A stretch of 64,000 nucleotides of DNA. It comes from Desulforamulus reducens MI-1 (lineage in GTDB: Bacteria > Bacillota > Desulfotomaculia > Desulfotomaculales > Desulfotomaculaceae). The translations under genes and the position numbers were made by a program. The stretch lies in contig NC_009253.1 of the NCBI RefSeq assembly GCF_000016165.1, forward strand, positions 2,266,332 to 2,330,331. Direction: 5' to 3'. Under the pieces are notes generated by a model, which saw nothing but the letters and a program-made list of their open reading frames with translations, was not told the DNA's origin and searched no databases. Each line of letters opens with the position of its first letter. Position 1 is the stretch's first letter. This document shows positions 1 to 64,000 of the stretch, one piece after another.

Positions 1-935
1 ACCTGATGATTAATTTGCTCAATGGTTAAGGCTTGTTTATTTTTTAAACGGTCTATGCCACCGTCCAACTCAAGAATTTGTTCTTTTAAGAGACTGATTG
101 ACGCTTCTATTTTAAGGAACTCAGACTTAGCTTGAGTGATTTCTTCCTCAAGGGCTGGTCTTTCATCCTTGTATTCTAGTTTTAAACTTTCCAGTTGGCT
201 TGCCAAATCATTAACTTTAACTGAAAGATCATCCCAATCCCTTTTGTACAAAGATAATTCCAAGTTCCAGGCCTGCTCATATAGCATTTTATATTGCTTC
301 GCCTTCTCAGCCTGTTCTGCCAGTGGGTCGATGCGTCCCGACAATTCGTTGATAATATCGGAAACCCTGTTTAAATCCTGCTGCGCGGAAGTTAGTTTCC
401 GCAGGGCCTCTTCCTTTCGGTGTCGGTATTTTACAATGCCTGCCGCTTCTTCAATGATAGAGCGTCTTTCCTCGGGCCTGCTGCTTAAAATTTCATCGAC
501 TTTACCTTGCCCAATAAGAGAGTAGGCCCCGCGGCCTAAACCGGTATCCATAAATAGTGCATGGATATCCTTAAGCCTGCAGGGCACCTTGTTAATCAAG
601 TACTCACTTTCTCCAGAACGGTATAAGCGCCGTGTAACTGATACTTCCTCATAGGGCAGGGAGAACATTTTTGCCGTATTATCTAATGTTAAAGTCACTT
701 CTGCCAAACCAACAGGTTTTCTTTTAGCACTGCCGGCAAAGATCACATCTTCCATGCGACCGCCCCTTAGAGAAGAAGCCCTCTGTTCACCCAGGCACCA
801 GCTTATGGCATCCGAAATATTACTTTTCCCACTCCCGTTGGGACCCACAACAACGGACAAGCCAGAATGCAACTCTAACTTAACACGGTCACCAAAGGAC
901 TTAAAGCCCTGTATATCCATTCTTTTTAAAACCAA
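1..935 (-). CDS. smc: Chromosome segregation protein Smc, N-terminal part (cut by window edge)
   Basis: The N-terminal ~311 residues of the SMC ATPase, which condenses and segregates the chromosome with ScpA/ScpB. The protein opens VLKRMDIQGFKSFGDR and has the Walker A motif GPNGSGKS near residue 35 and a Q-loop (LIGQGKV) near residue 145. After about residue 170 it becomes a charged coiled coil that runs off the window. I place the start at a TTG (933-935) because AGGGGG lies 7 bases upstream and the family begins this way; an in-frame ATG at 918-920 would remove five family residues. It is the last visible gene of the fab-rnc-smc group, 26 bases after rnc. The C-terminal head and the signature motif lie outside the window. 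Confidence 0.95.
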   Translation of the reverse strand, partial: MVLKRMDIQGFKSFGDRVKLELHSGLSVVVGPNGSGKSNISDAISWCLGEQRASSLRGGRMEDVIFAGSAKRKPVGLAEVTLTLDNTAKMFSLPYEEVSVTRRLYRSGESEYLINKVPCRLKDIHALFMDTGLGRGAYSLIGQGKVDEILSSRPEERRSIIEEAAGIVKYRHRKEEALRKLTSAQQDLNRVSDIINELSGRIDPLAEQAEKAKQYKMLYEQAWNLELSLYKRDWDDLSVKVNDLASQLESLKLEYKDERPALEEEITQAKSEFLKIEASISLLKEQILELDGGIDRLKNKQALTIEQINHQ

Positions 936-961
936 TGCTCTGCCCCCTGTAGTCCGTTTCT

Positions 962-1714
962 TTATCGGATTGGTCCAGCTGATTTATGGCCGGATTTTCC
1001 CATGCCTTCAAGATGCTGAAAGGCATCCTTTGCTGCCTGTTGTTCAGCTTCTTTTTTAGAGTGACCGCTCCCCTTACCGATGACCTTTCCTTTGTAGATC
1101 ACCCCGGCTGTAAAGGTTTTGTCATGATCGGGGCCGGATTCATCCATGATGGTGTAGGTTAAGGGGTCTGGAGATGATTGTTGCAGTATTTCTTGTAATT
1201 CTGTTTTATAATCCCTATCCAATCTTCCAGCCACAACATCGTCGATAATAGAACTGAGGCAGTTTAAAACAAAATGTCTGGAAATTTCCAACCCCTGATC
1301 CAAATAAATAGCACCCAGTAATGCCTCAAAGGCATCAGCCAAGATGGATGGCCGCTCCCTGCCGCCGGAACGTTCTTCTCCACGCCCCATGCGCAGGCAA
1401 CGGCCCAGGTCCAATCCCCGGGCTACCTTTGCCAAGGAGGGCTCACATACTGAAGATGCCCTCATTTTCGTTAGCTCGCCTTCAGTTCGATCTGGGAACA
1501 TTTTATATAAGTGTTCACTGATAATCAGCTCTAAAACTGCATCCCCTAAAAATTCTAATCTTTGATTATGACACAAACCATGCCCCCTGTTTTCATGAAC
1601 ACAAGAACTATGCGTTAGTGCCTGTATCAGCAGTGTAGGATTATGCCACTTAAAACCCAAACGTGTTTTCAGGCGATTAGCTTGCTCGTCTTGTTTAGAC
1701 AAATGAATCACCAC
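962..1714 (-). CDS. rnc: Ribonuclease III
   Basis: Double-strand-specific RNase III of 250 residues, the usual size. The catalytic signature NQRLEFLGDAVLEL is near residue 50, the second acidic helix (LADAFEALLGAIYLD) near residue 125, and a C-terminal double-stranded RNA-binding domain covers about 165-240 (AGVIYKGKVIGKGSG, then KKEAEQQAAKDA). It matures rRNA and degrades structured RNAs in the cytoplasm. The start is GTG, directly followed by a second GTG; the stop of fabF is only 4 bases upstream, so translation is probably coupled. The rnc-smc adjacency is conserved in Firmicutes. Confidence 0.95.
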   Translation of the reverse strand: MVIHLSKQDEQANRLKTRLGFKWHNPTLLIQALTHSSCVHENRGHGLCHNQRLEFLGDAVLELIISEHLYKMFPDRTEGELTKMRASSVCEPSLAKVARGLDLGRCLRMGRGEERSGGRERPSILADAFEALLGAIYLDQGLEISRHFVLNCLSSIIDDVVAGRLDRDYKTELQEILQQSSPDPLTYTIMDESGPDHDKTFTAGVIYKGKVIGKGSGHSKKEAEQQAAKDAFQHLEGMGKSGHKSAGPIR

Positions 1715-1718
1715 AGCT

Positions 1719-2960
1719 CTAAAAATTAAACTTTTTAAAGGCCAGTGTTACGTTATGTCCCCCGAAGCCAAAGGAGTTAGAAAGTGCCACATCGACATTC
1801 ATTTCTCTGGCCTCATTGGGTACAAAATCCAAATCACAATCAGGATCAGGGTTTTCATAGTTAATGGTAGGCGGTACCATACTATTTTTAATGGTTAGAA
1901 TGGAGGCCATTCCTTCTATGGCTCCAGCTGCTCCCAGCATGTGCCCGGTCATGGACTTGGTTGAGCTTACCACTAACTTATAGGCATGTTCTCCAAATAC
2001 TTTTTTAATAGCCCCAACCTCCGCCACATCCCCTACGGGAGTAGAAGTACCATGGGCGTTGATATACTGAACATCCTCCGGTTTTAATCCTGCATCTTCC
2101 AGAGCCATGCGCATAGCTGATGATGCACCATATCCTTCCGGGTCTGGAGCGGTAATATGGTAAGCATCGCAGGTACTACCATAACCTACGATTTCAGCAT
2201 AGATATGAGCTCCCCGTTTTTGAGCATGTTCCAGCGTTTCCAGCACCAGCATGGCTGCACCCTCACCCATAACAAACCCGTCCCGATTAGCATCAAAGGG
2301 TCTGCTAGCTTGCTCGGGTTCATCATTATTAGTTGTCATGGCCTTGGCAGCACAGAATCCTGCTACGGCCAGGGGTGTAATCGGTGCCTCCGTTCCACCA
2401 GTGATCACAACCTCAGCATTACCCCTTTGAATTAGCTTAAAGGCATCGCCTATGGCATTACCACTGGAAGCGCAAGCAGTAATGGTTGTAATGTTGGGAC
2501 CCCTTAGACCAAATTTAATGGCGATCTGGCCTGCCGCCATATTGGCAATCATCATGGGGATCAGGAAGGGACTAATCCGGTTAGGTCCCCGGTTTACCAA
2601 TACCTTGCATTGTTCCTCAAAGGTTTCCATTCCACCAATACCAGAGCCAACGATAACACCGGTATGGTCCTTATCCAAAGCCTCCAAGTCAAGACCCGCA
2701 TCTTCTATGGCCATGGCCGCTGAAACCACTGCATATTGGGAAAACTTGTCCATACGACGGGCCTCTTTTTTATCTAGATACTTAGAGTAATCAAAATCCT
2801 TTACCTCACCCGCTATTTGGGTGGAGTATTCGGACGGGTCGAACCTGGTGATTCTGGCAATTCCAGAAACACCCGAAGTAAGTGCAGTCCAGAATTTGTC
2901 CAGCCCGGTGCCCACAGGGGAGATTACTCCCAGACCGGTTACAACAACCCGTTTTGACAA
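1719..2960 (-). CDS. fabF: 3-oxoacyl-ACP synthase II
   Basis: Beta-ketoacyl-ACP synthase II (KAS II), which condenses malonyl-ACP with acyl-ACP during fatty acid elongation. At 413 residues it is full length. The catalytic triad is visible: Cys163 in [13 protein letters not shown], His in [11 protein letters not shown] near 303, and His in [13 protein letters not shown] near 340. The start is TTG, with AAGGAGG 6-7 bases upstream. A terminator-like hairpin separates it from acpP, so it may be transcribed partly apart from the main fab operon, although the order acpP-fabF is kept. I saw no convincing promoter of its own. Confidence 0.96.
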
Positions 2961-3091
2961 AATAACTTCCTCCTTACATTTTGAAAAAAGCTTAGCACTT
3001 TATACCCTTGGTTCACCGCCCTACAAGCATTATAAATATACTAGGGATTAAACCATCGGAGGCCTTTACTTTTCCTATACTTTCTTGTGAA

Positions 3092-3121
3092 AAAAGTCCC
3101 GGTTTTAATGCCGGGACTTTT
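3092..3121 (-). terminator. Terminator downstream of acpP
   Basis: An 11-bp perfect stem (AAAAGTCCCGG paired with CCGGGACTTTT) with an 8-base loop, followed on the minus strand by a run of T. It sits 8 bases after the acpP stop, so it should stop or reduce transcription into fabF, and may keep ACP mRNA more abundant than the downstream genes. Confidence 0.8.
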
Positions 3122-3129
3122 AACCAAAA

Positions 3130-3354
3130 CTACTGGCGGTCCTGAATAAACTTAACGGCATCGCCTACAGTGCGAATTTTTTCTGCCTCTTCATCAGGGA
3201 TTTCCAGACCGAATTCTTCTTCTAAAGCCATTACTAACTCAACAATATCAAGAGAATCAGCGCCCAGATCATCCACAAAAGAAGCTTCCATTTTTACTTC
3301 AGCTTCCTCAACACCCAGTTGATCCACAATAATTGCTTTAACCTTATCAAACAT
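3130..3354 (-). CDS. acpP: Acyl carrier protein
   Basis: An acidic 74-residue ACP that carries growing acyl chains on 4'-phosphopantetheine. The attachment serine is Ser34 in [10 protein letters not shown], followed by the typical helix II ([17 protein letters not shown]). The ATG start has GGGGGTG upstream. It lies between fabG and fabF, as in many Firmicutes, and is followed by its own terminator. Confidence 0.97.
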
Positions 3355-3424
3355 ATCTTCACCCCCTTCCGGGATATTAAATCTTTAGCTCTAATAATGA
3401 ATATCGAGGCGATAGCCACGACAG

Positions 3425-4168
3425 TTACATTGCAATTCCACCATCAATGCCAATGACCTGACCTGTAATGTAGCCACAGAAGTCGCTGGCCAGAAAAGCA
3501 ACCATACTGGCCACATCTTCCGGTGACCCTAAGCGGTTTAAGGCGATGGAAGATACCATCTTTTCCCTGGCTTCAGAGGTTAAATGTTCCGTCATATCCG
3601 TCATAATAAAGCCTGGGGCCACCGCATTTACCGTAATATTACGGGGACCCAGCTCTTTGGCCATTGATTTGGTAAGGCCAATTAAGCCAGCCTTAGCCGC
3701 AGAGTAGTTTGCTTGACCGGCGTTACCATATTGACCCACCACCGAAGAAACATTAATAATACGACCTGAACGGGCCTTCACCATTGGTCGGGCCACTGCT
3801 TTAATGGTATTAAAAGCGGATTTTAGGTTAACTGACAATACAGAATCCCAATCTTCCTCTTTCATTCTCAGGATTAAATTATCCCGGGTAATCCCTGCAT
3901 TATTCACTAGGATGTTAACTTTTCCAAACTCCGCCAACGTAGCAGCCACCATTTCCTGTACCTGTTGGGCATCTGATACATCTGCTTTGTAAACTAATAC
4001 CCGTCGACCCATCTCACGAATGGCAGCGGCGGTTTCTTCCGCAGCCTCAGTACGACCAGCATAGTTTACCACGATATCTGCCTGGGCTCCGGCCAGGGCC
4101 AGGGCAATGGCTTTACCGATTCCCCGAGATGCTCCAGTGACAATAGCAACTTTACCATTCAGAAACAT
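3425..4168 (-). CDS. fabG: 3-oxoacyl-ACP reductase
   Basis: NADPH-dependent 3-ketoacyl-ACP reductase (short-chain dehydrogenase) of 247 residues. It has the nucleotide motif TGASRGIG near residue 13, NNAG near 90, and the Ser-Tyr-Lys catalytic set (Ser in NVSSVVGQ, Tyr and Lys in YSAAKAG near 152-156). I start it at the ATG at 4166-4168, which has AAGGAGG well placed upstream; a longer frame adding nine residues would begin inside fabD and lacks this site. The ATG follows the fabD stop by one base, so the two are translationally coupled. Confidence 0.96.
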   Translation of the reverse strand: MFLNGKVAIVTGASRGIGKAIALALAGAQADIVVNYAGRTEAAEETAAAIREMGRRVLVYKADVSDAQQVQEMVAATLAEFGKVNILVNNAGITRDNLILRMKEEDWDSVLSVNLKSAFNTIKAVARPMVKARSGRIINVSSVVGQYGNAGQANYSAAKAGLIGLTKSMAKELGPRNITVNAVAPGFIMTDMTEHLTSEAREKMVSSIALNRLGSPEDVASMVAFLASDFCGYITGQVIGIDGGIAM

Positions 4169-4169
4169 T

Positions 4170-5114
4170 TTAGCCAACCTCCTTGAACAGTGCAAGGACT
4201 TTTTCCAAGCTTGCCAAATCTTCCAGGTTGCTAGTGGTTATTTCCTTAGAAATTTTCTTAACCAAACCGCAGAGAACTTTACCTGGTCCTAATTCCACCA
4301 AGGTATTAATTCCCTCAGTAGCCATCCTTTGAATGCTGTCTTCCCAAAGAACTGCACCGGATACCTGTTTAGCCAGGGACTGTTTTACTTCTTGTACTGT
4401 CCTTACATAATCAGCACTGACATTGGCTATAACTGGAATTGCCGGATCACAAATCTCTATTTCTTCCAGTATTGGGGCTAGTCTTTCACCTGCCGGGCGC
4501 ATAAGACTGGAATGGAAAGGACCACTGACAGCTAGGGCAATGGCTCTTTTGGCACCAGCGGCACGGCACAGCTCCATTGCCTGCTGTAATGCTTCTTGTT
4601 CCCCGGCTATAACCACTTGACCTGGGCAGTTGAAATTTACTGGTTCAACCACCCCATGGGACGAGGCCTCCAGGCAACAGGCAACTACCTTCTCTCTGGC
4701 CAAACCAAGAACCGCTGCCATTCCACCGGACCCAACAGGAGCCGCCTCCTGCATAAACAGGCCCCTCTGACGAACAACCTTAACGGCATCCGAAAAATGG
4801 ACTGAACCGGCGGCCACCAGGGCAGAGTATTCGCCCAGACTGTGCCCGGCCAGCACCGAGGGAAGTATGCCGCATTCCTGTTGCAACACCCTCAGGGCTG
4901 CCACACTAACTGCCAATAGGGCAGGCTGAGTATTCACAGTGCTATTGAGTTCTTCAACTGGTCCCTCAAAGCATAATTTTGTTAATCCAAAGCCTAACGA
5001 ATCGTCTGCCTCTTCCATGGTTTCACGAACTACTTGAAAGTTATTATATAACTCCCTGCCCATGCCCACATACTGGGAACCCTGGCCCGGGAAAACAAAT
5101 GCTACCTTAGTCAA
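4170..5114 (-). CDS. fabD: Malonyl-CoA:ACP transacylase
   Basis: Transfers malonyl groups from CoA to ACP. It is 314 residues long, with the N-terminal motif VFPGQGSQYVGMG, the nucleophile Ser92 in GHSLGEYSAL and the catalytic His in SGPFHSSLM near 200. The start is TTG, three bases after the fabK stop, with GGAGGTG overlapping the end of fabK. It is a member of the fapR-controlled operon. Confidence 0.96.
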   Translation of the reverse strand: MTKVAFVFPGQGSQYVGMGRELYNNFQVVRETMEEADDSLGFGLTKLCFEGPVEELNSTVNTQPALLAVSVAALRVLQQECGILPSVLAGHSLGEYSALVAAGSVHFSDAVKVVRQRGLFMQEAAPVGSGGMAAVLGLAREKVVACCLEASSHGVVEPVNFNCPGQVVIAGEQEALQQAMELCRAAGAKRAIALAVSGPFHSSLMRPAGERLAPILEEIEICDPAIPVIANVSADYVRTVQEVKQSLAKQVSGAVLWEDSIQRMATEGINTLVELGPGKVLCGLVKKISKEITTSNLEDLASLEKVLALFKEVG

Positions 5115-5117
5115 TTT

Positions 5118-6065
5118 CTAAAATTCACCTCCAGCTAACCGCGCTAATACTTGCTCTGCACCACCAATAATTTCCTGAATGATCTCTTCGGCCGGTTCTA
5201 TTTTTTTAACCATACCACAAATCTGCCCAGCCATTACAGAACCTTGCTGGATATCACCTTCTACCATGGCCATGCGAAGACGTCCAACCCCCAATTTCTC
5301 CAATTCTTCAAGGGAAGCACCCTGACGCTCTCTCTCTTCAAAATGCCTAGTCAGCTTATTACGAATAACCCGTACCGGGTGCCCTGTACTACGGCCAGTA
5401 ACAACGGTTTCGCGGTCTCTGGCTTTAATCAAGATGTTTTTTACATTATCGTGGACGGTACATTCCGTAGCACACATGAAACGTGTACCCATTTGAATCC
5501 CCTGTGCACCTAGGGCCAACGCAGCTACCAATCCTCTGCCATCAAAGAAACCTCCTGCGGCAATAACCGGAATGTCTACGGCATCCACCACCTGGGGAAC
5601 CAGTGGCATGGTATGCAGTTCTCCAATGTGACCCCCGGATTCTCCTCCCTCGGCAATCAAGGCATCCACCCCAGCTTTAGCCATACGCTGGGCTAGGGCC
5701 ACAGAGGGAACAACAGGTATCACCTTAGTACCAACCTCTTTCAATGCGGGAACATATTTTCCGGGGTTGCCTGCACCAGTGGTAACCAGCGAAACCCTTT
5801 CATCAATAATTAATTGCATGTTTTGTTCCACAAAGGGGGACATCAACATAATGTTAACCCCAAAGGGTTTGTTCGTTAGTTTTTTGGCCAACCAAATCTG
5901 TTCCTCCAACCACTCGGTTGGCGCATGACCAGACCCAATAATGCCAAGTCCACCAGCTTCTGATACCGCAGCAGCCAGCTCAGCAGTGGAGACCCAGGCC
6001 ATACCCCCTTGCAAAATTGGGTACTCAATCCCTAGTAAATCACACAATTTCGTTTTTATCTTCAA
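5118..6065 (-). CDS. fabK: Enoyl-ACP reductase II (FMN type)
   Basis: A 315-residue flavoprotein of the nitronate monooxygenase/FabK family, which reduces enoyl-ACP at the last step of each elongation cycle. Visible features are the N-terminal PILQGGMAW, the glycine-rich EGGESGGHIG near residue 140, IPVIAAGGFFDGRG near 170 and GAQGIQMGTRF near 190, all typical of the FMN-binding TIM barrel. Its place between fabH and fabD argues for FabK over a nitronate monooxygenase. No fabI or fabL is in the window. The start is TTG, four bases after the fabH stop. Confidence 0.93.
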   Translation of the reverse strand: MKIKTKLCDLLGIEYPILQGGMAWVSTAELAAAVSEAGGLGIIGSGHAPTEWLEEQIWLAKKLTNKPFGVNIMLMSPFVEQNMQLIIDERVSLVTTGAGNPGKYVPALKEVGTKVIPVVPSVALAQRMAKAGVDALIAEGGESGGHIGELHTMPLVPQVVDAVDIPVIAAGGFFDGRGLVAALALGAQGIQMGTRFMCATECTVHDNVKNILIKARDRETVVTGRSTGHPVRVIRNKLTRHFEERERQGASLEELEKLGVGRLRMAMVEGDIQQGSVMAGQICGMVKKIEPAEEIIQEIIGGAEQVLARLAGGEF

Positions 6066-6069
6066 GTAC

Positions 6070-7077
6070 CTATCCCTCCCTGTCTCTCCACTTCAGTACA
6101 ACTCCACCAGAGGTTAAACCAGCCCCAAAGGCCACCATCACAAGGTTATCTCCAGCCTTCACACGACCCGAATGAACGGCTTCGGCCAGAGCAATGGGTA
6201 TAGAAGCAGAAGAGGTGTTTCCATAGCGATCTAAATTCACAGCCACTTTATCCATTGGCAAACGTAATTTTTTAGCAGCGTGCTCAATAATCCGCATGTT
6301 GGCCTGGTGTGGAATTAACAGATCAATATCACTCAGTTCCAAATTTGCTGCCTTTAAAAGGGTTAAGGACGCTTCCTCCATTACCCGTACTGCATAGCGA
6401 AAAACTTCTTTACCATTCATGTGTATGTAATGCAGCTTTTTCTCAACAGTGACCGGATCCGCAGGCATTTTTGAACCACCAGCCGGGATATACAGGTGTT
6501 CCCAACCTGCTCCCTCAGCACTCAACTTGCTGGCCAAAACTCCTTCATCAGAACTCACTGGTCCCACCACAACGGCCCCTGCACCATCACCAAATAAAAC
6601 ACAAGTATTCCGATCATCCCAGTTTACCACCTTCGACAAAACCTCAGAACCAATAACAAGAACATGTTTCATGGCTCCGGTAGCAATAAACTGTGTCGCA
6701 ATACTAAGACCATATACAAAACCAGAACAACCTGCTTCTAGGTCAAAGGCCCCCGCCTTTGTTGCACCTAGTTCCTGTTGAACCAGACAGGCCCCTGCGG
6801 GTATGATCATATCCTTAGAACAAGTAGTTAATATAATTAAGTCCAGTTCCTCCGGCTTTATCCCGGCATGCTCCAGCGCCCTTCTGGATGCTATGGTTGC
6901 CAGATCCGACGTGGATTTTCCTGGTTCGGCTATTCTACGTTCCTTTATCCCGGTACGGGACTTTATCCATTCGTCACTGGTATCCACTATTTTTTCTAAC
7001 TCTTTATTGGTAAGTATTCGTTCAGGCACATAACTCCCCACACCTAGGATGCCCGCTCGAATCAGGTGGTTGGGCAT
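6070..7077 (-). CDS. fabH: 3-oxoacyl-ACP synthase III
   Basis: KAS III, which starts fatty acid synthesis by condensing an acyl-CoA with malonyl-ACP. It has 335 residues. The catalytic Cys117 is in DLEAGCSGFVYGL, with His in LIPHQANMRI near 255 and Asn in YGNTSSASIP near 285. The ATG directly abuts the plsX stop codon. Downstream neighbours are fabK and fabD. Confidence 0.96.
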   Translation of the reverse strand: MPNHLIRAGILGVGSYVPERILTNKELEKIVDTSDEWIKSRTGIKERRIAEPGKSTSDLATIASRRALEHAGIKPEELDLIILTTCSKDMIIPAGACLVQQELGATKAGAFDLEAGCSGFVYGLSIATQFIATGAMKHVLVIGSEVLSKVVNWDDRNTCVLFGDGAGAVVVGPVSSDEGVLASKLSAEGAGWEHLYIPAGGSKMPADPVTVEKKLHYIHMNGKEVFRYAVRVMEEASLTLLKAANLELSDIDLLIPHQANMRIIEHAAKKLRLPMDKVAVNLDRYGNTSSASIPIALAEAVHSGRVKAGDNLVMVAFGAGLTSGGVVLKWRDREG

Positions 7078-8079
7078 TTACTCCTCTACCCCCTTATCAT
7101 TTTCCAAACTTTCTTTAATGGCTGGAACCAGACCCTGTTCCACAGTTTCCTTTGCCACTCGCAGGGCATTTTTAATAGCTCTAGCCCTCGAACTCCCATG
7201 ACAAATCACCGAGACACCATTGACACCCAGTAGAGGTGCACCTCCATATTCAGCATAATCCATGCGCCGCTTAAAACTACCCAGCATATGCATAATGCGC
7301 TCATTACCGATAATATCTTCAAGTCTGCCCAATTCTTGCTTAAACATCCCCAGTATGCTCATGGCCAAACCCTCGGCAGATTTTAAAATAACGTTTCCTA
7401 CAAAGCCGTCGCATACAGCCACATCACTGCCACCTAGGAAAAGGTCTCTGCCTTCAACATTCCCTACAAAGTTAATACTAGTTTTCTGTAACATTTGATA
7501 GGAGGCAATTGTCAATTCATTGCCCTTGGTTTCTTCAGCTCCAATATTTACAAGACCAACCTTTGGTGAAGGAAGCCCTAGGACCCTTTCCGCATAGAGG
7601 GATCCCATAACAGCAAACTGCTTTAAATGCTTAGGACGACAATCTACATTGGCACCGGCGTCTAACAGCACCACTACACCCTTTGCGGTTGGCAGTAATG
7701 TACTGATGGCCGGACGGTCTACACCGGAAATTCGACCTAAAATAAATAAGGAAGAAGCCATTTGAGCTCCTGTGCTTCCCGCAGAAACCACAGCATCAGC
7801 AACACCTTCCTTAACCAGTTGGGTTGCCACAACAATGGATGAGTTCTTCTTTTTACGAATGGCACTAACAGGATGTTCTTCCATTCCTACCACCTCCGGT
7901 GCGTGAACAATGGAAATTAAACCTCCTGCTTCATCCCCATCCAGTTCCTTTTGTATTTTTTCCTGGTCCCCAACCAATAGAATATGGACCCCTAATTCTT
8001 GGGCTGCATCCCTAGCACCCCGAATAATCTCCATAGGTGCATGATCGCCACCCATTGCGTCCAAAGCTATCTTTATCAC
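7078..8079 (-). CDS. plsX: Phosphate acyltransferase PlsX
   Basis: Makes acyl-phosphate from acyl-ACP for phospholipid synthesis by the PlsX/PlsY route. At 333 residues it is full length, with the N-terminal signature IALDAMGGDHAP and internal VVSAGSTGAQMA and DGFVGNVILK. The GTG start overlaps the fapR stop by 4 bases, giving tight coupling with the regulator that senses malonyl-CoA. The order fapR-plsX-fab matches other Firmicutes. Confidence 0.96.
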   Translation of the reverse strand: MIKIALDAMGGDHAPMEIIRGARDAAQELGVHILLVGDQEKIQKELDGDEAGGLISIVHAPEVVGMEEHPVSAIRKKKNSSIVVATQLVKEGVADAVVSAGSTGAQMASSLFILGRISGVDRPAISTLLPTAKGVVVLLDAGANVDCRPKHLKQFAVMGSLYAERVLGLPSPKVGLVNIGAEETKGNELTIASYQMLQKTSINFVGNVEGRDLFLGGSDVAVCDGFVGNVILKSAEGLAMSILGMFKQELGRLEDIIGNERIMHMLGSFKRRMDYAEYGGAPLLGVNGVSVICHGSSRARAIKNALRVAKETVEQGLVPAIKESLENDKGVEE

Positions 8080-8648
8080 TGGTTCCCCTCCTCTTCCAGG
8101 GCAAATACCGTATAAACCCCTTCAAAAACCTCTGATCCTTCCACCCGGGAAATAACCCTGACTATAGTTTTGTTTCCTGTTTGACGACTAATTTCTGCCC
8201 GACAAATAACCATATCCCCCACTTTAACCTGATGTTTAAAGCGTACTCTGGCGGCGCCTGTTAAAGCAATCTCTGCGTCAATTATAGCCACAGCCAATGA
8301 GTTTGCCTGGGCAAATAAGTGGTGACCCCTTGCTACTAAATTTTTCCGAAAGGCCATTTCTGGCGTAATCCTTAAATGGGATACACCAAAACGTCCCACT
8401 TTAATTTCCTGCAGATCCCCAACCAACTCGTCGCTCCCCAGCGAGCGAACGAAATCATTGGTTTTCAAGGCAGTTTTCATCCGCTCCCGCAATTCAGGAA
8501 TATTTAGTTCAGACCTATCCAATCGTATGGTCTGAATGCTAACCCCAAATAACCTTGCCAGTTCCTCATCCTTAAGAAGAGGATTATGCTCAAGACATAT
8601 AGCTAATTCTTTTTGTCTATGATTTTTTCCGCTGCCACGTCTAGCCAT
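8076..8648 (-). CDS. fapR: Fatty acid biosynthesis repressor FapR
   Basis: A 190-residue transcription factor. The N-terminal helix-turn-helix covers about residues 15-55 (LKDEELARLFGVSIQTIRLDR), followed by a hot-dog thioesterase-like domain that in this family binds malonyl-CoA and releases the repressor from DNA. It heads the plsX-fabHKDG-acpP operon. A perfect operator lies 16 bases upstream of its ATG, on its own promoter, so autoregulation of the whole operon is expected. Confidence 0.95.
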   Translation of the reverse strand: MARRGSGKNHRQKELAICLEHNPLLKDEELARLFGVSIQTIRLDRSELNIPELRERMKTALKTNDFVRSLGSDELVGDLQEIKVGRFGVSHLRITPEMAFRKNLVARGHHLFAQANSLAVAIIDAEIALTGAARVRFKHQVKVGDMVICRAEISRQTGNKTIVRVISRVEGSEVFEGVYTVFALEEEGNQ

Positions 8649-8664
8649 GCAACCACCACTACAT

Positions 8665-8685
8665 AATTAGTACCTGGTACTAATT
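8665..8685 (-). promoter_or_regulatory. FapR operator
   Basis: A perfect 10-bp inverted repeat around one central base (AATTAGTACC, one base, GGTACTAATT). It matches the known FapR box core TTAGTACC..GGTACTAA. It overlaps the downstream edge of the fapR -10 box, a classic repression position. It is the only such site I found in the window. Confidence 0.93.
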
Positions 8686-8711
8686 ATAACCAGATACCTT
8701 CTTGATTGCAA
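8683..8711 (-). promoter_or_regulatory. Sigma-A promoter of fapR operon
   Basis: On the minus strand, a -35 box TTGCAA (8706-8711) and a -10 box TATAAT (8683-8688) are separated by exactly 17 bases. The -10 box runs into the FapR operator. This should be the main promoter for fapR-plsX-fab. Confidence 0.88.
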
Positions 8712-8744
8712 ATCATTTCTTTTATTTCTCCTAAAAAATGTAAA

Positions 8745-8772
8745 AACCCTTTCTCTAATTAGAGAAAGGGTT
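8745..8772 (-). terminator. Terminator after rpmF
   Basis: A perfect 12-bp stem (AACCCTTTCTCT with its complement) around AATT, followed on the minus strand by TTTTT. It lies 10 bases after the rpmF stop and separates the DUF177-rpmF unit from the fapR promoter. Confidence 0.9.
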
Positions 8773-8781
8773 GCTTTAACA

Positions 8782-8964
8782 TTACTTGTTAGCAGCGATT
8801 ACTTCACGGTTTTTGTAGTAACCACATTCAGGGCAGAGATGATGCGGTTGGATTAGCGCATGGCACTGCGGGCAGGCTACCAGGCTGGGGGCTTCTAATT
8901 TCATGTTCATAGCCCGGCGCTGTCTTCCCCGGTGCTTAGCAAGTTTCCTTTTCGGTACACCCAT
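8782..8964 (-). CDS. rpmF: 50S ribosomal protein L32
   Basis: A 60-residue zinc-binding L32 with the basic N-terminus GVPKRKLAKHRGRQRRA and two Cys pairs (CPQC near 32, CPEC near 48). The ATG has AAGGGGGTG upstream. It is cotranscribed with the DUF177 protein, a pairing conserved across bacteria, directly upstream of the lipid operon. Confidence 0.97.
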   Translation of the reverse strand: MGVPKRKLAKHRGRQRRAMNMKLEAPSLVACPQCHALIQPHHLCPECGYYKNREVIAANK

Positions 8965-8994
8965 TTTCTTACACCCCCTTCAAAAAGTAAAAAC

Positions 8995-9495
8995 TTATTG
9001 TTGTAATTTTTTAAGTATGGCTAATCTTGGGTCAATGGTTTCATTTTCGCAGTCACACTGCTTTATATTCAGGTTGCACCCGCACCCTTGGCATAAACCA
9101 CGGCAATCAGGTGAACAAACCACCCTCATGGGTATTTCCATTAACAACGACTTAATGACTTCCGGTTCAATGTTTAGGACATCCCCATCGAACCCAATTA
9201 TTTCGCCATCGGGATCTTGATGACCATTGCTCTTGCCATAGATCTCATCGATTGTTCCCTGTATTGTAAGTTGCACAGGTTCTAAACAACTTACACAGTC
9301 ACTGCTAACCACCGCTCTGGTCTGTCCCTTTACCAGAAATTGATTATTCTGGTTTATAACTTCTCCAGATACCTCCACAGCTCCAACAAATGAAAACCTT
9401 TGGCCGCTTACCGCCACACTGTCAATTTGCTCACTGACATGAAAGCTTATTTTCTCACCAGGGGCGTTCCTAATTTTTAGGATATTAATGATCAC
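8995..9495 (-). CDS. DUF177 (YceD-family) protein
   Basis: A 166-residue member of the DUF177/YceD family, which is regularly found next to rpmF and is linked to 23S rRNA accumulation in other bacteria; its biochemical role is unclear. A Cys pair (CVSCLEP) is mid-protein and a cysteine cluster near the end (CSPDCRGLCQGCGCN) probably binds a metal. The GTG start has AGGTGA upstream, and a strong promoter lies about 30 bases before it. Confidence 0.88.
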   Translation of the reverse strand: MIINILKIRNAPGEKISFHVSEQIDSVAVSGQRFSFVGAVEVSGEVINQNNQFLVKGQTRAVVSSDCVSCLEPVQLTIQGTIDEIYGKSNGHQDPDGEIIGFDGDVLNIEPEVIKSLLMEIPMRVVCSPDCRGLCQGCGCNLNIKQCDCENETIDPRLAILKKLQQ

Positions 9496-9526
9496 TTGTT
9501 ACAAGTCACCTCGATTAACAAAATTC

Positions 9527-9555
9527 ATTATATAAAGCGGGTAATTATTTGTCAA
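9527..9555 (-). promoter_or_regulatory. Sigma-A promoter of DUF177-rpmF
   Basis: The minus strand has a consensus TTGACA (9550-9555), a 17-base spacer and a consensus TATAAT (9527-9532). Both hexamers are perfect, so this should be a strong constitutive promoter, as expected for a ribosomal protein gene. Confidence 0.93.
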
Positions 9556-9653
9556 GGAAAATTACTGTATAATGGTAAACTGCTTTCTATGGTCTAAAGT
9601 AAAGCATTTCCATTTATATATATTCTAGGACTAATCCATGCAAAAATAACGGG

Positions 9654-10913
9654 GTGATACCAATTTTCTTTAAAATCCGCCGTCGGCTCACCAGAGTAAA
9701 CAAGCAAGAATACGCTTCCCTTTTTTGGATAGGACTGGTCATCTTATTTATTTGGGGAATGGTTATTCAGCCAAAAATTGTCTATGAAGGTTCGCTAAGC
9801 GGTTTGAAAGCTTGGTGGAATATTGTTTTCCCATCCCTTTTACCTTTTTTTATTGTCTCAGAAATTTTAATGAAATTAGGTCTGGTTCATTTTATGGGAG
9901 TATTGTTAGAGCCCATCATGCGACCGCTATTTAACGTTCCCGGGACCGGCGCCTTTGTTATGGTCATTGGTTTTACTAGCGGTTTTCCCATTGGCAGCAT
10001 GGTTACTGCTAACCTTCGCAAAGATAACCTCTGCACCCAACTTGAAGCCGAACGATTAATAAGCTTTACTAATAATTCCAGTCCTCTGTTTATGCTGACC
10101 GCAGTGGCTGTTGGCATGTTTGGGCGTCCTGAGCTAGGAGTTGTCATTGCCGGATCCCATTATTTGGCTAATTTAGTCCTAGGGCTTTTACTACGCTTTT
10201 ACGGTCCTAATGAGAGGAGCCTTATCGAAACCCCCGTCTCCAACCGTAGTATTAAAAACGCCTTCAAGGTATTGCTCTCTGGGGCTAAAGGAGGACCACC
10301 CCTGGGGCAACTTCTTGGAGAAGCCGTCGCCTCCTCTGTCAGCAAACTGTTGAACATCGGTGGGTTCATCATATTATTTGCAGTTATTATTCGACTACTC
10401 AGCCACTCGGGTATCATTGATCTTTTGGCCTCTATTTTGGGCCTGTTATTAATGCCACTGGGGATGTCTCCAGAAATATTGCAGGCCTTGGCCAGCGGCC
10501 TATTTGAAATGACCATTGGTACTAAGATGGTTGCTGAAGCCAATGCTTCAGAATTGCATAGATTAATGGCAGTGGCAATGATTTTGGGTTGGAGCGGGTT
10601 TTCAATTCATGCCCAAGTGGCATCCATGATTGCAAAGACCGATATTCGAATGGGAATATTTGTTTTTACCCGGATGGCCCATGCATCACTGGCAGCATTT
10701 TTTACTTGGTTGTTCTATGAACCACCGGGAAATTCTGCTACTCTGGTGGTGCCTTCACTGGCACCAGTGATCCATGAATTTTTCCACTCGCCCTTATTCA
10801 TCCTGATAGCCTCACTGTTATTAATGTTTGTTGCTCTGGTTTCTTTAATTATTTTAGGTATTTTAGTACACCTGCTTTCGCACTTTTATAAAAAAATACT
10901 GACACTCCATTGA
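9654..10913 (+). CDS. ylbJ: Sporulation integral membrane protein YlbJ
   Basis: A polytopic membrane protein of about 419 residues with many hydrophobic segments (LFWIGLVILFIWGMVI near 25, IILFAVIIRLLSHS near 240, LLLMFVALVSLIIL near the end). It carries the nucleoside-recognition/Gate-type repeats GFTSGFPIGSMVTANLRK and GTKMVAEA. YlbJ is needed for spore maturation in Bacillus. The start is uncertain: GTG at 9654 keeps the frame but has no clean Shine-Dalgarno site, and the GGGGTGAT overlapping it would better serve a rare ATT a few codons later. It is divergent from DUF177. Confidence 0.85.
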   Translation: MIPIFFKIRRRLTRVNKQEYASLFWIGLVILFIWGMVIQPKIVYEGSLSGLKAWWNIVFPSLLPFFIVSEILMKLGLVHFMGVLLEPIMRPLFNVPGTGAFVMVIGFTSGFPIGSMVTANLRKDNLCTQLEAERLISFTNNSSPLFMLTAVAVGMFGRPELGVVIAGSHYLANLVLGLLLRFYGPNERSLIETPVSNRSIKNAFKVLLSGAKGGPPLGQLLGEAVASSVSKLLNIGGFIILFAVIIRLLSHSGIIDLLASILGLLLMPLGMSPEILQALASGLFEMTIGTKMVAEANASELHRLMAVAMILGWSGFSIHAQVASMIAKTDIRMGIFVFTRMAHASLAAFFTWLFYEPPGNSATLVVPSLAPVIHEFFHSPLFILIASLLLMFVALVSLIILGILVHLLSHFYKKILTLH

Positions 10914-11043
10914 TCAAAATTCCCCCTTCAAAAAAGGTATTAGACCTATGGCTGTGGAAACAATAGTACATACTTAACATCTTTTAGCGTTCAGTTGGCA
11001 TGGCAAAATGCTGTCCTATTTCCATGCAGGGATGGTGAAGTCA

Positions 11044-13149
11044 ATGGCGGATTTATCCCCATTATTTACAGTAAATTCTGTAGCAATAATCGGGGCTTCT
11101 AAGAAGGCCGGTAAAGTCGGTAACGTGTTAATGAAGAATGTTATTAACAGCGGTTTTACCGGAAAAATATTTCCAGTTAATCCAAATGAATATGAAATCG
11201 AAGGTTTAACTTGTTTTTCAACATTGAGTGAGATTCCCAATCAAATTGACTTGGCTGTTGTATGCGTTCCTGCCCTCAATTGCCCAGAGGTATTAGAAGA
11301 ATGTGGAAAACATAGCATTAAGAATGCTGTGGTTATTTCTTCTTATTTTAGTGAAATCGGTCCCGAAGGTCTTCAGTTAGAAAAAAGACTGGTTTCTATT
11401 TGCAAAAAATATGGTATACATTTACTTGGCCCTAACTGCGAAGGCATGATGGACACTAGAATCCCGCTAAATGCATCCATTTCACCGTCTTTTCCAAAGC
11501 GAGGAGATATCGGTTTCATATCCCAGAGTGGCGCAATGTTATTATCTATTATGGACTGGTCCAGAACAGTCAGTTTAGGCTTTAGTCGGGTCTTTAGCTT
11601 GGGTAACAAAGCCGATGTAAGTGAAACAGACTTAATTAAATGTCTGGCCAATGACCCCCTAACAAAAGTCATCCTTTGTTATATTGAAGACGTTCAAAAG
11701 GGTAAAGAATTTTTAGAGGTAGCCAGTAAAGCTACCAAAAAAAAGCCTGTGATAATATTAAAATCCGGCACAAGCCAGGCAGGTACTTTGGCAGCTTCTT
11801 CTCATACCGGTGCACTGGTAGGAAGTGACCTGGCCTATGAGACAGCTTTTACCCAGGCTGGCATATTACGGGCCCGGACAATGACCGAATTATTCGACCT
11901 TGCTACCTGTTTCTCCTACCAACCCTTACCCCAGGGGGACCGGGTAGCCATTGTTACCAATGCTGGGGGGGCTGGTATTGTAGCCTCAGATACCATTGAA
12001 AATACTGGTCTGTCCATGGCGCGCTTTGAAAAGGAAACCTTGGATAACTTACGAGAACTTCTTCCTACGGAAGCAAATATTTATAATCCTATTGATGTTG
12101 TTTTCGATGCCAAAGCAGACCGCTATGCCTTCGCACTGGAAACCATATTAAATGACCCTAATGTGGACAGTGTGGTTATTTTGGTCTGCCCCACCGCAGC
12201 AGCAGACCCAGAGAACATCGCAGGTAAAATTATTGAATTACATAACAAACACCCGGATAAACCAGTATTTGCTGCCTATATGGGCGGGTTCGCACTGGCT
12301 GAAGGAGTAAAAATGCTCACCAGAGCAAAAATACCCACCTTCACTTTTCCCGAACCTGCCATTCACAGTATATCAGGCATGGTGAAGTACGCCCGCCATT
12401 CAGATCATGAAACAGAGGGTGAAGAAATTTCATACAATGACATAGACCCTAACCAGGTAAAGGCTGTTTTCTATGATGTCATTCGTGATCGTCGCAGCGT
12501 TCTCCTAGGAAGCGAAGCGGCAGTTGTGGCAGAAGCCTACGGAATTTCCACCGCTCCCATAAAATTAGCTATTACTCCAGAGGAAGCCATATCCCTGGCC
12601 GATACCATGGGGTACCCGGTTGTATTGAAGATAGCTTCACCAAAAATCATGCACAAAAGTGATGTCGGCGGCGTAAGAATTGGTTTGAATAACGCAGATG
12701 AAGTACACTCTGCATTTATCGATATTATTGAGAATGTACAACGGTATCTCCCCAGTGTTATTCCCCATGGTATTGAGGTTAGCAAGATGATGCCAAAGGG
12801 TACCGAACTTATAGTTGGCATGACACGAGATGTACAGTTTGGGCCACTTATCGCCTTTGGACTGGGAGGTATTTACGTTAACCTCCTCAAGGATGTCTCC
12901 TTTCGTCTGGCCAAGGGAATAACCCATGCAGAAATTGCTTCTATGATAGCAGAAACAAAGGCCTCTACCCTTTTGCGGGGCTTCCGCGGTGAAAGGCCTG
13001 CAGATCTTATGAGTCTTATTGATATGGTAGCCCGGGCAGCTAAATTAATTTCTGATTTTGATGAAATAAGCGAACTGGAAATCAATCCGCTTTTTGCCTA
13101 TCCAGACGGCTATGTCGCCCTGGATATTAAAATAACTATTGATCTGTAA
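11044..13149 (+). CDS. Acyl/acetyl-CoA synthetase, ADP-forming, fused alpha-beta
   Basis: A fused NDP-forming acyl-CoA synthetase of about 701 residues that interconverts acetyl-CoA (or another acyl-CoA), ADP and phosphate with the acid, CoA and ATP. Domains in order are a CoA-binding Rossmann domain (VNSVAIIGASKKAGKVG), succinyl-CoA-ligase-like domains with ISQSGAM and the phosphohistidine site SSHTGALVGSD, and a C-terminal ATP-grasp (GYPVVLKIASPKIMHKSDVG). I prefer the ATG at 11044, which has GGTGA five bases upstream; in-frame ATGs at 11008 and 11032 lack this. The gene downstream probably forms an operon with it. Substrate range cannot be read from sequence. Confidence 0.88.
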   Translation: MADLSPLFTVNSVAIIGASKKAGKVGNVLMKNVINSGFTGKIFPVNPNEYEIEGLTCFSTLSEIPNQIDLAVVCVPALNCPEVLEECGKHSIKNAVVISSYFSEIGPEGLQLEKRLVSICKKYGIHLLGPNCEGMMDTRIPLNASISPSFPKRGDIGFISQSGAMLLSIMDWSRTVSLGFSRVFSLGNKADVSETDLIKCLANDPLTKVILCYIEDVQKGKEFLEVASKATKKKPVIILKSGTSQAGTLAASSHTGALVGSDLAYETAFTQAGILRARTMTELFDLATCFSYQPLPQGDRVAIVTNAGGAGIVASDTIENTGLSMARFEKETLDNLRELLPTEANIYNPIDVVFDAKADRYAFALETILNDPNVDSVVILVCPTAAADPENIAGKIIELHNKHPDKPVFAAYMGGFALAEGVKMLTRAKIPTFTFPEPAIHSISGMVKYARHSDHETEGEEISYNDIDPNQVKAVFYDVIRDRRSVLLGSEAAVVAEAYGISTAPIKLAITPEEAISLADTMGYPVVLKIASPKIMHKSDVGGVRIGLNNADEVHSAFIDIIENVQRYLPSVIPHGIEVSKMMPKGTELIVGMTRDVQFGPLIAFGLGGIYVNLLKDVSFRLAKGITHAEIASMIAETKASTLLRGFRGERPADLMSLIDMVARAAKLISDFDEISELEINPLFAYPDGYVALDIKITIDL

Positions 13150-13181
13150 ACTTTATATCATTCAACAGCGAGGTGTTATTT

Positions 13182-14231
13182 GTGAAAAACCTCTATATAA
13201 TGGGTTCTGCCGGAAGTGGTAAGACTGCTTTAGCTGTGGGACTAGCTTTTAAGTTTCAACAACAAGGCTTTAAGGTAGCTTATTTTAAGCCAGTGGGAAC
13301 CTCCGCTGCAACCACCAAGGCCGATGAAGATGTCATCTTAATGAAAGAGTTATTAAAAATGGATATACCCCTTGAGGTCATCTCACCGACCATGGCCAGT
13401 CCTTTTTATTTGTCCAGGGGCAATTGTTCCAGCGAAATGCTACATACAATTAAGGAAACCTTTATGAAGGTCTCCGAGGGGGCAGACATCGTGATCATCG
13501 ACAGCTCACTATTCCCCCACGTAATGTGTACAGTTGGTTTAGATTCCGCTTCTCTAGCAGCCAAATTAAATGCCTCTGCCCTAAATTTGATTAATGCTAA
13601 GAATGATTATAGTTTGGACGAATTGGTTTTCTTTAATAAATATATCCAGGATAGAGGCGTCAGCATTCTTGGCAATATTTTTACTCATGTACCAAAGCCC
13701 CTTTGCGCCAAAATTGAAGGGATCTATAAACCTTTGTTAGATGAATTAGGCCTGCAAACCCTGGGAATTATTCCAAAGGTAAGAGAATTATCTTCTCCTT
13801 CAGTGGCTCAGATCTACGAATTGTTAGGTGGGGAATTATTAACCGGGAACCAAAACCTTGATCTTTTAACCGAGGATATCGTGGTTGGAGCGATGACCAT
13901 CGAAAGCGCCCTAGGCTATATGCGGCGGTCAAACAACAAAATTTTCATCATAGGTGGTGACCGTGCTGATATGGCTTTAGCCGCTCTGGAGACTAGCACG
14001 TCGGTCATCATTTTAACCGGGGGACTTTATCCCGATGTAAAGGTTATCAGCCGCGCAATTGAAAAGGGTGTGCCCGTATTGTTGGTCCATTATGATACTT
14101 ATAATACAATTGAACGTTTAAGTGAGCTGTCCGGTCGTATTACACCAAACAATGAAGATTGTATTAATAAGGCAATTGAAAATGTAGAACGCTATTGTGA
14201 TTGGCAAAGTATTATAAAAGGATTAAAATAA
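13182..14231 (+). CDS. BioD-like P-loop plus DRTGG domain protein
   Basis: A 349-residue protein resembling the N-terminal part of long phosphotransacetylases. A dethiobiotin-synthetase-like P-loop domain (GSAGSGKTALAVGLA near residue 9) is followed by a DRTGG domain from about 215 (MTIESALGYMRR, then FIIGGDRADM and VIILTGGLYPD). The catalytic phosphate acetyltransferase domain is absent. The GTG at 13182 is chosen because GAGGTG lies six bases before it; an earlier GTG overlaps that site. It sits 32 bases after the ADP-forming synthetase, so a regulatory or sensing role in acyl-CoA metabolism is plausible but unproven. Confidence 0.8.
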   Translation: MKNLYIMGSAGSGKTALAVGLAFKFQQQGFKVAYFKPVGTSAATTKADEDVILMKELLKMDIPLEVISPTMASPFYLSRGNCSSEMLHTIKETFMKVSEGADIVIIDSSLFPHVMCTVGLDSASLAAKLNASALNLINAKNDYSLDELVFFNKYIQDRGVSILGNIFTHVPKPLCAKIEGIYKPLLDELGLQTLGIIPKVRELSSPSVAQIYELLGGELLTGNQNLDLLTEDIVVGAMTIESALGYMRRSNNKIFIIGGDRADMALAALETSTSVIILTGGLYPDVKVISRAIEKGVPVLLVHYDTYNTIERLSELSGRITPNNEDCINKAIENVERYCDWQSIIKGLK

Positions 14232-14266
14232 AGAAATGGTTGGCAAATTTTGCCAACCATTTCTTT
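14230..14266. terminator. Bidirectional terminator
   Basis: A perfect 16-bp stem (AAAGAAATGGTTGGCA and its complement) between convergent genes. It starts at the stop codon of the DRTGG protein. The A-rich left flank and T-rich right flank allow it to work in both directions. Confidence 0.88.
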
Positions 14267-14315
14267 ATTACTTACATAATAAAATCGGAACTAATCAAAC
14301 TTATTAAATAACTAG

Positions 14316-14756
14316 TTACTTTCTCAGTTCATCTCTTCCTTGCTGAATTTCTTCAAGCATCTTGCTTAAATTACCCTCCAAGGACTGTAGAATTTCATCA
14401 GCATATCCTCTGGCACCATGACGAATCTGTGCTGCAACTTCTTCTGCTCGTTTAATCGTTTCTTGGCCCAATAGTTCCGCCTTTTTAACAATTTCATGGT
14501 CTTCTGCCCTTTGTTCTATCTCTCTTGACACATCTTCCAGCATCCGCTGGGCTTCTTTTTTAGACTCAGACAATACCTTGTCTCTTTCTTTGACAAGCCA
14601 CTTTGCCTGGCGAACTTCTTCAGGAAGCGAGGTGCGAATGCGATCAAGGTAGTCCAATACCTTATTTTCGTCTACCATGACTCGTTTGGTCATTGGCACC
14701 TTGGGGCTCTCCTCAATGAGTTCCTCCAGCTCATTCAGGATATTAAAGAGCTCCAC
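14316..14756 (-). CDS. Coiled-coil protein next to coaD
   Basis: A 146-residue, highly charged, helical protein. From about residue 45 to the end it is heptad-like with many Glu, Lys and Ala (SESKKEAQRMLEDVSREIE), resembling the b-subunit stalk of ATP synthases or V-type subunit E/H proteins. The GTG start has AAGGAGGG upstream. It follows coaD by 18 bases and rsmD before that, an arrangement seen in other clostridia. I do not recognise a specific function. Confidence 0.75.
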   Translation of the reverse strand: MELFNILNELEELIEESPKVPMTKRVMVDENKVLDYLDRIRTSLPEEVRQAKWLVKERDKVLSESKKEAQRMLEDVSREIEQRAEDHEIVKKAELLGQETIKRAEEVAAQIRHGARGYADEILQSLEGNLSKMLEEIQQGRDELRK

Positions 14757-14774
14757 AGTTATATCCCTCCTTGG

Positions 14775-15260
14775 TTATTTACCATAGCCATATTTGTCTT
14801 GTATTTTTTGAGCTACAATCTCTGGAACCATACCACTTAAGGAGCCTTTAAATGAGGCCACTTCCTTAACCGTTGTGGAACTAATGAAAGAATATTCTGC
14901 CCTGGTCATCAGATAAACAGTTTCAAGATCTGGTGCCAATTTTTTATTGGTTAAGGCAAAAATAAATTCATTTTCAAAATCTGAAAAGGCCCTAAGCCCG
15001 CGTACAATGGCAATGGCCCCCTGTTGCAATGCATAGGTTACGGTAAGGCCGTCAAAGGTGTCCACAACAATATTCGGATATTTTTTCAGAACATTTTTCA
15101 ATATTTCAACCCGCTCCTCCACCGAGAAAAGCGGTTTTTTTTGTGCATTTTTCGCCACTGCAACAATAAGACGATCAAAAAGTCCCACAGATCGTTCTAC
15201 GATATCCATGTGTCCATTGGTAACTGGGTCAAAACTACCGGGGTAAACTCCTATACGCAT
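14775..15260 (-). CDS. coaD: Phosphopantetheine adenylyltransferase
   Basis: Catalyses the penultimate step of CoA synthesis, ATP plus 4'-phosphopantetheine to dephospho-CoA. It has 161 residues, with the nucleotidyltransferase motif GSFDPVTNGH near residue 8 (the TxGH signature) and the second motif SFISSTTVKEVA near 125. It follows rsmD by 12 bases in the conserved rsmD-coaD pair. Confidence 0.96.
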   Translation of the reverse strand: MRIGVYPGSFDPVTNGHMDIVERSVGLFDRLIVAVAKNAQKKPLFSVEERVEILKNVLKKYPNIVVDTFDGLTVTYALQQGAIAIVRGLRAFSDFENEFIFALTNKKLAPDLETVYLMTRAEYSFISSTTVKEVASFKGSLSGMVPEIVAQKIQDKYGYGK

Positions 15261-15272
15261 CCATATTCCTCC

Positions 15273-15827
15273 TCAACTGGGAAGCCTATAGAATGTCAAC
15301 GCTGTATCGCCATACCGTTCTCTTCGAGTTGCGGTTAGATTTCCCACTAGATCCGGCGGCAGGTCCTTTTGGTCACTTTCCACCACCAATATCCCATCAC
15401 TGCTAAGCAGATGACACTCTTGAATTTTTTCTAGCGTAGGTACTTCAAAGCCTTTTTTATAGGGAGGATCAATAAAAATCAAATCAAAGGTTTCCTTTTT
15501 CCTTCTCATTATTAGGGTGGCCTGGCTTACATCAACCGTTAGTACCTCCGCCTTATCAAGTACATTACACATTCTTAGGTTGTCATAAATAATTCTAGCG
15601 GTATTCTTATCCCTTTCCACTAAAGTGGCTTTCTCTGCACCACGGCTCAAGGCTTCAATGGCAACAGCTCCCGTACCGCTAAATAAATCTAGGAAACGAC
15701 TGCCCGGTACATAGGAAGAAAGAATATTAAAAAGAGCCTCTCTTACCCTATCTGATGTAGGACGCGTGGTCATTCCCTTTGGACTTTTTAATTTTCGTCC
15801 CCTGGCAGTCCCAGCAATAATACGCAA
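15273..15827 (-). CDS. rsmD: 16S rRNA (guanine966-N2)-methyltransferase
   Basis: A 184-residue SAM-dependent methyltransferase. The N-terminus MRIIAGTARGRKLKSP is typical, the SAM motif FLDLFSGTGAVAIEALSRG is near residue 41 and the catalytic motif FIDPPYKKG near 118. It modifies G966 of 16S rRNA in the small subunit. Divergent from gpr; coaD lies immediately downstream. Confidence 0.95.
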   Translation of the reverse strand: MRIIAGTARGRKLKSPKGMTTRPTSDRVREALFNILSSYVPGSRFLDLFSGTGAVAIEALSRGAEKATLVERDKNTARIIYDNLRMCNVLDKAEVLTVDVSQATLIMRRKKETFDLIFIDPPYKKGFEVPTLEKIQECHLLSSDGILVVESDQKDLPPDLVGNLTATRRERYGDTALTFYRLPS

Positions 15828-16005
15828 TACTGAGATTTCCTTTCTTATGGTCTCTTGCTACCTTAACACACACTATTATAGCACACCATGTAAAAAAAAT
15901 CGATTTTTTTACAATTGAGACAACTTTTGTATAAATTGAATTTGGAAAGAACAGGATATAAAAGAACACTACCTATAACCACAAGGAAATTTTAAGGAGG
16001 TACCT

Positions 16006-16992
16006 ATGGATTCTAATTTTTTTAAAAATAACAACATCCACCTGGATCTGGCTGTCGAGGCCCGGGAGGTGGTACGGGGCCAAACAGGACAAGAAATACC
16101 TGGGTGTATTATGGAGAAGGAAACCTATGACAATGCCACAGTAACCATTGTTCGTATTGTGGAGAAATATGCCGAAGAAATTATGGGAAAACCCCAAGGC
16201 AACTATATTACCATAGAAGCCCCGGGCATTAGGGGAAATAATAAGCAGACCCATCAAGAACTGGTGGAAATCTTAAGTAAACAGCTGGCTTCTTTATTTA
16301 ACCTGCCAGAACACGCCAATGCCCTGGTGGTAGGATTGGGCAACTGGAATGCTACACCCGATGCCCTTGGGCCAAAGGTAGTGGGTATGACCCTTGTAAC
16401 CAGACATATGTACAACTATGCTCCGGAGGAGATCCACGGGGGTATGCGTTCTGTCAGCGCTCTTTCTCCTGGGGTTTTAGGCCTTACTGGCATTGAAACT
16501 GCTGAAATCATAAAGGGGGTTGTTGAACATGTTAAGCCTGAGCTTGTTATTGCAGTTGATGCTTTAGCCTCCCGTTCGGTAGAAAGGATTGGTACAACCA
16601 TTCAACTGGCAGATACCGGCATCGCGCCGGGTTCCGGCGTTGGTAACAAACGAACTGGTCTAAATAAGGAAACCTTAGGTGTCCCGGTCATTGCCATTGG
16701 CGTACCGACAGTGGTACCAGCCGCCATTATTGCTGGCGAAACCCTGGATCGCCTGGTGGCACAAGTGAAAGACAATCCCACATTACAAGGGGTGTATCAA
16801 AGTATAAACTCTGATACCTTCCAACCCATTGTTAATGCAATTTTACAACCCTATACTTCGGGCCAGCTTATGGTAACACCGAAGGAAATTGATTCGCTTA
16901 TTGAGAATACTGCTAAGATTATTGCCGGTGGTGTCTCCCTTGCCCTCCACCCGGCCATCAATGCAGAGGACTATAGTCAATATATCCATTAA
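16006..16992 (+). CDS. gpr: Spore germination protease Gpr
   Basis: A 328-residue aspartic endopeptidase that degrades small acid-soluble spore proteins during germination. Family motifs include LAVEAREVVRGQTGQEIPG near residue 12, GLGNWNATPDALGPKVV near 110, and AVDALASRSVERIGTTIQ near 185; the two Asp residues in TPDALGP and AVDALAS are the expected catalytic ones. It has a strong AAGGAGG seven bases before the ATG. Upstream, TGTATA (15928-15933) followed 18 bases later by CAGGATA resembles a sigma-G forespore promoter only loosely. Its presence marks a spore former. Confidence 0.96.
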   Translation: MDSNFFKNNNIHLDLAVEAREVVRGQTGQEIPGCIMEKETYDNATVTIVRIVEKYAEEIMGKPQGNYITIEAPGIRGNNKQTHQELVEILSKQLASLFNLPEHANALVVGLGNWNATPDALGPKVVGMTLVTRHMYNYAPEEIHGGMRSVSALSPGVLGLTGIETAEIIKGVVEHVKPELVIAVDALASRSVERIGTTIQLADTGIAPGSGVGNKRTGLNKETLGVPVIAIGVPTVVPAAIIAGETLDRLVAQVKDNPTLQGVYQSINSDTFQPIVNAILQPYTSGQLMVTPKEIDSLIENTAKIIAGGVSLALHPAINAEDYSQYIH

Positions 16993-17007
16993 ATTTATAC
17001 CCTAGGG

Positions 17008-17190
17008 TTAAAATTCAGCATAATTACCATGATCAGTTTTAGTTAGGGTGTCCGCACCAGTTGTGGTCTGAGTCAGGCCAATTTTGTTACTTTCGTCCAC
17101 ATGACCAATTTCCTGTCCCACTTCAAAGCGGTTGATATCCTTGGCCCTTTGATTAAGCAGGGACTTCTTTTCATCTTTGTTGATTGGCAT
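17008..17190 (-). CDS. Small hydrophilic protein, possibly spore-associated
   Basis: A 60-residue polar protein starting PINKDEKKSLLNQRAKDI, rich in Lys, Asp, Gln and Thr, with no membrane segment or cysteine. I start it at the ATG at 17190 because GAGGTGA lies seven bases upstream; the frame extends 15 codons further without a site. It converges on gpr, with 15 bases between the two stop codons. Composition and position suggest a small spore protein, but I recognise no family. Confidence 0.6.
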   Translation of the reverse strand: MPINKDEKKSLLNQRAKDINRFEVGQEIGHVDESNKIGLTQTTTGADTLTKTDHGNYAEF

Positions 17191-17253
17191 TTTTATCACC
17201 TCTATACTTATTATTTGGTAGGACTTAATCATCATACCAAGTAAATCTTAACA

Positions 17254-17279
17254 AAGGCGTGGTATTGCTACCACGCCTT
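17254..17279 (-). terminator. Terminator of recG
   Basis: An 11-bp perfect stem (AAGGCGTGGTA and its complement, loop TTGC) that begins inside the recG stop codon. The T tract after it on the minus strand is short and broken. Confidence 0.7.
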
Positions 17280-19335
17280 AGCTTACATCACTGTACTTAA
17301 CAAAATCCGGGAAGCGACTGGCAAATTGTTCAAATAGTTGTTTATGCATGGGTGACCTTAAATCTGGATTCAAACTTAGCAGGGCTTCCGCTTCCTTTTT
17401 TGCCTGTTCGATTTCTTTACCATTTCTAATCAGGTCGGCAATTTTAAACTCTGGCAAACCCGATTGTCGGGTGCCAAAAAATTCACCGGGACCCCGTAGC
17501 TTCAAATCTTCTTCTGCTAAAACAAAACCATCCTGGGTCCGGCACATGGCGGCCATTCTTTCTTTAGCTTCCCGGGTGGTGGGATCTCCGACCAAAATAC
17601 AGTAGGATTGATGACTGCCCCGTCCTACCCTACCCCTTAGCTGGTGCAGTTGAGCCAACCCAAAACGTTGGGCATCCCAAATTACCATGGCAGTGGCATT
17701 GGGAACATCCACCCCTACCTCAATGACGGTGGTGGACACTAACAAATCAATGGTCCCCTTGCGAAATTCATTCATGACTAACTCTTTTTCCTGTGTTTTC
17801 ATCCGTCCATGAAGCAAGCCTATGGAGCAATCAACAAGGGCCTTCTGAAGTCTGCCATGCAATTCCACTGCTGCCTGGGTATCAATTTTTTCCGACTCTT
17901 CCACCAGCGGACAGACAACGTAGGCTTGTCTGCCTTCAGTTATTTGTTGTTTAATCAATCCCACAGCCTTGCCAGCCTGCGCTAAACCGACATGATGGGT
18001 TTTTATCCCTTGTCTACCAGGTGGCAACTGGTCAATGATGGATACATCCAAATCTCCATATAATGTTAGGGCCAGGGTACGGGGAATGGGTGTTGCAGTC
18101 ATCACCAGTACATCCGGCGCAACCCCTTTATCCTGCAGGGCAGCACGCTGGCGAACCCCAAAGCGGTGCTGTTCATCCACCACAACTAGGCCAAGGTTTT
18201 TATACTGGACATCCTCGGATATCAAAGCATGGGTTCCGATCGCCACCTGTATATCCCCGGAGGCCAGGGCGTCCAGTGTCTTTTTTCTCCCTTTTTTGCC
18301 ACTGCCCGTCAACAGCGCCACCTTAATCCCCATGGGTTCTAGTAAATCCTTTATGCCCTTGGCGTGTTGTTCTGCCAAGAGTTCTGTAGGAGCCATGAGG
18401 GCTCCTTGTAGGCCAGAACCAGCCGCCTTGCAGAGGGTCAAAGCTGCTATGACTGTTTTACCTGCCCCCACATCCCCTTGTAACAGGCGGTTCATGGGAA
18501 AAGAGCTTTTCAAGTCTTCCTCAATCTCCCGCCACACACGTTTCTGGGCTTCAGTTAATCGGAAGGGCAGGCTCATGAGAAGACGATTTGACAAGGCTTC
18601 TTCAATGTATTCGTGTTTTTTAACCTTTTTAAGAATACGCCCCTTTTGGAGGTTTACCCCTAACTCAAATAAGAAAAGCTCCTCCATAATAAACCGTCGT
18701 CGGGCCCGTTGACAGGATGCCTGATTTTCAGGAAAATGAATTTCCCGAAGGGCCTCTGGTAGGCAAGGCAAATTATAACGGTCTAGCATAGAGTCCGGCA
18801 AAAATTCCCTGGCTAAGGACCCCACTTGTTCAAGGGTTGTTTTGATTAGGGACCTCAAAAAACGCTGGTTAAGACTTTCTGTCAGTGGATAGATGGGGAC
18901 AATTCTACCGCTATGCATCCCTTCATCTCCCTCTAGGACCTCATGGTCAGTAACCTGAATTTGAGGAACACCAAACTTCCGATCAACCTTTCCTGTTATA
19001 AGTAGTTCCTTACCAGGCGGATACTGTTTTTTTATATAGGTCTGGTTAAACCAAACAGCATAAAAGGTGCCGGCCCCTTCCTGTAAAGCTAATTTCGTTA
19101 TGGATAGGCCCCTGCGGGGTTTGCTTTCCTGGGCTGCAATGACAGTACCCTTGACTGTGGCAAGATCCCCTTGGCTAAAGGAGTGAGCTGGTCGTATGTC
19201 ACTTCTGTCCTGATATTCCCTAGGAAAATGATAAAGCAGATCCCAAGTGGTAAAAATACCCAGGCGTTCCAGTTGCTTAGCCCTCTGGGGACCTACGCCT
19301 TTCATGTATTGTATTGGACTATATATATCCAGCAT
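17278..19335 (-). CDS. recG: ATP-dependent DNA helicase RecG
   Basis: A 685-residue branched-DNA helicase that reverses stalled forks and processes recombination intermediates. The N-terminal wedge/OB domain includes YMKGVGPQRAKQLERLGI. The helicase core shows motif I LLQGDVGAGKTVIA near 285, the box VVVDEQHRFGVRQR, motif III MTATPIPRTLAL, and motif VI GLAQLHQLRGRVGRG near 580. GGTGATATT precedes the ATG. Confidence 0.97.
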   Translation of the reverse strand: MLDIYSPIQYMKGVGPQRAKQLERLGIFTTWDLLYHFPREYQDRSDIRPAHSFSQGDLATVKGTVIAAQESKPRRGLSITKLALQEGAGTFYAVWFNQTYIKKQYPPGKELLITGKVDRKFGVPQIQVTDHEVLEGDEGMHSGRIVPIYPLTESLNQRFLRSLIKTTLEQVGSLAREFLPDSMLDRYNLPCLPEALREIHFPENQASCQRARRRFIMEELFLFELGVNLQKGRILKKVKKHEYIEEALSNRLLMSLPFRLTEAQKRVWREIEEDLKSSFPMNRLLQGDVGAGKTVIAALTLCKAAGSGLQGALMAPTELLAEQHAKGIKDLLEPMGIKVALLTGSGKKGRKKTLDALASGDIQVAIGTHALISEDVQYKNLGLVVVDEQHRFGVRQRAALQDKGVAPDVLVMTATPIPRTLALTLYGDLDVSIIDQLPPGRQGIKTHHVGLAQAGKAVGLIKQQITEGRQAYVVCPLVEESEKIDTQAAVELHGRLQKALVDCSIGLLHGRMKTQEKELVMNEFRKGTIDLLVSTTVIEVGVDVPNATAMVIWDAQRFGLAQLHQLRGRVGRGSHQSYCILVGDPTTREAKERMAAMCRTQDGFVLAEEDLKLRGPGEFFGTRQSGLPEFKIADLIRNGKEIEQAKKEAEALLSLNPDLRSPMHKQLFEQFASRFPDFVKYSDVS

Positions 19336-19413
19336 AATATCACCATTCTAAAACATATGTTCTATTATAGCATGGGAGCAATTACCATGGTAGTAAGATT
19401 TATTATTTTTCAT

Positions 19414-19441
19414 TTGATTTTAACTTAATTTGTGGTATACT
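19414..19441 (+). promoter_or_regulatory. Promoter of rpmB
   Basis: TTGATT (19414-19419), a 16-base spacer and TATACT (19436-19441), about 67 bases before the L28 start codon. It is the only promoter-like pair between recG and rpmB. Confidence 0.7.
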
Positions 19442-19508
19442 GTTTTAGTGAACTATGGCAAGTTATTTTATGTCATATGGTTATTGTGTCATTAAAGGAG
19501 GTGTAACA

Positions 19509-19697
19509 ATGGCCAAGTGCGCAATCTGCGAAAAGGGCGTTACCGTTGGTATTAAGCTAAGCCACTCTCATATTCGTACCAAGCGGACCTGGAACCCCAA
19601 CCTGCAACGTGTTAAAGCTATCGTTGATGGTTCCCCAAAGCGTATCATGGTATGCACCCGTTGTCTACGGAGTGGAAAAGTGCAGCGCGCTATCTAG
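19509..19697 (+). CDS. rpmB: 50S ribosomal protein L28
   Basis: A 62-residue L28 with zinc-type Cys pairs (AKCAICEKG at the start and VCTRCLRSGK near 50) and the family stretch KRTWNPNLQRV. I use the ATG at 19509, with AAAGGAGGTG upstream, rather than an in-frame ATG 18 codons earlier that has no site. It is a single-gene unit with its own promoter and terminator. Confidence 0.97.
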   Translation: MAKCAICEKGVTVGIKLSHSHIRTKRTWNPNLQRVKAIVDGSPKRIMVCTRCLRSGKVQRAI

Positions 19698-19720
19698 TTG
19701 CACCCTCAAATAATAAATTT

Positions 19721-19741
19721 AAAACGGCCTCAGGCCGTTTT
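19721..19741 (+). terminator. Terminator of rpmB
   Basis: A 9-bp GC-rich stem (AAAACGGCC, loop TCA, GGCCGTTTT) followed by TTTATTT, 23 bases after the rpmB stop. Confidence 0.9.
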
Positions 19742-19797
19742 TTATTTGCCCTGACCCAGGCATCAATTGTATCGAAAACTTAAATACTTTTGATAAA

Positions 19798-19832
19798 CTA
19801 AGAAAACCCGGAAAAATTCCGGGTTTTCTTAG
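19798..19832 (-). terminator. Terminator of rib operon
   Basis: A perfect 16-bp stem around AAA, nine bases after the ribH stop codon on the minus strand. The left arm includes the T-rich end needed for release. Confidence 0.88.
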
Positions 19833-19840
19833 TGTTTTTC

Positions 19841-20305
19841 CTAGATAGTTTTTAATAAATTGGCCATTTCAATGGCAGCATTGGCAGCTTCCCAACCTTT
19901 GTTGCCAGCCTTGGTACCAGCCCGCTCGATGGCCTGTTCGATGGTATCTACGGTCAGTACGCCAAAGATCACCGGCAGATTGCTATCCAAACTGATCTTT
20001 GCCACCCCTTTGGAAACTTCCGCTGATACGTATTCAAAGTGAGGGGTTGCGCCACGAATTACCGCCCCCAAGCAAATAACGCCATCGTAACGTTTGCTAT
20101 CAGCCATTTTCTTTGCCACCAAAGGAATTTCATAGGCCCCGGGAACATAAGCAATTTCAACATTTTCGTCCTCTACGCCATGACGTTTCAAGGCATCTAG
20201 TGCTCCGCTTAACAATTTATTAGTAATAAATTCGTTAAAACGACCAACAACAATACCAAACTTTAATTCTTGTCCCAGTAAATGTCCTTCAAATACTTTC
20301 GGCAT
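19841..20305 (-). CDS. ribH: 6,7-dimethyl-8-ribityllumazine synthase
   Basis: Condenses the pyrimidine and dihydroxybutanone-phosphate precursors to lumazine, the penultimate step of riboflavin synthesis. It is 154 residues, with [17 protein letters not shown] near 20, [15 protein letters not shown] near 54 and the catalytic His region [14 protein letters not shown] near 82. It is the last gene of the ribDE(BA)H operon. Confidence 0.97.
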
Positions 20306-20342
20306 ATTTTTGTCCTCCTGTTACTTATAATTCGTAATGATT

Positions 20343-21575
20343 TTATTCATTGACCGATTTCTTAGACTTTTCTTCCAGGGTTAAAAGATGACCCAGTTTG
20401 CATTTTTTAGTACTCAGGTACTTTTTATTGGTTGTTACTGCGTCAATTTCAATGGGTACCCGACCCACCACCTGGAGGCCGTAGCCTTCCAAACCTGCAA
20501 TTTTACGAGGGTTATTAGTAAGTAATCTTATTTTCGTGAGTCCCAGGTCAGCTAAGATTTGTGCCCCAATGCCATAATCCCGCAGATCCGCAGGGAAACC
20601 TAGGGCCAGGTTGGCTTCCACGGTATCTGCCCCCATATCCTGTAGACGATAAGCCTTTATTTTATTCATAAGGCCGATTCCCCGGCCTTCCTGCCGCATG
20701 TAAAGGAGGACACCCACTCCCTCTTCCTCAATGGCCTGCATGGCTTTGGCCAGTTGGTCCCCACAATCACAGCGCATGGATCCAAAAACATCTCCAGTTA
20801 AACACTCAGAATGAACACGTACCAATGGGGCCTCAACGCTGGACAAATCCCCTTTTACCAGAGCAACATGCCCTTTGCCGTCGATCAGACCTTCATAGCC
20901 CACTGCCACAAACTCACCATATTTAGTAGGCATCTTGGCAGAATCAATTTTCTTAATAAATTTTTCGTGGTGTCTCCGATATTTAATTAAATCAGCAATG
21001 GTAATTAACTTTAAATTATGTTCTTTGCAAAACTCTACAAGTTCCGGAACTCTTGCCATGGTTCCATCATCTTTCATTATTTCACAGATAACACCCGCTG
21101 ATTTCAAACCTGCCAGCCTCGCTAAATCCACCACCGCTTCGGTATGACCAGAACGTACCAACACGCCGCCTTCCTTTGCCCGTAGAGGGAATATGTGACC
21201 AGGACGACGCAGATCTTCCGGCTTAGTAGTGGGATCCAGTATCTTTTTAATGGTTAAGGCCCTTTCAACAGCCGAGATGCCAGTGGTACATTCTTTGGCA
21301 TCTACCGATACGGTAAAAGCAGTTCCATTGGGGTCCGTATTATTACTAACCATTGCTGGTAAATCCAATTCATCCAGACGCTCGCCATAGATCGGCATGC
21401 AAATTAATCCTCGGCCATAGGTGGCCATAAAGTTAACAGCTTCTGTGGTGGCCAATTCTGCGGCCATCACCAAATCCCCTTCATTTTCGCGATCCTCATC
21501 ATCCACGACCACAACAATTTTACCTGCACGAATATCTTCAATGGCCTCTTCAATGGTATTAAATTTATATGTCAT
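20343..21575 (-). CDS. ribBA: Bifunctional DHBP synthase / GTP cyclohydrolase II
   Basis: A 410-residue fusion supplying both riboflavin precursors. The N-terminal DHBP synthase domain (about 1-200) has [18 protein letters not shown] and [20 protein letters not shown]. The C-terminal GTP cyclohydrolase II (about 205-400) has the zinc cysteines in [20 protein letters not shown] and [18 protein letters not shown]. It lies between ribE and ribH. Confidence 0.97.
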
Positions 21576-21588
21576 ACCTTACCCCTCC

Positions 21589-22242
21589 TTATAGAAATCC
21601 ATTGGTTGCCAAAAACTCCAGGTTCATTTTACTACCGGGGCGTTCCTCTTCTTGACGTCCCTGCAGCAAGCGTTCAATATATTTACCTAAAACGTCGGAT
21701 TCCAAGTTAACGGAATCACCGATTTTCTTGTTCCCCAGCACCGTAGCATGGGCAGTATGGGGAATTAGTGATACTTGAAATTTATCTCCCTCAAAATCAA
21801 CCACAGTCAGACTGGTGCCATCAATGGCTATGGAACCCTTCTTTATAATGTATTTCATTACCTGGGGCGGGGCTTGTATGGTAATCAAAGTGGCAATATC
21901 ATGTTTTTCCTTGCCGGCAATGGTTCCCACGCCATCCACGTGCCCAGAAACCATGTGGCCCCCCAACCTGTCTCCCAGCCTTAATGCCCTTTCCAGGTTA
22001 ACCTGACTGCCGGGTCTGAGATCCCTTAGGTTTGTTTTAGCCAAAGTCTCTGCCATTACATCGGCAACAAAAACTCCCTCACCAAAAGTGGTAGCTGTCA
22101 AACAAACACCATTTACTGCAATACTGTCACCAATTCTTGTATCCTGCAACACCTTTGACCCTAATATATGAAGCCTGGCTGAATCCGGGCCCTTGGAAAT
22201 CCCTCTAATGGTGCCAATCTCTTCTACAATTCCAGTAAAGAT
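21589..22242 (-). CDS. ribE: Riboflavin synthase alpha chain, apparent ATC start
   Basis: Converts two lumazines to riboflavin. It has two similar lumazine-binding repeats (ANGVCLT-type near 48, and SIAIDGTSLTVVDF in the second half). The invariant family N-terminus (M)FTGIVEEIG is fully encoded, but the first codon is ATC (22240-22242), not ATG, GTG or TTG; an AGGGGGGG run sits seven bases upstream. The next standard start in frame (GTG at 22152) would delete 30 conserved residues. The gene overlaps the 3' end of ribD by 19 bases, which supports coupled reinitiation. Length from ATC is 217 residues, normal for the family. Confidence 0.88.
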   Translation of the reverse strand: MFTGIVEEIGTIRGISKGPDSARLHILGSKVLQDTRIGDSIAVNGVCLTATTFGEGVFVADVMAETLAKTNLRDLRPGSQVNLERALRLGDRLGGHMVSGHVDGVGTIAGKEKHDIATLITIQAPPQVMKYIIKKGSIAIDGTSLTVVDFEGDKFQVSLIPHTAHATVLGNKKIGDSVNLESDVLGKYIERLLQGRQEEERPGSKMNLEFLATNGFL

Positions 22243-23354
22243 ATCTTGTCCCCCCCTTTCGAGGTATAACCAGTGATGAGAATATCTGCTCCTAAGTTTT
22301 GCACTGTTACCTTATATAGTTTTGTAGCATCTTTTAAGAATTGAATTCCTTCACCCCGAACAGGTCCCGGAGCGAGGTCCCCGCCGATGATTTTAGGGGC
22401 AATAAACCAAGCAACTTTATCAACAATACCTGCATTCAAAGCAGAACCGCTAATTTTACCGCCGCCTTCAATGAGCACACTGGATATTTGCTTTTCCCCC
22501 AGCAGAACCATTAATTTTTTCAGGTCAACCCCTGGACCTTCGCCCGGTACTACTATAACCTCTGCGCCAGCGGCCATTAAACTTGCACGACGCTCCACTG
22601 GTGCCGCTTGGGTCGTTGCAATGATGGTATGGGCAGCAGACTCCTGGGTTAGTATCTTTGCACTGGTAGGGGTACGGGACATGCTGTCTACAATAATCCG
22701 CAGGGGATCTTTGCCCCTGCCTTCGGGCAATCTGGCAGTTAAAGATGGATCATCAGCTAATACAGTATTAACCCCCACCAATATGGCATCGTAGGCATCC
22801 CTTAATCTGTGTCCATAATTTCTGGCTGTATCACCGGTAATCCACTTAGATTCCCCACTGGCTGTTGCTATTTTACCATCCAAGCTGGTGGCAGCCTTTA
22901 AGACAATAAAGGGTATTTTTGTTGTTATATATTTAATAAAAACCTCATTTAATTCCTTTGCTTCTTCCTCCAACAAACCGGATACCACTTCTATACCGGC
23001 ATCCTTTAAAATATTTAAGCCCTTACCTGCAACCAAAGGGTTCGGGTCAGTCATGGCGGCCACAACCCTTTTAACCCCTGCTTTTTTCAATGCCTCTGTA
23101 CAAGGTCCGGTTTTCCCATGATGACAACAAGGTTCCAATGTTACATACACTGTGGCTCCCTTTGCCCGATCACCAGCATCGGCCAACGCCACTACTTCTG
23201 CATGGGCACCGCCTGCTTTGGCATGAAAACCTTTGCCAACCACTTCCCCATCCTTAACCAAAACAGCTCCCACCATAGGATTAGGGCTGGTGCGTCCTCT
23301 AGCCTTGGCTGCCAGTTCAAGGGCCATGTTCATATAGTGCCTGTCCTGATCCAT
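22224..23354 (-). CDS. ribD: Bifunctional riboflavin deaminase/reductase
   Basis: The N-terminal deaminase domain has the zinc motif GGAHAEVVAL near residue 45 and PCCHHGKTGPC near 72; the C-terminal reductase domain (about 145-360) has ATSLDGKIATASGESKWITG. Together they carry out steps two and three of riboflavin synthesis. I use the ATG at 23354, preceded by GGGGGATGAAGGA; a TTG five codons earlier overlaps that site. It is the first gene after the FMN riboswitch and terminator. Confidence 0.95.
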   Translation of the reverse strand: MDQDRHYMNMALELAAKARGRTSPNPMVGAVLVKDGEVVGKGFHAKAGGAHAEVVALADAGDRAKGATVYVTLEPCCHHGKTGPCTEALKKAGVKRVVAAMTDPNPLVAGKGLNILKDAGIEVVSGLLEEEAKELNEVFIKYITTKIPFIVLKAATSLDGKIATASGESKWITGDTARNYGHRLRDAYDAILVGVNTVLADDPSLTARLPEGRGKDPLRIIVDSMSRTPTSAKILTQESAAHTIIATTQAAPVERRASLMAAGAEVIVVPGEGPGVDLKKLMVLLGEKQISSVLIEGGGKISGSALNAGIVDKVAWFIAPKIIGGDLAPGPVRGEGIQFLKDATKLYKVTVQNLGADILITGYTSKGGDKISLLEL

Positions 23355-23379
23355 TCCTTCATCCCCCAAGAAAATAAAT

Positions 23380-23404
23380 AAAACCCTGACAAAACCAGGG
23401 TTTT
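23380..23404 (-). terminator. Riboswitch-controlled terminator
   Basis: A 9-bp stem (AAAACCCTG / CAGGGTTTT, 7-base loop) followed on the minus strand by TTTTATTTATTTT, between the FMN aptamer and ribD. Its position fits premature termination when FMN is bound. Confidence 0.85.
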
Positions 23405-23457
23405 AGACACAGTTATTAAACCTTACAAAAGTACTCTTTTGCAGGTTTTTGACACGT

Positions 23458-23578
23458 CCTTCTTCCATCCAGACTTTTACTGTCGGCTCTGGCATCTCAC
23501 CAGATCTGCCCCTACGGGCTCGCGGGCTTAGCCGAAGCCATACCGCCGGTAAGGAATTTCACCTAACCCTGAAGGTTT
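23458..23578 (-). ncRNA. FMN riboswitch (RFN element)
   Basis: On the minus strand the conserved RFN parts appear in order: TTCAGGG then GGTGAAATTCC, CCGGCGGTAT, an AAGCCCGCGAGC segment, then GATCTGGTGAGATGCCAGAG, GCCGACAGT, AGTCTGGATGGAAGAAGG. FMN binding to this aptamer represses riboflavin genes in bacteria. It lies about 100 bases before ribD, behind a strong promoter and followed by a terminator. Confidence 0.97.
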
Positions 23579-23597
23579 TGCTTATTTATTTAAGTCC

Positions 23598-23627
23598 ATT
23601 ATATTCCTGTATTGATTCGTATGTCAA
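23598..23627 (-). promoter_or_regulatory. Promoter of rib operon
   Basis: Minus-strand TTGACA (23622-23627), an 18-base spacer and TATAAT (23598-23603), ending about 20 bases before the FMN aptamer. Confidence 0.88.
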
Positions 23628-23747
23628 TCTTTAAATAAACCTAATAGCACCTTCACTTTATTTTTACCACTTTACTTTAAATCATGTGGGGACAATCCAC
23701 CCCCCCACACAACTTTTTTACTTTTCTTAATATTATCTAGAAAAATC

Positions 23748-23780
23748 AAAAGCCGTAATCCCCGAGGATTTACGGCTTTT
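23748..23780 (-). terminator. Terminator of pduL-ackA
   Basis: A 14-bp stem with one bulged base (AAAAGCCGTAATCC against GGATTTACGGCTTTT), followed by T-rich sequence on the minus strand, about 40 bases after the ackA stop. Confidence 0.82.
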
Positions 23781-23818
23781 GTGTTCTTTTATACTTCTCA
23801 AGCTGGCTATTTCTTTTA

Positions 23819-25009
23819 TTAAACCAATTCTTTGGTTTCACGGGCAATCATTAATTCTTCGTTGGTGGGCACAACCATAGCCACAAAAGGTGCGCCAGGT
23901 TTGCTGACGATTACTTCTTTACCACGGGTATTGTTCTTCTCTTCATCAATTTGCAAACCGGTATAAGCTAGGCCATTCAGTACTTTGGCTCTCATAGTCT
24001 TGGAATTTTCACCAATGCCACCAGTAAATACAACGGCATCCAAGCCACCTAAGGCTGCAGTATAGGCACCAATGTATTTAATAATGCCATAGGCAAACAT
24101 ATTGAGGGCTAACTCAGCTCTCTCATTACCTTTACTGGCAGCATCTTCTAAATCACGGAAGTCACTGCTAATGCCGGATACACCTAGCACCCCGCTCTTT
24201 TTGTTTAGAACATTACCAATTTCGTTAACTCCTAATTGTTCTTTCTCCATTAAGAAGGGAACAATGGCAGGGTCCATATCACCGGTACGAGTACCCATGG
24301 GAAGACCTGGCAGTGGGGTAAAGCCCATGGAAGTATCCTGGGATACACCATTGCCCACAGCTGAGATACTGGAACCATTGCCCAGATGGCAAACGATAAT
24401 TTTTAAATCTTCAACGGGCTTTCCTAAAATTTCAGCTGCTCGGTGGGAAACAAATTTATGAGAAGTGCCGTGGAAGCCATAACGGCGTATTTTATACTTC
24501 TCATAGTATTCGTAAGGAACAGCATAGGTGTAAGCATGTTTAGGCATAGCAGAATGGAAAGCTGTATCAAACACGGCCACTTGTGCAGCATGGGGCATAA
24601 GTTCTTGGCAAGTCTTAATACCTATAATATTTGGCGGGTTATGTAGAGGTGCCAATTCGGACATCTCTTCCAATACTTTCATAAGCTCTGCATCGATAAC
24701 CACAGACTTATTAAATTTCTCTCCACCGTGCACAACCCGGTGACCAACTGCTTTAATTTCTGCAGTATCTTTGATAGCACCATATTTAGCATCGGTAATG
24801 CATTTCAAAATTGTCTCTAGGGCAGCCTTATGGTCTGGCAGGTCTTGCTCCAGGACCAATTCTTCACCTTTATTATTTTCTTGTTTAATTCTAGAACCAG
24901 CGATACCAATTCTTTCAGATAGACCCGAAAGAAGAACGGACTCTTGCTCCATATCCATTAATTTATACTTAATAGATGAGCTACCACAGTTAACAACTAG
25001 GACTAGCAA
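23819..25009 (-). CDS. ackA: Acetate kinase
   Basis: Reversibly converts acetyl-phosphate and ADP to acetate and ATP. It has 396 residues with the N-terminal motif VLVVNCGSSSIKYKL, the active-site region RYGFHGTSHKFV near 178, GNGSSISAV near 210 and VFTGGIGENS near 330. The start is TTG with AGGAGG eight bases upstream. It follows pduL by 29 bases, giving a PduL-AckA substrate-level phosphorylation module. Confidence 0.97.
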   Translation of the reverse strand: MLVLVVNCGSSSIKYKLMDMEQESVLLSGLSERIGIAGSRIKQENNKGEELVLEQDLPDHKAALETILKCITDAKYGAIKDTAEIKAVGHRVVHGGEKFNKSVVIDAELMKVLEEMSELAPLHNPPNIIGIKTCQELMPHAAQVAVFDTAFHSAMPKHAYTYAVPYEYYEKYKIRRYGFHGTSHKFVSHRAAEILGKPVEDLKIIVCHLGNGSSISAVGNGVSQDTSMGFTPLPGLPMGTRTGDMDPAIVPFLMEKEQLGVNEIGNVLNKKSGVLGVSGISSDFRDLEDAASKGNERAELALNMFAYGIIKYIGAYTAALGGLDAVVFTGGIGENSKTMRAKVLNGLAYTGLQIDEEKNNTRGKEVIVSKPGAPFVAMVVPTNEELMIARETKELV

Positions 25010-25038
25010 TGGATTCTCCTCCTTAAAAGACCCTTAAT

Positions 25039-25689
25039 TTATTTTACAAGCTGAGAAATATGTCCGTGAATCTTATAGGCATAAACAGTATCACCATTTC
25101 TCAAACCAACAGCGTTTCCTTCATCTGTATCAATATGCATTTCCAGCTTGTGTTTTTCGCCTGCACGAATCAATACATCACCAAAGATAATACCTCTGGG
25201 ACCCTTTGCTCTAACGTAAAGTCTATCTCCATCTTCCAACCCAAATTTTTCAGCATCAGAGGAATGCATGTGAATATGACGGGCTGCAATGATGGCACCT
25301 TCTTCTAAGGTTACAGAGCCAACAGGTCCGACCAAGGTTACGGAAGCAGAACCTGCTAAATCGCCGGAATCTCTTAGAGGGGCCTTAATGCCAATCTTAA
25401 AGCAATCGGAAATGGAGAGTTCTACTTGACTCTGTTTACGTTCTGGTCCTAGAATACGAACTTTTTCAATAACGCCTTTAGGACCAACGACAGTCACAAA
25501 TTCTTCACAGGCAAATTGACCAGGCTGGGAAAGATCCTTAAATCTTTTCAATTCATAGCCGGCTCCAAATAAGGTTTCCACGTGCTCATGGGTAAGATGC
25601 ACGTGACGGGCAGAGATACCTACAGTAACAGCAATGGGTGTGATTTCGTCGGGATTTACTTGGGTAGGTAGTTCATTGGTTGACATCAT
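25039..25689 (-). CDS. pduL: PduL-type phosphate acyltransferase
   Basis: A 216-residue PduL-family enzyme that exchanges acyl-CoA and acyl-phosphate and replaces the unrelated Pta in many anaerobes. Zinc-binding histidines are visible in GISARHVHLTHEH near 27 and AARHIHMHSSDAEKFG near 140. There is no N-terminal encapsulation peptide of the microcompartment type and no shell gene nearby, so a free cytoplasmic enzyme paired with ackA for acetate metabolism is likely. Confidence 0.93.
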   Translation of the reverse strand: MMSTNELPTQVNPDEITPIAVTVGISARHVHLTHEHVETLFGAGYELKRFKDLSQPGQFACEEFVTVVGPKGVIEKVRILGPERKQSQVELSISDCFKIGIKAPLRDSGDLAGSASVTLVGPVGSVTLEEGAIIAARHIHMHSSDAEKFGLEDGDRLYVRAKGPRGIIFGDVLIRAGEKHKLEMHIDTDEGNAVGLRNGDTVYAYKIHGHISQLVK

Positions 25690-26041
25690 ACAACACTTCC
25701 TTTGATATTTTTTGATTTTAACCTTGATGACATAATAATTATGACAAAATAAAAAATTAATTTTAGTTCTCTTTCATAGGTTTTGTCTTTTTAATAAAAA
25801 CAGTCGTAAAAATATATGGGCACTTAATGTAATTATTACCATACCCATACTATGCTATTATAACAAATTTTTCAAACATTCTGTGATCATTCTTAATCTA
25901 TTTTAAAAAGGTTTTTAGCAAATTTGTATACAATTTCACCCATTTCTGATTTTATCTACTTTTTTCCTTGTTTTCAAGTAGAATTACATGACTTGCTTTT
26001 CTGACATTTTTAAAATTAAATTTTACAAATTATTCTTTATT
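25690..26041. other. Intergenic region upstream of pduL
   Basis: A 352-base AT-rich stretch without a credible gene. It contains an imperfect dyad near 25727-25745 (TGACATAAT, A, ATTATGACA) about 40 bases before pduL that could be an operator. I found no convincing -35/-10 pair and no terminator for the EcsC gene's upstream side. Confidence 0.4.
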
Positions 26042-26782
26042 TCACATTATTGACTTATCTTTAAAGTGCCTTAGTCTGTAACCATTCTTAGCTGTCTCTC
26101 CTAGACTGTCCAATAGCGTATAATTTGCATAGGCCCCCACTGCTGCGCCAATGCCAGGCAAGAGTTGAAACAGTTTTATTAAATCAATATGATCCCTGTA
26201 CTCCTGTTGAAATTGACGCCAGTCAAAGCTAGCTAACTTTGTATCCAATGGATATTTTTTAATTGTTTTTTCCCAGTGCAAAATATCGTAATAAACTTCT
26301 CTGCGTCTTTTACTACTGGAAAAGGCCAGTTGAAACAAGTAAAGTATAAATATTCGTTCCTTAATATCTCGAACATCATAACCATAGAGGTTTGCAGTCT
26401 CAAAAAGAAATTTGATTTTTAGCGTAAGTAACAAAGGAAAATCAGCCAACCCAAGAAAGAATCCCCCAGCTCCTGTTCCCGCACCCTCTGCCGCTGCCGC
26501 TTTTTTATAAAATCCAAGTTTATCTTCGACCAACTTCTCCCTCTCATCCAGACCCATACCCTCCGGTACCAAACTGCCTGTGGTAAATTGGGAGCCAACC
26601 AATGTAGCATGAACCATGTTTTTGATGGCCGTGGTTAATACCCTATGAATTTTTTCCGGTATAAGTTCATTCATTTTCCTTTGGATTCCCTTTGCCATGC
26701 CACTCAAAAAAGACGGCTGCCGGGTCATTTTAATCTGCCAAGCCCTTAACTCTATTAGGGCCTTCTCTTCATATAGATTCAT
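26042..26782 (-). CDS. EcsC family protein
   Basis: A 246-residue protein of the EcsC family, named for a gene in a Bacillus ABC-transporter locus; biochemical function is unknown. The central stretch is Gly/Ala rich and hydrophobic (AAAAEGAGTGAGGFFLGLADFP near 93), with another small-residue segment LLPGIGAAVGAYANYTLLD near 207, suggesting membrane association. No ecsA/ecsB transporter is nearby. It is transcribed alone on the minus strand. Confidence 0.8.
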   Translation of the reverse strand: MNLYEEKALIELRAWQIKMTRQPSFLSGMAKGIQRKMNELIPEKIHRVLTTAIKNMVHATLVGSQFTTGSLVPEGMGLDEREKLVEDKLGFYKKAAAAEGAGTGAGGFFLGLADFPLLLTLKIKFLFETANLYGYDVRDIKERIFILYLFQLAFSSSKRRREVYYDILHWEKTIKKYPLDTKLASFDWRQFQQEYRDHIDLIKLFQLLPGIGAAVGAYANYTLLDSLGETAKNGYRLRHFKDKSIM

Positions 26783-27034
26783 TCTTTCAGGTTCCTTTGC
26801 CTAGATTTAGGGGTAGTGCCGTTGTTTTATTATCATTATTTCATATTTTAGCTTATTTATAGAAGGTTAATATGATAAGAAAAATCGGCTTCACTAAGCC
26901 TTTGTACAATGGTATAAGCCTTATTTGCCCTTATGCATATCGGAAAGTTTTATTCTTTATTACTTTACTAGAAAAAGCGTTTCATGATCCAGCAAACAAA
27001 TCACAAAACGCTTCAAGGAAATCAGAAGCAGCTG

Positions 27035-28648
27035 TTATTTTAATAAATTTATGGCTTCTAATATCTTAGGAATAACTTGTTTCTTTCTGGACACCAGCCC
27101 GGAAACAAATACACCTTGTTCTGCTGATACTTGAAAGGCAGTTGAGATTAGAGAATTATTCCTTGCTTGATAAAGCAAATAAGAGCCTTCGTTGATAATA
27201 TCGGTAATCACCAGCATTGTTAAGAAATAGGATTTATCCTGGTGGGTTTGCTCAACAAACTCAAAAAACTGCTTTTTTCTATTGAATACATCTTCAATAT
27301 CCAGGGTAAAAACCTGCCCCACACCAATGGTACTACCCTCTAAATCAAACTCCTTGAAGTCCCTATAGAAGATTTCTTTAATAGTAAAGCCTTCCAGGGA
27401 ACTCCCCATCTTAAACATATCCATAGCAAACTTTTCTACATCAAGTTGTAAAATTTTATTTAATTCTGCAACACTGTCTTTATCCAATGCTGTGGTTGTG
27501 GGCGATTTGAAGAGTAATGTGTCTGAGAGAATTCCAGCCAGCAAAACTCCTGCTATTTGCGGAGTTACATCCATAGAAAACTCCTTAAACATCTGGTACA
27601 CAATGGTGCAGGTACTTCCCACCGGCATATTGCGGAAGGCAATGGGCTTTGTTGTGCAAATATCACCTATTTTATGATGGTCTACGATTTCAAGAATTTC
27701 AGCCTCATTTAAACCCTCAGCACTCTGGGAATATTCGTTATGATCTACCAGAATAACCTTTTTCTTGCCTGGGTTGATAATCTGTTTCTTATTAATAAAC
27801 CCTTGGAATACATTTTCGTGGTTAACCACAGGGTAATTCCTATAGTTGGTATTTAAAATTTCTTCTTTTACTTCATCCAGATAATCATCTGCTTTGAACT
27901 TTACAATGCCACTTTTTTTCATAATCAAGGATACAGAATTACATTGGTTAATCAATTTAGAAGTAGTATAGGTGTCCACAGGAACGGTAATCATGGCCAC
28001 ATTATTTAATTGTGCCATTTCTAAATACACCTCAGGTATTTCTCCGTGCCCTGTTATAATAATTAGTTTTACTTGAGACCGAATGGCACACTCAAGAATA
28101 TCGTAGCGGTCCCCGACAATAATAATGTCATCAGGCCCTAAAGAATTTTGAATATTTTTATAGTAATAGGCAATCACGGATACTTTGCCTGTTACGTGAA
28201 AATCTTCCCCTACTAATACTTCTCCATTGAAATCTTTAACAATATTATCCAGCGAGGTATCTATTCTGTAAAAATCCCCTCTAATTAATTCCATGGCAAT
28301 ATCCTTAATGGTAAGGATACCTTGCAGTCTATTTTTATCATCAACCACTGGCAGGGTTCTCATATTATTTTGTTCCATTAATTTATAGGCAGATAAGATA
28401 GAGGTTGACGGAGCAATTCCTATTACCCTGTCACACTCCAGATCTTTGACCTGGGTCTTTACATTTCCTAAGACAATTGGAGTTGGCAATCCAAAATGGT
28501 TTAAAACAAACTCAGTTTCCTTGCTAATCTTTCCCAATGAACAAGGTATGGTGTCAAATCCCAGGCAATTTTTTAAATAGGATAAACCAATGGCCGAAGC
28601 CACGGAATCCGTATCCGGATTTTTGTGTCCAACAATAAACGAAGTCAT
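27035..28648 (-). CDS. Manganese-dependent inorganic pyrophosphatase with CBS-DRTGG-CBS insert
   Basis: A family II pyrophosphatase of 537 residues, larger than the ~310-residue basic form. The DHH domain starts MTSFIVGHKNPDTDSVASA; CBS1 is near 70-125 (MRTLPVVDDKNRLQGILTI); a DRTGG domain is near 130-240; CBS2 near 250-300 (YRNYPVVNHENVFQGFI); the second half of the DHH domain has EIVDHHKIGD near 325; the C-terminal DHHA2 ends with VSRKKQVIPKI. In this subfamily CBS/DRTGG domains bind adenine nucleotides (including diadenosine polyphosphates) and tune activity. AGGAGGAAG precedes the ATG. Confidence 0.9.
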   Translation of the reverse strand: MTSFIVGHKNPDTDSVASAIGLSYLKNCLGFDTIPCSLGKISKETEFVLNHFGLPTPIVLGNVKTQVKDLECDRVIGIAPSTSILSAYKLMEQNNMRTLPVVDDKNRLQGILTIKDIAMELIRGDFYRIDTSLDNIVKDFNGEVLVGEDFHVTGKVSVIAYYYKNIQNSLGPDDIIIVGDRYDILECAIRSQVKLIIITGHGEIPEVYLEMAQLNNVAMITVPVDTYTTSKLINQCNSVSLIMKKSGIVKFKADDYLDEVKEEILNTNYRNYPVVNHENVFQGFINKKQIINPGKKKVILVDHNEYSQSAEGLNEAEILEIVDHHKIGDICTTKPIAFRNMPVGSTCTIVYQMFKEFSMDVTPQIAGVLLAGILSDTLLFKSPTTTALDKDSVAELNKILQLDVEKFAMDMFKMGSSLEGFTIKEIFYRDFKEFDLEGSTIGVGQVFTLDIEDVFNRKKQFFEFVEQTHQDKSYFLTMLVITDIINEGSYLLYQARNNSLISTAFQVSAEQGVFVSGLVSRKKQVIPKILEAINLLK

Positions 28649-28821
28649 CTTCTTCCTCCTAAGAATGATATACCCAGCGTATTATAACAAGGTAACCTCG
28701 GTAAAATTGAAATCTATCCGACAATTGACAGATGCTTCTTTTCACAAATCTTTAACAACAAAAGCACCTGCAAATCCCAGTTTACTTAAATAATGATGAC
28801 AATTGTCCCTCTAAACATCCC

Positions 28822-28980
28822 TCAGACCCATGACTTCATACTATTGGCAGAGAGTTTCCCAATTATCTCAAGGGCTTTCTCAACTTCATCACTCCATTTA
28901 ACGGCAAAGTTCAGGCAAAAAAACTTTCTATAGTGCTGGCGGGACGAAAAGAGAACTCCGGGGGCAATGGATACAACACT
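28822..28980 (-). pseudogene. C-terminal remnant of a MocR/GntR-type aminotransferase regulator
   Basis: On the minus strand 52 codons and a stop read through a typical MocR/PLP-aminotransferase tail: VSIAPGVLFSSRQHYRKFF followed by LNFAVKWSDEVEKALEIIG. The motif 'I-A-P-G-x-L-F-S' and the R-x-F-x-x-L-N-F ending are characteristic. Nothing upstream in this frame continues the family; at 28980 the sequence switches to the transposition-related gene. I read it as the 3' scrap of a gene cut by insertion. Confidence 0.7.
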
Positions 28981-29843
28981 TGACTGTCGAGACCTATCTT
29001 CAGTTATTTGCTAATGGTTGCCCAGAACACCTCCGTCCCCAAGTCTGTCCCCACTGCTTAATTCAAGTAATGTTACATCGGCATGGTAAATACAACAGAC
29101 ATGCCTATACTCCGGAGGATCAGTCTCATATTCCTATCTATCGATTTATCTGCCCCAATCCCAATTGTAGAAAAACCACTGCCCTACTTCCGGCTTTTTT
29201 AAAAGAACATCACCCAATATCTTTTGATATTCAGGAGAAGGTGATACGCCAGCAAGCAGAAGGTAAGACGTTGGTTCAATTGTCAGGGGAACTGCTACGC
29301 CACTTAGGTGAAGAGACCCCATTCTCCATTACAAAAGCCAAGCGATTATTTGATGAGGCTTTGATGGCCCGGACGGCTCAAGGGGGTAAAGAACTAGTCA
29401 TAATATTAGATGAAGCCCAGGATATTAGTTCATCCCTGCTGTTAGAACTTAGATTCGCTCGAAATCAGCAAATGGACTCCTTATCCCTTTTTACCCTTAT
29501 TTTAGTGGGGCAACCTGAATTAAGGCGAACACTGCGTATGAATAAATTTGAGGCAATTACTCAGCGAATTCAACTTCGATATCATCTTACAGGATTAATG
29601 GCAGAAGAAACTGCAACGTATATTTGCCATCAAATGAAAACCGCCAGTCTGACAACCCCTCTGTTTTCGGACAGTGCCATAAAACTAATTCATACTGAAA
29701 CTAAGGGGATACCCCGATTGATTAACAGTCTTTGTAGTCAAGCCCTTTATGATGCCAAGCGACGGAACAGTGACGTAATTGAGGAAAGTATGATCGGTAG
29801 AATCCTAGCTGATGCAGAACGCCAACGCGGTACAGTCGGATAA
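28980..29843 (+). pseudogene. Chimeric transposition protein: DUF6431-like head fused to ExeA/TniB-like AAA tail
   Basis: An open frame of 287 residues made of two transposon parts. Residues ~1-100 resemble zinc-ribbon DUF6431 proteins of insertion elements (HLRPQVCPHC, then FICPNPNCRKTTALLPAFL). From about 105 it matches the C-terminal half of an ExeA-type AAA ATPase (Walker B VIILDEAQDISSSLLLELRF, then LILVGQPELRRTL). The Walker A half is missing, so the ATPase cannot work as is. The TTG start is only nominal. It looks like an internal deletion joining two neighbouring IS genes in frame. Confidence 0.7.
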
Positions 29844-30076
29844 TGAATTAAGTCCCCATTGCTCACAAGAAGATGTGGTAATGGGGATTTTTCCTATTAT
29901 CTTAAGAATTATGTCGAACATTATTAGAATGATCCGGGAAGTGCCCGGAGAAATTCTAAAAGAACCAGTATTGTACAGACAAACCCGGACATTTTTATCG
30001 AAAACCTTACATATCGAAATTCAAACTTGTGTATGATTGTTCTACCACCTGCCCCAAGACGCTCTTAAGGCGGTTT
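29844..30076. other. Probable transposon end region
   Basis: No gene. A weak hairpin with a T run (GTCCCCATT with AATGGGGATTTTT, 29851-29892) follows the chimeric gene. Farther on are short repeats of the form TGTCGAACATTATT, TTATCGAAAAC and TATCGAAATTC (29910-30026), like the repeated binding sites at ends of Tn7/IS-type elements. A TGTCGA also occurs at 28985-28990 at the other side. I could not define exact ends or a target duplication. Confidence 0.35.
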
Positions 30077-30259
30077 TTAGTGACATACTCTAATATAAAT
30101 AAACGAAACCTCTGCCCGGTTATGCCCTAAGGTTTCAGCCACTACTTGCAAAGCCCGTTCCCTTGTAAAACCAGCTTCAATCTTCTCGTTATATAGCTCC
30201 CTGGCAAAAGCATGTCGCAGCCCATGAAAGGTTAGTGCTCCCTTCTCCCATTCTCCACC
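30077..30259 (-). pseudogene. C-terminal remnant of a tyrosine integrase
   Basis: Sixty codons on the minus strand encode the catalytic end of a phage-type integrase: GALTFHGLRHAFARELYNE contains the R-H-x-x-R-type box (here HGLRHAFAR), followed by AETLGHNRAEVSFIYI with the H/R box and the nucleophile Tyr near the end. A stop (TGA at 30260-30262) closes the frame upstream, and a neighbouring frame there reads EAASLRRHEVENGR, which also fits an integrase, so a frameshift or deletion occurred. It lies 340 bases from the 3' end of tRNA-Pro(CGG). Confidence 0.72.
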
Positions 30260-30539
30260 TCATGTCTCCGCAAGCTAGCAGCCTCATGTTAAACACCAAA
30301 ATGCCACTACTCCATCCGGAGTGCAGCTACCGCTGCGTGGCTGAGCACATACTCCTGTCGGAGTTGCCTCGCTATGGTCGACATGAAAATTCCCCTTTCG
30401 TCAGTAAAATGCTAAAAGAAATCCCACCGACACAGCCTGGTGGGTAGATAAATTATTCTGAATTTTTTCTGACTCACAGAAAGATTTTCGAAATTTTAAG
30501 GGTGATTTCTGCGTGCCTTCGCCTTCCCTCAAAAAATCA
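30260..30539. other. Gene-free stretch between integrase remnant and tRNA
   Basis: About 280 bases of mixed composition. Frames here are short and family-less. One small hairpin (CCCACC...GGTGGG, 30422-30446) is visible. It probably represents decayed mobile DNA. Confidence 0.35.
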
Positions 30540-30582
30540 AAAAACCCGTGAGTCCTTGATTTTCAAACACTCACGGGTTTTT
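30540..30582 (-). terminator. Terminator of tRNA-Pro(CGG)
   Basis: A 14-bp perfect stem (AAAAACCCGTGAGT with its complement) and a 15-base loop, followed by TTTTTTGATTTTTT on the minus strand, 14 bases after the tRNA CCA end. Confidence 0.88.
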
Positions 30583-30596
30583 CTTATAAATGTAAA

Positions 30597-30673
30597 TGGT
30601 CGGGGCGACAGGATTCGAACCTGCGGCCTTTGATTCCCGAAACCAACGCGCTACCAAACTGCGCCACGCCCCG
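30597..30673 (-). tRNA. tRNA-Pro (anticodon CGG)
   Basis: 77 bases with encoded CCA. The acceptor stem is CGGGGCG/CGCCCCG, D-arm GCGC...GCGC, anticodon stem TTGGT/ATCAA with loop TTCGGGA (CGG anticodon), and T-arm GCAGG TTCGAAT CCTGT. It reads proline CCG codons. Confidence 0.96.
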
Positions 30674-30816
30674 ATATGCTCTTGCAGTAACAGAAATTAT
30701 TATGACTTATTGTTTCTCATTTGTCAAGGACCTTTTATCCAGGTAAACATATTTGTATAATCAGCTATCATTTGTTAATAATAAACCTAAACGTTTCCTG
30801 GGGGAGGGATCTTTTT

Positions 30817-31077
30817 TTGCAAAAAAATGTTGGTACAGCCGATAAAATTTTGCGAGCAACCTTTGGCATTGTCTTTCTGGCCCTGAGTGTTTTAAAAATA
30901 TTTGGTAGCTTTTGGTCCATTATTTTCGGTTTGTTGGGAGTAGAGATTCTTGTGGTTGCTGCCCTTGGTTACAGTCCCCTTTACGGTATTTTAGATACTT
31001 CCACCCGTAAACCCAAGCTCACTGTGGAAGAGGAGGTGGCTAATTGGACAACCGGAGTGCCGGATTCGGAGAAGTAG
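30817..31077 (+). CDS. DUF2892 (YgaP-tail-like) membrane protein
   Basis: An 86-residue small membrane protein. Its opening (NVGTADKILRATFGIVFLAL) matches the DUF2892 family, with two membrane segments separated by a Gly turn (about 13-32 and 38-58) and YSPLYGILDTST near 60. The TTG at 30817 is chosen because GGGGAGGG lies eight bases before it; upstream in-frame codons have no site. Function is unknown; relatives are fused to rhodanese domains. Confidence 0.75.
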   Translation: MQKNVGTADKILRATFGIVFLALSVLKIFGSFWSIIFGLLGVEILVVAALGYSPLYGILDTSTRKPKLTVEEEVANWTTGVPDSEK

Positions 31078-31293
31078 TAAACACTGCTACTAGTTATTTT
31101 GTTCAGCATTCGATAAATAGTAACAAGAAAGGTTCATCAAAGCCATTCAACAATCATACAGAAACAGGAATAGAATTAGATTACACTTCTGATCAACATA
31201 AGGACTCAAAGGTTGAATAAACTTCATTCAGATCAACATTTTTAATCTTAATAAATAAGGTCTTTCATTTTGAGTCTTCGGAAGGAGGTTCCT

Positions 31294-31410
31294 ATGTTTA
31301 GATGTTGTGTATGTGGCAAAGAAATTGATGAATCCAAAATGGTTTTAGATGAAGAGATGGACACAAATTATTGTGAGAATTGTTATTTAGCTGAACGTTC
31401 GCTGGAATAA
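31294..31410 (+). CDS. 38-residue zinc-ribbon-like mini protein
   Basis: A short gene beginning MFRCCVCGKEIDESKM with two Cys pairs (CCVC at 4-7 and CENC near 28), the pattern of a small treble-clef or zinc-ribbon protein. It has a strong GGAAGGAGG seven bases before the ATG and its own terminator, which makes it more than a chance frame. I do not recognise the family. Confidence 0.7.
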   Translation: MFRCCVCGKEIDESKMVLDEEMDTNYCENCYLAERSLE

Positions 31411-31424
31411 AATATCACCCTACA

Positions 31425-31460
31425 ATAATAAACAACAGGTTGCCACCTGTTGTTTATTAT
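31425..31460. terminator. Bidirectional terminator
   Basis: A perfect 16-bp stem (ATAATAAACAACAGGT and its complement, loop TGCC) between the mini zinc protein and the convergent PBP gene; it overlaps the PBP stop codon region. Confidence 0.88.
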
Positions 31461-33442
31461 TGATTCTCCTCATACTCATTTAATCTTTTTTTCTGCTTCC
31501 CTCTTTGGTCAGGTATCTCCTCGCTAAGCCCTTCTTGCTCCTTCCACCAGAAATCTCCAAAACAAGGTATTTTAGGCTCCGTCCCCTTAATAAAATAAGC
31601 ACTTAAGGTGTCACTGGAAAATACCGAAGCCTTTAGTCCATCATAGGCACAGATATTAACCTCAACAACCCCCACGGGTTTTTTAAAATCTGTTTTTTCT
31701 GTGCCCTTTAATGCTTCCTCAAAAAAGTTACCCCAAATAGGTGCAGCAATGTCACTGCCTGTTAAACCAACCTTTTTACTTTTATCATCGTACCCAACAT
31801 AAACCGATGCCACTAGCTCTGGAGAATAGCCAACAAACCAGGCATTGGTGGACTCATCTGTGGTTCCTGTCTTACCTGCCACTGGTCTCGAGACTAATTG
31901 GGATATTTGTGCCGCAGTACCACCGGGTTGCACCGCAGCCTTTAACATATCGGTAACAATATAGGCCACTTTCTCATCAACGACCTTGTAGCGCTGGGGG
32001 TGCGCCTCTTCCAAAACCCTACCTGAGCTGTCGGTTACCCTTAAGATGGATAGCGGTTTTGTTCGAATTCCTTCATTGGCCAGGGGGCCAAAGGCAACTG
32101 CCATTTCTAGGGGGGATACTTCAGCGGACCCAAGGGCCAGAGACAAATAAGGATCCAGTTTACTTTCAATGCCCATTGCTTTGGCATAACGCACCAGTAC
32201 TTCTGGTCCCAAACGGTCGGCCAATTGAACAGATACCACGTTATCTGAAATGGCCAGGGCCTGTTTCAGGGTAAAGGGACGATAATGATAGCCATGATAA
32301 TCCTTTGGCCTATATCCCCCAGGGTAGGTAATGGGCTTACAAAAAATAGTGGTAGCTGCGGTATATCCCGATTCAATAGCAGCGGTGTATAGGAATGGTT
32401 TAAAGGATGACCCCGGCTGTGATTTTGCCAATGCCCGGTTGTATTGAGATTTCTGCCAATTGCGTCCTCCAACCATAGCCTTTATATAACCATTCCTTGG
32501 GTCAATGGCTATCAAGGCCCCTTCCATATCTTTATTAACCTGCCCTAATCCCTGGGTTATGGCCCGTTCAGCAGCTTGCTGCATATCCATATCCAGGGTA
32601 GTCTGAATGGTTAAGCCGCTGGAATACAGTAACTCCATACCATTTGGATATTTATTTTTAAAATACTTAACCACCTCTGCAACAAAGTACGGTGCCTGTT
32701 GAAAATACTCTGTTTTGGCCTGTGGTTCTATGGTTTGGTCAAGGGCTTGCTTCTTTTTCTCCGGTGTAATCATACCCAACTCCAGCATTCTGTTTAAGAC
32801 AACCTGCTGCCTCTGCTTTGCTCCTGCTAAATTTGTTGTGGGCGCGTAATAACTTGGTGCCTTGGGTAGTCCCGCCAGCAAAGCACTTTCGCCCAAGGTT
32901 AGTTCCTGGGCATGTTTGTCAAAATAAGTCTGGGCCGCAGCCTCAATACCATAAGCTCCCTGTCCAAAATAAACATGGTTCAGATACATATTCAATATTT
33001 CTTCTTTGGTATAAGACCGCTCCAATTGTACTGTATAGTATAATTCCTTAATTTTTCTTCCTAGGGTACGTTCAGGCCCCAAATACAAATTCTTTGCCAA
33101 TTGCTGGGTAATAGTACTGCCACCCTCCACTATACGAAGGTTACGTATATTTATGAGAGCCGCCCGTGCCAATCCCTTTATATCAATGCCAGAATGTTCA
33201 TAAAAACGATAATCTTCAATGGCCACAATGGCTTGTTGCATTTCTGGAGCAATCTGGTCCAATTCAACTGGAATTTGATTGGTCTGAGATATGGTAGTAA
33301 TTAATTTATTATTGACATCCACTATCCTAGAAGGTGTTGGTACATCCGGAGGTTCCCTTTGTCCAATGTCCGCACAACCGGACGTGATATTGAATATAAT
33401 AATGAAACTCACCAATAGGAGAAATAGCTTTGGCCGTTGCAT
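31457..33442 (-). CDS. Class A penicillin-binding protein (transglycosylase/transpeptidase)
   Basis: A 661-residue PBP1A-type enzyme that polymerises and cross-links peptidoglycan outside the membrane. An N-terminal hydrophobic segment (LFLLLVSFIIIFNITSG) ends in a cysteine and could be either a membrane anchor or a weak lipobox. The GT51 domain has EDYRFYEHSGIDIKGLARA near 76 and GGSTITQQLAKNL near 107. The transpeptidase has SQPGSSFKPF (SxxK) near 340, SDN near 395 and KTGT near 520. It is monocistronic on the minus strand. Confidence 0.93.
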   Translation of the reverse strand: MQRPKLFLLLVSFIIIFNITSGCADIGQREPPDVPTPSRIVDVNNKLITTISQTNQIPVELDQIAPEMQQAIVAIEDYRFYEHSGIDIKGLARAALINIRNLRIVEGGSTITQQLAKNLYLGPERTLGRKIKELYYTVQLERSYTKEEILNMYLNHVYFGQGAYGIEAAAQTYFDKHAQELTLGESALLAGLPKAPSYYAPTTNLAGAKQRQQVVLNRMLELGMITPEKKKQALDQTIEPQAKTEYFQQAPYFVAEVVKYFKNKYPNGMELLYSSGLTIQTTLDMDMQQAAERAITQGLGQVNKDMEGALIAIDPRNGYIKAMVGGRNWQKSQYNRALAKSQPGSSFKPFLYTAAIESGYTAATTIFCKPITYPGGYRPKDYHGYHYRPFTLKQALAISDNVVSVQLADRLGPEVLVRYAKAMGIESKLDPYLSLALGSAEVSPLEMAVAFGPLANEGIRTKPLSILRVTDSSGRVLEEAHPQRYKVVDEKVAYIVTDMLKAAVQPGGTAAQISQLVSRPVAGKTGTTDESTNAWFVGYSPELVASVYVGYDDKSKKVGLTGSDIAAPIWGNFFEEALKGTEKTDFKKPVGVVEVNICAYDGLKASVFSSDTLSAYFIKGTEPKIPCFGDFWWKEQEGLSEEIPDQRGKQKKRLNEYEENQ

Positions 33443-33572
33443 TTTTTCCTCCTGATTTTTAGAATCTTTTTTAATTGTTTCCCTTTAACAAAACGGATAT
33501 GTGAAATTAAGGTAACCATAAAGTGCCATTAGAATATTCTATTACCATACAACTATTAAGGTTGGTGATAAT

Positions 33573-34334
33573 ATGCCAAGGCACGTGGCTCGACAGGGTG
33601 ATACTTTAAAAGATATCGCCAAAAAATACAAAATAAATCTTAATAACCTAACCATTGCCAATACTCACCTAGAAAACCCAGAGCAACTAAAATCAGGCGA
33701 TGTATTGTATATTCCTGATTGTTCCGACGGTACTTTTTGTCCCATTGAAGCTCGTTCCCTTAAACCACAGTTATTAAGCATGATGGGCTTTTCTCCACGC
33801 CAAATACAGGAACATTATAAGATTTATCAGAGCTATATTACGAAAACCAATGAAGTTAGGATGAAACTTCGGTCCATTGACATGCAGGGCTCTAACTCCA
33901 TTCACAGTTCATATCGATCTTTAAAAATTGATGAAAGCCAAACAGTAGCTAATGGTAAGCTTCATGAAATGTACTTTGATAACTTAGGGGGAAATGGAAG
34001 AACAGCAATTGGTAAGGTATTGGAAATTATTGTAAAAGACTTTGGATCTTACGAATTTTGGGAAAGGGATTTCCGCTCCACAGGCCTTGCCAGCCAAGGG
34101 TGGGTCATTCTAGGTTACGATTTTGATGACTGTCATCTGCACAACTACACGCAAGGTGCTCCAGATGTCGTACCCATTGTACGCTTCGAACCCTTATTGG
34201 TATTAGACGTCTGCGAACACGCCTATTTCCTTGATTACGGGACAAATCGCAACAGTTATATAGATGCATTTTTTAGAAACATTGATTGGTACACGGTGAA
34301 TTCACGGTTACAAAATCTGAAATCAACTTATTAA
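33573..34334 (+). CDS. LysM-domain Fe/Mn superoxide dismutase-like protein
   Basis: A 253-residue protein joining a LysM cell-wall-binding domain (residues ~3-48, VARQGDTLKDIAKKY and LKSGDVLYIP) to a Fe/Mn superoxide dismutase fold. Likely metal ligands are all present: His in QIQEHYKIYQSYI, His in LHEMYFDNLGGNG, and Asp and His in VLDVCEHAYFLDYG. There is no signal peptide; LysM suggests attachment to peptidoglycan or spore cortex/coat, perhaps loaded from the mother cell. The next gene, convergent, is also a LysM protein. Confidence 0.85.
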   Translation: MPRHVARQGDTLKDIAKKYKINLNNLTIANTHLENPEQLKSGDVLYIPDCSDGTFCPIEARSLKPQLLSMMGFSPRQIQEHYKIYQSYITKTNEVRMKLRSIDMQGSNSIHSSYRSLKIDESQTVANGKLHEMYFDNLGGNGRTAIGKVLEIIVKDFGSYEFWERDFRSTGLASQGWVILGYDFDDCHLHNYTQGAPDVVPIVRFEPLLVLDVCEHAYFLDYGTNRNSYIDAFFRNIDWYTVNSRLQNLKSTY

Positions 34335-34339
34335 ACCGA

Positions 34340-34373
34340 CAAAGGGCCAACCCCTTTCAGAGCTGGCCCTTTG
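34340..34373. terminator. Terminator between convergent LysM genes
   Basis: A 10-bp stem (CAAAGGGCCA / TGGCCCTTTG) with a 14-base loop between the SOD-like gene and the SleB-type gene. It is flanked by few T residues, so it is moderate in strength. Confidence 0.65.
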
Positions 34374-34378
34374 CAGCA

Positions 34379-35098
34379 TTATATTTTTGTAGCTTTAGTG
34401 GCAAATACATGATTACCAATTCGGGTAACTACAGGAAGTGTTTTTATCCATTTATCTGTTGCTACAATCGGATTATAAAAGAATAAGGCTCCGCCGGTAG
34501 GGTCGCGCCCCATAAGGGCTTCCAGCGCGGCTTTCATAGAATCTTCATCAGGTTCAAGATTAATGGAACCGTCCTGCACCGGCGAAAACTGATACACAAG
34601 GTTGTTGTTCTCTAAGATAATTTCCCGAATGCTCTTTGGAAAACCCGGACTCACTAAACGATTAAGAATAACCGCTCCTACAGCCACCTTACCCTCAAAG
34701 GTTTCTCCTCTGGCTTCTGCATGAATAAGCCTGGCCAAAAGCTTAATATCCTCTCGGGAAACATCCCCTCGAGATAAAACCATACCATAGGAAGAAATGC
34801 TGACTGTCGGTATGACAAGCCTTTGATCGGGATATATTGTCGTGTTCTTTAAATTATTGGCACGCATCAATGACCCTAAGGATACATGATAGTCTCTACA
34901 CACCTGATAGAGGGTATCCCCCGGTTGGACTGTGTAATAAACCTCAGAACTAGATCGGTCTGGATCGGAACCTTCACACTCTAAACCGCCTGCACCGTCG
35001 CCAGCCGCCCCCGTAGCTACTGTTGCAACCATAAAGCTGGAGGTAACTGCTACCAAAACCGCCATCAACGTGGCGATCTTACGGTACTTCTTGTTCAT
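34379..35098 (-). CDS. LysM plus SleB/CwlJ-type cell wall hydrolase
   Basis: A 239-residue exported hydrolase. A signal peptide (IATLMAVLVAVTSSFMVATV) is followed by a LysM domain (TVQPGDTLYQVCRDYHVSL near 55) and a SleB/CwlJ hydrolase_2 domain with LLARLIHAEARGETFEGKVA near 125 (the Glu is the likely catalytic acid) and GAVILNRLVSPGFP. The family contains spore cortex lytic enzymes active in germination. I start at the ATG at 35098, preceded by AAAGGAGG; an in-frame start seven codons earlier overlaps that site. Confidence 0.88.
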   Translation of the reverse strand: MNKKYRKIATLMAVLVAVTSSFMVATVATGAAGDGAGGLECEGSDPDRSSSEVYYTVQPGDTLYQVCRDYHVSLGSLMRANNLKNTTIYPDQRLVIPTVSISSYGMVLSRGDVSREDIKLLARLIHAEARGETFEGKVAVGAVILNRLVSPGFPKSIREIILENNNLVYQFSPVQDGSINLEPDEDSMKAALEALMGRDPTGGALFFYNPIVATDKWIKTLPVVTRIGNHVFATKATKI

Positions 35099-35161
35099 AA
35101 TTCCTCCTTTCTTACCCAAAACATAGTTTGTACAATTTTACTAAGAATATACATAGAGAAC

Positions 35162-35186
35162 AAAAAACGCCTAAATGGCGTTTTTT
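35162..35186 (-). terminator. Terminator of dnaD-like gene
   Basis: A 10-bp stem (AAAAAACGCC, loop TAAAT, GGCGTTTTTT) 11 bases after the stop codon. Confidence 0.88.
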
Positions 35187-35197
35187 ATGGCATACTA

Positions 35198-36040
35198 TTA
35201 GCTGTACATGGATCTCATAAGGGTTTTCTTCTTTAGGTCTGCCCTATTGTTAGATTCGGATCCTGACCCTGTTTTTCGCGGAAGCTGTTGCTTTAATCTG
35301 TTTTGTTCAAACTGACGTTGGTAACTCTCTACTTCTTTTATTGTCCTAATATTATTTTTATACCATTCCCTAAGTATGCTACCAATGTACTTGAAATTAT
35401 GTTTACCTCTGATAACTGCTTGTCTTAAAGCTTCCAATATTAATTCCGTTTCGTGATCTTCTAGCCAAGCAATAATTTGTTCAATTTCCATCGGAGAAAG
35501 AAGCCTACCAAATTCATTTTCAAAGGCCTGGCATAAATCCTGCTCTTGAGATGATAATACAAAGCCAGGATCTTCCTCTACACGTTTTAACCTGCCACCA
35601 GGGTTATTCAACTGCTCTGAAATATTATCTAGCTCTTTCTTTTGATTTAACGCCCATACTTCGGATAATTCAAACACAAGGGGTTCAAAATCATATCCTT
35701 GTTTGACAACACCTTCTTCACCTATGTAATAATTTGTTATCCCAATAACTCGTTTATCAAGAAGGCTCTTAATCTGCTTCTCAATCTGGGCAGGCTCAGC
35801 AGAAAGGCAACCAGCCAAAATCTCCAGCTTTGGCATTAACATATTTTCTTCATTGCGAAGCCTTAGTAACTGGATAACTAACATCATTTCCGAATCCGTA
35901 ATACCTACGTCTCGGTAGTACTTAAGAAACAAATTTGGTATACCCGTTATTCCTCCGGAAAAAATAGCTGAACCAAAATAAACGGTCATGTTGGTAGCAT
36001 CAAATTCTTTTTTTAGAGCCCGTCTATTGTTCTGAGACAT
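35198..36040 (-). CDS. dnaD: DnaD-domain replication protein
   Basis: A 280-residue protein with an N-terminal winged-helix half (GGITGIPNLFLKYYRDVGITDSE region, typical DnaD start) and a C-terminal DnaD domain near 175-235 (AFENEFGRLLSPMEIEQI, then IRGKHNFKYIGSILREWYKN with the conserved YIxxILxxW). In Bacillus DnaD helps load the helicase at oriC and restart sites. The tail after 240 is basic and low-complexity. Phage versions exist, but its neighbours here are chromosomal. Confidence 0.85.
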   Translation of the reverse strand: MSQNNRRALKKEFDATNMTVYFGSAIFSGGITGIPNLFLKYYRDVGITDSEMMLVIQLLRLRNEENMLMPKLEILAGCLSAEPAQIEKQIKSLLDKRVIGITNYYIGEEGVVKQGYDFEPLVFELSEVWALNQKKELDNISEQLNNPGGRLKRVEEDPGFVLSSQEQDLCQAFENEFGRLLSPMEIEQIIAWLEDHETELILEALRQAVIRGKHNFKYIGSILREWYKNNIRTIKEVESYQRQFEQNRLKQQLPRKTGSGSESNNRADLKKKTLMRSMYS

Positions 36041-36288
36041 GCCCCAACCCCCTCATATTTCCTGATAATATTGTATGGTAAAATTGATAACCTTGTCCAC
36101 AATCGTTTCTCGACAAACTTGATTAAAAAATGGACTTTGTCTGGTTTCCTGTAATACTGAGGAATATTACTTCCCTTTCCTTAAAGGTGCTTCCATTGCA
36201 TAGAATCCTTCGCTTTGCACAGACGTCTATCTTGTAAATAAAAAGCATAACAATAGGTTATTATATACTAAAAACAGGAGTGTAGGCT

Positions 36289-36441
36289 ATGTCCACAGAA
36301 AATTTATTAGAGCATATTAAAGCATTACCACCGGATGAACAAAGGAGCCTAGTCAATCATCTCTTGGATCATTTGTTTCTGGAACAAGATACTAAAGATG
36401 ATGACCATGACACAGATTTTTACAACTTAGATATCTTCTAA
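36289..36441 (+). CDS. 50-residue acidic small protein
   Basis: An Asp/Glu- and His-rich protein beginning MSTENLLEHIKALPPDEQRS, with an amphipathic helix and an Asp-rich tail. AGGAG precedes the ATG. The N-terminal pattern 'IKALPPDEQRSLVNHLLDHL' recalls small antitoxin-like or DUF2281 helices, but the match is loose and no toxin gene is next to it. Its last codons form one arm of a 27-bp hairpin shared with pstA. Confidence 0.55.
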   Translation: MSTENLLEHIKALPPDEQRSLVNHLLDHLFLEQDTKDDDHDTDFYNLDIF

Positions 36442-36490
36442 CGTAGTAAAAGCAGTGCCTTCCGGCACTGCTTTTACTACGTTAGAAGAT
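36433..36490. terminator. 27-bp perfect hairpin, bidirectional terminator
   Basis: A perfect 27-bp inverted repeat (36433-36459 and 36464-36490) around TTCC. The left arm contains the last codons of the 50-residue gene and the right arm the last codons of pstA, so both genes end within the mirrored sequence. The core GTAGTAAAAGCAGTGCC / GGCACTGCTTTTACTAC gives U-rich runs in both directions. Confidence 0.88.
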
Positions 36491-37334
36491 TTGAACTCAT
36501 CCTACGCATAATCCAATTGGCGACACTGTTAATCAAAAAGATTAGTATGATTAACACCGTTGCTGTGGCATAGGCCTTTTCCATCGAGATCCCTTCCATT
36601 GCCAATATATACAAGTGAACCGACATACTCCGTGCAGGATCCATAACCGATGAAGGGATGTTTAAGGAACTGCCCGCTGTTAAAATAACTGCAGCGGTTT
36701 CTCCCACAACCCGGCCGATACTTAAAATAATACCAGTTACGATGCCGGGTAAAGCACTTGGCAAAACAATTTTCCAAACGGTTTGCCATTTGGTGGCACC
36801 TAGGGCCATACTACCTTCGCGAAAGCTTAAAGGCACACTTTTAATGGCTTCTTCACTGGTTCGAATAATGGTAGGTAAAACCATAAAGGCCAGTGTTAAC
36901 CCGCCGGAAAGCAAGGACCAGGAGAAACCCATAAAGATAACCAGAAAGGCAAAGCCAAATAAACCAAAAATAATCGATGGAATACCAGCCAATGTCTCTG
37001 TAGCAAAACGAATCACCTTTACCAGTGGGCCTCTTTGGGTGTATTCCGTCAGTTGGATGGAAGCCATAATTCCAATAGGCACAGCGATGGCCAGAGAAAT
37101 CAAAATCAAATAAATGGTGCTAACAATAGTGGGAAAAATCCCCCCTTCTTTTCCCATAAAAAGAGGTTCTTCTGTTAAGAATGTCCAGTTTACATGCATG
37201 AGTCCGTGTTGAAGAATATGAAAAATAACCGCCATTAAAGCACCGATGGTAACAATAACTGATGTCCACAAAAGTCCACGGGCGATTTTTTCTTCTATTA
37301 TTACGGCTGTTCTTATTTTTCCCATATTATTCAC
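36477..37334 (-). CDS. pstA: Phosphate ABC transporter permease PstA
   Basis: A 285-residue inner-membrane permease with about six membrane segments. The ABC-interaction loop reads [23 protein letters not shown]-like near 165-190 ([13 protein letters not shown]). It overlaps pstC by 8 bases. No pstB ATPase or phoU gene follows; the operon ends in a strong hairpin. Confidence 0.94.
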
Positions 37335-38178
37335 CCACCCTTTTAGGCACCATTGTTACCATAAAGTTTAAAAACATGATAATAACAAAAAGAACAATAC
37401 CTGTTGCAAACAATGCCTGGGAATGTTCACCGGCAGCATAGCCCATTTCAATAGCAATATTACCAGTTAGGGTACGAATAGGATCGAGAATGCTTTCGGG
37501 TATAGTAGCAACATTACCAACCACCATAATAACCGCCATTGTTTCACCAATGGCCCTACCCATCCCTAGAACCACGCCAGTTAGAATACCTGAACTGGCA
37601 CTGGGTACAATTACCTTTTTAATCGTCTGCCAATGGGTAGCCCCCAAAGCTAAGGAACCTTCCTTGTATTCCTTGGGGACTGACCGTATGGCATCCTCAG
37701 ATATATTTACAATGGTGGGGAGAATCATGATGGCAAGCACAACGGAGCCGCCAATAATACTGAACCCTCTACCACCAAAGATTTCTCTAATGAAGGGAAC
37801 TAAAATTACTAGTCCATAAAAACCATAAACTACCGATGGAATACCTGCCAGCAACTCAATGGCGGGCCGAACAATTCGAGTCATTTGCTTAGGAGCAATT
37901 TCAGCTAAAAAAATTGCGCATCCCACGCTTAGAGGAACTCCTATGATTAATGCACCAATGGTAACCATAAAGGAACCTACAATCATTGGAAACAAACCAA
38001 ACTTACTATCCAGAGGATGCCAGTCTGTCCCCGTGATAAAATGTGCAATTCCATACTTACTCATAACGGGAAATCCATCTGCAAATATAAAATAAGTGAT
38101 TAGTGCAACCACAAGGACCGCTACCGCAGCGCTTAGGAATAGTGATTTTTCAATAATGGTCTCATGTATTTTCTTCAT
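37327..38178 (-). CDS. pstC: Phosphate ABC transporter permease PstC
   Basis: A 283-residue permease, with an N-terminal membrane segment ([21 protein letters not shown]) and the conserved EAA-type loop [20 protein letters not shown] near 168. It works with PstA as the membrane channel for phosphate. It lies 92 bases downstream of pstS, separated by a stem-loop, and overlaps pstA. Confidence 0.94.
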
Positions 38179-38209
38179 GCCACTTACCTCACCTAAAAAT
38201 AGGTACAGA

Positions 38210-38230
38210 GAGGGTTGCTATCCAACCCTC
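38210..38230 (-). terminator. Attenuator-like stem-loop between pstS and pstC
   Basis: An 8-bp GC-rich stem (GAGGGTTG / CAACCCTC) extended by flanking partial pairing (AGGT...ACCT), with no long T tract. Such hairpins often stabilise the binding-protein mRNA and lower permease expression. Confidence 0.5.
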
Positions 38231-38270
38231 CCCACCTATTTATTTTTGTTATACTTTAGGTTTAAACTAA

Positions 38271-39125
38271 TTATTTTATTGAGATAAAGTGAGATTCCCC
38301 AACAATTTTTTGACCTTCTTCACTCATTACAAAATCAACGTAAGCTTTGGTAACTTCGTTCATTTCACCTTTGGTCAGATACAGGAAGGGGCGGGAGATT
38401 TTAAAGGCACCAGCTTTTACATTATCAACAGTAGGTTTAACACCATCTACTTTAACACCTTTAACTTCCTCATTTAAAGAACCCAAGGAGATATAACCAA
38501 TGGCATTTTCATCACCAGCAACGGTGGTTTTAACGGAACCAGTGGAAGGCTGAGTAATTGCCTTGGAATCCATTTTGGCTTCACCCAAAACGATTTCTTC
38601 AAAGGCACCGCGGGTACCAGAACCTTCTTCACGGGTTACTACGTTGATTGCAGCATCCTTACCACCAACCTCTTTCCAGTTTTTAATCTCACCGGAAAAG
38701 ATTTTGGCAACTTGTTCCATGGTTAAATCAGCTACTTGGTTCTTAGGGTTAACAACAACAGCAATACCATCCAGAGCAATTTTTGTTTCCGTTAATCCCA
38801 TACCCTTCTCAGATTCCTTTAGGTCACGGGAAGAAGCACCAATTTGAGCAGCGCCTTCGTTAGCAGCCTTAACACCAGCAGAAGATCCACCACCCTGTAC
38901 GTTAACAGTTACACCGGAGTTTTTAGTCATAAAAGCCTTTGCTAATTCTTCCGAAAGGGGTTGAACAGAAGTGGAACCAGCAATGGTTATGGAACCAGAG
39001 AGTCCAGCTCCCTTTTCTCCTTCAGCCTTGGGCGCTTCTTCTTTCTTGCCACAGCCAGCAAAGACAACTGTAGCAGCCAGGATTAAAGTAAGTACCAGCA
39101 TTAACTTCTTGGTGTTTTTAAACAT
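38271..39125 (-). CDS. pstS: Phosphate-binding lipoprotein PstS
   Basis: A 284-residue substrate-binding protein. The N-terminus has a lipoprotein signal (LVLTLILAATVVFAGC, lipobox FAGC near 24). The mature part has ITIAGSTSVQPLSEELAKAF with phosphate-binding Ser/Thr residues, VQGGGSSAGVKAA and TREEGSGTRGAFEE. It delivers phosphate to PstC/PstA. A PhoP-type box lies upstream. Confidence 0.95.
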   Translation of the reverse strand: MFKNTKKLMLVLTLILAATVVFAGCGKKEEAPKAEGEKGAGLSGSITIAGSTSVQPLSEELAKAFMTKNSGVTVNVQGGGSSAGVKAANEGAAQIGASSRDLKESEKGMGLTETKIALDGIAVVVNPKNQVADLTMEQVAKIFSGEIKNWKEVGGKDAAINVVTREEGSGTRGAFEEIVLGEAKMDSKAITQPSTGSVKTTVAGDENAIGYISLGSLNEEVKGVKVDGVKPTVDNVKAGAFKISRPFLYLTKGEMNEVTKAYVDFVMSEEGQKIVGESHFISIK

Positions 39126-39542
39126 GATTTTCCTCCTTATTTTTAGTTTATTATGATTAATTTTTAACTCACTATCTAACTTAGTTTTATAGTTTTTATT
39201 ATTTACCGGGCTGGTTTTTTTATTTCCCCACCTCCCTATTGCATTGTATAAGAATTTTGTTAATAAACAGGTTGTTTACAGTAAACAAATAGTTAAACAC
39301 TTGTTAAGTTTATATTAAGCTGTACCAATTCAGGCTATTTTATCTTTATCGTTCTCTTCTTCTGAAATATAGGGGGATACTGTAAAAAACGAGGTCTTCT
39401 AATATATCATAACTATTGTTTTTTACAGCATTTAGATTTATAGCCAATAATTAGTCATTAAATATAACAAAAGTCTGAAGGATATTCAGTTTTCTTCCAC
39501 GAATAACGTGAAATTAGTCTAATAGAAACGGATGGTTTTATT
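39126..39542. other. Divergent control region of pstS and degS-like gene
   Basis: A 417-base AT-rich region between two divergent transcription units. It contains the Pho-box array (39258-39307) for pstS and no gene. A weak hairpin-like repeat (GTAAAAAACGAGG...GTTTTTTACAGC, 39380-39428) is on the side of the sensor kinase. I saw no clear -35/-10 pair for the kinase. Confidence 0.5.
39258..39307 (-). promoter_or_regulatory. PhoP-type Pho box upstream of pstS
   Basis: On the minus strand TTAACA (39302-39307), TTAACT (39291-39296), TTTACT (39280-39285) and TTAACA (39258-39263) lie in an exact 11-bp register, with one degenerate slot at 39269. This matches the TTnACA repeats with 11-bp periodicity bound by PhoP in Firmicutes. 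A TATACAAT follows at 39243-39250 as a possible -10 box. Confidence 0.75.
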
Positions 39543-40682
39543 ATGGTTGCTGACGTTAAGATATTGGATAACATTATTAAAGAAACCATTTCTGTTATTG
39601 AAAAAAGCAAGGAACAGATCTACTACATAGCAGAGTCCGCCCACCTGGAGTGGCAAAGGGTGGAAAATGAGATTAAACAAACGAAATATCAACTAGGGAA
39701 AATCATTGATGAAGTAAATAAGTTAGAGATAGAAGAACGCCGAGCCAGGGTTCGATTAATGGAGGTAAGCAGGGATTTTGATCGCTATAACGAAGCAGCC
39801 ATTAAGCAAGCCTATGAACAGGCCCAAGTTACTCAGTTAAGATTGGTGATGCTTCGTGAGGAAGAAAAAACCTTACGTTTTAAACGGGATCATCTTGAAA
39901 TTTCCCTCAAACGTATGAAGGATACAGCAGACCGTGCTGAGAAATTAGTATCCCAGGTAGGTGTCGCCCTACAATATTTAAGTAAAGATTTATCCGGTGT
40001 CAGTGAAAAACTAACGAATTTACATGATATGCAGCAGTTGGGTATTTCAATTATCCGTGCTCAAGAAGAAGAAAGAAAAAGAGTTGCCCGAGAAATCCAT
40101 GATGGTCCGGCCCAATCCATGGCAAACATTGTAATGCGAGCGGAATTTTGTTTAAAACTACTGGAGATGAACCCTAGCATGGTAGGGAATGAGCTGGTGT
40201 CTTTGCAACAGCTTGTCCGCCAGAGTCTACAAGATGTTCGTAAAATCATATTTGACCTGCGTCCTATGGTGCTGGATGACCTTGGACTCATCCCCGCAGT
40301 CAAACGTTACTTAGAAGACTACAAGGTTCAAAATAATATAAGTGCAGACTTTGTCTTTATCGGTAAGGAACAACGATTTGATGCATCTATGGAGGTTGCT
40401 GTTTTCCGGATTATTCAAGAAGCCTTAATAAATATAAAAAAACACGCAGCAGCCCGCCATGTTTTAATAAAAATGGAGCTAATATCGTCACGCATCAACG
40501 TATATATAAAAGATGACGGTTGTGGCTTTGTTGTTGGCCACATAAAACCCAGGGGAGATGGCAGCGGCTACGGGTTGTTGGGCATGAGGGAAAGAATACA
40601 ACTATTAAAAGGTACCCTATCCATTAACTCAACTCCTGGAAAAGGAACAGAGCTAAACTTTTCTCTACCACTGGATACTTAA
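39543..40682 (+). CDS. DegS-type sensor histidine kinase
   Basis: A 379-residue cytoplasmic kinase without membrane segments. Residues ~1-165 are coiled coil (sensor DegS domain). The HisKA_3 motif has the phosphorylated His in RVAREIHDGPAQSMANIVMRA near 187. The HATPase domain has VFRIIQEALINIKKHAAA near 285 (N box) and DDGCGF and GYGLLGMRERIQLL. It is followed by a LuxR-family regulator and then the Tad pilus locus, which suggests (inference) that it controls pilus or surface functions. Confidence 0.88.
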   Translation: MVADVKILDNIIKETISVIEKSKEQIYYIAESAHLEWQRVENEIKQTKYQLGKIIDEVNKLEIEERRARVRLMEVSRDFDRYNEAAIKQAYEQAQVTQLRLVMLREEEKTLRFKRDHLEISLKRMKDTADRAEKLVSQVGVALQYLSKDLSGVSEKLTNLHDMQQLGISIIRAQEEERKRVAREIHDGPAQSMANIVMRAEFCLKLLEMNPSMVGNELVSLQQLVRQSLQDVRKIIFDLRPMVLDDLGLIPAVKRYLEDYKVQNNISADFVFIGKEQRFDASMEVAVFRIIQEALINIKKHAAARHVLIKMELISSRINVYIKDDGCGFVVGHIKPRGDGSGYGLLGMRERIQLLKGTLSINSTPGKGTELNFSLPLDT

Positions 40683-40756
40683 AGAACCATCGTTAAGCTG
40701 TATATGGAAAATTTCTATTCTGTCCATTGTCCAAGGATAGCCCAGGGAGGATTATC

Positions 40757-41413
40757 ATGAACACATCTATAAAATTATTAATAGCCGACGACCATATTTT
40801 AATCAGAGAAGGACTTAGAAAAATCCTATCCATTGAACCTCACATATCAGTAGTGGGTGAGGTAACCAACGGCCAACAAGCTGTGGACTACTGTTTAAAA
40901 AATCCTGTGGACATTGTCCTGATGGATATTAACATGCCCATTATGAATGGTATCGAAGCCTGCCGCCAAATAAAAAAACTGAATCCCAATATAGGGATCA
41001 TTGCCCTTACCATTCATGATCAAGATGAGTATCTTTTTGAACTTATTAAATACGGTATTTCTGGTTACGTGTTAAAGGATATTCATCCAGACCAACTGAT
41101 CAAAACCATCCTCGGGGTGGCCCAGGGTGAATCCTTTATTCCTCCGTCTCTCACAGCCCGAGTCTTGGCGGAGTTTACCAGACTTTCCTCCGGCGACTAT
41201 TCTGAAAAAAAACATCTGAACCTAACGGAACGAGAAATTGAGGTACTAAAACAGGTGGCGAAGGGTCAAAGCAACAAGGCCATTGCTAACGCTTTGTATA
41301 TTAGTGAAAAAACCGTAAAAAATCACCTTACCAATATCTTTCAAAAAATTGGTGTGGCCGATCGTACCCAGGCTGCCCTATATGCCATCAAAGAAAAATT
41401 AGTTGATTTATAA
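40757..41413 (+). CDS. NarL/LuxR-family response regulator
   Basis: A 218-residue regulator with a receiver domain (LLIADDHILIREGLRKIL; phospho-acceptor Asp in DIVLMDINMP near 55; Lys in YVLKDIHPD near 104) and a C-terminal LuxR helix-turn-helix (LTEREIEVLKQVAKGQSNKA near 153). The ATG at 40757 has GGGAGG seven bases upstream; an earlier in-frame start lacks one. It pairs with the DegS-like kinase. Confidence 0.92.
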   Translation: MNTSIKLLIADDHILIREGLRKILSIEPHISVVGEVTNGQQAVDYCLKNPVDIVLMDINMPIMNGIEACRQIKKLNPNIGIIALTIHDQDEYLFELIKYGISGYVLKDIHPDQLIKTILGVAQGESFIPPSLTARVLAEFTRLSSGDYSEKKHLNLTEREIEVLKQVAKGQSNKAIANALYISEKTVKNHLTNIFQKIGVADRTQAALYAIKEKLVDL

Positions 41414-41422
41414 AGCAGAATT

Positions 41423-41455
41423 AAACCCCCTGAGTCAAAAGACCAGAGGGTTTTT
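41423..41455 (+). terminator. Terminator of the two-component operon
   Basis: A 10-bp stem with one mismatch (AAACCCCCTG / CAGAGGGTTT) followed by TT and C, just after the regulator's stop. Confidence 0.7.
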
Positions 41456-41548
41456 CATTTTATCAGGACTATGCACCCAGTGTTCCCAGAGACCATAAGT
41501 AACTTTAAAACACAACCACCGTCGGGCAAGCTTTAAGACTATAGAATC

Positions 41549-41794
41549 ATGTCGAAAAGCAGAAGTAATGTTAATCTATACACACAAAAAGATAGCAAAG
41601 TAACTCCAGAGGAGAGGTGGTGGCTGGGACTGGATACAATTATCCATTTATGGTCTGAGGAATGTGCCCAGGGAATGGCAGAATACGGCTTGATTTTGGC
41701 TATTATTGTCTTATTTCTTCTGCTGCCCTTTACCAATATGGTAAACGCAATCCCTTCAGGCATCCAACCTATATCCGACAAACTCTTGGAGTAA
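41549..41794 (+). CDS. Flp-like prepilin with long leader
   Basis: An 81-residue protein whose core (CAQGMAEYGLILAIIVLFLL) closely resembles the Flp pilin next door (GQGMAEYGLILALIAVV). The G-x4-E-Y prepilin cleavage pattern is present. Its leader of about 40 residues is longer than usual. The start is uncertain: no Shine-Dalgarno site precedes the ATG at 41549, and a strong GAGGAGAGGTGG at 41610-41621 lies inside the frame with no standard start after it. It may be a minor pilin. Confidence 0.65.
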   Translation: MSKSRSNVNLYTQKDSKVTPEERWWLGLDTIIHLWSEECAQGMAEYGLILAIIVLFLLLPFTNMVNAIPSGIQPISDKLLE

Positions 41795-41814
41795 AAAACG
41801 AAAGGGGAATAAAT

Positions 41815-41994
41815 ATGAAACAAATGCTTATGAATCTACTGAAGGAAGAAAACGGTCAAGGTATGGCTGAATACGGTCTTATTCTGGCGCTTATCGCTGT
41901 GGTTTGTGTTGGCGCCCTAACCACTTTAGGCAATGGACTAACCGCCAAGTTCACTGATGTTAATGCTAAGTTAACTCCTGCTGCTACTCCGTAG
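41815..41994 (+). CDS. flp: Flp major pilin
   Basis: A 59-residue prepilin. It has a short leader (KQMLMNLLKEENGQG), then MAEYGLILALIAVVCVGALT, the hydrophobic type IVb core with the G-x4-E-Y motif cut by the TadV-type peptidase. AAAGGGG precedes the ATG; a longer in-frame reading from upstream overlaps the previous pilin gene. A hairpin directly downstream likely raises its mRNA level relative to the assembly genes. Confidence 0.9.
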   Translation: MKQMLMNLLKEENGQGMAEYGLILALIAVVCVGALTTLGNGLTAKFTDVNAKLTPAATP

Positions 41995-42021
41995 CCAAGT
42001 CAATATAAACAAATAATTACT

Positions 42022-42052
42022 GTGACCCTACTTAGCATCTAAGTAGGGTCAC
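42022..42052 (+). terminator. Hairpin after pilin gene
   Basis: A perfect 14-bp stem (GTGACCCTACTTAG, loop CAT, complement). It is not followed by a long T tract, so it is likely a partial terminator or an mRNA-stabilising hairpin between flp and the assembly genes. Confidence 0.7.
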
Positions 42053-42076
42053 TTACTAATAAGGGGTTGATGGTTC

Positions 42077-42580
42077 TTGTTATCGGATATTGCATTAATC
42101 ACCGTAGTGTTGATTTCCCTTTACACCGACCTGCGTTACCGCAAAATTTACAATGCTGTTTTATTTCCAACCTTTCTGCTGGCCCTTACCTATTGGTTCG
42201 TCAGCGGTGGCCTGGGAGGAATTCTTTTCAGTATTAAGGGAGCCACCCTGGGGCTAGCTCTCCTCTTGATTCCCTTTATGCTAGGTGGTATGGGGGCCGG
42301 TGACGTAAAGCTTTTGGCTGTCATTGGTGCCTGGCAGGGGCCACAATTTGTTTGGCTTTGTTTCCTCTGTACTGCCATTGTTGGCGGCATTATTGCTGCA
42401 GTGCAGCTTAGCAAAAGCGGACGCCTACTGCAAAGTTTAAAATATATTCTCTTTACCTTTTTGCCAGGGGCACCAAAAGCACATGCCTTCGGCACACTGA
42501 CCACCGCTAAGGCCGGAGAGGCTTTTCCCTATGGTGTAGCCATTGCCTCTGGTACTTTTGCCACCTATCTTTTGAGGTGA
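42077..42580 (+). CDS. Prepilin peptidase TadV/CpaA
   Basis: A 167-residue A24-type aspartic membrane peptidase that cleaves Flp prepilins. The two catalytic Asp residues are in ISLYTDLRYRKI near 17 and GGMGAGDVKLLA near 75 (GxGD). It has about five membrane segments and lacks the N-terminal methylase domain, as TadV forms do. The start is TTG with AAGGGG ten bases upstream. Confidence 0.92.
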   Translation: MLSDIALITVVLISLYTDLRYRKIYNAVLFPTFLLALTYWFVSGGLGGILFSIKGATLGLALLLIPFMLGGMGAGDVKLLAVIGAWQGPQFVWLCFLCTAIVGGIIAAVQLSKSGRLLQSLKYILFTFLPGAPKAHAFGTLTTAKAGEAFPYGVAIASGTFATYLLR

Positions 42581-42584
42581 TGAA

Positions 42585-42998
42585 ATGATTAAGTTACTAA
42601 GGAAGTTACGACAAAGTCAAAGGGGTCAAACATTGGTGGAACTGGCTCTCATCCTTCCCATTCTGGTGGTTATGCTGATGGGAACCATAGAATTCGGCCG
42701 CATCTTCTTTACCTACTTAACAGTGACCCATGCTTCCCGGGAAGTAGCACGGGCCACAGTCATCCATACCAACAAAGATGATACTTATATCCGTCAGAAG
42801 GTAGAAGATGCGGCCTCCTGGTTAACCACCACCGGATTAACCGTCGAGGTAACCCCCTCTTTACCTACCAACCGGACCAGCGGTGTACCGTTAACTGTCA
42901 CAGTCAGCTATCCGGTAGAATTATATACCCCTGTACTCAGTGATGTTATGAATAACCCTTTTGTAGTACAAGCCCAAACAACCATGCGGATTGAATGA
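42585..42998 (+). CDS. TadE-like pilus assembly protein
   Basis: A 137-residue pseudopilin. The N-terminus RGQTLVELALILPILVVMLMG is the TadE signature, with a prepilin-like hydrophobic stretch and E in position 5-like place, followed by IEFGRIFFTYLTVTHASREVARA. The ATG follows the peptidase stop by four bases, with GAGGTGA upstream. Confidence 0.9.
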   Translation: MIKLLRKLRQSQRGQTLVELALILPILVVMLMGTIEFGRIFFTYLTVTHASREVARATVIHTNKDDTYIRQKVEDAASWLTTTGLTVEVTPSLPTNRTSGVPLTVTVSYPVELYTPVLSDVMNNPFVVQAQTTMRIE

Positions 42999-43008
42999 GG
43001 TGACAGGG

Positions 43009-43953
43009 ATGAAAAAGAGAATTCTTAGTTTTTTCTCAGACGATCGAGGTCTGGCAGTGGTCCTGGTTTCACTGGCTATGACAGTTCTCATTGGTGCTGC
43101 GGCCCTGGTAACCGATGTGGGTCTAGTGACCTTGGTCAAAAACCGGCTCTCTAACGCCGCAGATGCAGCCTCTTTGGCCGGAGCACAGGAGCTGCCGGAT
43201 AACCCGAACACTGCCCTGAGTATTGCCCACGCCTATGCCTTAAGTAATGGACTGTCCGAGGAGCAGATTGATATCCATCTGGTCACGGACCCCACAGATA
43301 CCTATTATGATGGTGTAAAGGTAGATACACATCAAACCGTTGATTACATTATGGCCAAAGCCCTTGGCTTTACCTCTGCCAATGTACAGGCTACGGCCAC
43401 TGCTAAGGTTTTACCCATAACCTCTGCTTCCGGGGCTGTTCCCCTCTTTATCCCGGACACCCAACCGTTAATTTTTGGACAGCACTATGATCTTCGTTCC
43501 AAGGACGCCGATTTTGGTCCCGGTAACTTCGGAGCCCTGGATTTTGGTTCCGGCTCAAAGACCTTTGAAGAAACCCTGGCCGAGGGATTTCAGGGCGAAA
43601 TTAAAGTCAATTACCAAATTAATACCTTAACCGGTGTCATTAAAAATAAAACCATGTGGGGTATCCAAAGTAGAATTAATCAATGTACTCACAATTGCAC
43701 ACCCGACAACTTTCAACCGGACTGCCCCAGGGTGCTGATTATGCCCGTTGTTCATTACGATTCCTTAAATGGTACCAAACCTGTAACCATTGTAGGTTTT
43801 GCTGCCTTTTTGGTCGATGCAATTAAAACTGACGGTTCCGGTACCAACAACCCGATCTTAATTTCAGGAACCTTTATCAAAACCCTGACCGAAGGAGCAG
43901 GCAGTTTAACGCAAACCGACTATGGTTTACGTACAGCAAAACTTGTTGAGTGA
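43009..43953 (+). CDS. TadG-like pilus protein
   Basis: A 314-residue protein with a TadE/G-type N-terminus (DDRGLAVVLVSLAMTVLIGAAALVTDVG-like membrane segment), SNAADAASLAGAQEL near 55, and a large Cys-containing extracytoplasmic part (RINQCTHNCTPDNF, then DCPRVLIMPVV). GAGGTGACAGG precedes the ATG at 43009. TadG proteins help anchor or assemble Flp pili at the envelope. Confidence 0.83.
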   Translation: MKKRILSFFSDDRGLAVVLVSLAMTVLIGAAALVTDVGLVTLVKNRLSNAADAASLAGAQELPDNPNTALSIAHAYALSNGLSEEQIDIHLVTDPTDTYYDGVKVDTHQTVDYIMAKALGFTSANVQATATAKVLPITSASGAVPLFIPDTQPLIFGQHYDLRSKDADFGPGNFGALDFGSGSKTFEETLAEGFQGEIKVNYQINTLTGVIKNKTMWGIQSRINQCTHNCTPDNFQPDCPRVLIMPVVHYDSLNGTKPVTIVGFAAFLVDAIKTDGSGTNNPILISGTFIKTLTEGAGSLTQTDYGLRTAKLVE

Positions 43954-43968
43954 CAAGGAGGAAATATC

Positions 43969-44673
43969 TTGCGTAATAAATTAATCTTTATTTTAGCCAT
44001 TATATTTGGCTTAGTAGCAGCCTTTGGAGTCTATCAATACCTAGGCCATTTAAAACAATCTTATAGATCTTCGGGCAACTTTAAGCAGGTTGTGGTGCCT
44101 ACTCAACCCCTGGGGCCGAAAACCCTTATCACAGATAAAATGGTGAAAGTCAAGGATATTCCGGTGGAACTGATTCAACCTGGCACCGCTATAGCTCCCC
44201 AGGATGTAGTAGGAAAAATTACCCGCTCGGAACTGTACCCCGAAGAACCTATTATGCTGAACCGTATTTATAAGGATAGCAACACCGACGGCGACTTAGC
44301 CCTCCTGATCCCAGAAGGGCAACGGGCATTAACGGTGGCCGTGGACGATGTAAGCGGCGTAGCAGGCCTGCTGCAACCAGGTGACCATGTGGATATAATC
44401 GTGACCTTTGATTATGAAGGTGAGCAAACAAGCCTAAGCACACTCTTACTGCAAAACATACAGGTGCTTGCTGTGGGCCAGTCCCTTGATAATACGCCAA
44501 AGGCAGAAAAGAAAACCAGTAGCCAAACCGTAACTCTTTCAGTACAGCCAGGTCAAGCCACTCCCCTGACCCTGGCCACTGAAAGAGGCAGCATCCGCTT
44601 GATGCTTCGTTCACCCAAGGATGCAGGAACAGCCAATCTGCCTTCCAGCCAAATGAATAATCTAGTCCGTTAA
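43969..44673 (+). CDS. CpaB/RcpC-family pilus protein
   Basis: A 234-residue protein with one N-terminal membrane segment (LIFILAIIFGLVAAFGVYQYL) and an SAF/CpaB domain (VVPTQPLGPKTLITDKMV; GQRALTVAVDDVSGVAGLLQPGDHVDIIV). In Gram-negatives CpaB works with the outer-membrane secretin, but here no secretin gene is present, as expected for a Firmicute. TTG start, with AAGGAGG six bases upstream. Confidence 0.9.
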   Translation: MRNKLIFILAIIFGLVAAFGVYQYLGHLKQSYRSSGNFKQVVVPTQPLGPKTLITDKMVKVKDIPVELIQPGTAIAPQDVVGKITRSELYPEEPIMLNRIYKDSNTDGDLALLIPEGQRALTVAVDDVSGVAGLLQPGDHVDIIVTFDYEGEQTSLSTLLLQNIQVLAVGQSLDNTPKAEKKTSSQTVTLSVQPGQATPLTLATERGSIRLMLRSPKDAGTANLPSSQMNNLVR

Positions 44674-44690
44674 CACTAGGAGGTAATATT

Positions 44691-45929
44691 ATGTCAGAAA
44701 TCCGTGTTCTAGTGGCAGATGATATCGCCACCACCCGAGAGGATGTTAAGCGCTTACTGTACTTTGAAGAAGATATCACCGTGGTGGGGGAAGCTTCCGA
44801 CGGTGAAGAGGCAGTAACTATGGCCTGCAACCTAAAGCCCGATGTTATTTTAATGGATATTAACATGCCGAAATTAGATGGTATCCAGTCCACCGAGAAA
44901 ATTGTTAATTCTTGCCCGGAATGTTCCATTATCATTGTTTCCATTCAGGGAGAACAGGAATACCTTAGAAGGGCCATGGCTGCTGGGGCCAGGGAATACC
45001 TGGTTAAACCCTTTAGCAGTAATGAACTGGCAGATACCATCCGTAAGGTTTATGAAATAAATACGAAACGTCTGTCCCTGGTAGGGCTACATTCCCAAGC
45101 AAGTCCTCGAATCAAAACACCCAAGGGAAGAATCATTACCCTATTTTGTTCCAAGGGTGGGGTTGGTAAAACCACTTTGGCCGCCAACCTAACCATTGCC
45201 CTGGCCCAGACCACCAAGAAAAAGGTAATCCTATTGGACCTGGATCTCCATGGTGGTGATGTTGGCGTCATGCTCAATGTAAGTGCCCGGGGAACCATCG
45301 CTGAATTAGCCCAGGAAAGTGACCCCTACGATATGTCCCTGGTGGATAGTTATCTGGTTCCCCACCTCTCGGGCGCTAAGATACTGCCTGCCCCTACCAG
45401 TCCAGAGCAGGCTGAGTTAATTACTCTGGAACGGGTGGAAGAACTTTTAAATCTGCTACAGGAAAACTTTGATTATATTGTCATTGACACCTCCCCGGTG
45501 TTTAATGACATAAATCTGGCTTCTCTGGATGCAGCACATCAAATCCTGGTATTGCTAACCCAAGATCTGCCCTGTGTTAAACACGTTAAAACAAATATCG
45601 ATATCCTTTCCACCTTGGGTCACAGTGATAAAATCCGCTTGGTGGTAAACTGTGCCGGTGTGGATGGTGGTATTAAAGTATCCGATTTGGAGAAATCCCT
45701 TAACCATAGCGCCTATGCCACGATTCCCTTGGAAGAAAAAGTCGTTCGAAGCGCTATCAATAAGGGGCTGCCCTTTGTCATGACCCAAGCCAACAGTAAA
45801 GTAACCGAAGCCATTTTGGATCTGGCTACCAAACTGTCAGGCAGTAACGGAAAAACAGAAAAGGCAGAGGAAACTGCCACCCCGCTGGAACCTAAACGCT
45901 CCATCATCGGTCGCCTATTCAGCTTCTAG
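44691..45929 (+). CDS. CpaE-like protein: receiver domain plus MinD/ParA ATPase
   Basis: A 412-residue pilus localisation factor. Residues ~1-120 form a receiver domain with the complete phosphorylation set (VADDIATTRED, Asp in DVILMDINMP near 54, Lys in YLVKPFSS near 105). A MinD/ParA-type ATPase follows from ~145 with the deviant Walker A FCSKGGVGKTTLAANL, DLDLHGGDVGVMLN and VIDTSPVFNDINLASL. CpaE positions Tad machines at the pole in other bacteria. Confidence 0.9.
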   Translation: MSEIRVLVADDIATTREDVKRLLYFEEDITVVGEASDGEEAVTMACNLKPDVILMDINMPKLDGIQSTEKIVNSCPECSIIIVSIQGEQEYLRRAMAAGAREYLVKPFSSNELADTIRKVYEINTKRLSLVGLHSQASPRIKTPKGRIITLFCSKGGVGKTTLAANLTIALAQTTKKKVILLDLDLHGGDVGVMLNVSARGTIAELAQESDPYDMSLVDSYLVPHLSGAKILPAPTSPEQAELITLERVEELLNLLQENFDYIVIDTSPVFNDINLASLDAAHQILVLLTQDLPCVKHVKTNIDILSTLGHSDKIRLVVNCAGVDGGIKVSDLEKSLNHSAYATIPLEEKVVRSAINKGLPFVMTQANSKVTEAILDLATKLSGSNGKTEKAEETATPLEPKRSIIGRLFSF

Positions 45930-45940
45930 GAGTGATCTAA

Positions 45941-47314
45941 ATGTCTTTGTTACAAAGATTGGAAAAGCAAAAATCACTTCAACCTGACCATACTCAGCAG
46001 GTTGAAATAGCCTTGGCACGTAGGGACCGTCGCCTTCAGGGCAAAGCCCCATTGCAGGAACTGACCCTTACCCTACATAAAAAAGTAATTGATAAACTGA
46101 AAGACATCCCGGAGGATGTTAAAGATCACCCGGAGACCCTGGCCAAAAAAATCGAGACTCTGGTAAATGATTTATTAGACGAGGGTGAAGAAAATGTTGC
46201 CAGGCCCCAGCGGCAAATGATCGTTGCAGAGATTATCGATGAAACCATTGGCTTCGGACCCATTACCACCCTGCTTAACGATCCCAGCATCTCCGAGGTC
46301 ATGGTAAACGGCCCAGACCAAATCTACGTAGAACGGGATGGCAAACTGATCCTTACAGGGGTCAATTTCCGCGATAATGCCCATGTGCTACACATTATTG
46401 ATAAAATTGTCGCTCCCATCGGGCGAAGAATTGATGAGAGTATGCCCATGGTGGATGCCCGCTTACCGGACGGTTCCCGTGTGAATGCCATTATTCCTCC
46501 GTTGGCACTGAACGGACCCACCATTACCATTCGTAAGTTTTCCAAGGATCCCTATACGGTTGATGATTTAATTAATTTTGGTACCCTAACACCTCAAATG
46601 GCCCAGTTTGTTGAGGCCTGCGTAAAAGCACGCTTAAACATTGTGGTTTCCGGCGGTACCGGCAGTGGTAAAACCACAACCTTAAACGTCCTTTCCTCCT
46701 TTATCCCTCCGGATGAAAGGATTGTGACCATCGAAGACGCAGCGGAACTGCAGCTACGACAGGAACATGTCATTACCCTGGAAAGCCGCCCCCCAAACAT
46801 TGAAGGCAAAGGAGCTATCACCATCCGTGATTTGGTACGCAATAGTCTGCGAATGAGACCGGAACGAATCGTGGTTGGCGAAGTCCGCAGCGGTGAAGCC
46901 TTGGATATGTTGCAAGCCATGAACACCGGTCACGACGGCTCACTGACCACGGGGCACGCCAACACCCCTCGGGATATGCTGTCTCGACTGGAAACAATGG
47001 TGTTGATGGCGGGTATGGACCTGCCGATTCGGGCTATTCGGGAACAAATATCTTCAGCCATTGACCTGATCATTCAACAGAGCCGCCTGAAGGACGGTTC
47101 CCGTAAGATAACCCATATTACTGAGGTCCAGGGCATGGAAGGTGAAGTGATTATCCTCCAGGATCTGTTTGTCTTTCACCAGACTGGCCTGGATGAAAAC
47201 GGAAAAGTTAAAGGTACCTTTCATAGTACCGGTATTCGTCCCAAATTTACTAGCCAGTTAGAGACCATTGGTATCAAATTGCCCCCGGGTCTCTTCAGTC
47301 CGTCTCTCTTTTAA
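45941..47314 (+). CDS. Tad pilus assembly ATPase CpaF/TadA
   Basis: A 457-residue secretion ATPase. Residues ~60-200 form the N-terminal CpaF domain ([20 protein letters not shown]). Walker A is GGTGSGKT at 238-245. Later motifs are [31 protein letters not shown] and the His box [15 protein letters not shown]. It powers Flp pilus assembly at the membrane. Twelve bases after cpaE, before tadB. Confidence 0.95.
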
Positions 47315-47340
47315 ATTTCATTATCCCAGGAGGTACCAGC

Positions 47341-48312
47341 ATGACACTTGAGCAGATTGCCCTGACAATCTTTATTTCCGGAAGCCTGCTGGTTCTGGGC
47401 ATTCACCGGATTCGTTCCAAAGATAGCCTGGAAATCAGTCATCGCATGAATAAAATTACAGCAAAAACCTTTCGCCAGCGTCTGGCTCAAAGCGACAGTG
47501 AGGAAACCCCAAAGGAAGGTTGGCGGGGACTCCTTAACCCTTTTTCAAAAATTTTTGCCAAACAAAGTTTTAGTAAACGTATGGAAATTGAGTTAACAAA
47601 AGCAGATATTCCCTTAAGGGGGGAAGAATTTATTGTTCTGCTCCTCTTGACCGGTTTTGGGTGCTCCCTTTTCTTTACGTTACTGACCCTGAACCTGGCC
47701 TTTGGGGTTGTAGCTGGCTTATTGGGCTTAATCGTTCCCTTCTTGTTTATTCGCATAAAACGTCAAAAGAGGCTGGCAAAATTCAACTCCCAGATTAGCG
47801 ATGCCCTGGTAATTATGTCTAACTCCCTCCGGTCAGGCTTTAGCTTTCTGCAAGCAATGGATATGGTTCGCAAGGAACTGCCCAACCCTATTTCCAAAGA
47901 ATTCGGACGCACCTTTCAAGAAATGAATCTTGGTACCCAAGCTGAAGAAGCTTTAGAGAATATGGCCCAGCGAGTGAAAAGCGATGATCTGGATTTATTA
48001 ATCACAGCCGTCCTCATCCAACGTCAGGTGGGTGGTAATCTAGCCGAAGTTATGGATAACATTGCCGATACCATTCGTGAGCGGGTAAGAGTCAAAGGCC
48101 AAATTCGGACCCTAACCGCCCAGGGACGTATTTCCGGATTCGTCATCGGCCTTTTACCCTTTGGCCTAACAACGGTCATGATAACCATTAGCCCCAGCTA
48201 CATTCTGACCCTTTTTAACAGCCAGCTTGGACTGCTCATGATGGGAATGGCCATTATTTCGGAAGTCATCGGTGTTATGTTCATTAAAAAGATTGTTAAT
48301 ATCGAGGTGTAA
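47341..48312 (+). CDS. Tad secretion system membrane protein TadB
   Basis: A 323-residue type II/IV secretion F-domain protein. Membrane segments are at the N-terminus, at about 100-140 (LTLNLAFGVVAGLLGLIVPFLFI) and near the C-terminus. The T2SSF domain reads SDALVIMSNSLRSGFSFLQAM near 160, then MAQRVKSDDLDLLITAV. AGGAGG precedes the ATG. It forms the inner-membrane platform with TadC. Confidence 0.9.
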   Translation: MTLEQIALTIFISGSLLVLGIHRIRSKDSLEISHRMNKITAKTFRQRLAQSDSEETPKEGWRGLLNPFSKIFAKQSFSKRMEIELTKADIPLRGEEFIVLLLLTGFGCSLFFTLLTLNLAFGVVAGLLGLIVPFLFIRIKRQKRLAKFNSQISDALVIMSNSLRSGFSFLQAMDMVRKELPNPISKEFGRTFQEMNLGTQAEEALENMAQRVKSDDLDLLITAVLIQRQVGGNLAEVMDNIADTIRERVRVKGQIRTLTAQGRISGFVIGLLPFGLTTVMITISPSYILTLFNSQLGLLMMGMAIISEVIGVMFIKKIVNIEV

Positions 48313-48315
48313 TGG

Positions 48316-49248
48316 ATGGAGAATCTACTTCAACTCATTGTAGGCATGATTTTCTTTGCCGTGACCTTTGCCACCCTGGTTCTTTACCGCCTTGTCTTCG
48401 GGGAGCGTATACAAGTGGCCCAACGGATGGATCAGGTGGTTGGCTCCCCGGCACCAATCCCTGTCCGGGAACTGGAACTCAGCGTGCCCCTTTACCAAAG
48501 GGCCATCCACCCGGCTCTTTCCACAATGGCTAGATGGTTAACCAGATTCATACCCTCTGCCCGGGAAAAAGAACTTCAGAAGAAAATCATTTATGCCGGT
48601 AACCCCGGCCACCTGGATGCCAAGGAATGGGTGGTAGTTAAGTACCTGGGAGCCGTGGGGCTGGGCTTCTTCTTCTGGTCCTGGGCTGGCATGGCCGGTA
48701 AGGCTCTGCCCCAGTGCCTTTTACTAGGAGCTACCGGTGTTCCCCTGGGTTGGCTTTTGCCTGATTTATATTTAAACTCTAGAATTCGGAACCGAAAAAC
48801 CCAAGTGGAAAAGTCCCTCCCCGATGCCCTTGATTTGTTAACAGTCAGCGTGGAAGCAGGTTTAGGCTTTGATGGTGCCCTAATGAAGGTGGCAGAAAAA
48901 ACTAAAGGTATAATGGCAGATGAATTTATCCTCATGCTGCAGGAATGCCACATGGGGAAACCTCGCCGTGAAGCCCTGCGGGATATGGCCACCAGATTAG
49001 ACGTAGACGATTTATCCAGCTTCTGTGGTTCCATTATCCTGGCAGATACCTTAGGCATCAGCATCGGAAACGTTTTACGCACACAATCCCAGCAAATGCG
49101 TCAGAAACGTCGCCAAAAAACAGAGGAATTAGCCATGAAGGCTCCCATTAAGATGTTATTCCCCATGGTGTTTTTTATTTTTCCTGCAATCTTTGTTATC
49201 CTGCTGGGCCCGGCGGCTCTCCAGATTATGAAGGCCTTTGCAAACTAA
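48316..49248 (+). CDS. Tad secretion system membrane protein TadC
   Basis: A 310-residue F-domain protein paired with TadB. It has an N-terminal membrane segment, KSLPDALDLLTVSVEAGLGF near 170 and MATRLDVDDLSSFCGSIILAD near 220, and ends in membrane segment IKMLFPMVFFIFPAIFVILL. The start lies four bases after tadB, coupling the two. Confidence 0.92.
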   Translation: MENLLQLIVGMIFFAVTFATLVLYRLVFGERIQVAQRMDQVVGSPAPIPVRELELSVPLYQRAIHPALSTMARWLTRFIPSAREKELQKKIIYAGNPGHLDAKEWVVVKYLGAVGLGFFFWSWAGMAGKALPQCLLLGATGVPLGWLLPDLYLNSRIRNRKTQVEKSLPDALDLLTVSVEAGLGFDGALMKVAEKTKGIMADEFILMLQECHMGKPRREALRDMATRLDVDDLSSFCGSIILADTLGISIGNVLRTQSQQMRQKRRQKTEELAMKAPIKMLFPMVFFIFPAIFVILLGPAALQIMKAFAN

Positions 49249-49261
49249 GGAGTGTACCAAC

Positions 49262-49606
49262 ATGCAGTTGATTAACCAAAGCACAGGCAGGCTAGTGGCC
49301 AGCCAGGTAGGGCTGGCAAAAACCTTCTGGCAACGCCTAAAGGGATTGCTGGGAAAGAAGGAATTACCGCCTGGGCATGGCCTTGCCATCACCCCATGTT
49401 ATTCTATTCATACATGCTTTATGAGGTTTCCTATCGATGTGGTTTTCTTAAATAAGCACGGCAAGGTTCTTCACCTAATTGAACATATGACCCCCTGGCA
49501 TTTCAGCCCCATCATTTGGAATGCAGTTACCGTTATTGAACTACCATTTGGTAGTTTGCAAAGCTCTTTGCTTAAACCTGGAGATGTCCTTATTTTTCAA
49601 AAGTAA
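49262..49606 (+). CDS. DUF192 protein
   Basis: A 114-residue DUF192 protein. Family motifs are LAKTFWQRLKGLLGKKELPPGHGLAI near 18 and SIHTCFMRFPIDVVFLNKHG near 50. Here there is no signal peptide, unlike many relatives. AAGGAG lies nine bases before the ATG at 49262. It sits at the end of the Tad cluster; DUF192 proteins often accompany Tad genes but their role is unknown. Confidence 0.82.
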   Translation: MQLINQSTGRLVASQVGLAKTFWQRLKGLLGKKELPPGHGLAITPCYSIHTCFMRFPIDVVFLNKHGKVLHLIEHMTPWHFSPIIWNAVTVIELPFGSLQSSLLKPGDVLIFQK

Positions 49607-49626
49607 TCCTTTGGAGGTGTACATCT

Positions 49627-50709
49627 ATGTTTCACAAGAAAAAGTCTTTTCAAAGAAAAAAAGTAGGGCGATTTTCCCTAGGCTTTAAATTAAGTTTAAG
49701 CATTACTTTATTAGTTATGTTGCTGATGATTTGTATTGGCATAAATTCCTATCTGCGTAACCGTACTATCCTACTGCAGGAAGCCCAAAGCAGAGGTTGG
49801 ATGACCGCCAGAACCACCAGTGCCTTTGCTGCGGATTACCTACGGGGCTATAATCCAAACTTGCAAAGCAACATCATCGACCACCTGGAGCGTGATCCCT
49901 TTATTAAACGGGTAGCGATTTTGGATATCAACGGTGTTGTTCTAAAATCCTCCGACGAAAGCATGGTTCAAAAGAAAATGACTGGCCAAGAAGTACAAGA
50001 AGCCCTGATCCAAAAAAAAGATACCCTAAAATACATATCTGATATAAAGGGACACCCTCTCACCATGGAGTTTATATCCCCCGTTGCTGCTCGCAACGAG
50101 GCACCCCTTGGTTATTTCTGGATTGAAGCAGATTTAACTTACATCAGTGCTCACCTTATTAACACGGCTCGAAACCAAATCATCACTTCTTTACTGGCTA
50201 TTTTAGCTGGTCTTATTCTTAGCCGGCTGATTATTATTCGCGTCATACAACGACCCATCAAAGAGTTGGTGCAAGCCACCGATCGCGTTTCCACCGGGGA
50301 TTTCTCCGGCAGGGTCCATGTTTATAACCAGGATGAGCTTGGCAAACTGGCCAATGCCTTTAATACCATGACTGACCACCTGGGAGTTTTGTTTCAATCC
50401 ATTCGTACAGCAGTTAACGATATTAATCATACAACCATGCTGATCATTAACCGTTCTGAACAATCGGACCTAGCCACTCGTAAGTTGACAGATTCCTTAA
50501 ACCAACTTCAACAAACCGCTGCACAGTTACCCAATGCAGCTCAAAATGATATACCCCTGGAATGTTCTAACAAACTCCATGAATCAACGGAGACCACCCT
50601 GCGGCAGCAAGAACACTTAAAAGAAATCCGTAGTGCTTCTAGAAAATTAATTCGTTATGTGGATCGGTTAGACAGTATTTCTTTACAGTTTAAATTTAAC
50701 GAAAAATAG
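49627..50709 (+). CDS. Membrane sensor with HAMP domain, no output domain
   Basis: A 360-residue protein. It has membrane segment 1 at ~20-42 (LSLSITLLVMLLMICIGI), an extracytoplasmic sensor of ~140 residues (DPFIKRVAILDINGVVLKSS; PLGYFWIEADLTYI), membrane segment 2 at ~185-205, then a HAMP domain (QRPIKELVQATDRVSTGDFSG; ELGKLANAFNTMTDHLG). The remaining ~100 residues are polar coiled coil without histidine kinase, GGDEF or chemoreceptor domains. It is 20 bases after DUF192 and closes the locus before a terminator, so it may signal through a partner. Confidence 0.8.
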   Translation: MFHKKKSFQRKKVGRFSLGFKLSLSITLLVMLLMICIGINSYLRNRTILLQEAQSRGWMTARTTSAFAADYLRGYNPNLQSNIIDHLERDPFIKRVAILDINGVVLKSSDESMVQKKMTGQEVQEALIQKKDTLKYISDIKGHPLTMEFISPVAARNEAPLGYFWIEADLTYISAHLINTARNQIITSLLAILAGLILSRLIIIRVIQRPIKELVQATDRVSTGDFSGRVHVYNQDELGKLANAFNTMTDHLGVLFQSIRTAVNDINHTTMLIINRSEQSDLATRKLTDSLNQLQQTAAQLPNAAQNDIPLECSNKLHESTETTLRQQEHLKEIRSASRKLIRYVDRLDSISLQFKFNEK

Positions 50710-50739
50710 ATTAGGGTGTGCTTACACCCCAATCTATTT
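50704..50739 (+). terminator. Terminator of Tad locus
   Basis: A 16-bp stem with one mismatch (AAATAGATTAGGGTGT against ACACCCCAATCTATTT) followed by TTTTT; it begins at the stop codon of the HAMP protein. Confidence 0.9.
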
Positions 50740-50849
50740 TTTTAGGCTTGAAATCCTGTCAATCCCCCGCCTAATTTTCTTTGGGACAGGAAATAACTCC
50801 TGCTTGTCGAATAAAACCAATTACTAATAATTGTTAAGGAGTGATAATT

Positions 50850-51560
50850 TTGACAGAAGCTATTTTCCGCCAGCAGCGTAATGGTTTATATGCCGTTAAC
50901 ATCGTGATACCTGGAGGTATCCTGACCCCTGAACAATTTATGGGCTTGGCTGAGGTAGCCCGGGATACCGGAGTGTGGCGAATTAAGTGTGGTATCCGCC
51001 AGTCTTTAATTGTAGTCTTGGATCAGGATAAAATCCCCACCCTCCTAGAGAAAATTCATGCCCTTGGTCTACAAATAGCGCCCTTTGGTAATAAAATCCG
51101 TAGCGTTAAGGCTTGTCCTGGTGGTGCCGAGCTTTGCCCCAGATCCCTTGGACCCGCCCTGGAACTGGGCATGGAACTACAGGAACGCTATTTGGGTCAG
51201 GATGTTCCCAAGGATTTTAAAATTTCTACCGCCGGTTGCCCCAGGGGTTGTACCGAACCCTATTGTGCTGATCTAGGGCTCATTGCCAGAGGTGGCGATA
51301 AGTTTGATGTTGTAATTGGCGGCAGAGGGGCCACTAGCAAACCTATGCACGGTGTAAAGATCGCTTCGGATGTGAACAAGAACAAAGTTTTTGCTGTGGT
51401 GGATTTTGTCCTGGCAACCTACCGAGCTCATGCTGAACCCCATGAAAGATTGTGCAAAACCATGGCACGCTTGGGAACAACATTGTTCACTCCCCAACTT
51501 GAGCTTTATCAGGCTGAAGAACAAGCCCAGGACGAATTTGCCGCTTTTCTGATGGAATAA
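50850..51560 (+). CDS. Small siroheme nitrite/sulfite reductase-like protein
   Basis: A 236-residue, single-unit version of the siroheme/4Fe-4S reductase fold. The N-terminal ferredoxin-like half (LYAVNIVIPGGILTPEQF; WRIKCGIRQSLIVVL) is followed by cluster-binding cysteines ACPGGAELCPRS and AGCPRGCTEPYCAD near 90-150. The first pair is C-x6-C rather than the more usual C-x5-C. Such small forms occur in sulfate reducers and anaerobes and their substrate is not settled. The TTG at 50850 is used because AAGGAG lies eight bases upstream. Confidence 0.8.
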   Translation: MTEAIFRQQRNGLYAVNIVIPGGILTPEQFMGLAEVARDTGVWRIKCGIRQSLIVVLDQDKIPTLLEKIHALGLQIAPFGNKIRSVKACPGGAELCPRSLGPALELGMELQERYLGQDVPKDFKISTAGCPRGCTEPYCADLGLIARGGDKFDVVIGGRGATSKPMHGVKIASDVNKNKVFAVVDFVLATYRAHAEPHERLCKTMARLGTTLFTPQLELYQAEEQAQDEFAAFLME

Positions 51561-51574
51561 GAGGAGGTAAAACC

Positions 51575-52021
51575 ATGTCTGATTCGAAAGCCCTTGATAT
51601 AAATTTTAATAAACTCTCCAACTATCTTTCTGAATTCTGCCGGGACTGTGATCTGCAAGCTTCCGGACAGTGCAAGGAAGCAACTTGCTTAATTGGTTTT
51701 TCCAAAAAGGTCGTTCGTTTTGCACAACAAAAAGGAGTTTTTGATATTCCCGGTGCCAGCAACCTAATCCCGAAAAATGATTTCAAGCCTTACTATCAGG
51801 AGCAAATCTCCAAAACCATTGCCGAAAGCTGTAAACAATGTAAGGAATGCCGGGATAACCATTCCCAGGACTGTGTGGTTTCCCTTGTGCGGACTGCTCT
51901 GGAAAGTGCTGTCCTGCAGGAACAGATTGATTATCCCGGCAGTGTATTCATGTATCTGGCTAAAGTAAAACAGCAAAGCGAGGAACTCTCCTCCCAAATA
52001 GCTAACCACCTTCGTAAGTAG
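51575..52021 (+). CDS. Cysteine-rich partner protein of unknown family
   Basis: A 148-residue protein with two compact cysteine groups: CRDCDLQASGQCKEATC near 22-38 and CKQCKECRDNHSQDC near 86-100. Each could hold an iron-sulfur cluster or zinc. GAGGAGG precedes the ATG, 14 bases after the reductase-like gene, and a terminator follows, so the two form a dedicated operon. I do not recognise the family; an electron-transfer or maturation role is an inference. Confidence 0.65.
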   Translation: MSDSKALDINFNKLSNYLSEFCRDCDLQASGQCKEATCLIGFSKKVVRFAQQKGVFDIPGASNLIPKNDFKPYYQEQISKTIAESCKQCKECRDNHSQDCVVSLVRTALESAVLQEQIDYPGSVFMYLAKVKQQSEELSSQIANHLRK

Positions 52022-52028
52022 CCATGTC

Positions 52029-52053
52029 AAAGGCCCGGATTTTTCCGGGCCTT
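52029..52053 (+). terminator. Terminator of the reductase-like operon
   Basis: A 9-10-bp GC-rich stem (AAGGCCCGG / CCGGGCCTT) followed by CTTTTT. It also lies just downstream of the convergent phosphatase-family gene. Confidence 0.88.
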
Positions 52054-52057
52054 CTTT

Positions 52058-53224
52058 TTAGAACATTAAGAAACGTTTTTTTAGAACATGATAGAGTGCT
52101 AGGTAGCCTACCCCTACCACTCCAAGGAAAACAAAGGCAATGACATGATACAAATCGATACGGTTCTCTAGTGCATCAATCTTTTGGTCTCTCACCCCGA
52201 TTTCTCTCTGAATGTCTTCCTTTTCTCTGGCCACAATCTCTTTTTGACTCTTTACCAGGAGTTTCTCTTCCTGAATACGACTCATTTCCTCCTGCAATTG
52301 TGTATTAGCACTGCTTAGATCCTTAACCCTTTCATTTAACAAATATTCGTTAGACTGTCCATCCAATTCATTTAAGCTATTCCACAACACTAAGCCATTG
52401 GTTTTATCCAATTTAACCCCGTTTAAATACCCAATGGTAGGTGCCACATCACAAATGCTGACCGGAGGGATAGTAGTGCCACTCTTGAAGGGTAAACCCT
52501 TCATAATTAGAGGTGGTGCACCTAAAGTTCCTGTGAGAATAATCATGCAGCTGTCGTAGAGATCTTCGTCATGCAACTTCTTTAAAAGACGTCCAACCTG
52601 AGCATCCATTTTGGTGATTGCCATTTTATATTCGTTGCTATTAACCCCAGATTTTTTATATATATCACGAAGTTCAGGAAGTAAAATAATATTCATGTAG
52701 GATTGTTCTTTGGTCCATTCATTTAATAAATTATTTATTACCAGCTCATCTTTCTTATCGAATGGTCCATTACAAGTATGTCCACCCTTTGCGGCTAAAT
52801 GTTTTAGTTCTCCTTCGGCACCATAGAAACATGTCTTGATTTTCTTTTGCTGCATTAATGTCTGGATAGACATACCATCCAACTTATCTCCTGTTTGTAT
52901 AAATTTGTGGTTATCCGGCAGCATACCTGTCAGAATAGACGCCACCGAGGCCTGTGTTGTATCGGGAAAAACTGAGATAACCTTGGAGGCCCTCACCCCT
53001 GCAGTTGCCAGTCCATTTATATTGGGGGCTGAGGTCCTTTGCAAGGTTTCGTCTTGCAGCCCGTCAATAACAATCATAAATATCTTACTGGTTACTTTAG
53101 GTTCTTTCCCTGTTTTCTCCTTATTGGTTGCTTCTTCAGCCCTTGCCTGCAATGAAAAGGCAAAACAAACCAGCAGTGACAAAATGGATATGGATATGGA
53201 TATGGATATTCTTTTTCGAACCAT
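52058..53224 (-). CDS. Membrane alkaline-phosphatase-superfamily protein with coiled-coil tail
   Basis: A 388-residue exported protein. A signal/anchor (SILSLLVCFAFSLQARAEE) is followed by a type I phosphodiesterase/AP-superfamily domain: metal Asp in FMIVIDGLQDETLQ near 50, the nucleophile Thr/Ser region VFPDTTQASVASILTGMLP near 85. A coiled coil (~295-360) and a C-terminal membrane segment (VIAFVFLGVVGVGYLALY) end the protein. The third metal-site half (usually D-H-G) reads TGTLGAP near 232, so activity may be lost or altered. ATG at 53224 has AGAGGGGG upstream; a longer frame lacks a signal peptide at its start. Confidence 0.75.
   Translation of the reverse strand: MVRKRISISISISILSLLVCFAFSLQARAEEATNKEKTGKEPKVTSKIFMIVIDGLQDETLQRTSAPNINGLATAGVRASKVISVFPDTTQASVASILTGMLPDNHKFIQTGDKLDGMSIQTLMQQKKIKTCFYGAEGELKHLAAKGGHTCNGPFDKKDELVINNLLNEWTKEQSYMNIILLPELRDIYKKSGVNSNEYKMAITKMDAQVGRLLKKLHDEDLYDSCMIILTGTLGAPPLIMKGLPFKSGTTIPPVSICDVAPTIGYLNGVKLDKTNGLVLWNSLNELDGQSNEYLLNERVKDLSSANTQLQEEMSRIQEEKLLVKSQKEIVAREKEDIQREIGVRDQKIDALENRIDLYHVIAFVFLGVVGVGYLALYHVLKKRFLMF
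53185..53208. repeat. Hexanucleotide repeat (TGGATA x4)
   Basis: Four perfect head-to-tail copies of TGGATA within the signal-peptide region of the phosphatase-family gene, encoding Ile-Ser pairs. Copy-number change would add or remove two residues without a frameshift. Confidence 0.92.
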
Positions 53225-53311
53225 TCGCTGGAACCCCCTCTGGGCGGCATATTTTATACAAATATATATCGAAGATTTGTCCATCTTATGACCATTATTT
53301 TCCTTTATTTA

Positions 53312-53432
53312 TTGACAAATTTATTCTTTTTCCATATTTTAGCGTATATTCATCTCAAATATGACAATACTATTAACACTCCGCTTTGGTGAGTTCTATC
53401 TCTCCCGTCCAGCAATACGCTGGACTTTTTTC
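53312..53432 (+). ncRNA. Candidate small RNA with promoter and terminator
   Basis: TTGACA (53312-53317), a 17-base spacer and TATTTT (53335-53340) precede about 65 bases without a start-codon/Shine-Dalgarno pair, then a hairpin (GTCCAGC, AATAC, GCTGGAC at 53407-53425) and TTTTTT. The implied transcript is about 85 bases. It could equally be a leader cut short before tRNA-Pro. There is no family I recognise. Confidence 0.45.
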
Positions 53433-53453
53433 TTTGAAAATTAAAATTTACTC

Positions 53454-53482
53454 TTGCCAATGTGTTATTTTTTTGCTAAAAT
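53454..53482 (+). promoter_or_regulatory. Promoter of tRNA-Pro(UGG)
   Basis: TTGCCA (53454-53459), a 17-base spacer and TAAAAT (53477-53482), 21 bases before the mature tRNA 5' end. Confidence 0.78.
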
Positions 53483-53503
53483 AGCTTTTGTCAGTGGTCG
53501 CAT

Positions 53504-53580
53504 CGGGGTGTAGCGCAGCTTGGTAGCGCACCTGCCTTGGGAGCAGGGGGTCGCACGTTCGAATCGTGTCACCCCGACCA
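53504..53580 (+). tRNA. tRNA-Pro (anticodon UGG), element insertion site
   Basis: 77 bases with encoded CCA. Acceptor CGGGGTG/CACCCCG, anticodon stem CCTGC/GCAGG with loop CTTGGGA (TGG anticodon), T-arm GCACG TTCGAAT CGTGT. The phage-type integrase lies 185 bases downstream of its 3' end, the usual layout when the tRNA 3' end is the attachment site. Confidence 0.97.
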
Positions 53581-53594
53581 GATCTAGTAAAATC

Positions 53595-53627
53595 AAGGAC
53601 TTAGAGGTTTTTAATCTCTAAGTCCTT
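53595..53627 (+). terminator. Terminator after tRNA-Pro(UGG)
   Basis: A 12-bp perfect stem (AAGGACTTAGAG and its complement) with a 9-base loop, followed by TCTCTTTTTA. Confidence 0.85.
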
Positions 53628-53765
53628 TCTCTTTTTACCCCTTATCCATCACAATTTTAAAATTTAACTTCCTTATGTAATAAGGGATAAAGGAAACGGT
53701 AATCTATTTTTACACTCTGCTATGAAGTTAAGGTGTCAAAATTTAATTTCAAGGGAGTGTTTTAA

Positions 53766-54671
53766 ATGACCAATGAACAAATGGTAAAAATGTTTTTAAT
53801 CTACCAAGAAAGTAGAAACCTTTCCCCTCGTACTCTTGAATGGTACAAATACATTACCGCTAAATTCATCAATTATTGCAACGACAATGATATTCAAATT
53901 GATTCCCTTAAAACACCCGAAGCCCGTCAATGGGTAAACTGGCTTCAAAAAGGTTCAGAAACTCAGTATAAGGGGAATTCCATTAACTGTCATATAAGAG
54001 CCATCAAAACCATGTTCAACTATTTTATGGAAGATGAATATATCGACAAAAATCCATTTCATAAAGTCAGTAAAATTAAGGTTGATAATACTATCATCCA
54101 TACTTTTGAGCCAGATGAAATTAAGAAAATGCTTGCTCAACTAAACAAAAATACATTTTATGATCTGCGAGACAATCTCATGCTCAGGATAATGTACGAT
54201 TGTGGATTGCGTGTCAGTGAGATAATCAATCTAAAAATCACCGACATAGACACAGATAAAAATATGTTTAAGGTATTCGGCAAAGGCCACAAGGAAAGAA
54301 TGGTTCCTTTTGGACGCTCTGTTAAACGAGAATTGGTAAAATATTTACCTAAACGAAATAAGGCAGTTCCACATGATTTAGATGAAGGATATTTACTTTG
54401 TACAAATCAAGGGACACCCCTACACAAGCGTAATATTCTGCGAAAAATTAGAATTGTTGGTCAAGGTGCAGGGATTGAAGGTAAACGTCTTAGCCCCCAC
54501 ACCTACCGCCATTCCTTTGCAAAACAATATTTAATGGCAGGTGGAGATTTATTTTCACTCCAAACTATCATGGGACATAGTTCGCTCAATTCTACCAGAC
54601 GTTATATTACCTTACTCACCGAAGATATTCAAAAGCAACACCGTCAATTCAGCCCCTTAGACAATCTTTAG
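53766..54671 (+). CDS. int: Tyrosine recombinase (phage-type integrase)
   Basis: A 301-residue XerC/D-like recombinase. The N-terminal SAM-like core-binding domain (LSPRTLEWYKYITAKFINYC) spans ~1-95. The catalytic domain has Arg in DCGLRVSEIINLKI near 150, Lys in FGKGHKERMVPFG near 178, HTYRHSFA near 245, and the H-x-x-x...Y end MGHSSLNSTRRYI near 270-282. It probably integrates and excises the element at tRNA-Pro(UGG). AAGGGAG precedes the ATG. Confidence 0.93.
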   Translation: MTNEQMVKMFLIYQESRNLSPRTLEWYKYITAKFINYCNDNDIQIDSLKTPEARQWVNWLQKGSETQYKGNSINCHIRAIKTMFNYFMEDEYIDKNPFHKVSKIKVDNTIIHTFEPDEIKKMLAQLNKNTFYDLRDNLMLRIMYDCGLRVSEIINLKITDIDTDKNMFKVFGKGHKERMVPFGRSVKRELVKYLPKRNKAVPHDLDEGYLLCTNQGTPLHKRNILRKIRIVGQGAGIEGKRLSPHTYRHSFAKQYLMAGGDLFSLQTIMGHSSLNSTRRYITLLTEDIQKQHRQFSPLDNL

Positions 54672-54683
54672 GGGGTGCTGAAT

Positions 54684-54908
54684 ATGAAATTAAAACAAAT
54701 TTACGGTTATGGTAAAACAATCCTCTGCCATCAGCCCACCATTGGCGACTGGTATAACAACATAGAATGTTCTATCTCTAAGCGGAATATTATTGTTACT
54801 ACAGAAATAAATAAATCTGACTATCAATCAATAGTATCTCCTGGAGAGTTTTGTTCTGATTGTCCTTGTAACAAAGGGGCAGTAAATCTCTTCTGGGAAA
54901 TGAAATAA
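54684..54908 (+). CDS. Small protein after integrase, CxxCxC motif
   Basis: A 74-residue protein with a C-terminal FCSDCPCNKG motif, possibly metal binding. GGGGGTG lies six bases before the ATG at 54684; its reading frame also opens at a GTG inside that site. It is 12 bases after the integrase stop, in the same direction, which is the usual position of an excisionase-type or regulatory gene, but I see no helix-turn-helix. It ends at a strong terminator. Confidence 0.6.
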   Translation: MKLKQIYGYGKTILCHQPTIGDWYNNIECSISKRNIIVTTEINKSDYQSIVSPGEFCSDCPCNKGAVNLFWEMK

Positions 54909-54911
54909 TCC

Positions 54912-54941
54912 AAAGGAGTAGGAATTTTTGCCTACTCCTTT
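54912..54941. terminator. Terminator between integrase unit and phage genes
   Basis: An 11-bp perfect stem (AAAGGAGTAGG / CCTACTCCTTT) followed by TTTT on the plus strand and flanked by A on the left, between convergent genes. Confidence 0.88.
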
Positions 54942-54949
54942 TTTATGTC

Positions 54950-56368
54950 TTAGAACAAAGATTTTACTTGAATTTGCTTACTCGCCTTAATGGTATTATC
55001 ACTATTCAAAGTACAAACTAATTCTAAATATTTATTAACATAAGATGATGTACTAGTTGCTTTAATACTTACAGAATTACCTGTTTGGCTCTGGATTGTA
55101 GCATAAATATTAGTAGTGCCATCTGGGTTAGGACTTTTAATTGTCCATGTTCCGCTCTGATCTGCCACCTCAACCCCATTATCATAGAATGTAGCGGTAT
55201 ATGATTGTGTCTGATTGAGTTTAATAGTAGCACCACCTGTAATTACAATAGAATAATTATGACTTATAGGTACTTCTTGGACAATGACTTGTAATGCATC
55301 ATTAATTTCTGGCCTGTCTGCCATTTGTGCGGTAATCGTTACTGTTCCAATGGAAATACCTGTAATTAATCCACTGCTATTTACAGTAGCAATATTATTA
55401 TCACTTGAAGTAAATATAATATTAGGATTATCAACTATAACTCCATTATCTGTTAATGTATATTTTAATTGTAAATTATCTCCAATATTTAAAGTTGCTG
55501 ATTCATTGGTTATAGTCAATACATAATTATGATTAACTTTAACATTAATAGAAATAGTATCTTTAACATCTGGTTTACCTGTCATTTGAGCAGTGATTAT
55601 TGCTTTACCTTCGGCAATACCAGTAATTAAACCATTATTATTAATATTACATATATTAGCGTCGCTGGAAACATATGTAATAGAAGGACTATCAACTGCA
55701 ACTCCATTATCAGTTAATTTTACAGATAATTGCAAAGTATCATCTTTTAATATATTTGCTGATTCTCCCTCGTTGATTGTTAATTTATAAATGTGTTCAT
55801 ATTGCCAACGGTTTGCAATTTCATTTTCTTTATCATCACTACTACCAAACGAATCTTTTTCTAAATGCAAAATGACAAGGCCATTTTTTGTTTTGTCAAT
55901 TCCTATTACCTTCCACGCTGAATCCATCTTAATAATTCTCTGATTTAAGATAATATTTTTTGTGTCGGAATTATCTTGAATTGTCATAAGTATTTTCCCA
56001 ACTGGCAGTGTCATATATTGCCCTGTTTCAATGTCAAAAACTTTAGATTCAACAATGGCAGGAAATGTTTTAATATTGCCAGCAAAATTAAATTTAATAT
56101 CAAAATTGCAAGCCCTCATAACCCCTTTATATTTTTCATAGCGTTTACCATTAACCTCCGAAACAATAAGCCAGTATAAACCGTTATATTCTATTCTGTC
56201 CCCTTGTGACAGTTCAGTTAGCGTAGATATATATTTATCGTCATAATCAGATTTAACTTTTAAATTGCTTATCAATGCCCTTGTTGCTATGCCATTAATT
56301 AAAATATCCCTGCCAGCATCAGCAAGGATAAAGTTAAAATCATTTTCATTAGGTGAAAACAGATTCAA
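54950..56368 (-). CDS. Phage virion-type protein with three Ig-like (Big_2) domains
   Basis: A 472-residue protein. Residues ~1-185 resemble a phage head-proximal protein of clostridial prophages (AGRDILINGIATRALISN; GDRIEYNGLYWLIVSEVNGK; MDSAWKVIGIDKTKNGLVIL). Residues ~195-465 hold three repeats, two being clear Big_2 domains with YVSSDANICNINNNGLITGI and FTSSDNNIATVNSSGLITGI. Big_2 domains on virions are often surface decorations that bind carbohydrates. TTG start, with AAAGGGGG seven bases upstream. It is the last phage gene before the integrase. Confidence 0.78.
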   Translation of the reverse strand: MNLFSPNENDFNFILADAGRDILINGIATRALISNLKVKSDYDDKYISTLTELSQGDRIEYNGLYWLIVSEVNGKRYEKYKGVMRACNFDIKFNFAGNIKTFPAIVESKVFDIETGQYMTLPVGKILMTIQDNSDTKNIILNQRIIKMDSAWKVIGIDKTKNGLVILHLEKDSFGSSDDKENEIANRWQYEHIYKLTINEGESANILKDDTLQLSVKLTDNGVAVDSPSITYVSSDANICNINNNGLITGIAEGKAIITAQMTGKPDVKDTISINVKVNHNYVLTITNESATLNIGDNLQLKYTLTDNGVIVDNPNIIFTSSDNNIATVNSSGLITGISIGTVTITAQMADRPEINDALQVIVQEVPISHNYSIVITGGATIKLNQTQSYTATFYDNGVEVADQSGTWTIKSPNPDGTTNIYATIQSQTGNSVSIKATSTSSYVNKYLELVCTLNSDNTIKASKQIQVKSLF

Positions 56369-56406
56369 TTATATTCCCCCTTTCCTAAGCGTTAAATTTG
56401 ACGCAC

Positions 56407-56754
56407 CTAACTACTAAACATATAGAAGAAACTGGCTCCATCCTCATAAACCTTTTCGTCATTGGGAATCTCTCTAATTTTACGCTCTAGTTGGTCAATA
56501 CGAGATTGTAAATTCTCATGGAATTGGGAAACTGTAATATCATCCTGTTTGTATGACTTCATAAGTTGTGGCTGATTAGCAATTGATTCAAGAATTGCTA
56601 GGGCAGTTTTAAGGATATTTCTCTTGTTGGTATTACTGGTAGGATTATATTCAATATTTGATTCTAAATTTTGTTCTTGTAAATATATGGATAATTCATC
56701 TATAGTTAAATCAATTCCTTTTATTTCAAGGTTTAAGCGTTCTATATTGGTCAT
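56407..56754 (-). CDS. Small phage protein, head-tail connector-like
   Basis: A 115-residue helical, acidic protein. The layout (N-terminal helices, then KTALAILESIANQPQL and DDITVSQFHENLQSRIDQLE) resembles short connector proteins encoded downstream of phage capsid genes. This is a weak resemblance by pattern only. Its ATG lies within the end of the preceding gene (29-base overlap), so the two are coupled. Confidence 0.55.
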   Translation of the reverse strand: MTNIERLNLEIKGIDLTIDELSIYLQEQNLESNIEYNPTSNTNKRNILKTALAILESIANQPQLMKSYKQDDITVSQFHENLQSRIDQLERKIREIPNDEKVYEDGASFFYMFSS

Positions 56755-57187
56755 GGTTGATTATCAACTCCTTATTTAATTCCTCAATAATAGTGTCCAT
56801 TTGGTCTTTGGTGGTTAGTGGCTCCAGTATCTCATATTTACTATCATCCCAAAGACAATTATTTCTAGTAATATGCCATTGGTTGGTTTCATGGTTGAGA
56901 TGGAATTTTGTTTCTTTTTTATTTGTTAGGTTTTTTAGGTTAATATATATAAATGGATATAAACCATAGCCAGCCATTACTTTCTCTATGATGTATTTAT
57001 GTTTAATGTCGGGATATAAGCAATTGAATGTATCTACAAAATCCTGGTATCTCTCTAGGAATTGTGTGTTTTGTTGTTCTGCTCTTAGTTTTGCTTCTTG
57101 TATTTTTTGTTCTTGTTCTTGTTTTCTTTCTTCGGCAGTTTTTGGTATATTTGTATAGAATGGTTTTCTAAAGTATGAATTGAGCAT
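56726..57187 (-). CDS. Phage-region protein of unknown function
   Basis: A 153-residue protein. The N-terminus carries a charged helix (KTAEERKQEQEQKIQEAKLR) and the middle is rich in Tyr and Asn. No family is recognised. GGAGG precedes the ATG, and a TTGACA/TATGCT promoter-like pair lies upstream at 57553-57581. It begins the short minus-strand group that leads to the Big_2 protein. Confidence 0.6.
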   Translation of the reverse strand: MLNSYFRKPFYTNIPKTAEERKQEQEQKIQEAKLRAEQQNTQFLERYQDFVDTFNCLYPDIKHKYIIEKVMAGYGLYPFIYINLKNLTNKKETKFHLNHETNQWHITRNNCLWDDSKYEILEPLTTKDQMDTIIEELNKELIINHDQYRTLKP

Positions 57188-57552
57188 CTTAATTTCCTCC
57201 AGTCGAAAATTTTCCGAACGTGTAAAATTAGGTATGCTTAAAGCACCTCAAAAAGTTTTAGGGTATCGGCTATATATCAATCTAATGTAATTTTACTGAT
57301 ACCCAACAAACCCTTATATATCAATAGATAGAAGGGATACCCTTATAAAACGCCATTAACCCCTTATAATACAAGGCGTAGAAGCAATTTTAATAGCAAA
57401 TTTCCTTCATTAAAAGTGGCCTAGATTCATTTATATTTGAATTTAGATATAATTACCTTACTCCGATTTATCAAAGCCATACAGGGCAAAATAAATGGAC
57501 ATTTTCAGAGCGAAATTATTTCCGTCTAAATAATCCTCCGTCATTGTGGAGA

Positions 57553-57581
57553 AGCATAAAAAAAGCGAATTAAGTTGTCAA
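57553..57581 (-). promoter_or_regulatory. Promoter within phage region
   Basis: Minus-strand TTGACA (57576-57581), a 17-base spacer and TATGCT (57553-57558). The -35 box is inside a 14-bp repeat also found at two other places in the element, so a regulator may bind it. It would transcribe 56726-57187 and the genes after it. Confidence 0.55.
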
Positions 57582-57660
57582 TCAGCACATTAGAAACTGC
57601 TAAACCCTTGAAATATAAGGGTTTATTCTATTTTATATCCTTTAAAATTGACAACTTAAT
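57569..57660. repeat. Inverted pair of a 14-bp element repeat
   Basis: ATTAAGTTGTCAAT at 57569-57582 and its exact reverse complement at 57647-57660, 64 bases apart. A third copy is at 59344-59357. Each contains TTGACA in one orientation. Confidence 0.85.
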
Positions 57661-57689
57661 ACTAGATTAAGGGGTCATTTTGCTAAAAC

Positions 57690-57875
57690 ATGATAAAAGA
57701 AAAATTTTATGTTAATCCGTCAGTTGAATTATTCAACTCACCTCGGGCAAATGGTGAAGTCAAAGTGTCGGGAACAATGACACTAATTGATAATAGTTAT
57801 CATTTAGTGATTAATAAGTGTTCTATTTTTGAACAGTATGAACAATATATAGGTGTCAGGTTTTCGGACAGTTAG
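57690..57875 (+). CDS. Possible small protein in phage gap (doubtful)
   Basis: A 61-residue frame (MIKEKFYVNPSVELFN start; VSGTMTLIDNSYHLVI mid). It has no Shine-Dalgarno site at a usable distance, AAGGGG being 15 bases away, and runs opposite to the surrounding genes. It may be chance coding in AT-rich DNA. Confidence 0.25.
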   Translation: MIKEKFYVNPSVELFNSPRANGEVKVSGTMTLIDNSYHLVINKCSIFEQYEQYIGVRFSDS

Positions 57876-57979
57876 TATAACATGGGCGAAATTTTTGAAC
57901 TAACATTCTGTAAAGTAATATACCTTGACACCTATACTTCTAATTAATAATCATTATCAATTAAAACAACCCACCCTAA

Positions 57980-59302
57980 TTAACTATTTACAATATCCGT
58001 ATTCTCCAATCCATTCCCTTCTTTACCTAATCTTTCCATTTCACTTCCAACATCGTATATCATTGGACAATTCTCAATAGCACTCTGTAAACTCATTACT
58101 CCTAATTCCTTCAGCACCTTAATATTATCAATAATATCCGTTTCATTTAGTGGCCTTGCATACTGGAACACAACATCAATATTATCTGAATTAATCTCTA
58201 TACCCTGCAACCTCAACAATTTCTCTATTTTTTTAAACCTTTGTTCAAATCCTTCTCTAATATATCGCTCATTTAATCCTGCTTTAATATCTGCTAGGGA
58301 AAACAATAATTTTATACTCACTTCTGATAAATTGCTAATATCTGTATTATTCATTGATACAGCAGGAGTATTACTAATATCTAACAATGATTGCTTTAAT
58401 ACCTTCCAAACGCTCTCAAAACTTTCAAAATCCAATTGACCATGAATAAATTTCATGTCTGCTCCATCATCTAAATTAAGACCAACACCAACTAAGTTTG
58501 TTGGTATCTCACCTTTGCCATCTTTTATATTTAATCTCTGTCCTATCACTACAGGAATAGGATTTAGAAACTTGTAAATACTGTCAGTATATTTACTAAT
58601 CAAATCCTCCATATTATCTATGATGTTTATAAAATCCTCTAAATCTGATCTTCCATCTGTATTATCTAACTCATTCAAATTCTTATAAACACAAGGTAGC
58701 CCACTAGGATTATTAAAAACTCCTAAGAAATTAAAATCTCCTCCAGCATCAGACCATTTTTGGACTGTACTATCAGTAAAGATATTGTAGTAACTAACAT
58801 TATAATCAGTTGTATAATGTTCTATAAAACAAATCATTTCTCCCTGCTCATTATAGATAGGATAAGCATCCTCTGGATTAATTAATTTACTCTTAATCTT
58901 TCCGTCTTTATCAATAAACAAATATTTATAGACAGCACCATATTTAACTAACTTGTCCATTATATCTAAATCAGTTCTATTGAATTTACCTTGCTTATAA
59001 ACTTTCTTCATCACTTTAACGTCATTTTCTTCACCTGTAATTGTTACGGGATTTTTTAACAGATAACTTGTACTAAAATTTAAAACTGTCTTAGCATACT
59101 GTAAAACTATTCTCCTGGGTTCAAATACTTTTCCGTTCCACATTTCCGCTGGCCTATTATTGATTAAATGACTACCACTCAAATATTCTTTTATGTCAAT
59201 AATATTATTGATTCTGCTTTGGTGGTAATAACTATTACATTCACTTACAAACCAATCTGGTTTGCCATCATGGACAACATTTATATACTCTTGTAAATTC
59301 AA
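57980..59302 (-). CDS. Phage portal protein (SPP1 gp6-like)
   Basis: A 440-residue portal protein that forms the DNA entry ring. Family features are FEPRRIVLQYAKTVLNFSTSYLL near 60, YKYLFIDKDGKIKSKLINPEDAYPIY near 130, and the helical C-terminal stretch VSIKLLFSLADIKAGLNERYI. I start at a TTG (59300-59302) because AAGGAGGGG lies six bases before it; a GTG ten codons earlier overlaps that site. It sits 88 bases after the terminase gene. Confidence 0.88.
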   Translation of the reverse strand: MNLQEYINVVHDGKPDWFVSECNSYYHQSRINNIIDIKEYLSGSHLINNRPAEMWNGKVFEPRRIVLQYAKTVLNFSTSYLLKNPVTITGEENDVKVMKKVYKQGKFNRTDLDIMDKLVKYGAVYKYLFIDKDGKIKSKLINPEDAYPIYNEQGEMICFIEHYTTDYNVSYYNIFTDSTVQKWSDAGGDFNFLGVFNNPSGLPCVYKNLNELDNTDGRSDLEDFINIIDNMEDLISKYTDSIYKFLNPIPVVIGQRLNIKDGKGEIPTNLVGVGLNLDDGADMKFIHGQLDFESFESVWKVLKQSLLDISNTPAVSMNNTDISNLSEVSIKLLFSLADIKAGLNERYIREGFEQRFKKIEKLLRLQGIEINSDNIDVVFQYARPLNETDIIDNIKVLKELGVMSLQSAIENCPMIYDVGSEMERLGKEGNGLENTDIVNS

Positions 59303-59333
59303 AGTTAACCCCTCCTTATCTAAAATTGACACC

Positions 59334-59363
59334 TTGACAAATGATTAAGTTGTCAATTATAAT
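59334..59363 (+). promoter_or_regulatory. Promoter-like pair facing the parS site
   Basis: Plus-strand TTGACA (59334-59339), an 18-base spacer and TATAAT (59358-59363). The expected transcript start falls in the parS palindrome and would run antisense to the terminase gene. TTGACAA and TTGTCAA (59334-59340, 59350-59356) also form a 7-bp dyad. Confidence 0.5.
59344..59357 (+). repeat. Third copy of the 14-bp element repeat
   Basis: An exact copy of ATTAAGTTGTCAAT found at 57569-57582 and, inverted, at 57647-57660. It lies in the terL-portal interval, overlapping the promoter-like pair and 9 bases from the parS palindrome. Confidence 0.88.
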
Positions 59364-59366
59364 ATA

Positions 59367-59382
59367 TGTTTCACGTGAAACA
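59367..59382. other. parS centromere site (ParB-binding palindrome)
   Basis: The 16-bp perfect palindrome TGTTTCACGTGAAACA. It agrees with the chromosomal parS consensus (TGTTNCACGTGAAACA) at every position. It lies between the large terminase stop and the portal gene. No parA/parB gene is visible in the window, so the likely reader is the host Spo0J/ParB. Confidence 0.9.
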
Positions 59383-59390
59383 ATTTAATG

Positions 59391-60974
59391 TCAAACATAC
59401 CATTTACCGCTTTTCATCCCTTGTATGGCTAATGCAGAAGCAATAACCATATCATCATGGAAACCTTCACCTCTGATATTTCCTGTCTTACCGTTTTCAT
59501 AACTTGTAAATATTTTCATTTCTTCTAATGTCTCATTATCATTCAATAGAATTAAGTCCATTTCAAACTGCTCTTTATAATCACTAATTAATTTAGGTTT
59601 AGTGACGCTGGTAGTAACCCATCCAATTTTATATCGCTTACGTCCTCTTTCATCAAACTGCTTCATCTTGTACATATTCAAATATCCAAACTCAGTCCTT
59701 AACTTTTCAATTACTGATTGTCCAAAGGAATTTTTCTCAACAACTAAGAAACCATAATTAAAATACATTCCAATGTCATAAACTACCTGGGCAAATTTAT
59801 AGACAGGAATTTTATTATCATAGAATGTTGCTATTTGCTCCCCCTGGCTATCGAATACACTGACAGCAGAATAATCTCCACCACTACCAGAAGAAGTATC
59901 AACGCCGATAAAATATCGCTCGTTAGATTTAACATTTCGGTAAATAAAAAAACTCTTGTTCAAATAAGAATCAAGAGTTTGCGATAATTTTTTATTCACT
60001 TCATTCACTCGAAGGGGAAGAAGGATATAATTAATTCGCTCCGTAATTTTCTGCGTATCAAAAACTGATCGACTTGTGGCCTTAAAACTTTCCTCTGGCG
60101 TACTTGGATATTCTTGCTGAAAATCCTCAGTGTCAATATCCTCTAGTTTCCACCTTCTCCACATTAACAATTTAAAGGAGATTCCTTTTTCTCGAAGGGC
60201 AACCTCATCACGCTCTAAATGTTCTGGCTCCATTCTATGACCTTTATTGTTTGCTCTAAACCATTTCTCAGCCAATTCTATCTCATGCTTAAATTGTTTA
60301 CTTGTAGCAGAAGAAAACCAAGGAAAAAAGAAACTTTTATATTTTGAATTACCTTTATAGGCAGACATAAATAATTTTTGGTAATAATTGTAACCATTAG
60401 AAGTTGTCTCAATAACTATCTTACTGTCATTATTCTTGGCTAGTGCTTGCTCCAAACTAACTAATGAATCTCTTTGTTGATCGTCTGGATAAAAGGCAAA
60501 TTCGCTCAATAGAACATACTGAAGCGTCATACCACGCCCCAAGGATTTATTTCCTGCGGTCTTAACGATAATTCTTGAATTATTTTCTAACAATAATTCC
60601 ATACGGTTATTACGTTTTTCCGCTGGCTTATATTTATCTGGAATAGAAGCATACATTTGTTTTAATCTCTCAAAAATGGATTGTGTTGATTCTACATTGT
60701 ATGAAACTATCAGACAGTTAGTATTTGCTCTAGTGCAAGCAAGCCACAAACAATATGCCAAACTATATGTCGTAAATCCTAATTGGCGGCTCTTGCTGAT
60801 TATATTAAATTTATCCATGTTCTGATAAAAATAATCTTGTTGCTCATTCAAGATAAAAGGAATTTCATCTCCATTATTATCAACTATCTTTACAAAATTC
60901 TTAGCCCATAATTTAAAATCAGCATTAATTATCTTTAGTTTATCCTGGGTGCTTCTTTGTGGGGTTCTTGCCAT
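59391..60974 (-). CDS. terL: Phage terminase large subunit
   Basis: A 527-residue packaging ATPase-nuclease. The N-terminal ATPase has the variant Walker A KSRQLGFTTYSLAYCL near 58 and a Walker B-like VLLSEFAFYPDD near 170. The C-terminal RNase H-like nuclease has YFIGVDTSSGSGGDYSAVSVFD near 347 and a late GFHDDMVIASALA near 507. AGGTGA precedes the ATG. It follows the small subunit by ten bases. Confidence 0.93.
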   Translation of the reverse strand: MARTPQRSTQDKLKIINADFKLWAKNFVKIVDNNGDEIPFILNEQQDYFYQNMDKFNIISKSRQLGFTTYSLAYCLWLACTRANTNCLIVSYNVESTQSIFERLKQMYASIPDKYKPAEKRNNRMELLLENNSRIIVKTAGNKSLGRGMTLQYVLLSEFAFYPDDQQRDSLVSLEQALAKNNDSKIVIETTSNGYNYYQKLFMSAYKGNSKYKSFFFPWFSSATSKQFKHEIELAEKWFRANNKGHRMEPEHLERDEVALREKGISFKLLMWRRWKLEDIDTEDFQQEYPSTPEESFKATSRSVFDTQKITERINYILLPLRVNEVNKKLSQTLDSYLNKSFFIYRNVKSNERYFIGVDTSSGSGGDYSAVSVFDSQGEQIATFYDNKIPVYKFAQVVYDIGMYFNYGFLVVEKNSFGQSVIEKLRTEFGYLNMYKMKQFDERGRKRYKIGWVTTSVTKPKLISDYKEQFEMDLILLNDNETLEEMKIFTSYENGKTGNIRGEGFHDDMVIASALAIQGMKSGKWYV

Positions 60975-60984
60975 TAACCATCAC

Positions 60985-61383
60985 CTACAATTCTAATCCA
61001 TCATCATCGGCAATATCTTTTTCTTTCCTTTTTGCTGATTTAATATTGGCTTGAATCTCCTTTTGCAATTTAAGCAAGGTATCTATTGCTTTAGCATCGC
61101 CCTGTTTGGCCTTTTCAGCAACAATATTGTAAATTTCTAATAAATCATTAGCAGTTTTTGAGTTTAGATAAATATTAACTAAATACTCATATTCAGTTGT
61201 CTTTTCCCAGTCAGAAAAGTATTGGGGATTTTTTACATTTGTATATTTACATATTTCTTCTATAGTAGTTTGATTCATCGGTCTACCACCAAATGGAATA
61301 TTAAATTTCCACCTAAAGTATTTTCTCTTTTTCTCGCTGATCTTGCTTAATGCAAGTTCTAGATCATTCCTATATCTAGCCAA
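60985..61383 (-). CDS. Probable terminase small subunit
   Basis: A 132-residue protein. A helix-turn-helix-like N-terminal region (GGRPMNQTTIEEICKYTNVK) is followed by a helical C-terminus (EKAKQGDAKAIDTLLKLQKE). Its position directly before terL and its size support a DNA-recognition small terminase. I start at the TTG (61381-61383), with AAGGAGG eight bases upstream; a TTG six codons earlier overlaps that site. Confidence 0.7.
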   Translation of the reverse strand: MARYRNDLELALSKISEKKRKYFRWKFNIPFGGRPMNQTTIEEICKYTNVKNPQYFSDWEKTTEYEYLVNIYLNSKTANDLLEIYNIVAEKAKQGDAKAIDTLLKLQKEIQANIKSAKRKEKDIADDDGLEL

Positions 61384-61531
61384 ATTAATAACCTCCTTCA
61401 ACTATAAAGGGATTAAAAACATGGACTTAATACGGAATTTGAACCCCGTATACCATGCTTTAACCCCTTGGTAGTGTATTTCTATGTAATTGAAATTTTG
61501 AACGATTTTAGAGCCAGTTATTTAGATTTAA

Positions 61532-63559
61532 CTACAATGTCTCTAAGGTATCGTTTTTAACAATAATAAAAGGATAGCCATTACTGACTATCCCTAGTTT
61601 TTCCTTTATTTGTTTGTTGGCTCTGATTCTACTCAAACCATAAGCATCTAATATTTCTGGTAATGATTTTTTTAACTGTCTTTCTGCTTCGCTCCTTTTA
61701 ATTCGTAATTCTTGATCTAAAACTATTTCACAAACTATATCCTTTTCTAAACAATAATTTATTTCATCAAAATACCACAAAATAATATGAACAATAATTT
61801 CTGTCCTTTTATCGCTCCTATATGTAGTTGTTCTATCAACTATGGTTTCTTGTTGCTTATCATATACTTGCTTATATTGAGGATAGAGCCAATCAGCAGT
61901 TTTCTGTCCTTCTTTTCTAAAGAACATTTCCCTACTTAAACCTTTAATCGTATAATTATTTTCCTTCCATGCTTGGCCTTGTTGTTCAATCTCAGGAAAC
62001 AACATATTATTATAACTTGGAATAGAATAATAATTAACGTGTCTATACTTTTTATTCTTATCATCTGGTGAATTAATACTTATTGCCTGACTACGCTTTA
62101 ATAAATCCTCTGGCACTTCCGAATTATCTACTTTATTTAATAATTTATGATAAGCAAGTAAAGTTGTTTTCTTAGATATTTCTTTGGAGTTATCTTCTTT
62201 CATTCCTAACTGTTTAGCAATAAATTTATTAGAAGCAAAGAATAATACATTGTTGTCATTGTCAATCATTCTTTCAGTTGTTACATTATCCATAGCAATA
62301 AGCAATAATTGATTAATGTATTTTAAATTGCTCTTAATATTCTTAAATGTCTGTGGGCAATTCTGTTCTAATTCACCATTATTTAATACCTTCATATTTT
62401 CTAATAGTATTTCTTTTTGTTCCTTCTGCCACTCGGTTTCTTGTATCTCTAAATTAAATATTTCTCTAATAAATCTATATGCTTTAGGTCTACTTCTAAA
62501 TTTCCCTAAAACTTCAATAACTCCTAATATATTATAAGTTACACCACAACCAAAACATTTATAAATCCATGCTCCATCATCTGCTTGGAATATACTTGCT
62601 GAATTATTATTATCTTCATGGAAAATACATCTTATTGATTTAGGATATTTAAACTCTAATAATTCACCTAAATTAATTTCTTTCCTAATGTAATCAACAA
62701 ATTCTTGATTGTTATTAAATATTTTCTTTTCTCCACTGCCATATTTATTTTTTAAATATTCTATATCTCTATTAGAAATGGCTTTAATGGTATAATTATC
62801 GTCTTTAATATCTGTGTTGTCTGGCTTAGGGGTTTTTGTCCCCCTAATAATATAGGAATTATTATATATTTCTTTATTATTAGGGGGACATTTCTCTGAG
62901 CCATTGTCCTTATTGGCTTTAGAAGGGGTACTCACAATACTAATATCCTTAGATAATTCTATAATATTATTAGAATCTAATATATTACCAGAATCAAATA
63001 CTATTTCTTTGCCAGCATAATAAAATCTATTTAAGTTTTTACATTGTATATCAATATCACCAATACAATCCATTAAATATAATTGTATTCTTTTTGCTGT
63101 ATCTTTATCTGTAATTACATTATCTAAAACATATACTAATCTCATTTTATGTTGTTCTTCTTTATGATTAAATGATGTGTAAACAAAATTAGGTATTAAA
63201 TTAATCTCTTTACAATAATTAATAATATCATTATAACTTCTATGTTGTTCACTGCCTACTAAGAACCTAACTTTATTCTTTTTACCTTCAACCAATTTCA
63301 CATAATCATTTAATATAATATCGTCAGATAAATTCGCTTCATTATCAATATCAATCATAAACATTTGTTGAGATTTCCATTGTTCTTCTCTACTACCACA
63401 ATAAGAGGGACGAATAGTTTTACCCTTTAAAATACTATCTTTAATTTCTTCTATAGAATATTCTTTTGCGGTATCTAATGTCATTCTATTTGTAACTGCT
63501 CCACCATTTTGTGGCTTAGATTTATAACTTACAGTATCTATAATACATTTAATATTCAT
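61532..63559 (-). CDS. Primase-like protein: AEP-type domain plus CHC2 zinc finger
   Basis: A 675-residue replication protein. Residues ~65-210 look like an archaeo-eukaryotic primase fold: QQMFMIDIDNEAN near 68 (D-x-D), NFVYTSFNHKEEQHKMRLVYV near 130 (s-x-H and R), and LNRFYYAGKE near 190. Residues ~300-370 carry a DnaG-type CHC2 zinc finger (IRCIFHEDNNNSASIF then YKCFGCGVTYNILGVIE). The rest is helical and charged, ending with a possible DNA-binding stretch (ILDAYGLSRIRANKQIKEKL). There is no helicase P-loop. GAGAGG precedes the ATG. Confidence 0.72.
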   Translation of the reverse strand: MNIKCIIDTVSYKSKPQNGGAVTNRMTLDTAKEYSIEEIKDSILKGKTIRPSYCGSREEQWKSQQMFMIDIDNEANLSDDIILNDYVKLVEGKKNKVRFLVGSEQHRSYNDIINYCKEINLIPNFVYTSFNHKEEQHKMRLVYVLDNVITDKDTAKRIQLYLMDCIGDIDIQCKNLNRFYYAGKEIVFDSGNILDSNNIIELSKDISIVSTPSKANKDNGSEKCPPNNKEIYNNSYIIRGTKTPKPDNTDIKDDNYTIKAISNRDIEYLKNKYGSGEKKIFNNNQEFVDYIRKEINLGELLEFKYPKSIRCIFHEDNNNSASIFQADDGAWIYKCFGCGVTYNILGVIEVLGKFRSRPKAYRFIREIFNLEIQETEWQKEQKEILLENMKVLNNGELEQNCPQTFKNIKSNLKYINQLLLIAMDNVTTERMIDNDNNVLFFASNKFIAKQLGMKEDNSKEISKKTTLLAYHKLLNKVDNSEVPEDLLKRSQAISINSPDDKNKKYRHVNYYSIPSYNNMLFPEIEQQGQAWKENNYTIKGLSREMFFRKEGQKTADWLYPQYKQVYDKQQETIVDRTTTYRSDKRTEIIVHIILWYFDEINYCLEKDIVCEIVLDQELRIKRSEAERQLKKSLPEILDAYGLSRIRANKQIKEKLGIVSNGYPFIIVKNDTLETL

Positions 63560-63596
63560 ATTAAATTTCCTCTCCTTTTCTAAAAATGGACATAAA

Positions 63597-63640
63597 AAAA
63601 GAGAGGGACTTATTGCTGTCTCACGACATGAGCCCTCTGG
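63597..63640 (-). terminator. Complex hairpin terminator in phage region
   Basis: On the minus strand an outer AGAGGG/CCCTCT stem encloses a small CTCA...TGAG hairpin and is followed by CTTTTTTT. It lies between the last two phage genes. Its inner sequence resembles a conserved stretch of 16S rRNA. Confidence 0.6.
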
Positions 63641-63651
63641 TTAAATATTAA

Positions 63652-63987
63652 TTATTCAATTCGTTCGCTATAACTAATAAAATCTCTATTAGTTAATGCA
63701 ATAGAATACATACATTCAGAAATATCATCTTTAACTAACCTATAATCATTTCTAGGTAATCTCTCTATATTACTTGTATATTCCTCTTTTTTATAAAATC
63801 TATTTTCGGGCAACAAAAAAGGAAGGTCAAAAACCTCCCTTAATGCTTTCAAGTTAATATCCGTATGTAAATATCCTTGTTTTGGTTTAATTTTTCCAGC
63901 AAGATTATATTTGCTAATTAGGTTTAAAAATTCATATTGTTTGTGTCTTTGTAGGCACTTATAATTCTGGAAAATCCATATAATCAA
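63652..63987 (-). CDS. Phage-region protein of unknown function
   Basis: A 111-residue frame (KPKQGYLHTDINLKALREVF mid; YRLVKDDISECMYSIALTNR near the end). No family is recognised. The nominal TTG start has no Shine-Dalgarno site and follows a stop directly, while another frame ends at 63959, so the true start may lie inside or the frame may continue a gene by a shift. Confidence 0.4.
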   Translation of the reverse strand: MIIWIFQNYKCLQRHKQYEFLNLISKYNLAGKIKPKQGYLHTDINLKALREVFDLPFLLPENRFYKKEEYTSNIERLPRNDYRLVKDDISECMYSIALTNRDFISYSERIE

Positions 63988-64000
63988 CTAAATATTTTTT
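63959..64000 (-). CDS. Possible 3' end of a further phage gene
   Basis: A minus-strand frame reading KKYLVDYMDFPEL and a stop runs in from the window edge, overlapping the next gene by 29 bases. Too short to identify. Confidence 0.3.
   Translation of the reverse strand, partial: KKYLVDYMDFPEL

Follow-up and report, generated by a model that had tools for sequence, protein, structure and literature searches.

An exact chromosomal-type parS site on an integrated, capsid-encoding element of Desulforamulus reducens MI-1 and in phage lineages without a detected ParB

Partition sites on phage DNA are familiar from P1, N15 and mycobacteriophages, which are phage-plasmids or extrachromosomal prophages with ParABS systems of their own. 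Co-option of the host protein Spo0J, which we take to be already known from phi29, is characterized by consensus Spo0J sites without a ParB encoded by the phage and by Spo0J-dependent spore capture; phi29 is lytic, its linear genome is replicated by protein priming, and Spo0J is reportedly involved in its entrapment in spores, an observation said to go back to Meijer and colleagues in 2005. Capsid-forming phage-inducible chromosomal islands (cfPICIs) have an integrase, attachment repeats, a length of ~10-17 kb and capsid and packaging genes of their own, lack tail genes, and are mobilized by helper phages. In the accessible text of the respective papers, phi29 is described as favoring entrapment in sporulating cells or spores (PMC9429907), segregation genes including parB are suggested as a phage route into spores (PMC10294663), and unstable plasmids are reported to be stabilized by a chromosomal par operon that includes one parS, with TGTTNCACGTGAAACA as the parS consensus of B. 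subtilis (PMC7022226). The accessible portion of a cfPICI paper makes no mention of parS (PMC11389934), and that of a ParB protein survey is silent on parS in phages lacking ParB (PMC12704722). The only paper found to contain both the letters of the site and the word 'phage' uses parS, in its accessible part, to map bacterial origins (PMC10197239). Among the matches listed for the CC-licensed PMC literature there was no report of parS in ParB-less phages.

We analyzed a 64,000-nucleotide stretch of the D. reducens MI-1 chromosome at positions 2266332-2330331, hereafter the window, in which a preliminary description had noted a perfect 16-bp parS palindrome. The palindrome, TGTTTCACGTGAAACA, matches the chromosomal ParB (Spo0J) site at all 16 positions, which confirms the earlier observation. 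The only other match in the window at up to three mismatches lies at 49628 and has three (two matches in total, 0.31 expected by shuffling). From base composition, 2.3e-5 exact sites are expected per 64 kb window and 0.0013 per genome (3,608,104 bases, single contig). The genome contains five exact sites and none at one or two mismatches, and the reversed control pattern gave three matches at up to two mismatches and none exact, which excludes the many random copies genome-wide that had been named as an outcome refuting the earlier reading. Three of the exact sites (3599817, 3599861 and 3601636) surround parB and parA at 3.600 Mb (parA by eye), and the letters of the window site are identical to theirs. 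The fifth (398490) lies inside a second copy, copy B, of the element that carries the window site in copy A. The window parS is 1.28 Mb from one contig end and the copy B site 0.40 Mb from the other; with an ORF starting at base 344, read by eye as dnaA, this puts them ~1.28 Mb and ~0.40 Mb from the origin on opposite arms, and both element-borne sites fall outside the origin domain. The genome-wide map thus bears out the earlier placement of the window site away from oriC, with three sites at the origin-proximal parB and two on copies of the element. Host ParB very probably binds the window parS.

Similar surveys placed this distribution among related genomes. In eight other genomes of the genus, all exact parS sites of a genome lie on one contig within less than 4 kb (several are drafts, and one is 72% complete). 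Across 113 genomes of the class, 66 contain an exact parS and none an exact reversed pattern. Two class genomes (G139 and G178) have, among the matches listed, exact parS on two separate contigs each; these may be origin-distal or element-borne sites. Profile searches of the D. reducens genome found two ParB_N genes, at 3.600 Mb and 0.953 Mb, and none in copies A and B of the element (0/2). The earlier remark that no parAB genes are visible therefore holds for the element, and host ParB would have to read its parS. The ParB_N gene far from the origin belongs to a second parA-parB pair at ~952.27-953.89 kb (L441:633-2247; ParB_N 3.0e-28, parA by eye). The element-borne site resembles the chromosomal ParABS arrangement in its identical 16-bp sequence and in having the same host ParB as its predicted reader, but differs in being far from the origin, mobile and without parAB beside it.

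Table 1. Features of the parS-bearing element within the window (window coordinates; strand empty where not applicable).
Feature	Position	Strand	Basis
Left attachment repeat, 46 bp, 3' part of tRNA-Pro	53535..53580		Partner beyond the window, at window coordinate 70257
Tyrosine integrase	53766..54671	+	PF00589 2e-37
Structural protein with Ig-like (Big_2) domains	54950..56368	-	Profile matches; weaker PHROG matches to tail and head families
Inverted pair of the 13-bp motif, stem-capable	57569..57660 (copies from 57569 and 57648)		Motif search; fold z -2.4 and -3.5 (two strands)
Portal protein, 450 aa	57980..59332	-	PF05133 6.7e-76, phrog_64
75-bp insert carrying parS, terL-portal junction	59318..59392		Boundaries by eye against relatives
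Sigma-70 promoter with perfect TTGACA-18-TATAAT, directed antisense into terL	59334..59363	+	Predicted start inside parS
Inverted repeat TTGACAA-N9-TTGTCAA over -35 and spacer, operator-like	59334..59356		Read directly
One copy of the element's 13-bp motif ATTAAGTTGTCAA, within the inverted repeat	59344-59356		Motif search
parS	59367..59382		16/16 match; letters as at three host parB sites
Terminase large subunit (terL), 527 aa	59391..60974	-	PF03237 3.2e-7, phrog_2 2.6e-37
Candidate terminase small subunit, 138 aa	60985..61401	-	Weak: own sequence without match; copy B homologue phrog_24579 E 0.0035
Primase-like protein, 675 aa	61532..63559	-	phrog_25531 1.8e-78 (function unknown), phrog_47 DNA primase 1e-6, CHC2-type zinc ribbon PF01807 7e-4 (below Pfam cut-off)

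The carrier is an integrated, capsid-encoding element of 14-17 kb, present in two copies in the genome. Copy A is inserted in tRNA-Pro between 46-bp repeats 16.7 kb apart and copy B in tRNA-Lys between 70-bp repeats 14.4 kb apart. In addition to the genes in Table 1, profile matches identify an SU10-type major capsid protein (SU10_MCP 3.7e-60), a weak scaffold candidate and a BhlA holin, the latter being the sole lysis-type match; no gene is named as tail, and several ORFs have no match at all. Such a gene set is that of either a satellite forming its own capsids or a phage of very small size. It resembles cfPICIs in combining integrase, primase-like gene, TerL, portal and major capsid protein within 14-17 kb, in its attachment repeats and a size within their range (the 16.7 kb of copy A includes an insertion sequence), and in encoding its own capsid and packaging proteins (SU10_MCP, portal and TerL; TerS and scaffold are weak). 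It is a candidate cfPICI; a head protease and an AlpA/Stl-type regulator are not among the matched genes. The insertion in copy A is of IS21 type, with IstA- and IstB-like ORFs recognized by eye (L006:12566-14861; window coordinates 64235-66530, just outside the window), and splits a gene whose copy B counterpart is intact, with an ORF of 277 aa; the 3' part of the split gene lies at window 63652-63987.

The two copies are identical over window 59000 to 60250 (at least 1.25 kb), and elsewhere the divergence of 250-bp windows reaches 30%. Along the comparison of window coordinates 54224-70066 with genome positions 393246-406759, 250-bp windows alternate between no differences and more than 20% differences, a mosaic that is a sign of recombination between the copies or with other elements. 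We considered the identity of parS in copies A and B as evidence of function and rejected it: the site falls in the difference-free block, for which recent copying suffices. The copies are homogenized around parS and are therefore not independent, so their identity says nothing on selection.

At the junction of terL and portal, the palindrome falls in a 58-bp gap between the two genes, in agreement with its earlier placement. The surrounding 75-bp insert contains parS, the perfect promoter and one copy of the 13-bp motif, and is absent from L139 and L473, two close relatives whose portal start region adjoins terL; terL-portal spacers elsewhere measure 214 bases (L474) and 703 bases (L480). The preliminary description had also reported a promoter overlapping the palindrome, and this too was upheld, the TATAAT ending three bases before parS. 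The window contains three perfect TTGACA-(17,18)-TATAAT promoters, where 0.05 would be expected; the remaining two are at 9527-9555 and 23598-23627, both on the - strand. Around the window parS, 22 of 23 bases match one of the parB-flanking sites. A search for the source of the insert found no long match elsewhere in the genome, and when a 76-base insert query was compared with phage and plasmid collections, no record covered 80% of it (best coverage among the matches listed, 58%). The palindrome was also considered as a hairpin or terminator and rejected, its RNA folds being weak (z -1.7 and -1.9) with no terminator-like site. Elsewhere in the element, in non-coding DNA downstream of portal, two copies of the 13-bp motif, ATTAAGTTGTCAA and TTGACAACTTAAT, flank a second hairpin as an inverted pair. 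This pair is also found in L139, L473 and L474 and may serve the element in replication or regulation.

We then asked how far the site extends within the element's own TerL family. A profile scan of viral loci yielded 33 TerL-related loci, two of them the copies in this genome, and parS at up to two mismatches was found in none of the other 31. Nineteen of the 33 loci are at least 38% identical, and the terL-portal junction was inspected in 18 (L487, of 707 bases, was left out; L477 ends inside terL); these 18 contigs measure 10.7-24.3 kb except for three below 5 kb, and, judged by their junctions, L475/L476 and L485/L486 appear to be duplicate pairs. Among ten genomes of the host family, the element's TerL was found in one other (G005, 86% identical), where the only exact parS sites are a pair at 2.2845-2.2847 Mb, far from the TerL at 2.956 Mb. 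The phage CRP-7, a distant relative by TerL, has no parS. Conservation of parS across the element family was therefore rejected: a lack of the site in the element's relatives, named earlier among the outcomes that would refute the first reading, was observed in 31 of 31 loci. The absence of the site from these relatives suggests that the element's lineage probably acquired parS recently.

A different picture emerged from two phage lineages, TerL487 and TerL604. Loci were sampled by TerL and not by parS, each set being the best 80 of at least 600 matches; the queries came from parS-bearing contigs, and the samples are centered on such lineages. In TerL487, 35 of 76 loci have an exact parS no more than 300 bp upstream of terL (at least 130 bp of upstream sequence was needed, and four loci that were too short were dropped from the best 80 of at least 600). 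By mismatches, the 76 loci divide into 35 with an exact site, two at one mismatch, six at two, none at three or four and 33 at five or more. In TerL604, 38 of 80 loci (best 80 of at least 600) have one to five exact sites; of these 106 sites, 93 precede the TerL match by at most 2 kb, 12 lie farther upstream and one falls inside it. Six control palindromes gave no exact match and none at one mismatch in either set. Over all available sequence of the loci, matches at 0, 1, 2, 3, 4 and 5 mismatches numbered 106, 11, 0, 3, 19 and 119 in TerL604 (reversed pattern: 0, 0, 0, 2, 21 and 126) and 39, 2, 16, 1, 8 and 141 in TerL487 (reversed pattern: 0, 0, 0, 1, 12 and 118). Mismatch counts are thus bimodal in both lineages. 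The 16 two-mismatch sequences of TerL487 are mainly TGTTCCACGTGGAACA.

These frequencies persisted once close kin were removed: after dropping loci sharing at least 30% of 15-mers, exact sites remained in 29 of 65 TerL487 loci and 30 of 58 TerL604 loci. In 98 distinct TerL604 contexts (up to two mismatches), columns of the site are 96-100% uniform and flanks beyond two bases ~27-45%. Collecting at this threshold favors the site; that the threshold is not the cause of the uniformity follows from the gap in mismatch counts. For TerL487, 46 contexts have site columns of 76-100% (the 76% reflecting a paired T/C change) and flanks of 28-87%, which are less random probably since these loci are closer kin. 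Deeper relatives of TerL604 are mostly without the site, some of them on short pieces. Profile searches for ParB domains in 38 lineage records of up to 61 kb found neither ParB_N (0/38) nor HTH_ParB (0/38). These records comprise 37 of the 77 lineage loci with an exact site, picked mainly by length, together with HTVC027P, and none is rated 90% complete. Taken together, the sequence patterns indicate clear sequence selection for parS in these two lineages, whose searched records contain no ParB domain.

Some sites are arranged in groups. Four TerL604 phages (L281, L285, L294 and L341) have four or five exact parS within ~1.1 kb upstream of terL, and in the two TerL604 contigs whose arrays were inspected (L031 and L058) the surrounding ORFs are mostly short. 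Two-site loci account for 10 of 80 in TerL487, where L191:310-349 and its relatives have paired sites 8 bp apart, TGTTCCACGTGGAACA and TGTTTCACGTGAAACA, upstream of terL. Among five named phages near TerL487, HTVC027P has one site at one mismatch and the other four have none.

Named phages were retrieved by comparing a 30-base query containing parS with INPHARED, which returned 397 records with full or partial matches, some not spanning the whole site. We inspected 15 phages, 14 picked from the listed matches, which have the site by construction, and phi29, picked for its history; records named Listeria phage LM were left out, being unannotated and possibly holding host DNA. In phi29, four sites of the form TGTTCCACGTGAAACA occur within 19 kb, each at one mismatch and each fitting the B. 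subtilis consensus, and Goe22 likewise has four sites, all of this form and at one mismatch. Two other B. subtilis phages have sites at up to two mismatches, Chedec 11 with three (two exact) and BSP11 with two (one exact). Arthrobacter phage Emotion (OQ709216.1; L511) has seven sites at up to two mismatches over 45 kb, two of them exact; one exact site is in the gene after portal and the other near the end of the record. Exact sites number four within 1.0 kb in Bacillus vB_BcoS-136, three each in the Lactobacillus phages Bromius and Lpa804, two in Lactobacillus LpeD, three in Roseobacter DSS3P8, two in Gordonia Woes, and one each in Listeria A511, Hungatella CH17P1 and Microbacterium Marcie; Enterococcus Athos has two sites at up to two mismatches, one exact. 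The parS-bearing named phages span Firmicutes, Actinobacteria and Alphaproteobacteria. Neither the reversed control pattern nor ParB_N was found in any of the 15 (0/15 for each).

At a broader scale, at least 120 stretches in IMG/VR contain an exact parS, compared with 0 and 33 stretches for two control palindromes of the same composition (both complete scans). Sites lie outside ORFs of at least 100 aa in 87 of 146 cases for parS (60%) and in three of 33 for the control (9%), at near-equal coding density under a crude gene model, and several sites occur in 17 of 120 parS stretches against none of 33 control stretches. A single shared-protein cluster, with at least two TerL types within it, accounts for 45 of the 120. 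Microviridae were considered as a parS lineage and rejected: contigs L020, L040 and L090 carry the site, but only one of 80 capsid relatives does, the query itself. A ParB_N search of 50 of the 55 parS-bearing records longer than 15 kb gave four matches, three over the cut-off, and a search of the 120 stretches with host ParB gave one match; in a few cases, therefore, viral parS sites may serve the virus's own ParB.

The element shares with phage-plasmids a partition site on phage DNA; phage-plasmids, however, bring their own ParB, and none was found in the element, the 38 lineage records or the 15 named phages. Closer to phi29, it combines consensus Spo0J sites with the lack of a ParB_N gene in a host lineage that forms endospores, but it is integrative and has one site, at a promoter, where phi29 has four. 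We propose that the site is a loading site for host chromosomal ParB (Spo0J), acquired by an element without a ParB of its own. ParB-CTP clamps of the host would load at parS and slide over the element, and the loaded ParB would recruit ParA (Soj) and Smc. The element DNA, above all in an excised circular or replicating form, would then be held with the host origin region, and such tethering would lead to inheritance by daughter cells and make capture in the forespore likelier. Borrowing of host ParB had been suggested in the preliminary description, with segregation, placement of the DNA in the cell or forespore and control of the overlapping promoter as its possible uses. The canonical parS outside the origin domain, the lack of ParB_N in the element and the retention of sites by phage lineages without a detected ParB are in line with this suggestion, and the lack of conservation among the element's relatives is not. 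Moreover, the chromosome already carries an integrated element to daughter cells, and copy A is interrupted by an insertion sequence; both points count against the proposal. On balance, we see about even chances that host ParB is recruited to keep or place the element's DNA, including by forespore capture.

Since parS touches a strong promoter, regulation is an equal possibility in mechanical terms. ParB on parS could shut off or time the RNA antisense to terL, and hence late gene expression; bound ParB would be expected to block this promoter, and a repressor belonging to the element would have its operator in the inverted repeat over the -35 sequence. Such a roadblock is suggested by the rarity of perfect promoters of this kind and by the extent of the repeat across both -35 and spacer. 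It also has a parallel in P. aeruginosa, where, in the accessible text of PMC5521831, loss of ParB or of the sites raises the expression of genes beside parS3 and parS4 and ParB excess represses their promoters, although a mutated parS3 left a cloned promoter unchanged at normal ParB level. The phage lineages are divided. In TerL487, promoter-like sequences are more frequent near parS than at random places in the same loci (21/39 vs 16/117 at a score of at least 9; 8/39 vs 5/117 at a score of at least 10), a comparison flattered by the coding DNA included among the random places, whereas TerL604 sites are not enriched near promoters (5/103 vs 23/309 at a score of at least 9). Downstream of the antisense promoter, over 59360-60100, no + strand ORF exceeds 51 aa, a point against the roadblock. 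We regard control of transcription as a possible but rather unlikely reason for the site.

Another reading is a passive event, in which a chromosomal parS was captured in a short insert and is bound by ParB with no gain to the element, simply adding ParB/Smc loading sites to the chromosome. The restriction of the site to two of 33 TerL-related loci, both in this genome, the difference-free block shared by the two copies and the 22 of 23 bases matching a parB-flanking site all agree with such a capture; the repeated retention of the same site by unrelated phages and its location between genes, next to a perfect promoter, argue against it, both indirectly, and we consider it improbable. Lactobacillus, Listeria, Gordonia, Arthrobacter and Roseobacter make no spores, so spore capture is not the reason for parS in their phages. 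The sites in these phages (up to seven at up to two mismatches, in records of up to 146 kb) could instead point to a decoy or takeover, with replicating copies titrating host ParB and Smc, disturbing host segregation or shielding DNA from Smc-type surveillance. For the element this is very unlikely, a single integrated site being a weak sponge against three host sites. Least credible of all is coincidence, in which host ParB would make no use of the palindrome: the other 31 TerL-related loci do lack the site, but its letters are identical to those at host parB, an exact match has a chance of 0.0013 per genome, and the reversed pattern is nowhere exact in 113 genomes.

What is new relative to phi29 is an integrative, capsid-encoding element with parS at a promoter, together with selection on parS in two phage lineages where the search for ParB domains gave no match. 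We lean slightly towards a general reading in which hitchhiking on the host centromere is a widespread and largely unrecognized strategy of viruses. Capsid-encoding satellites and phages of no common kinship, in spore-forming or non-spore-forming hosts, would carry one to seven perfect or near-perfect parS sites without a ParB and use host ParB and Smc to place, compact or inherit their DNA, and the window element would be a satellite-like case soon after gaining its site. With this finding, a satellite-like element joins the carriers of a host centromere site, and the question of what a virus gains from host ParB becomes testable in tractable laboratory systems. It bears on the positioning and inheritance of phage DNA, on the persistence of satellites and on the entry of phage DNA into spores, as well as on why chromosome maps can show parS away from the origin.
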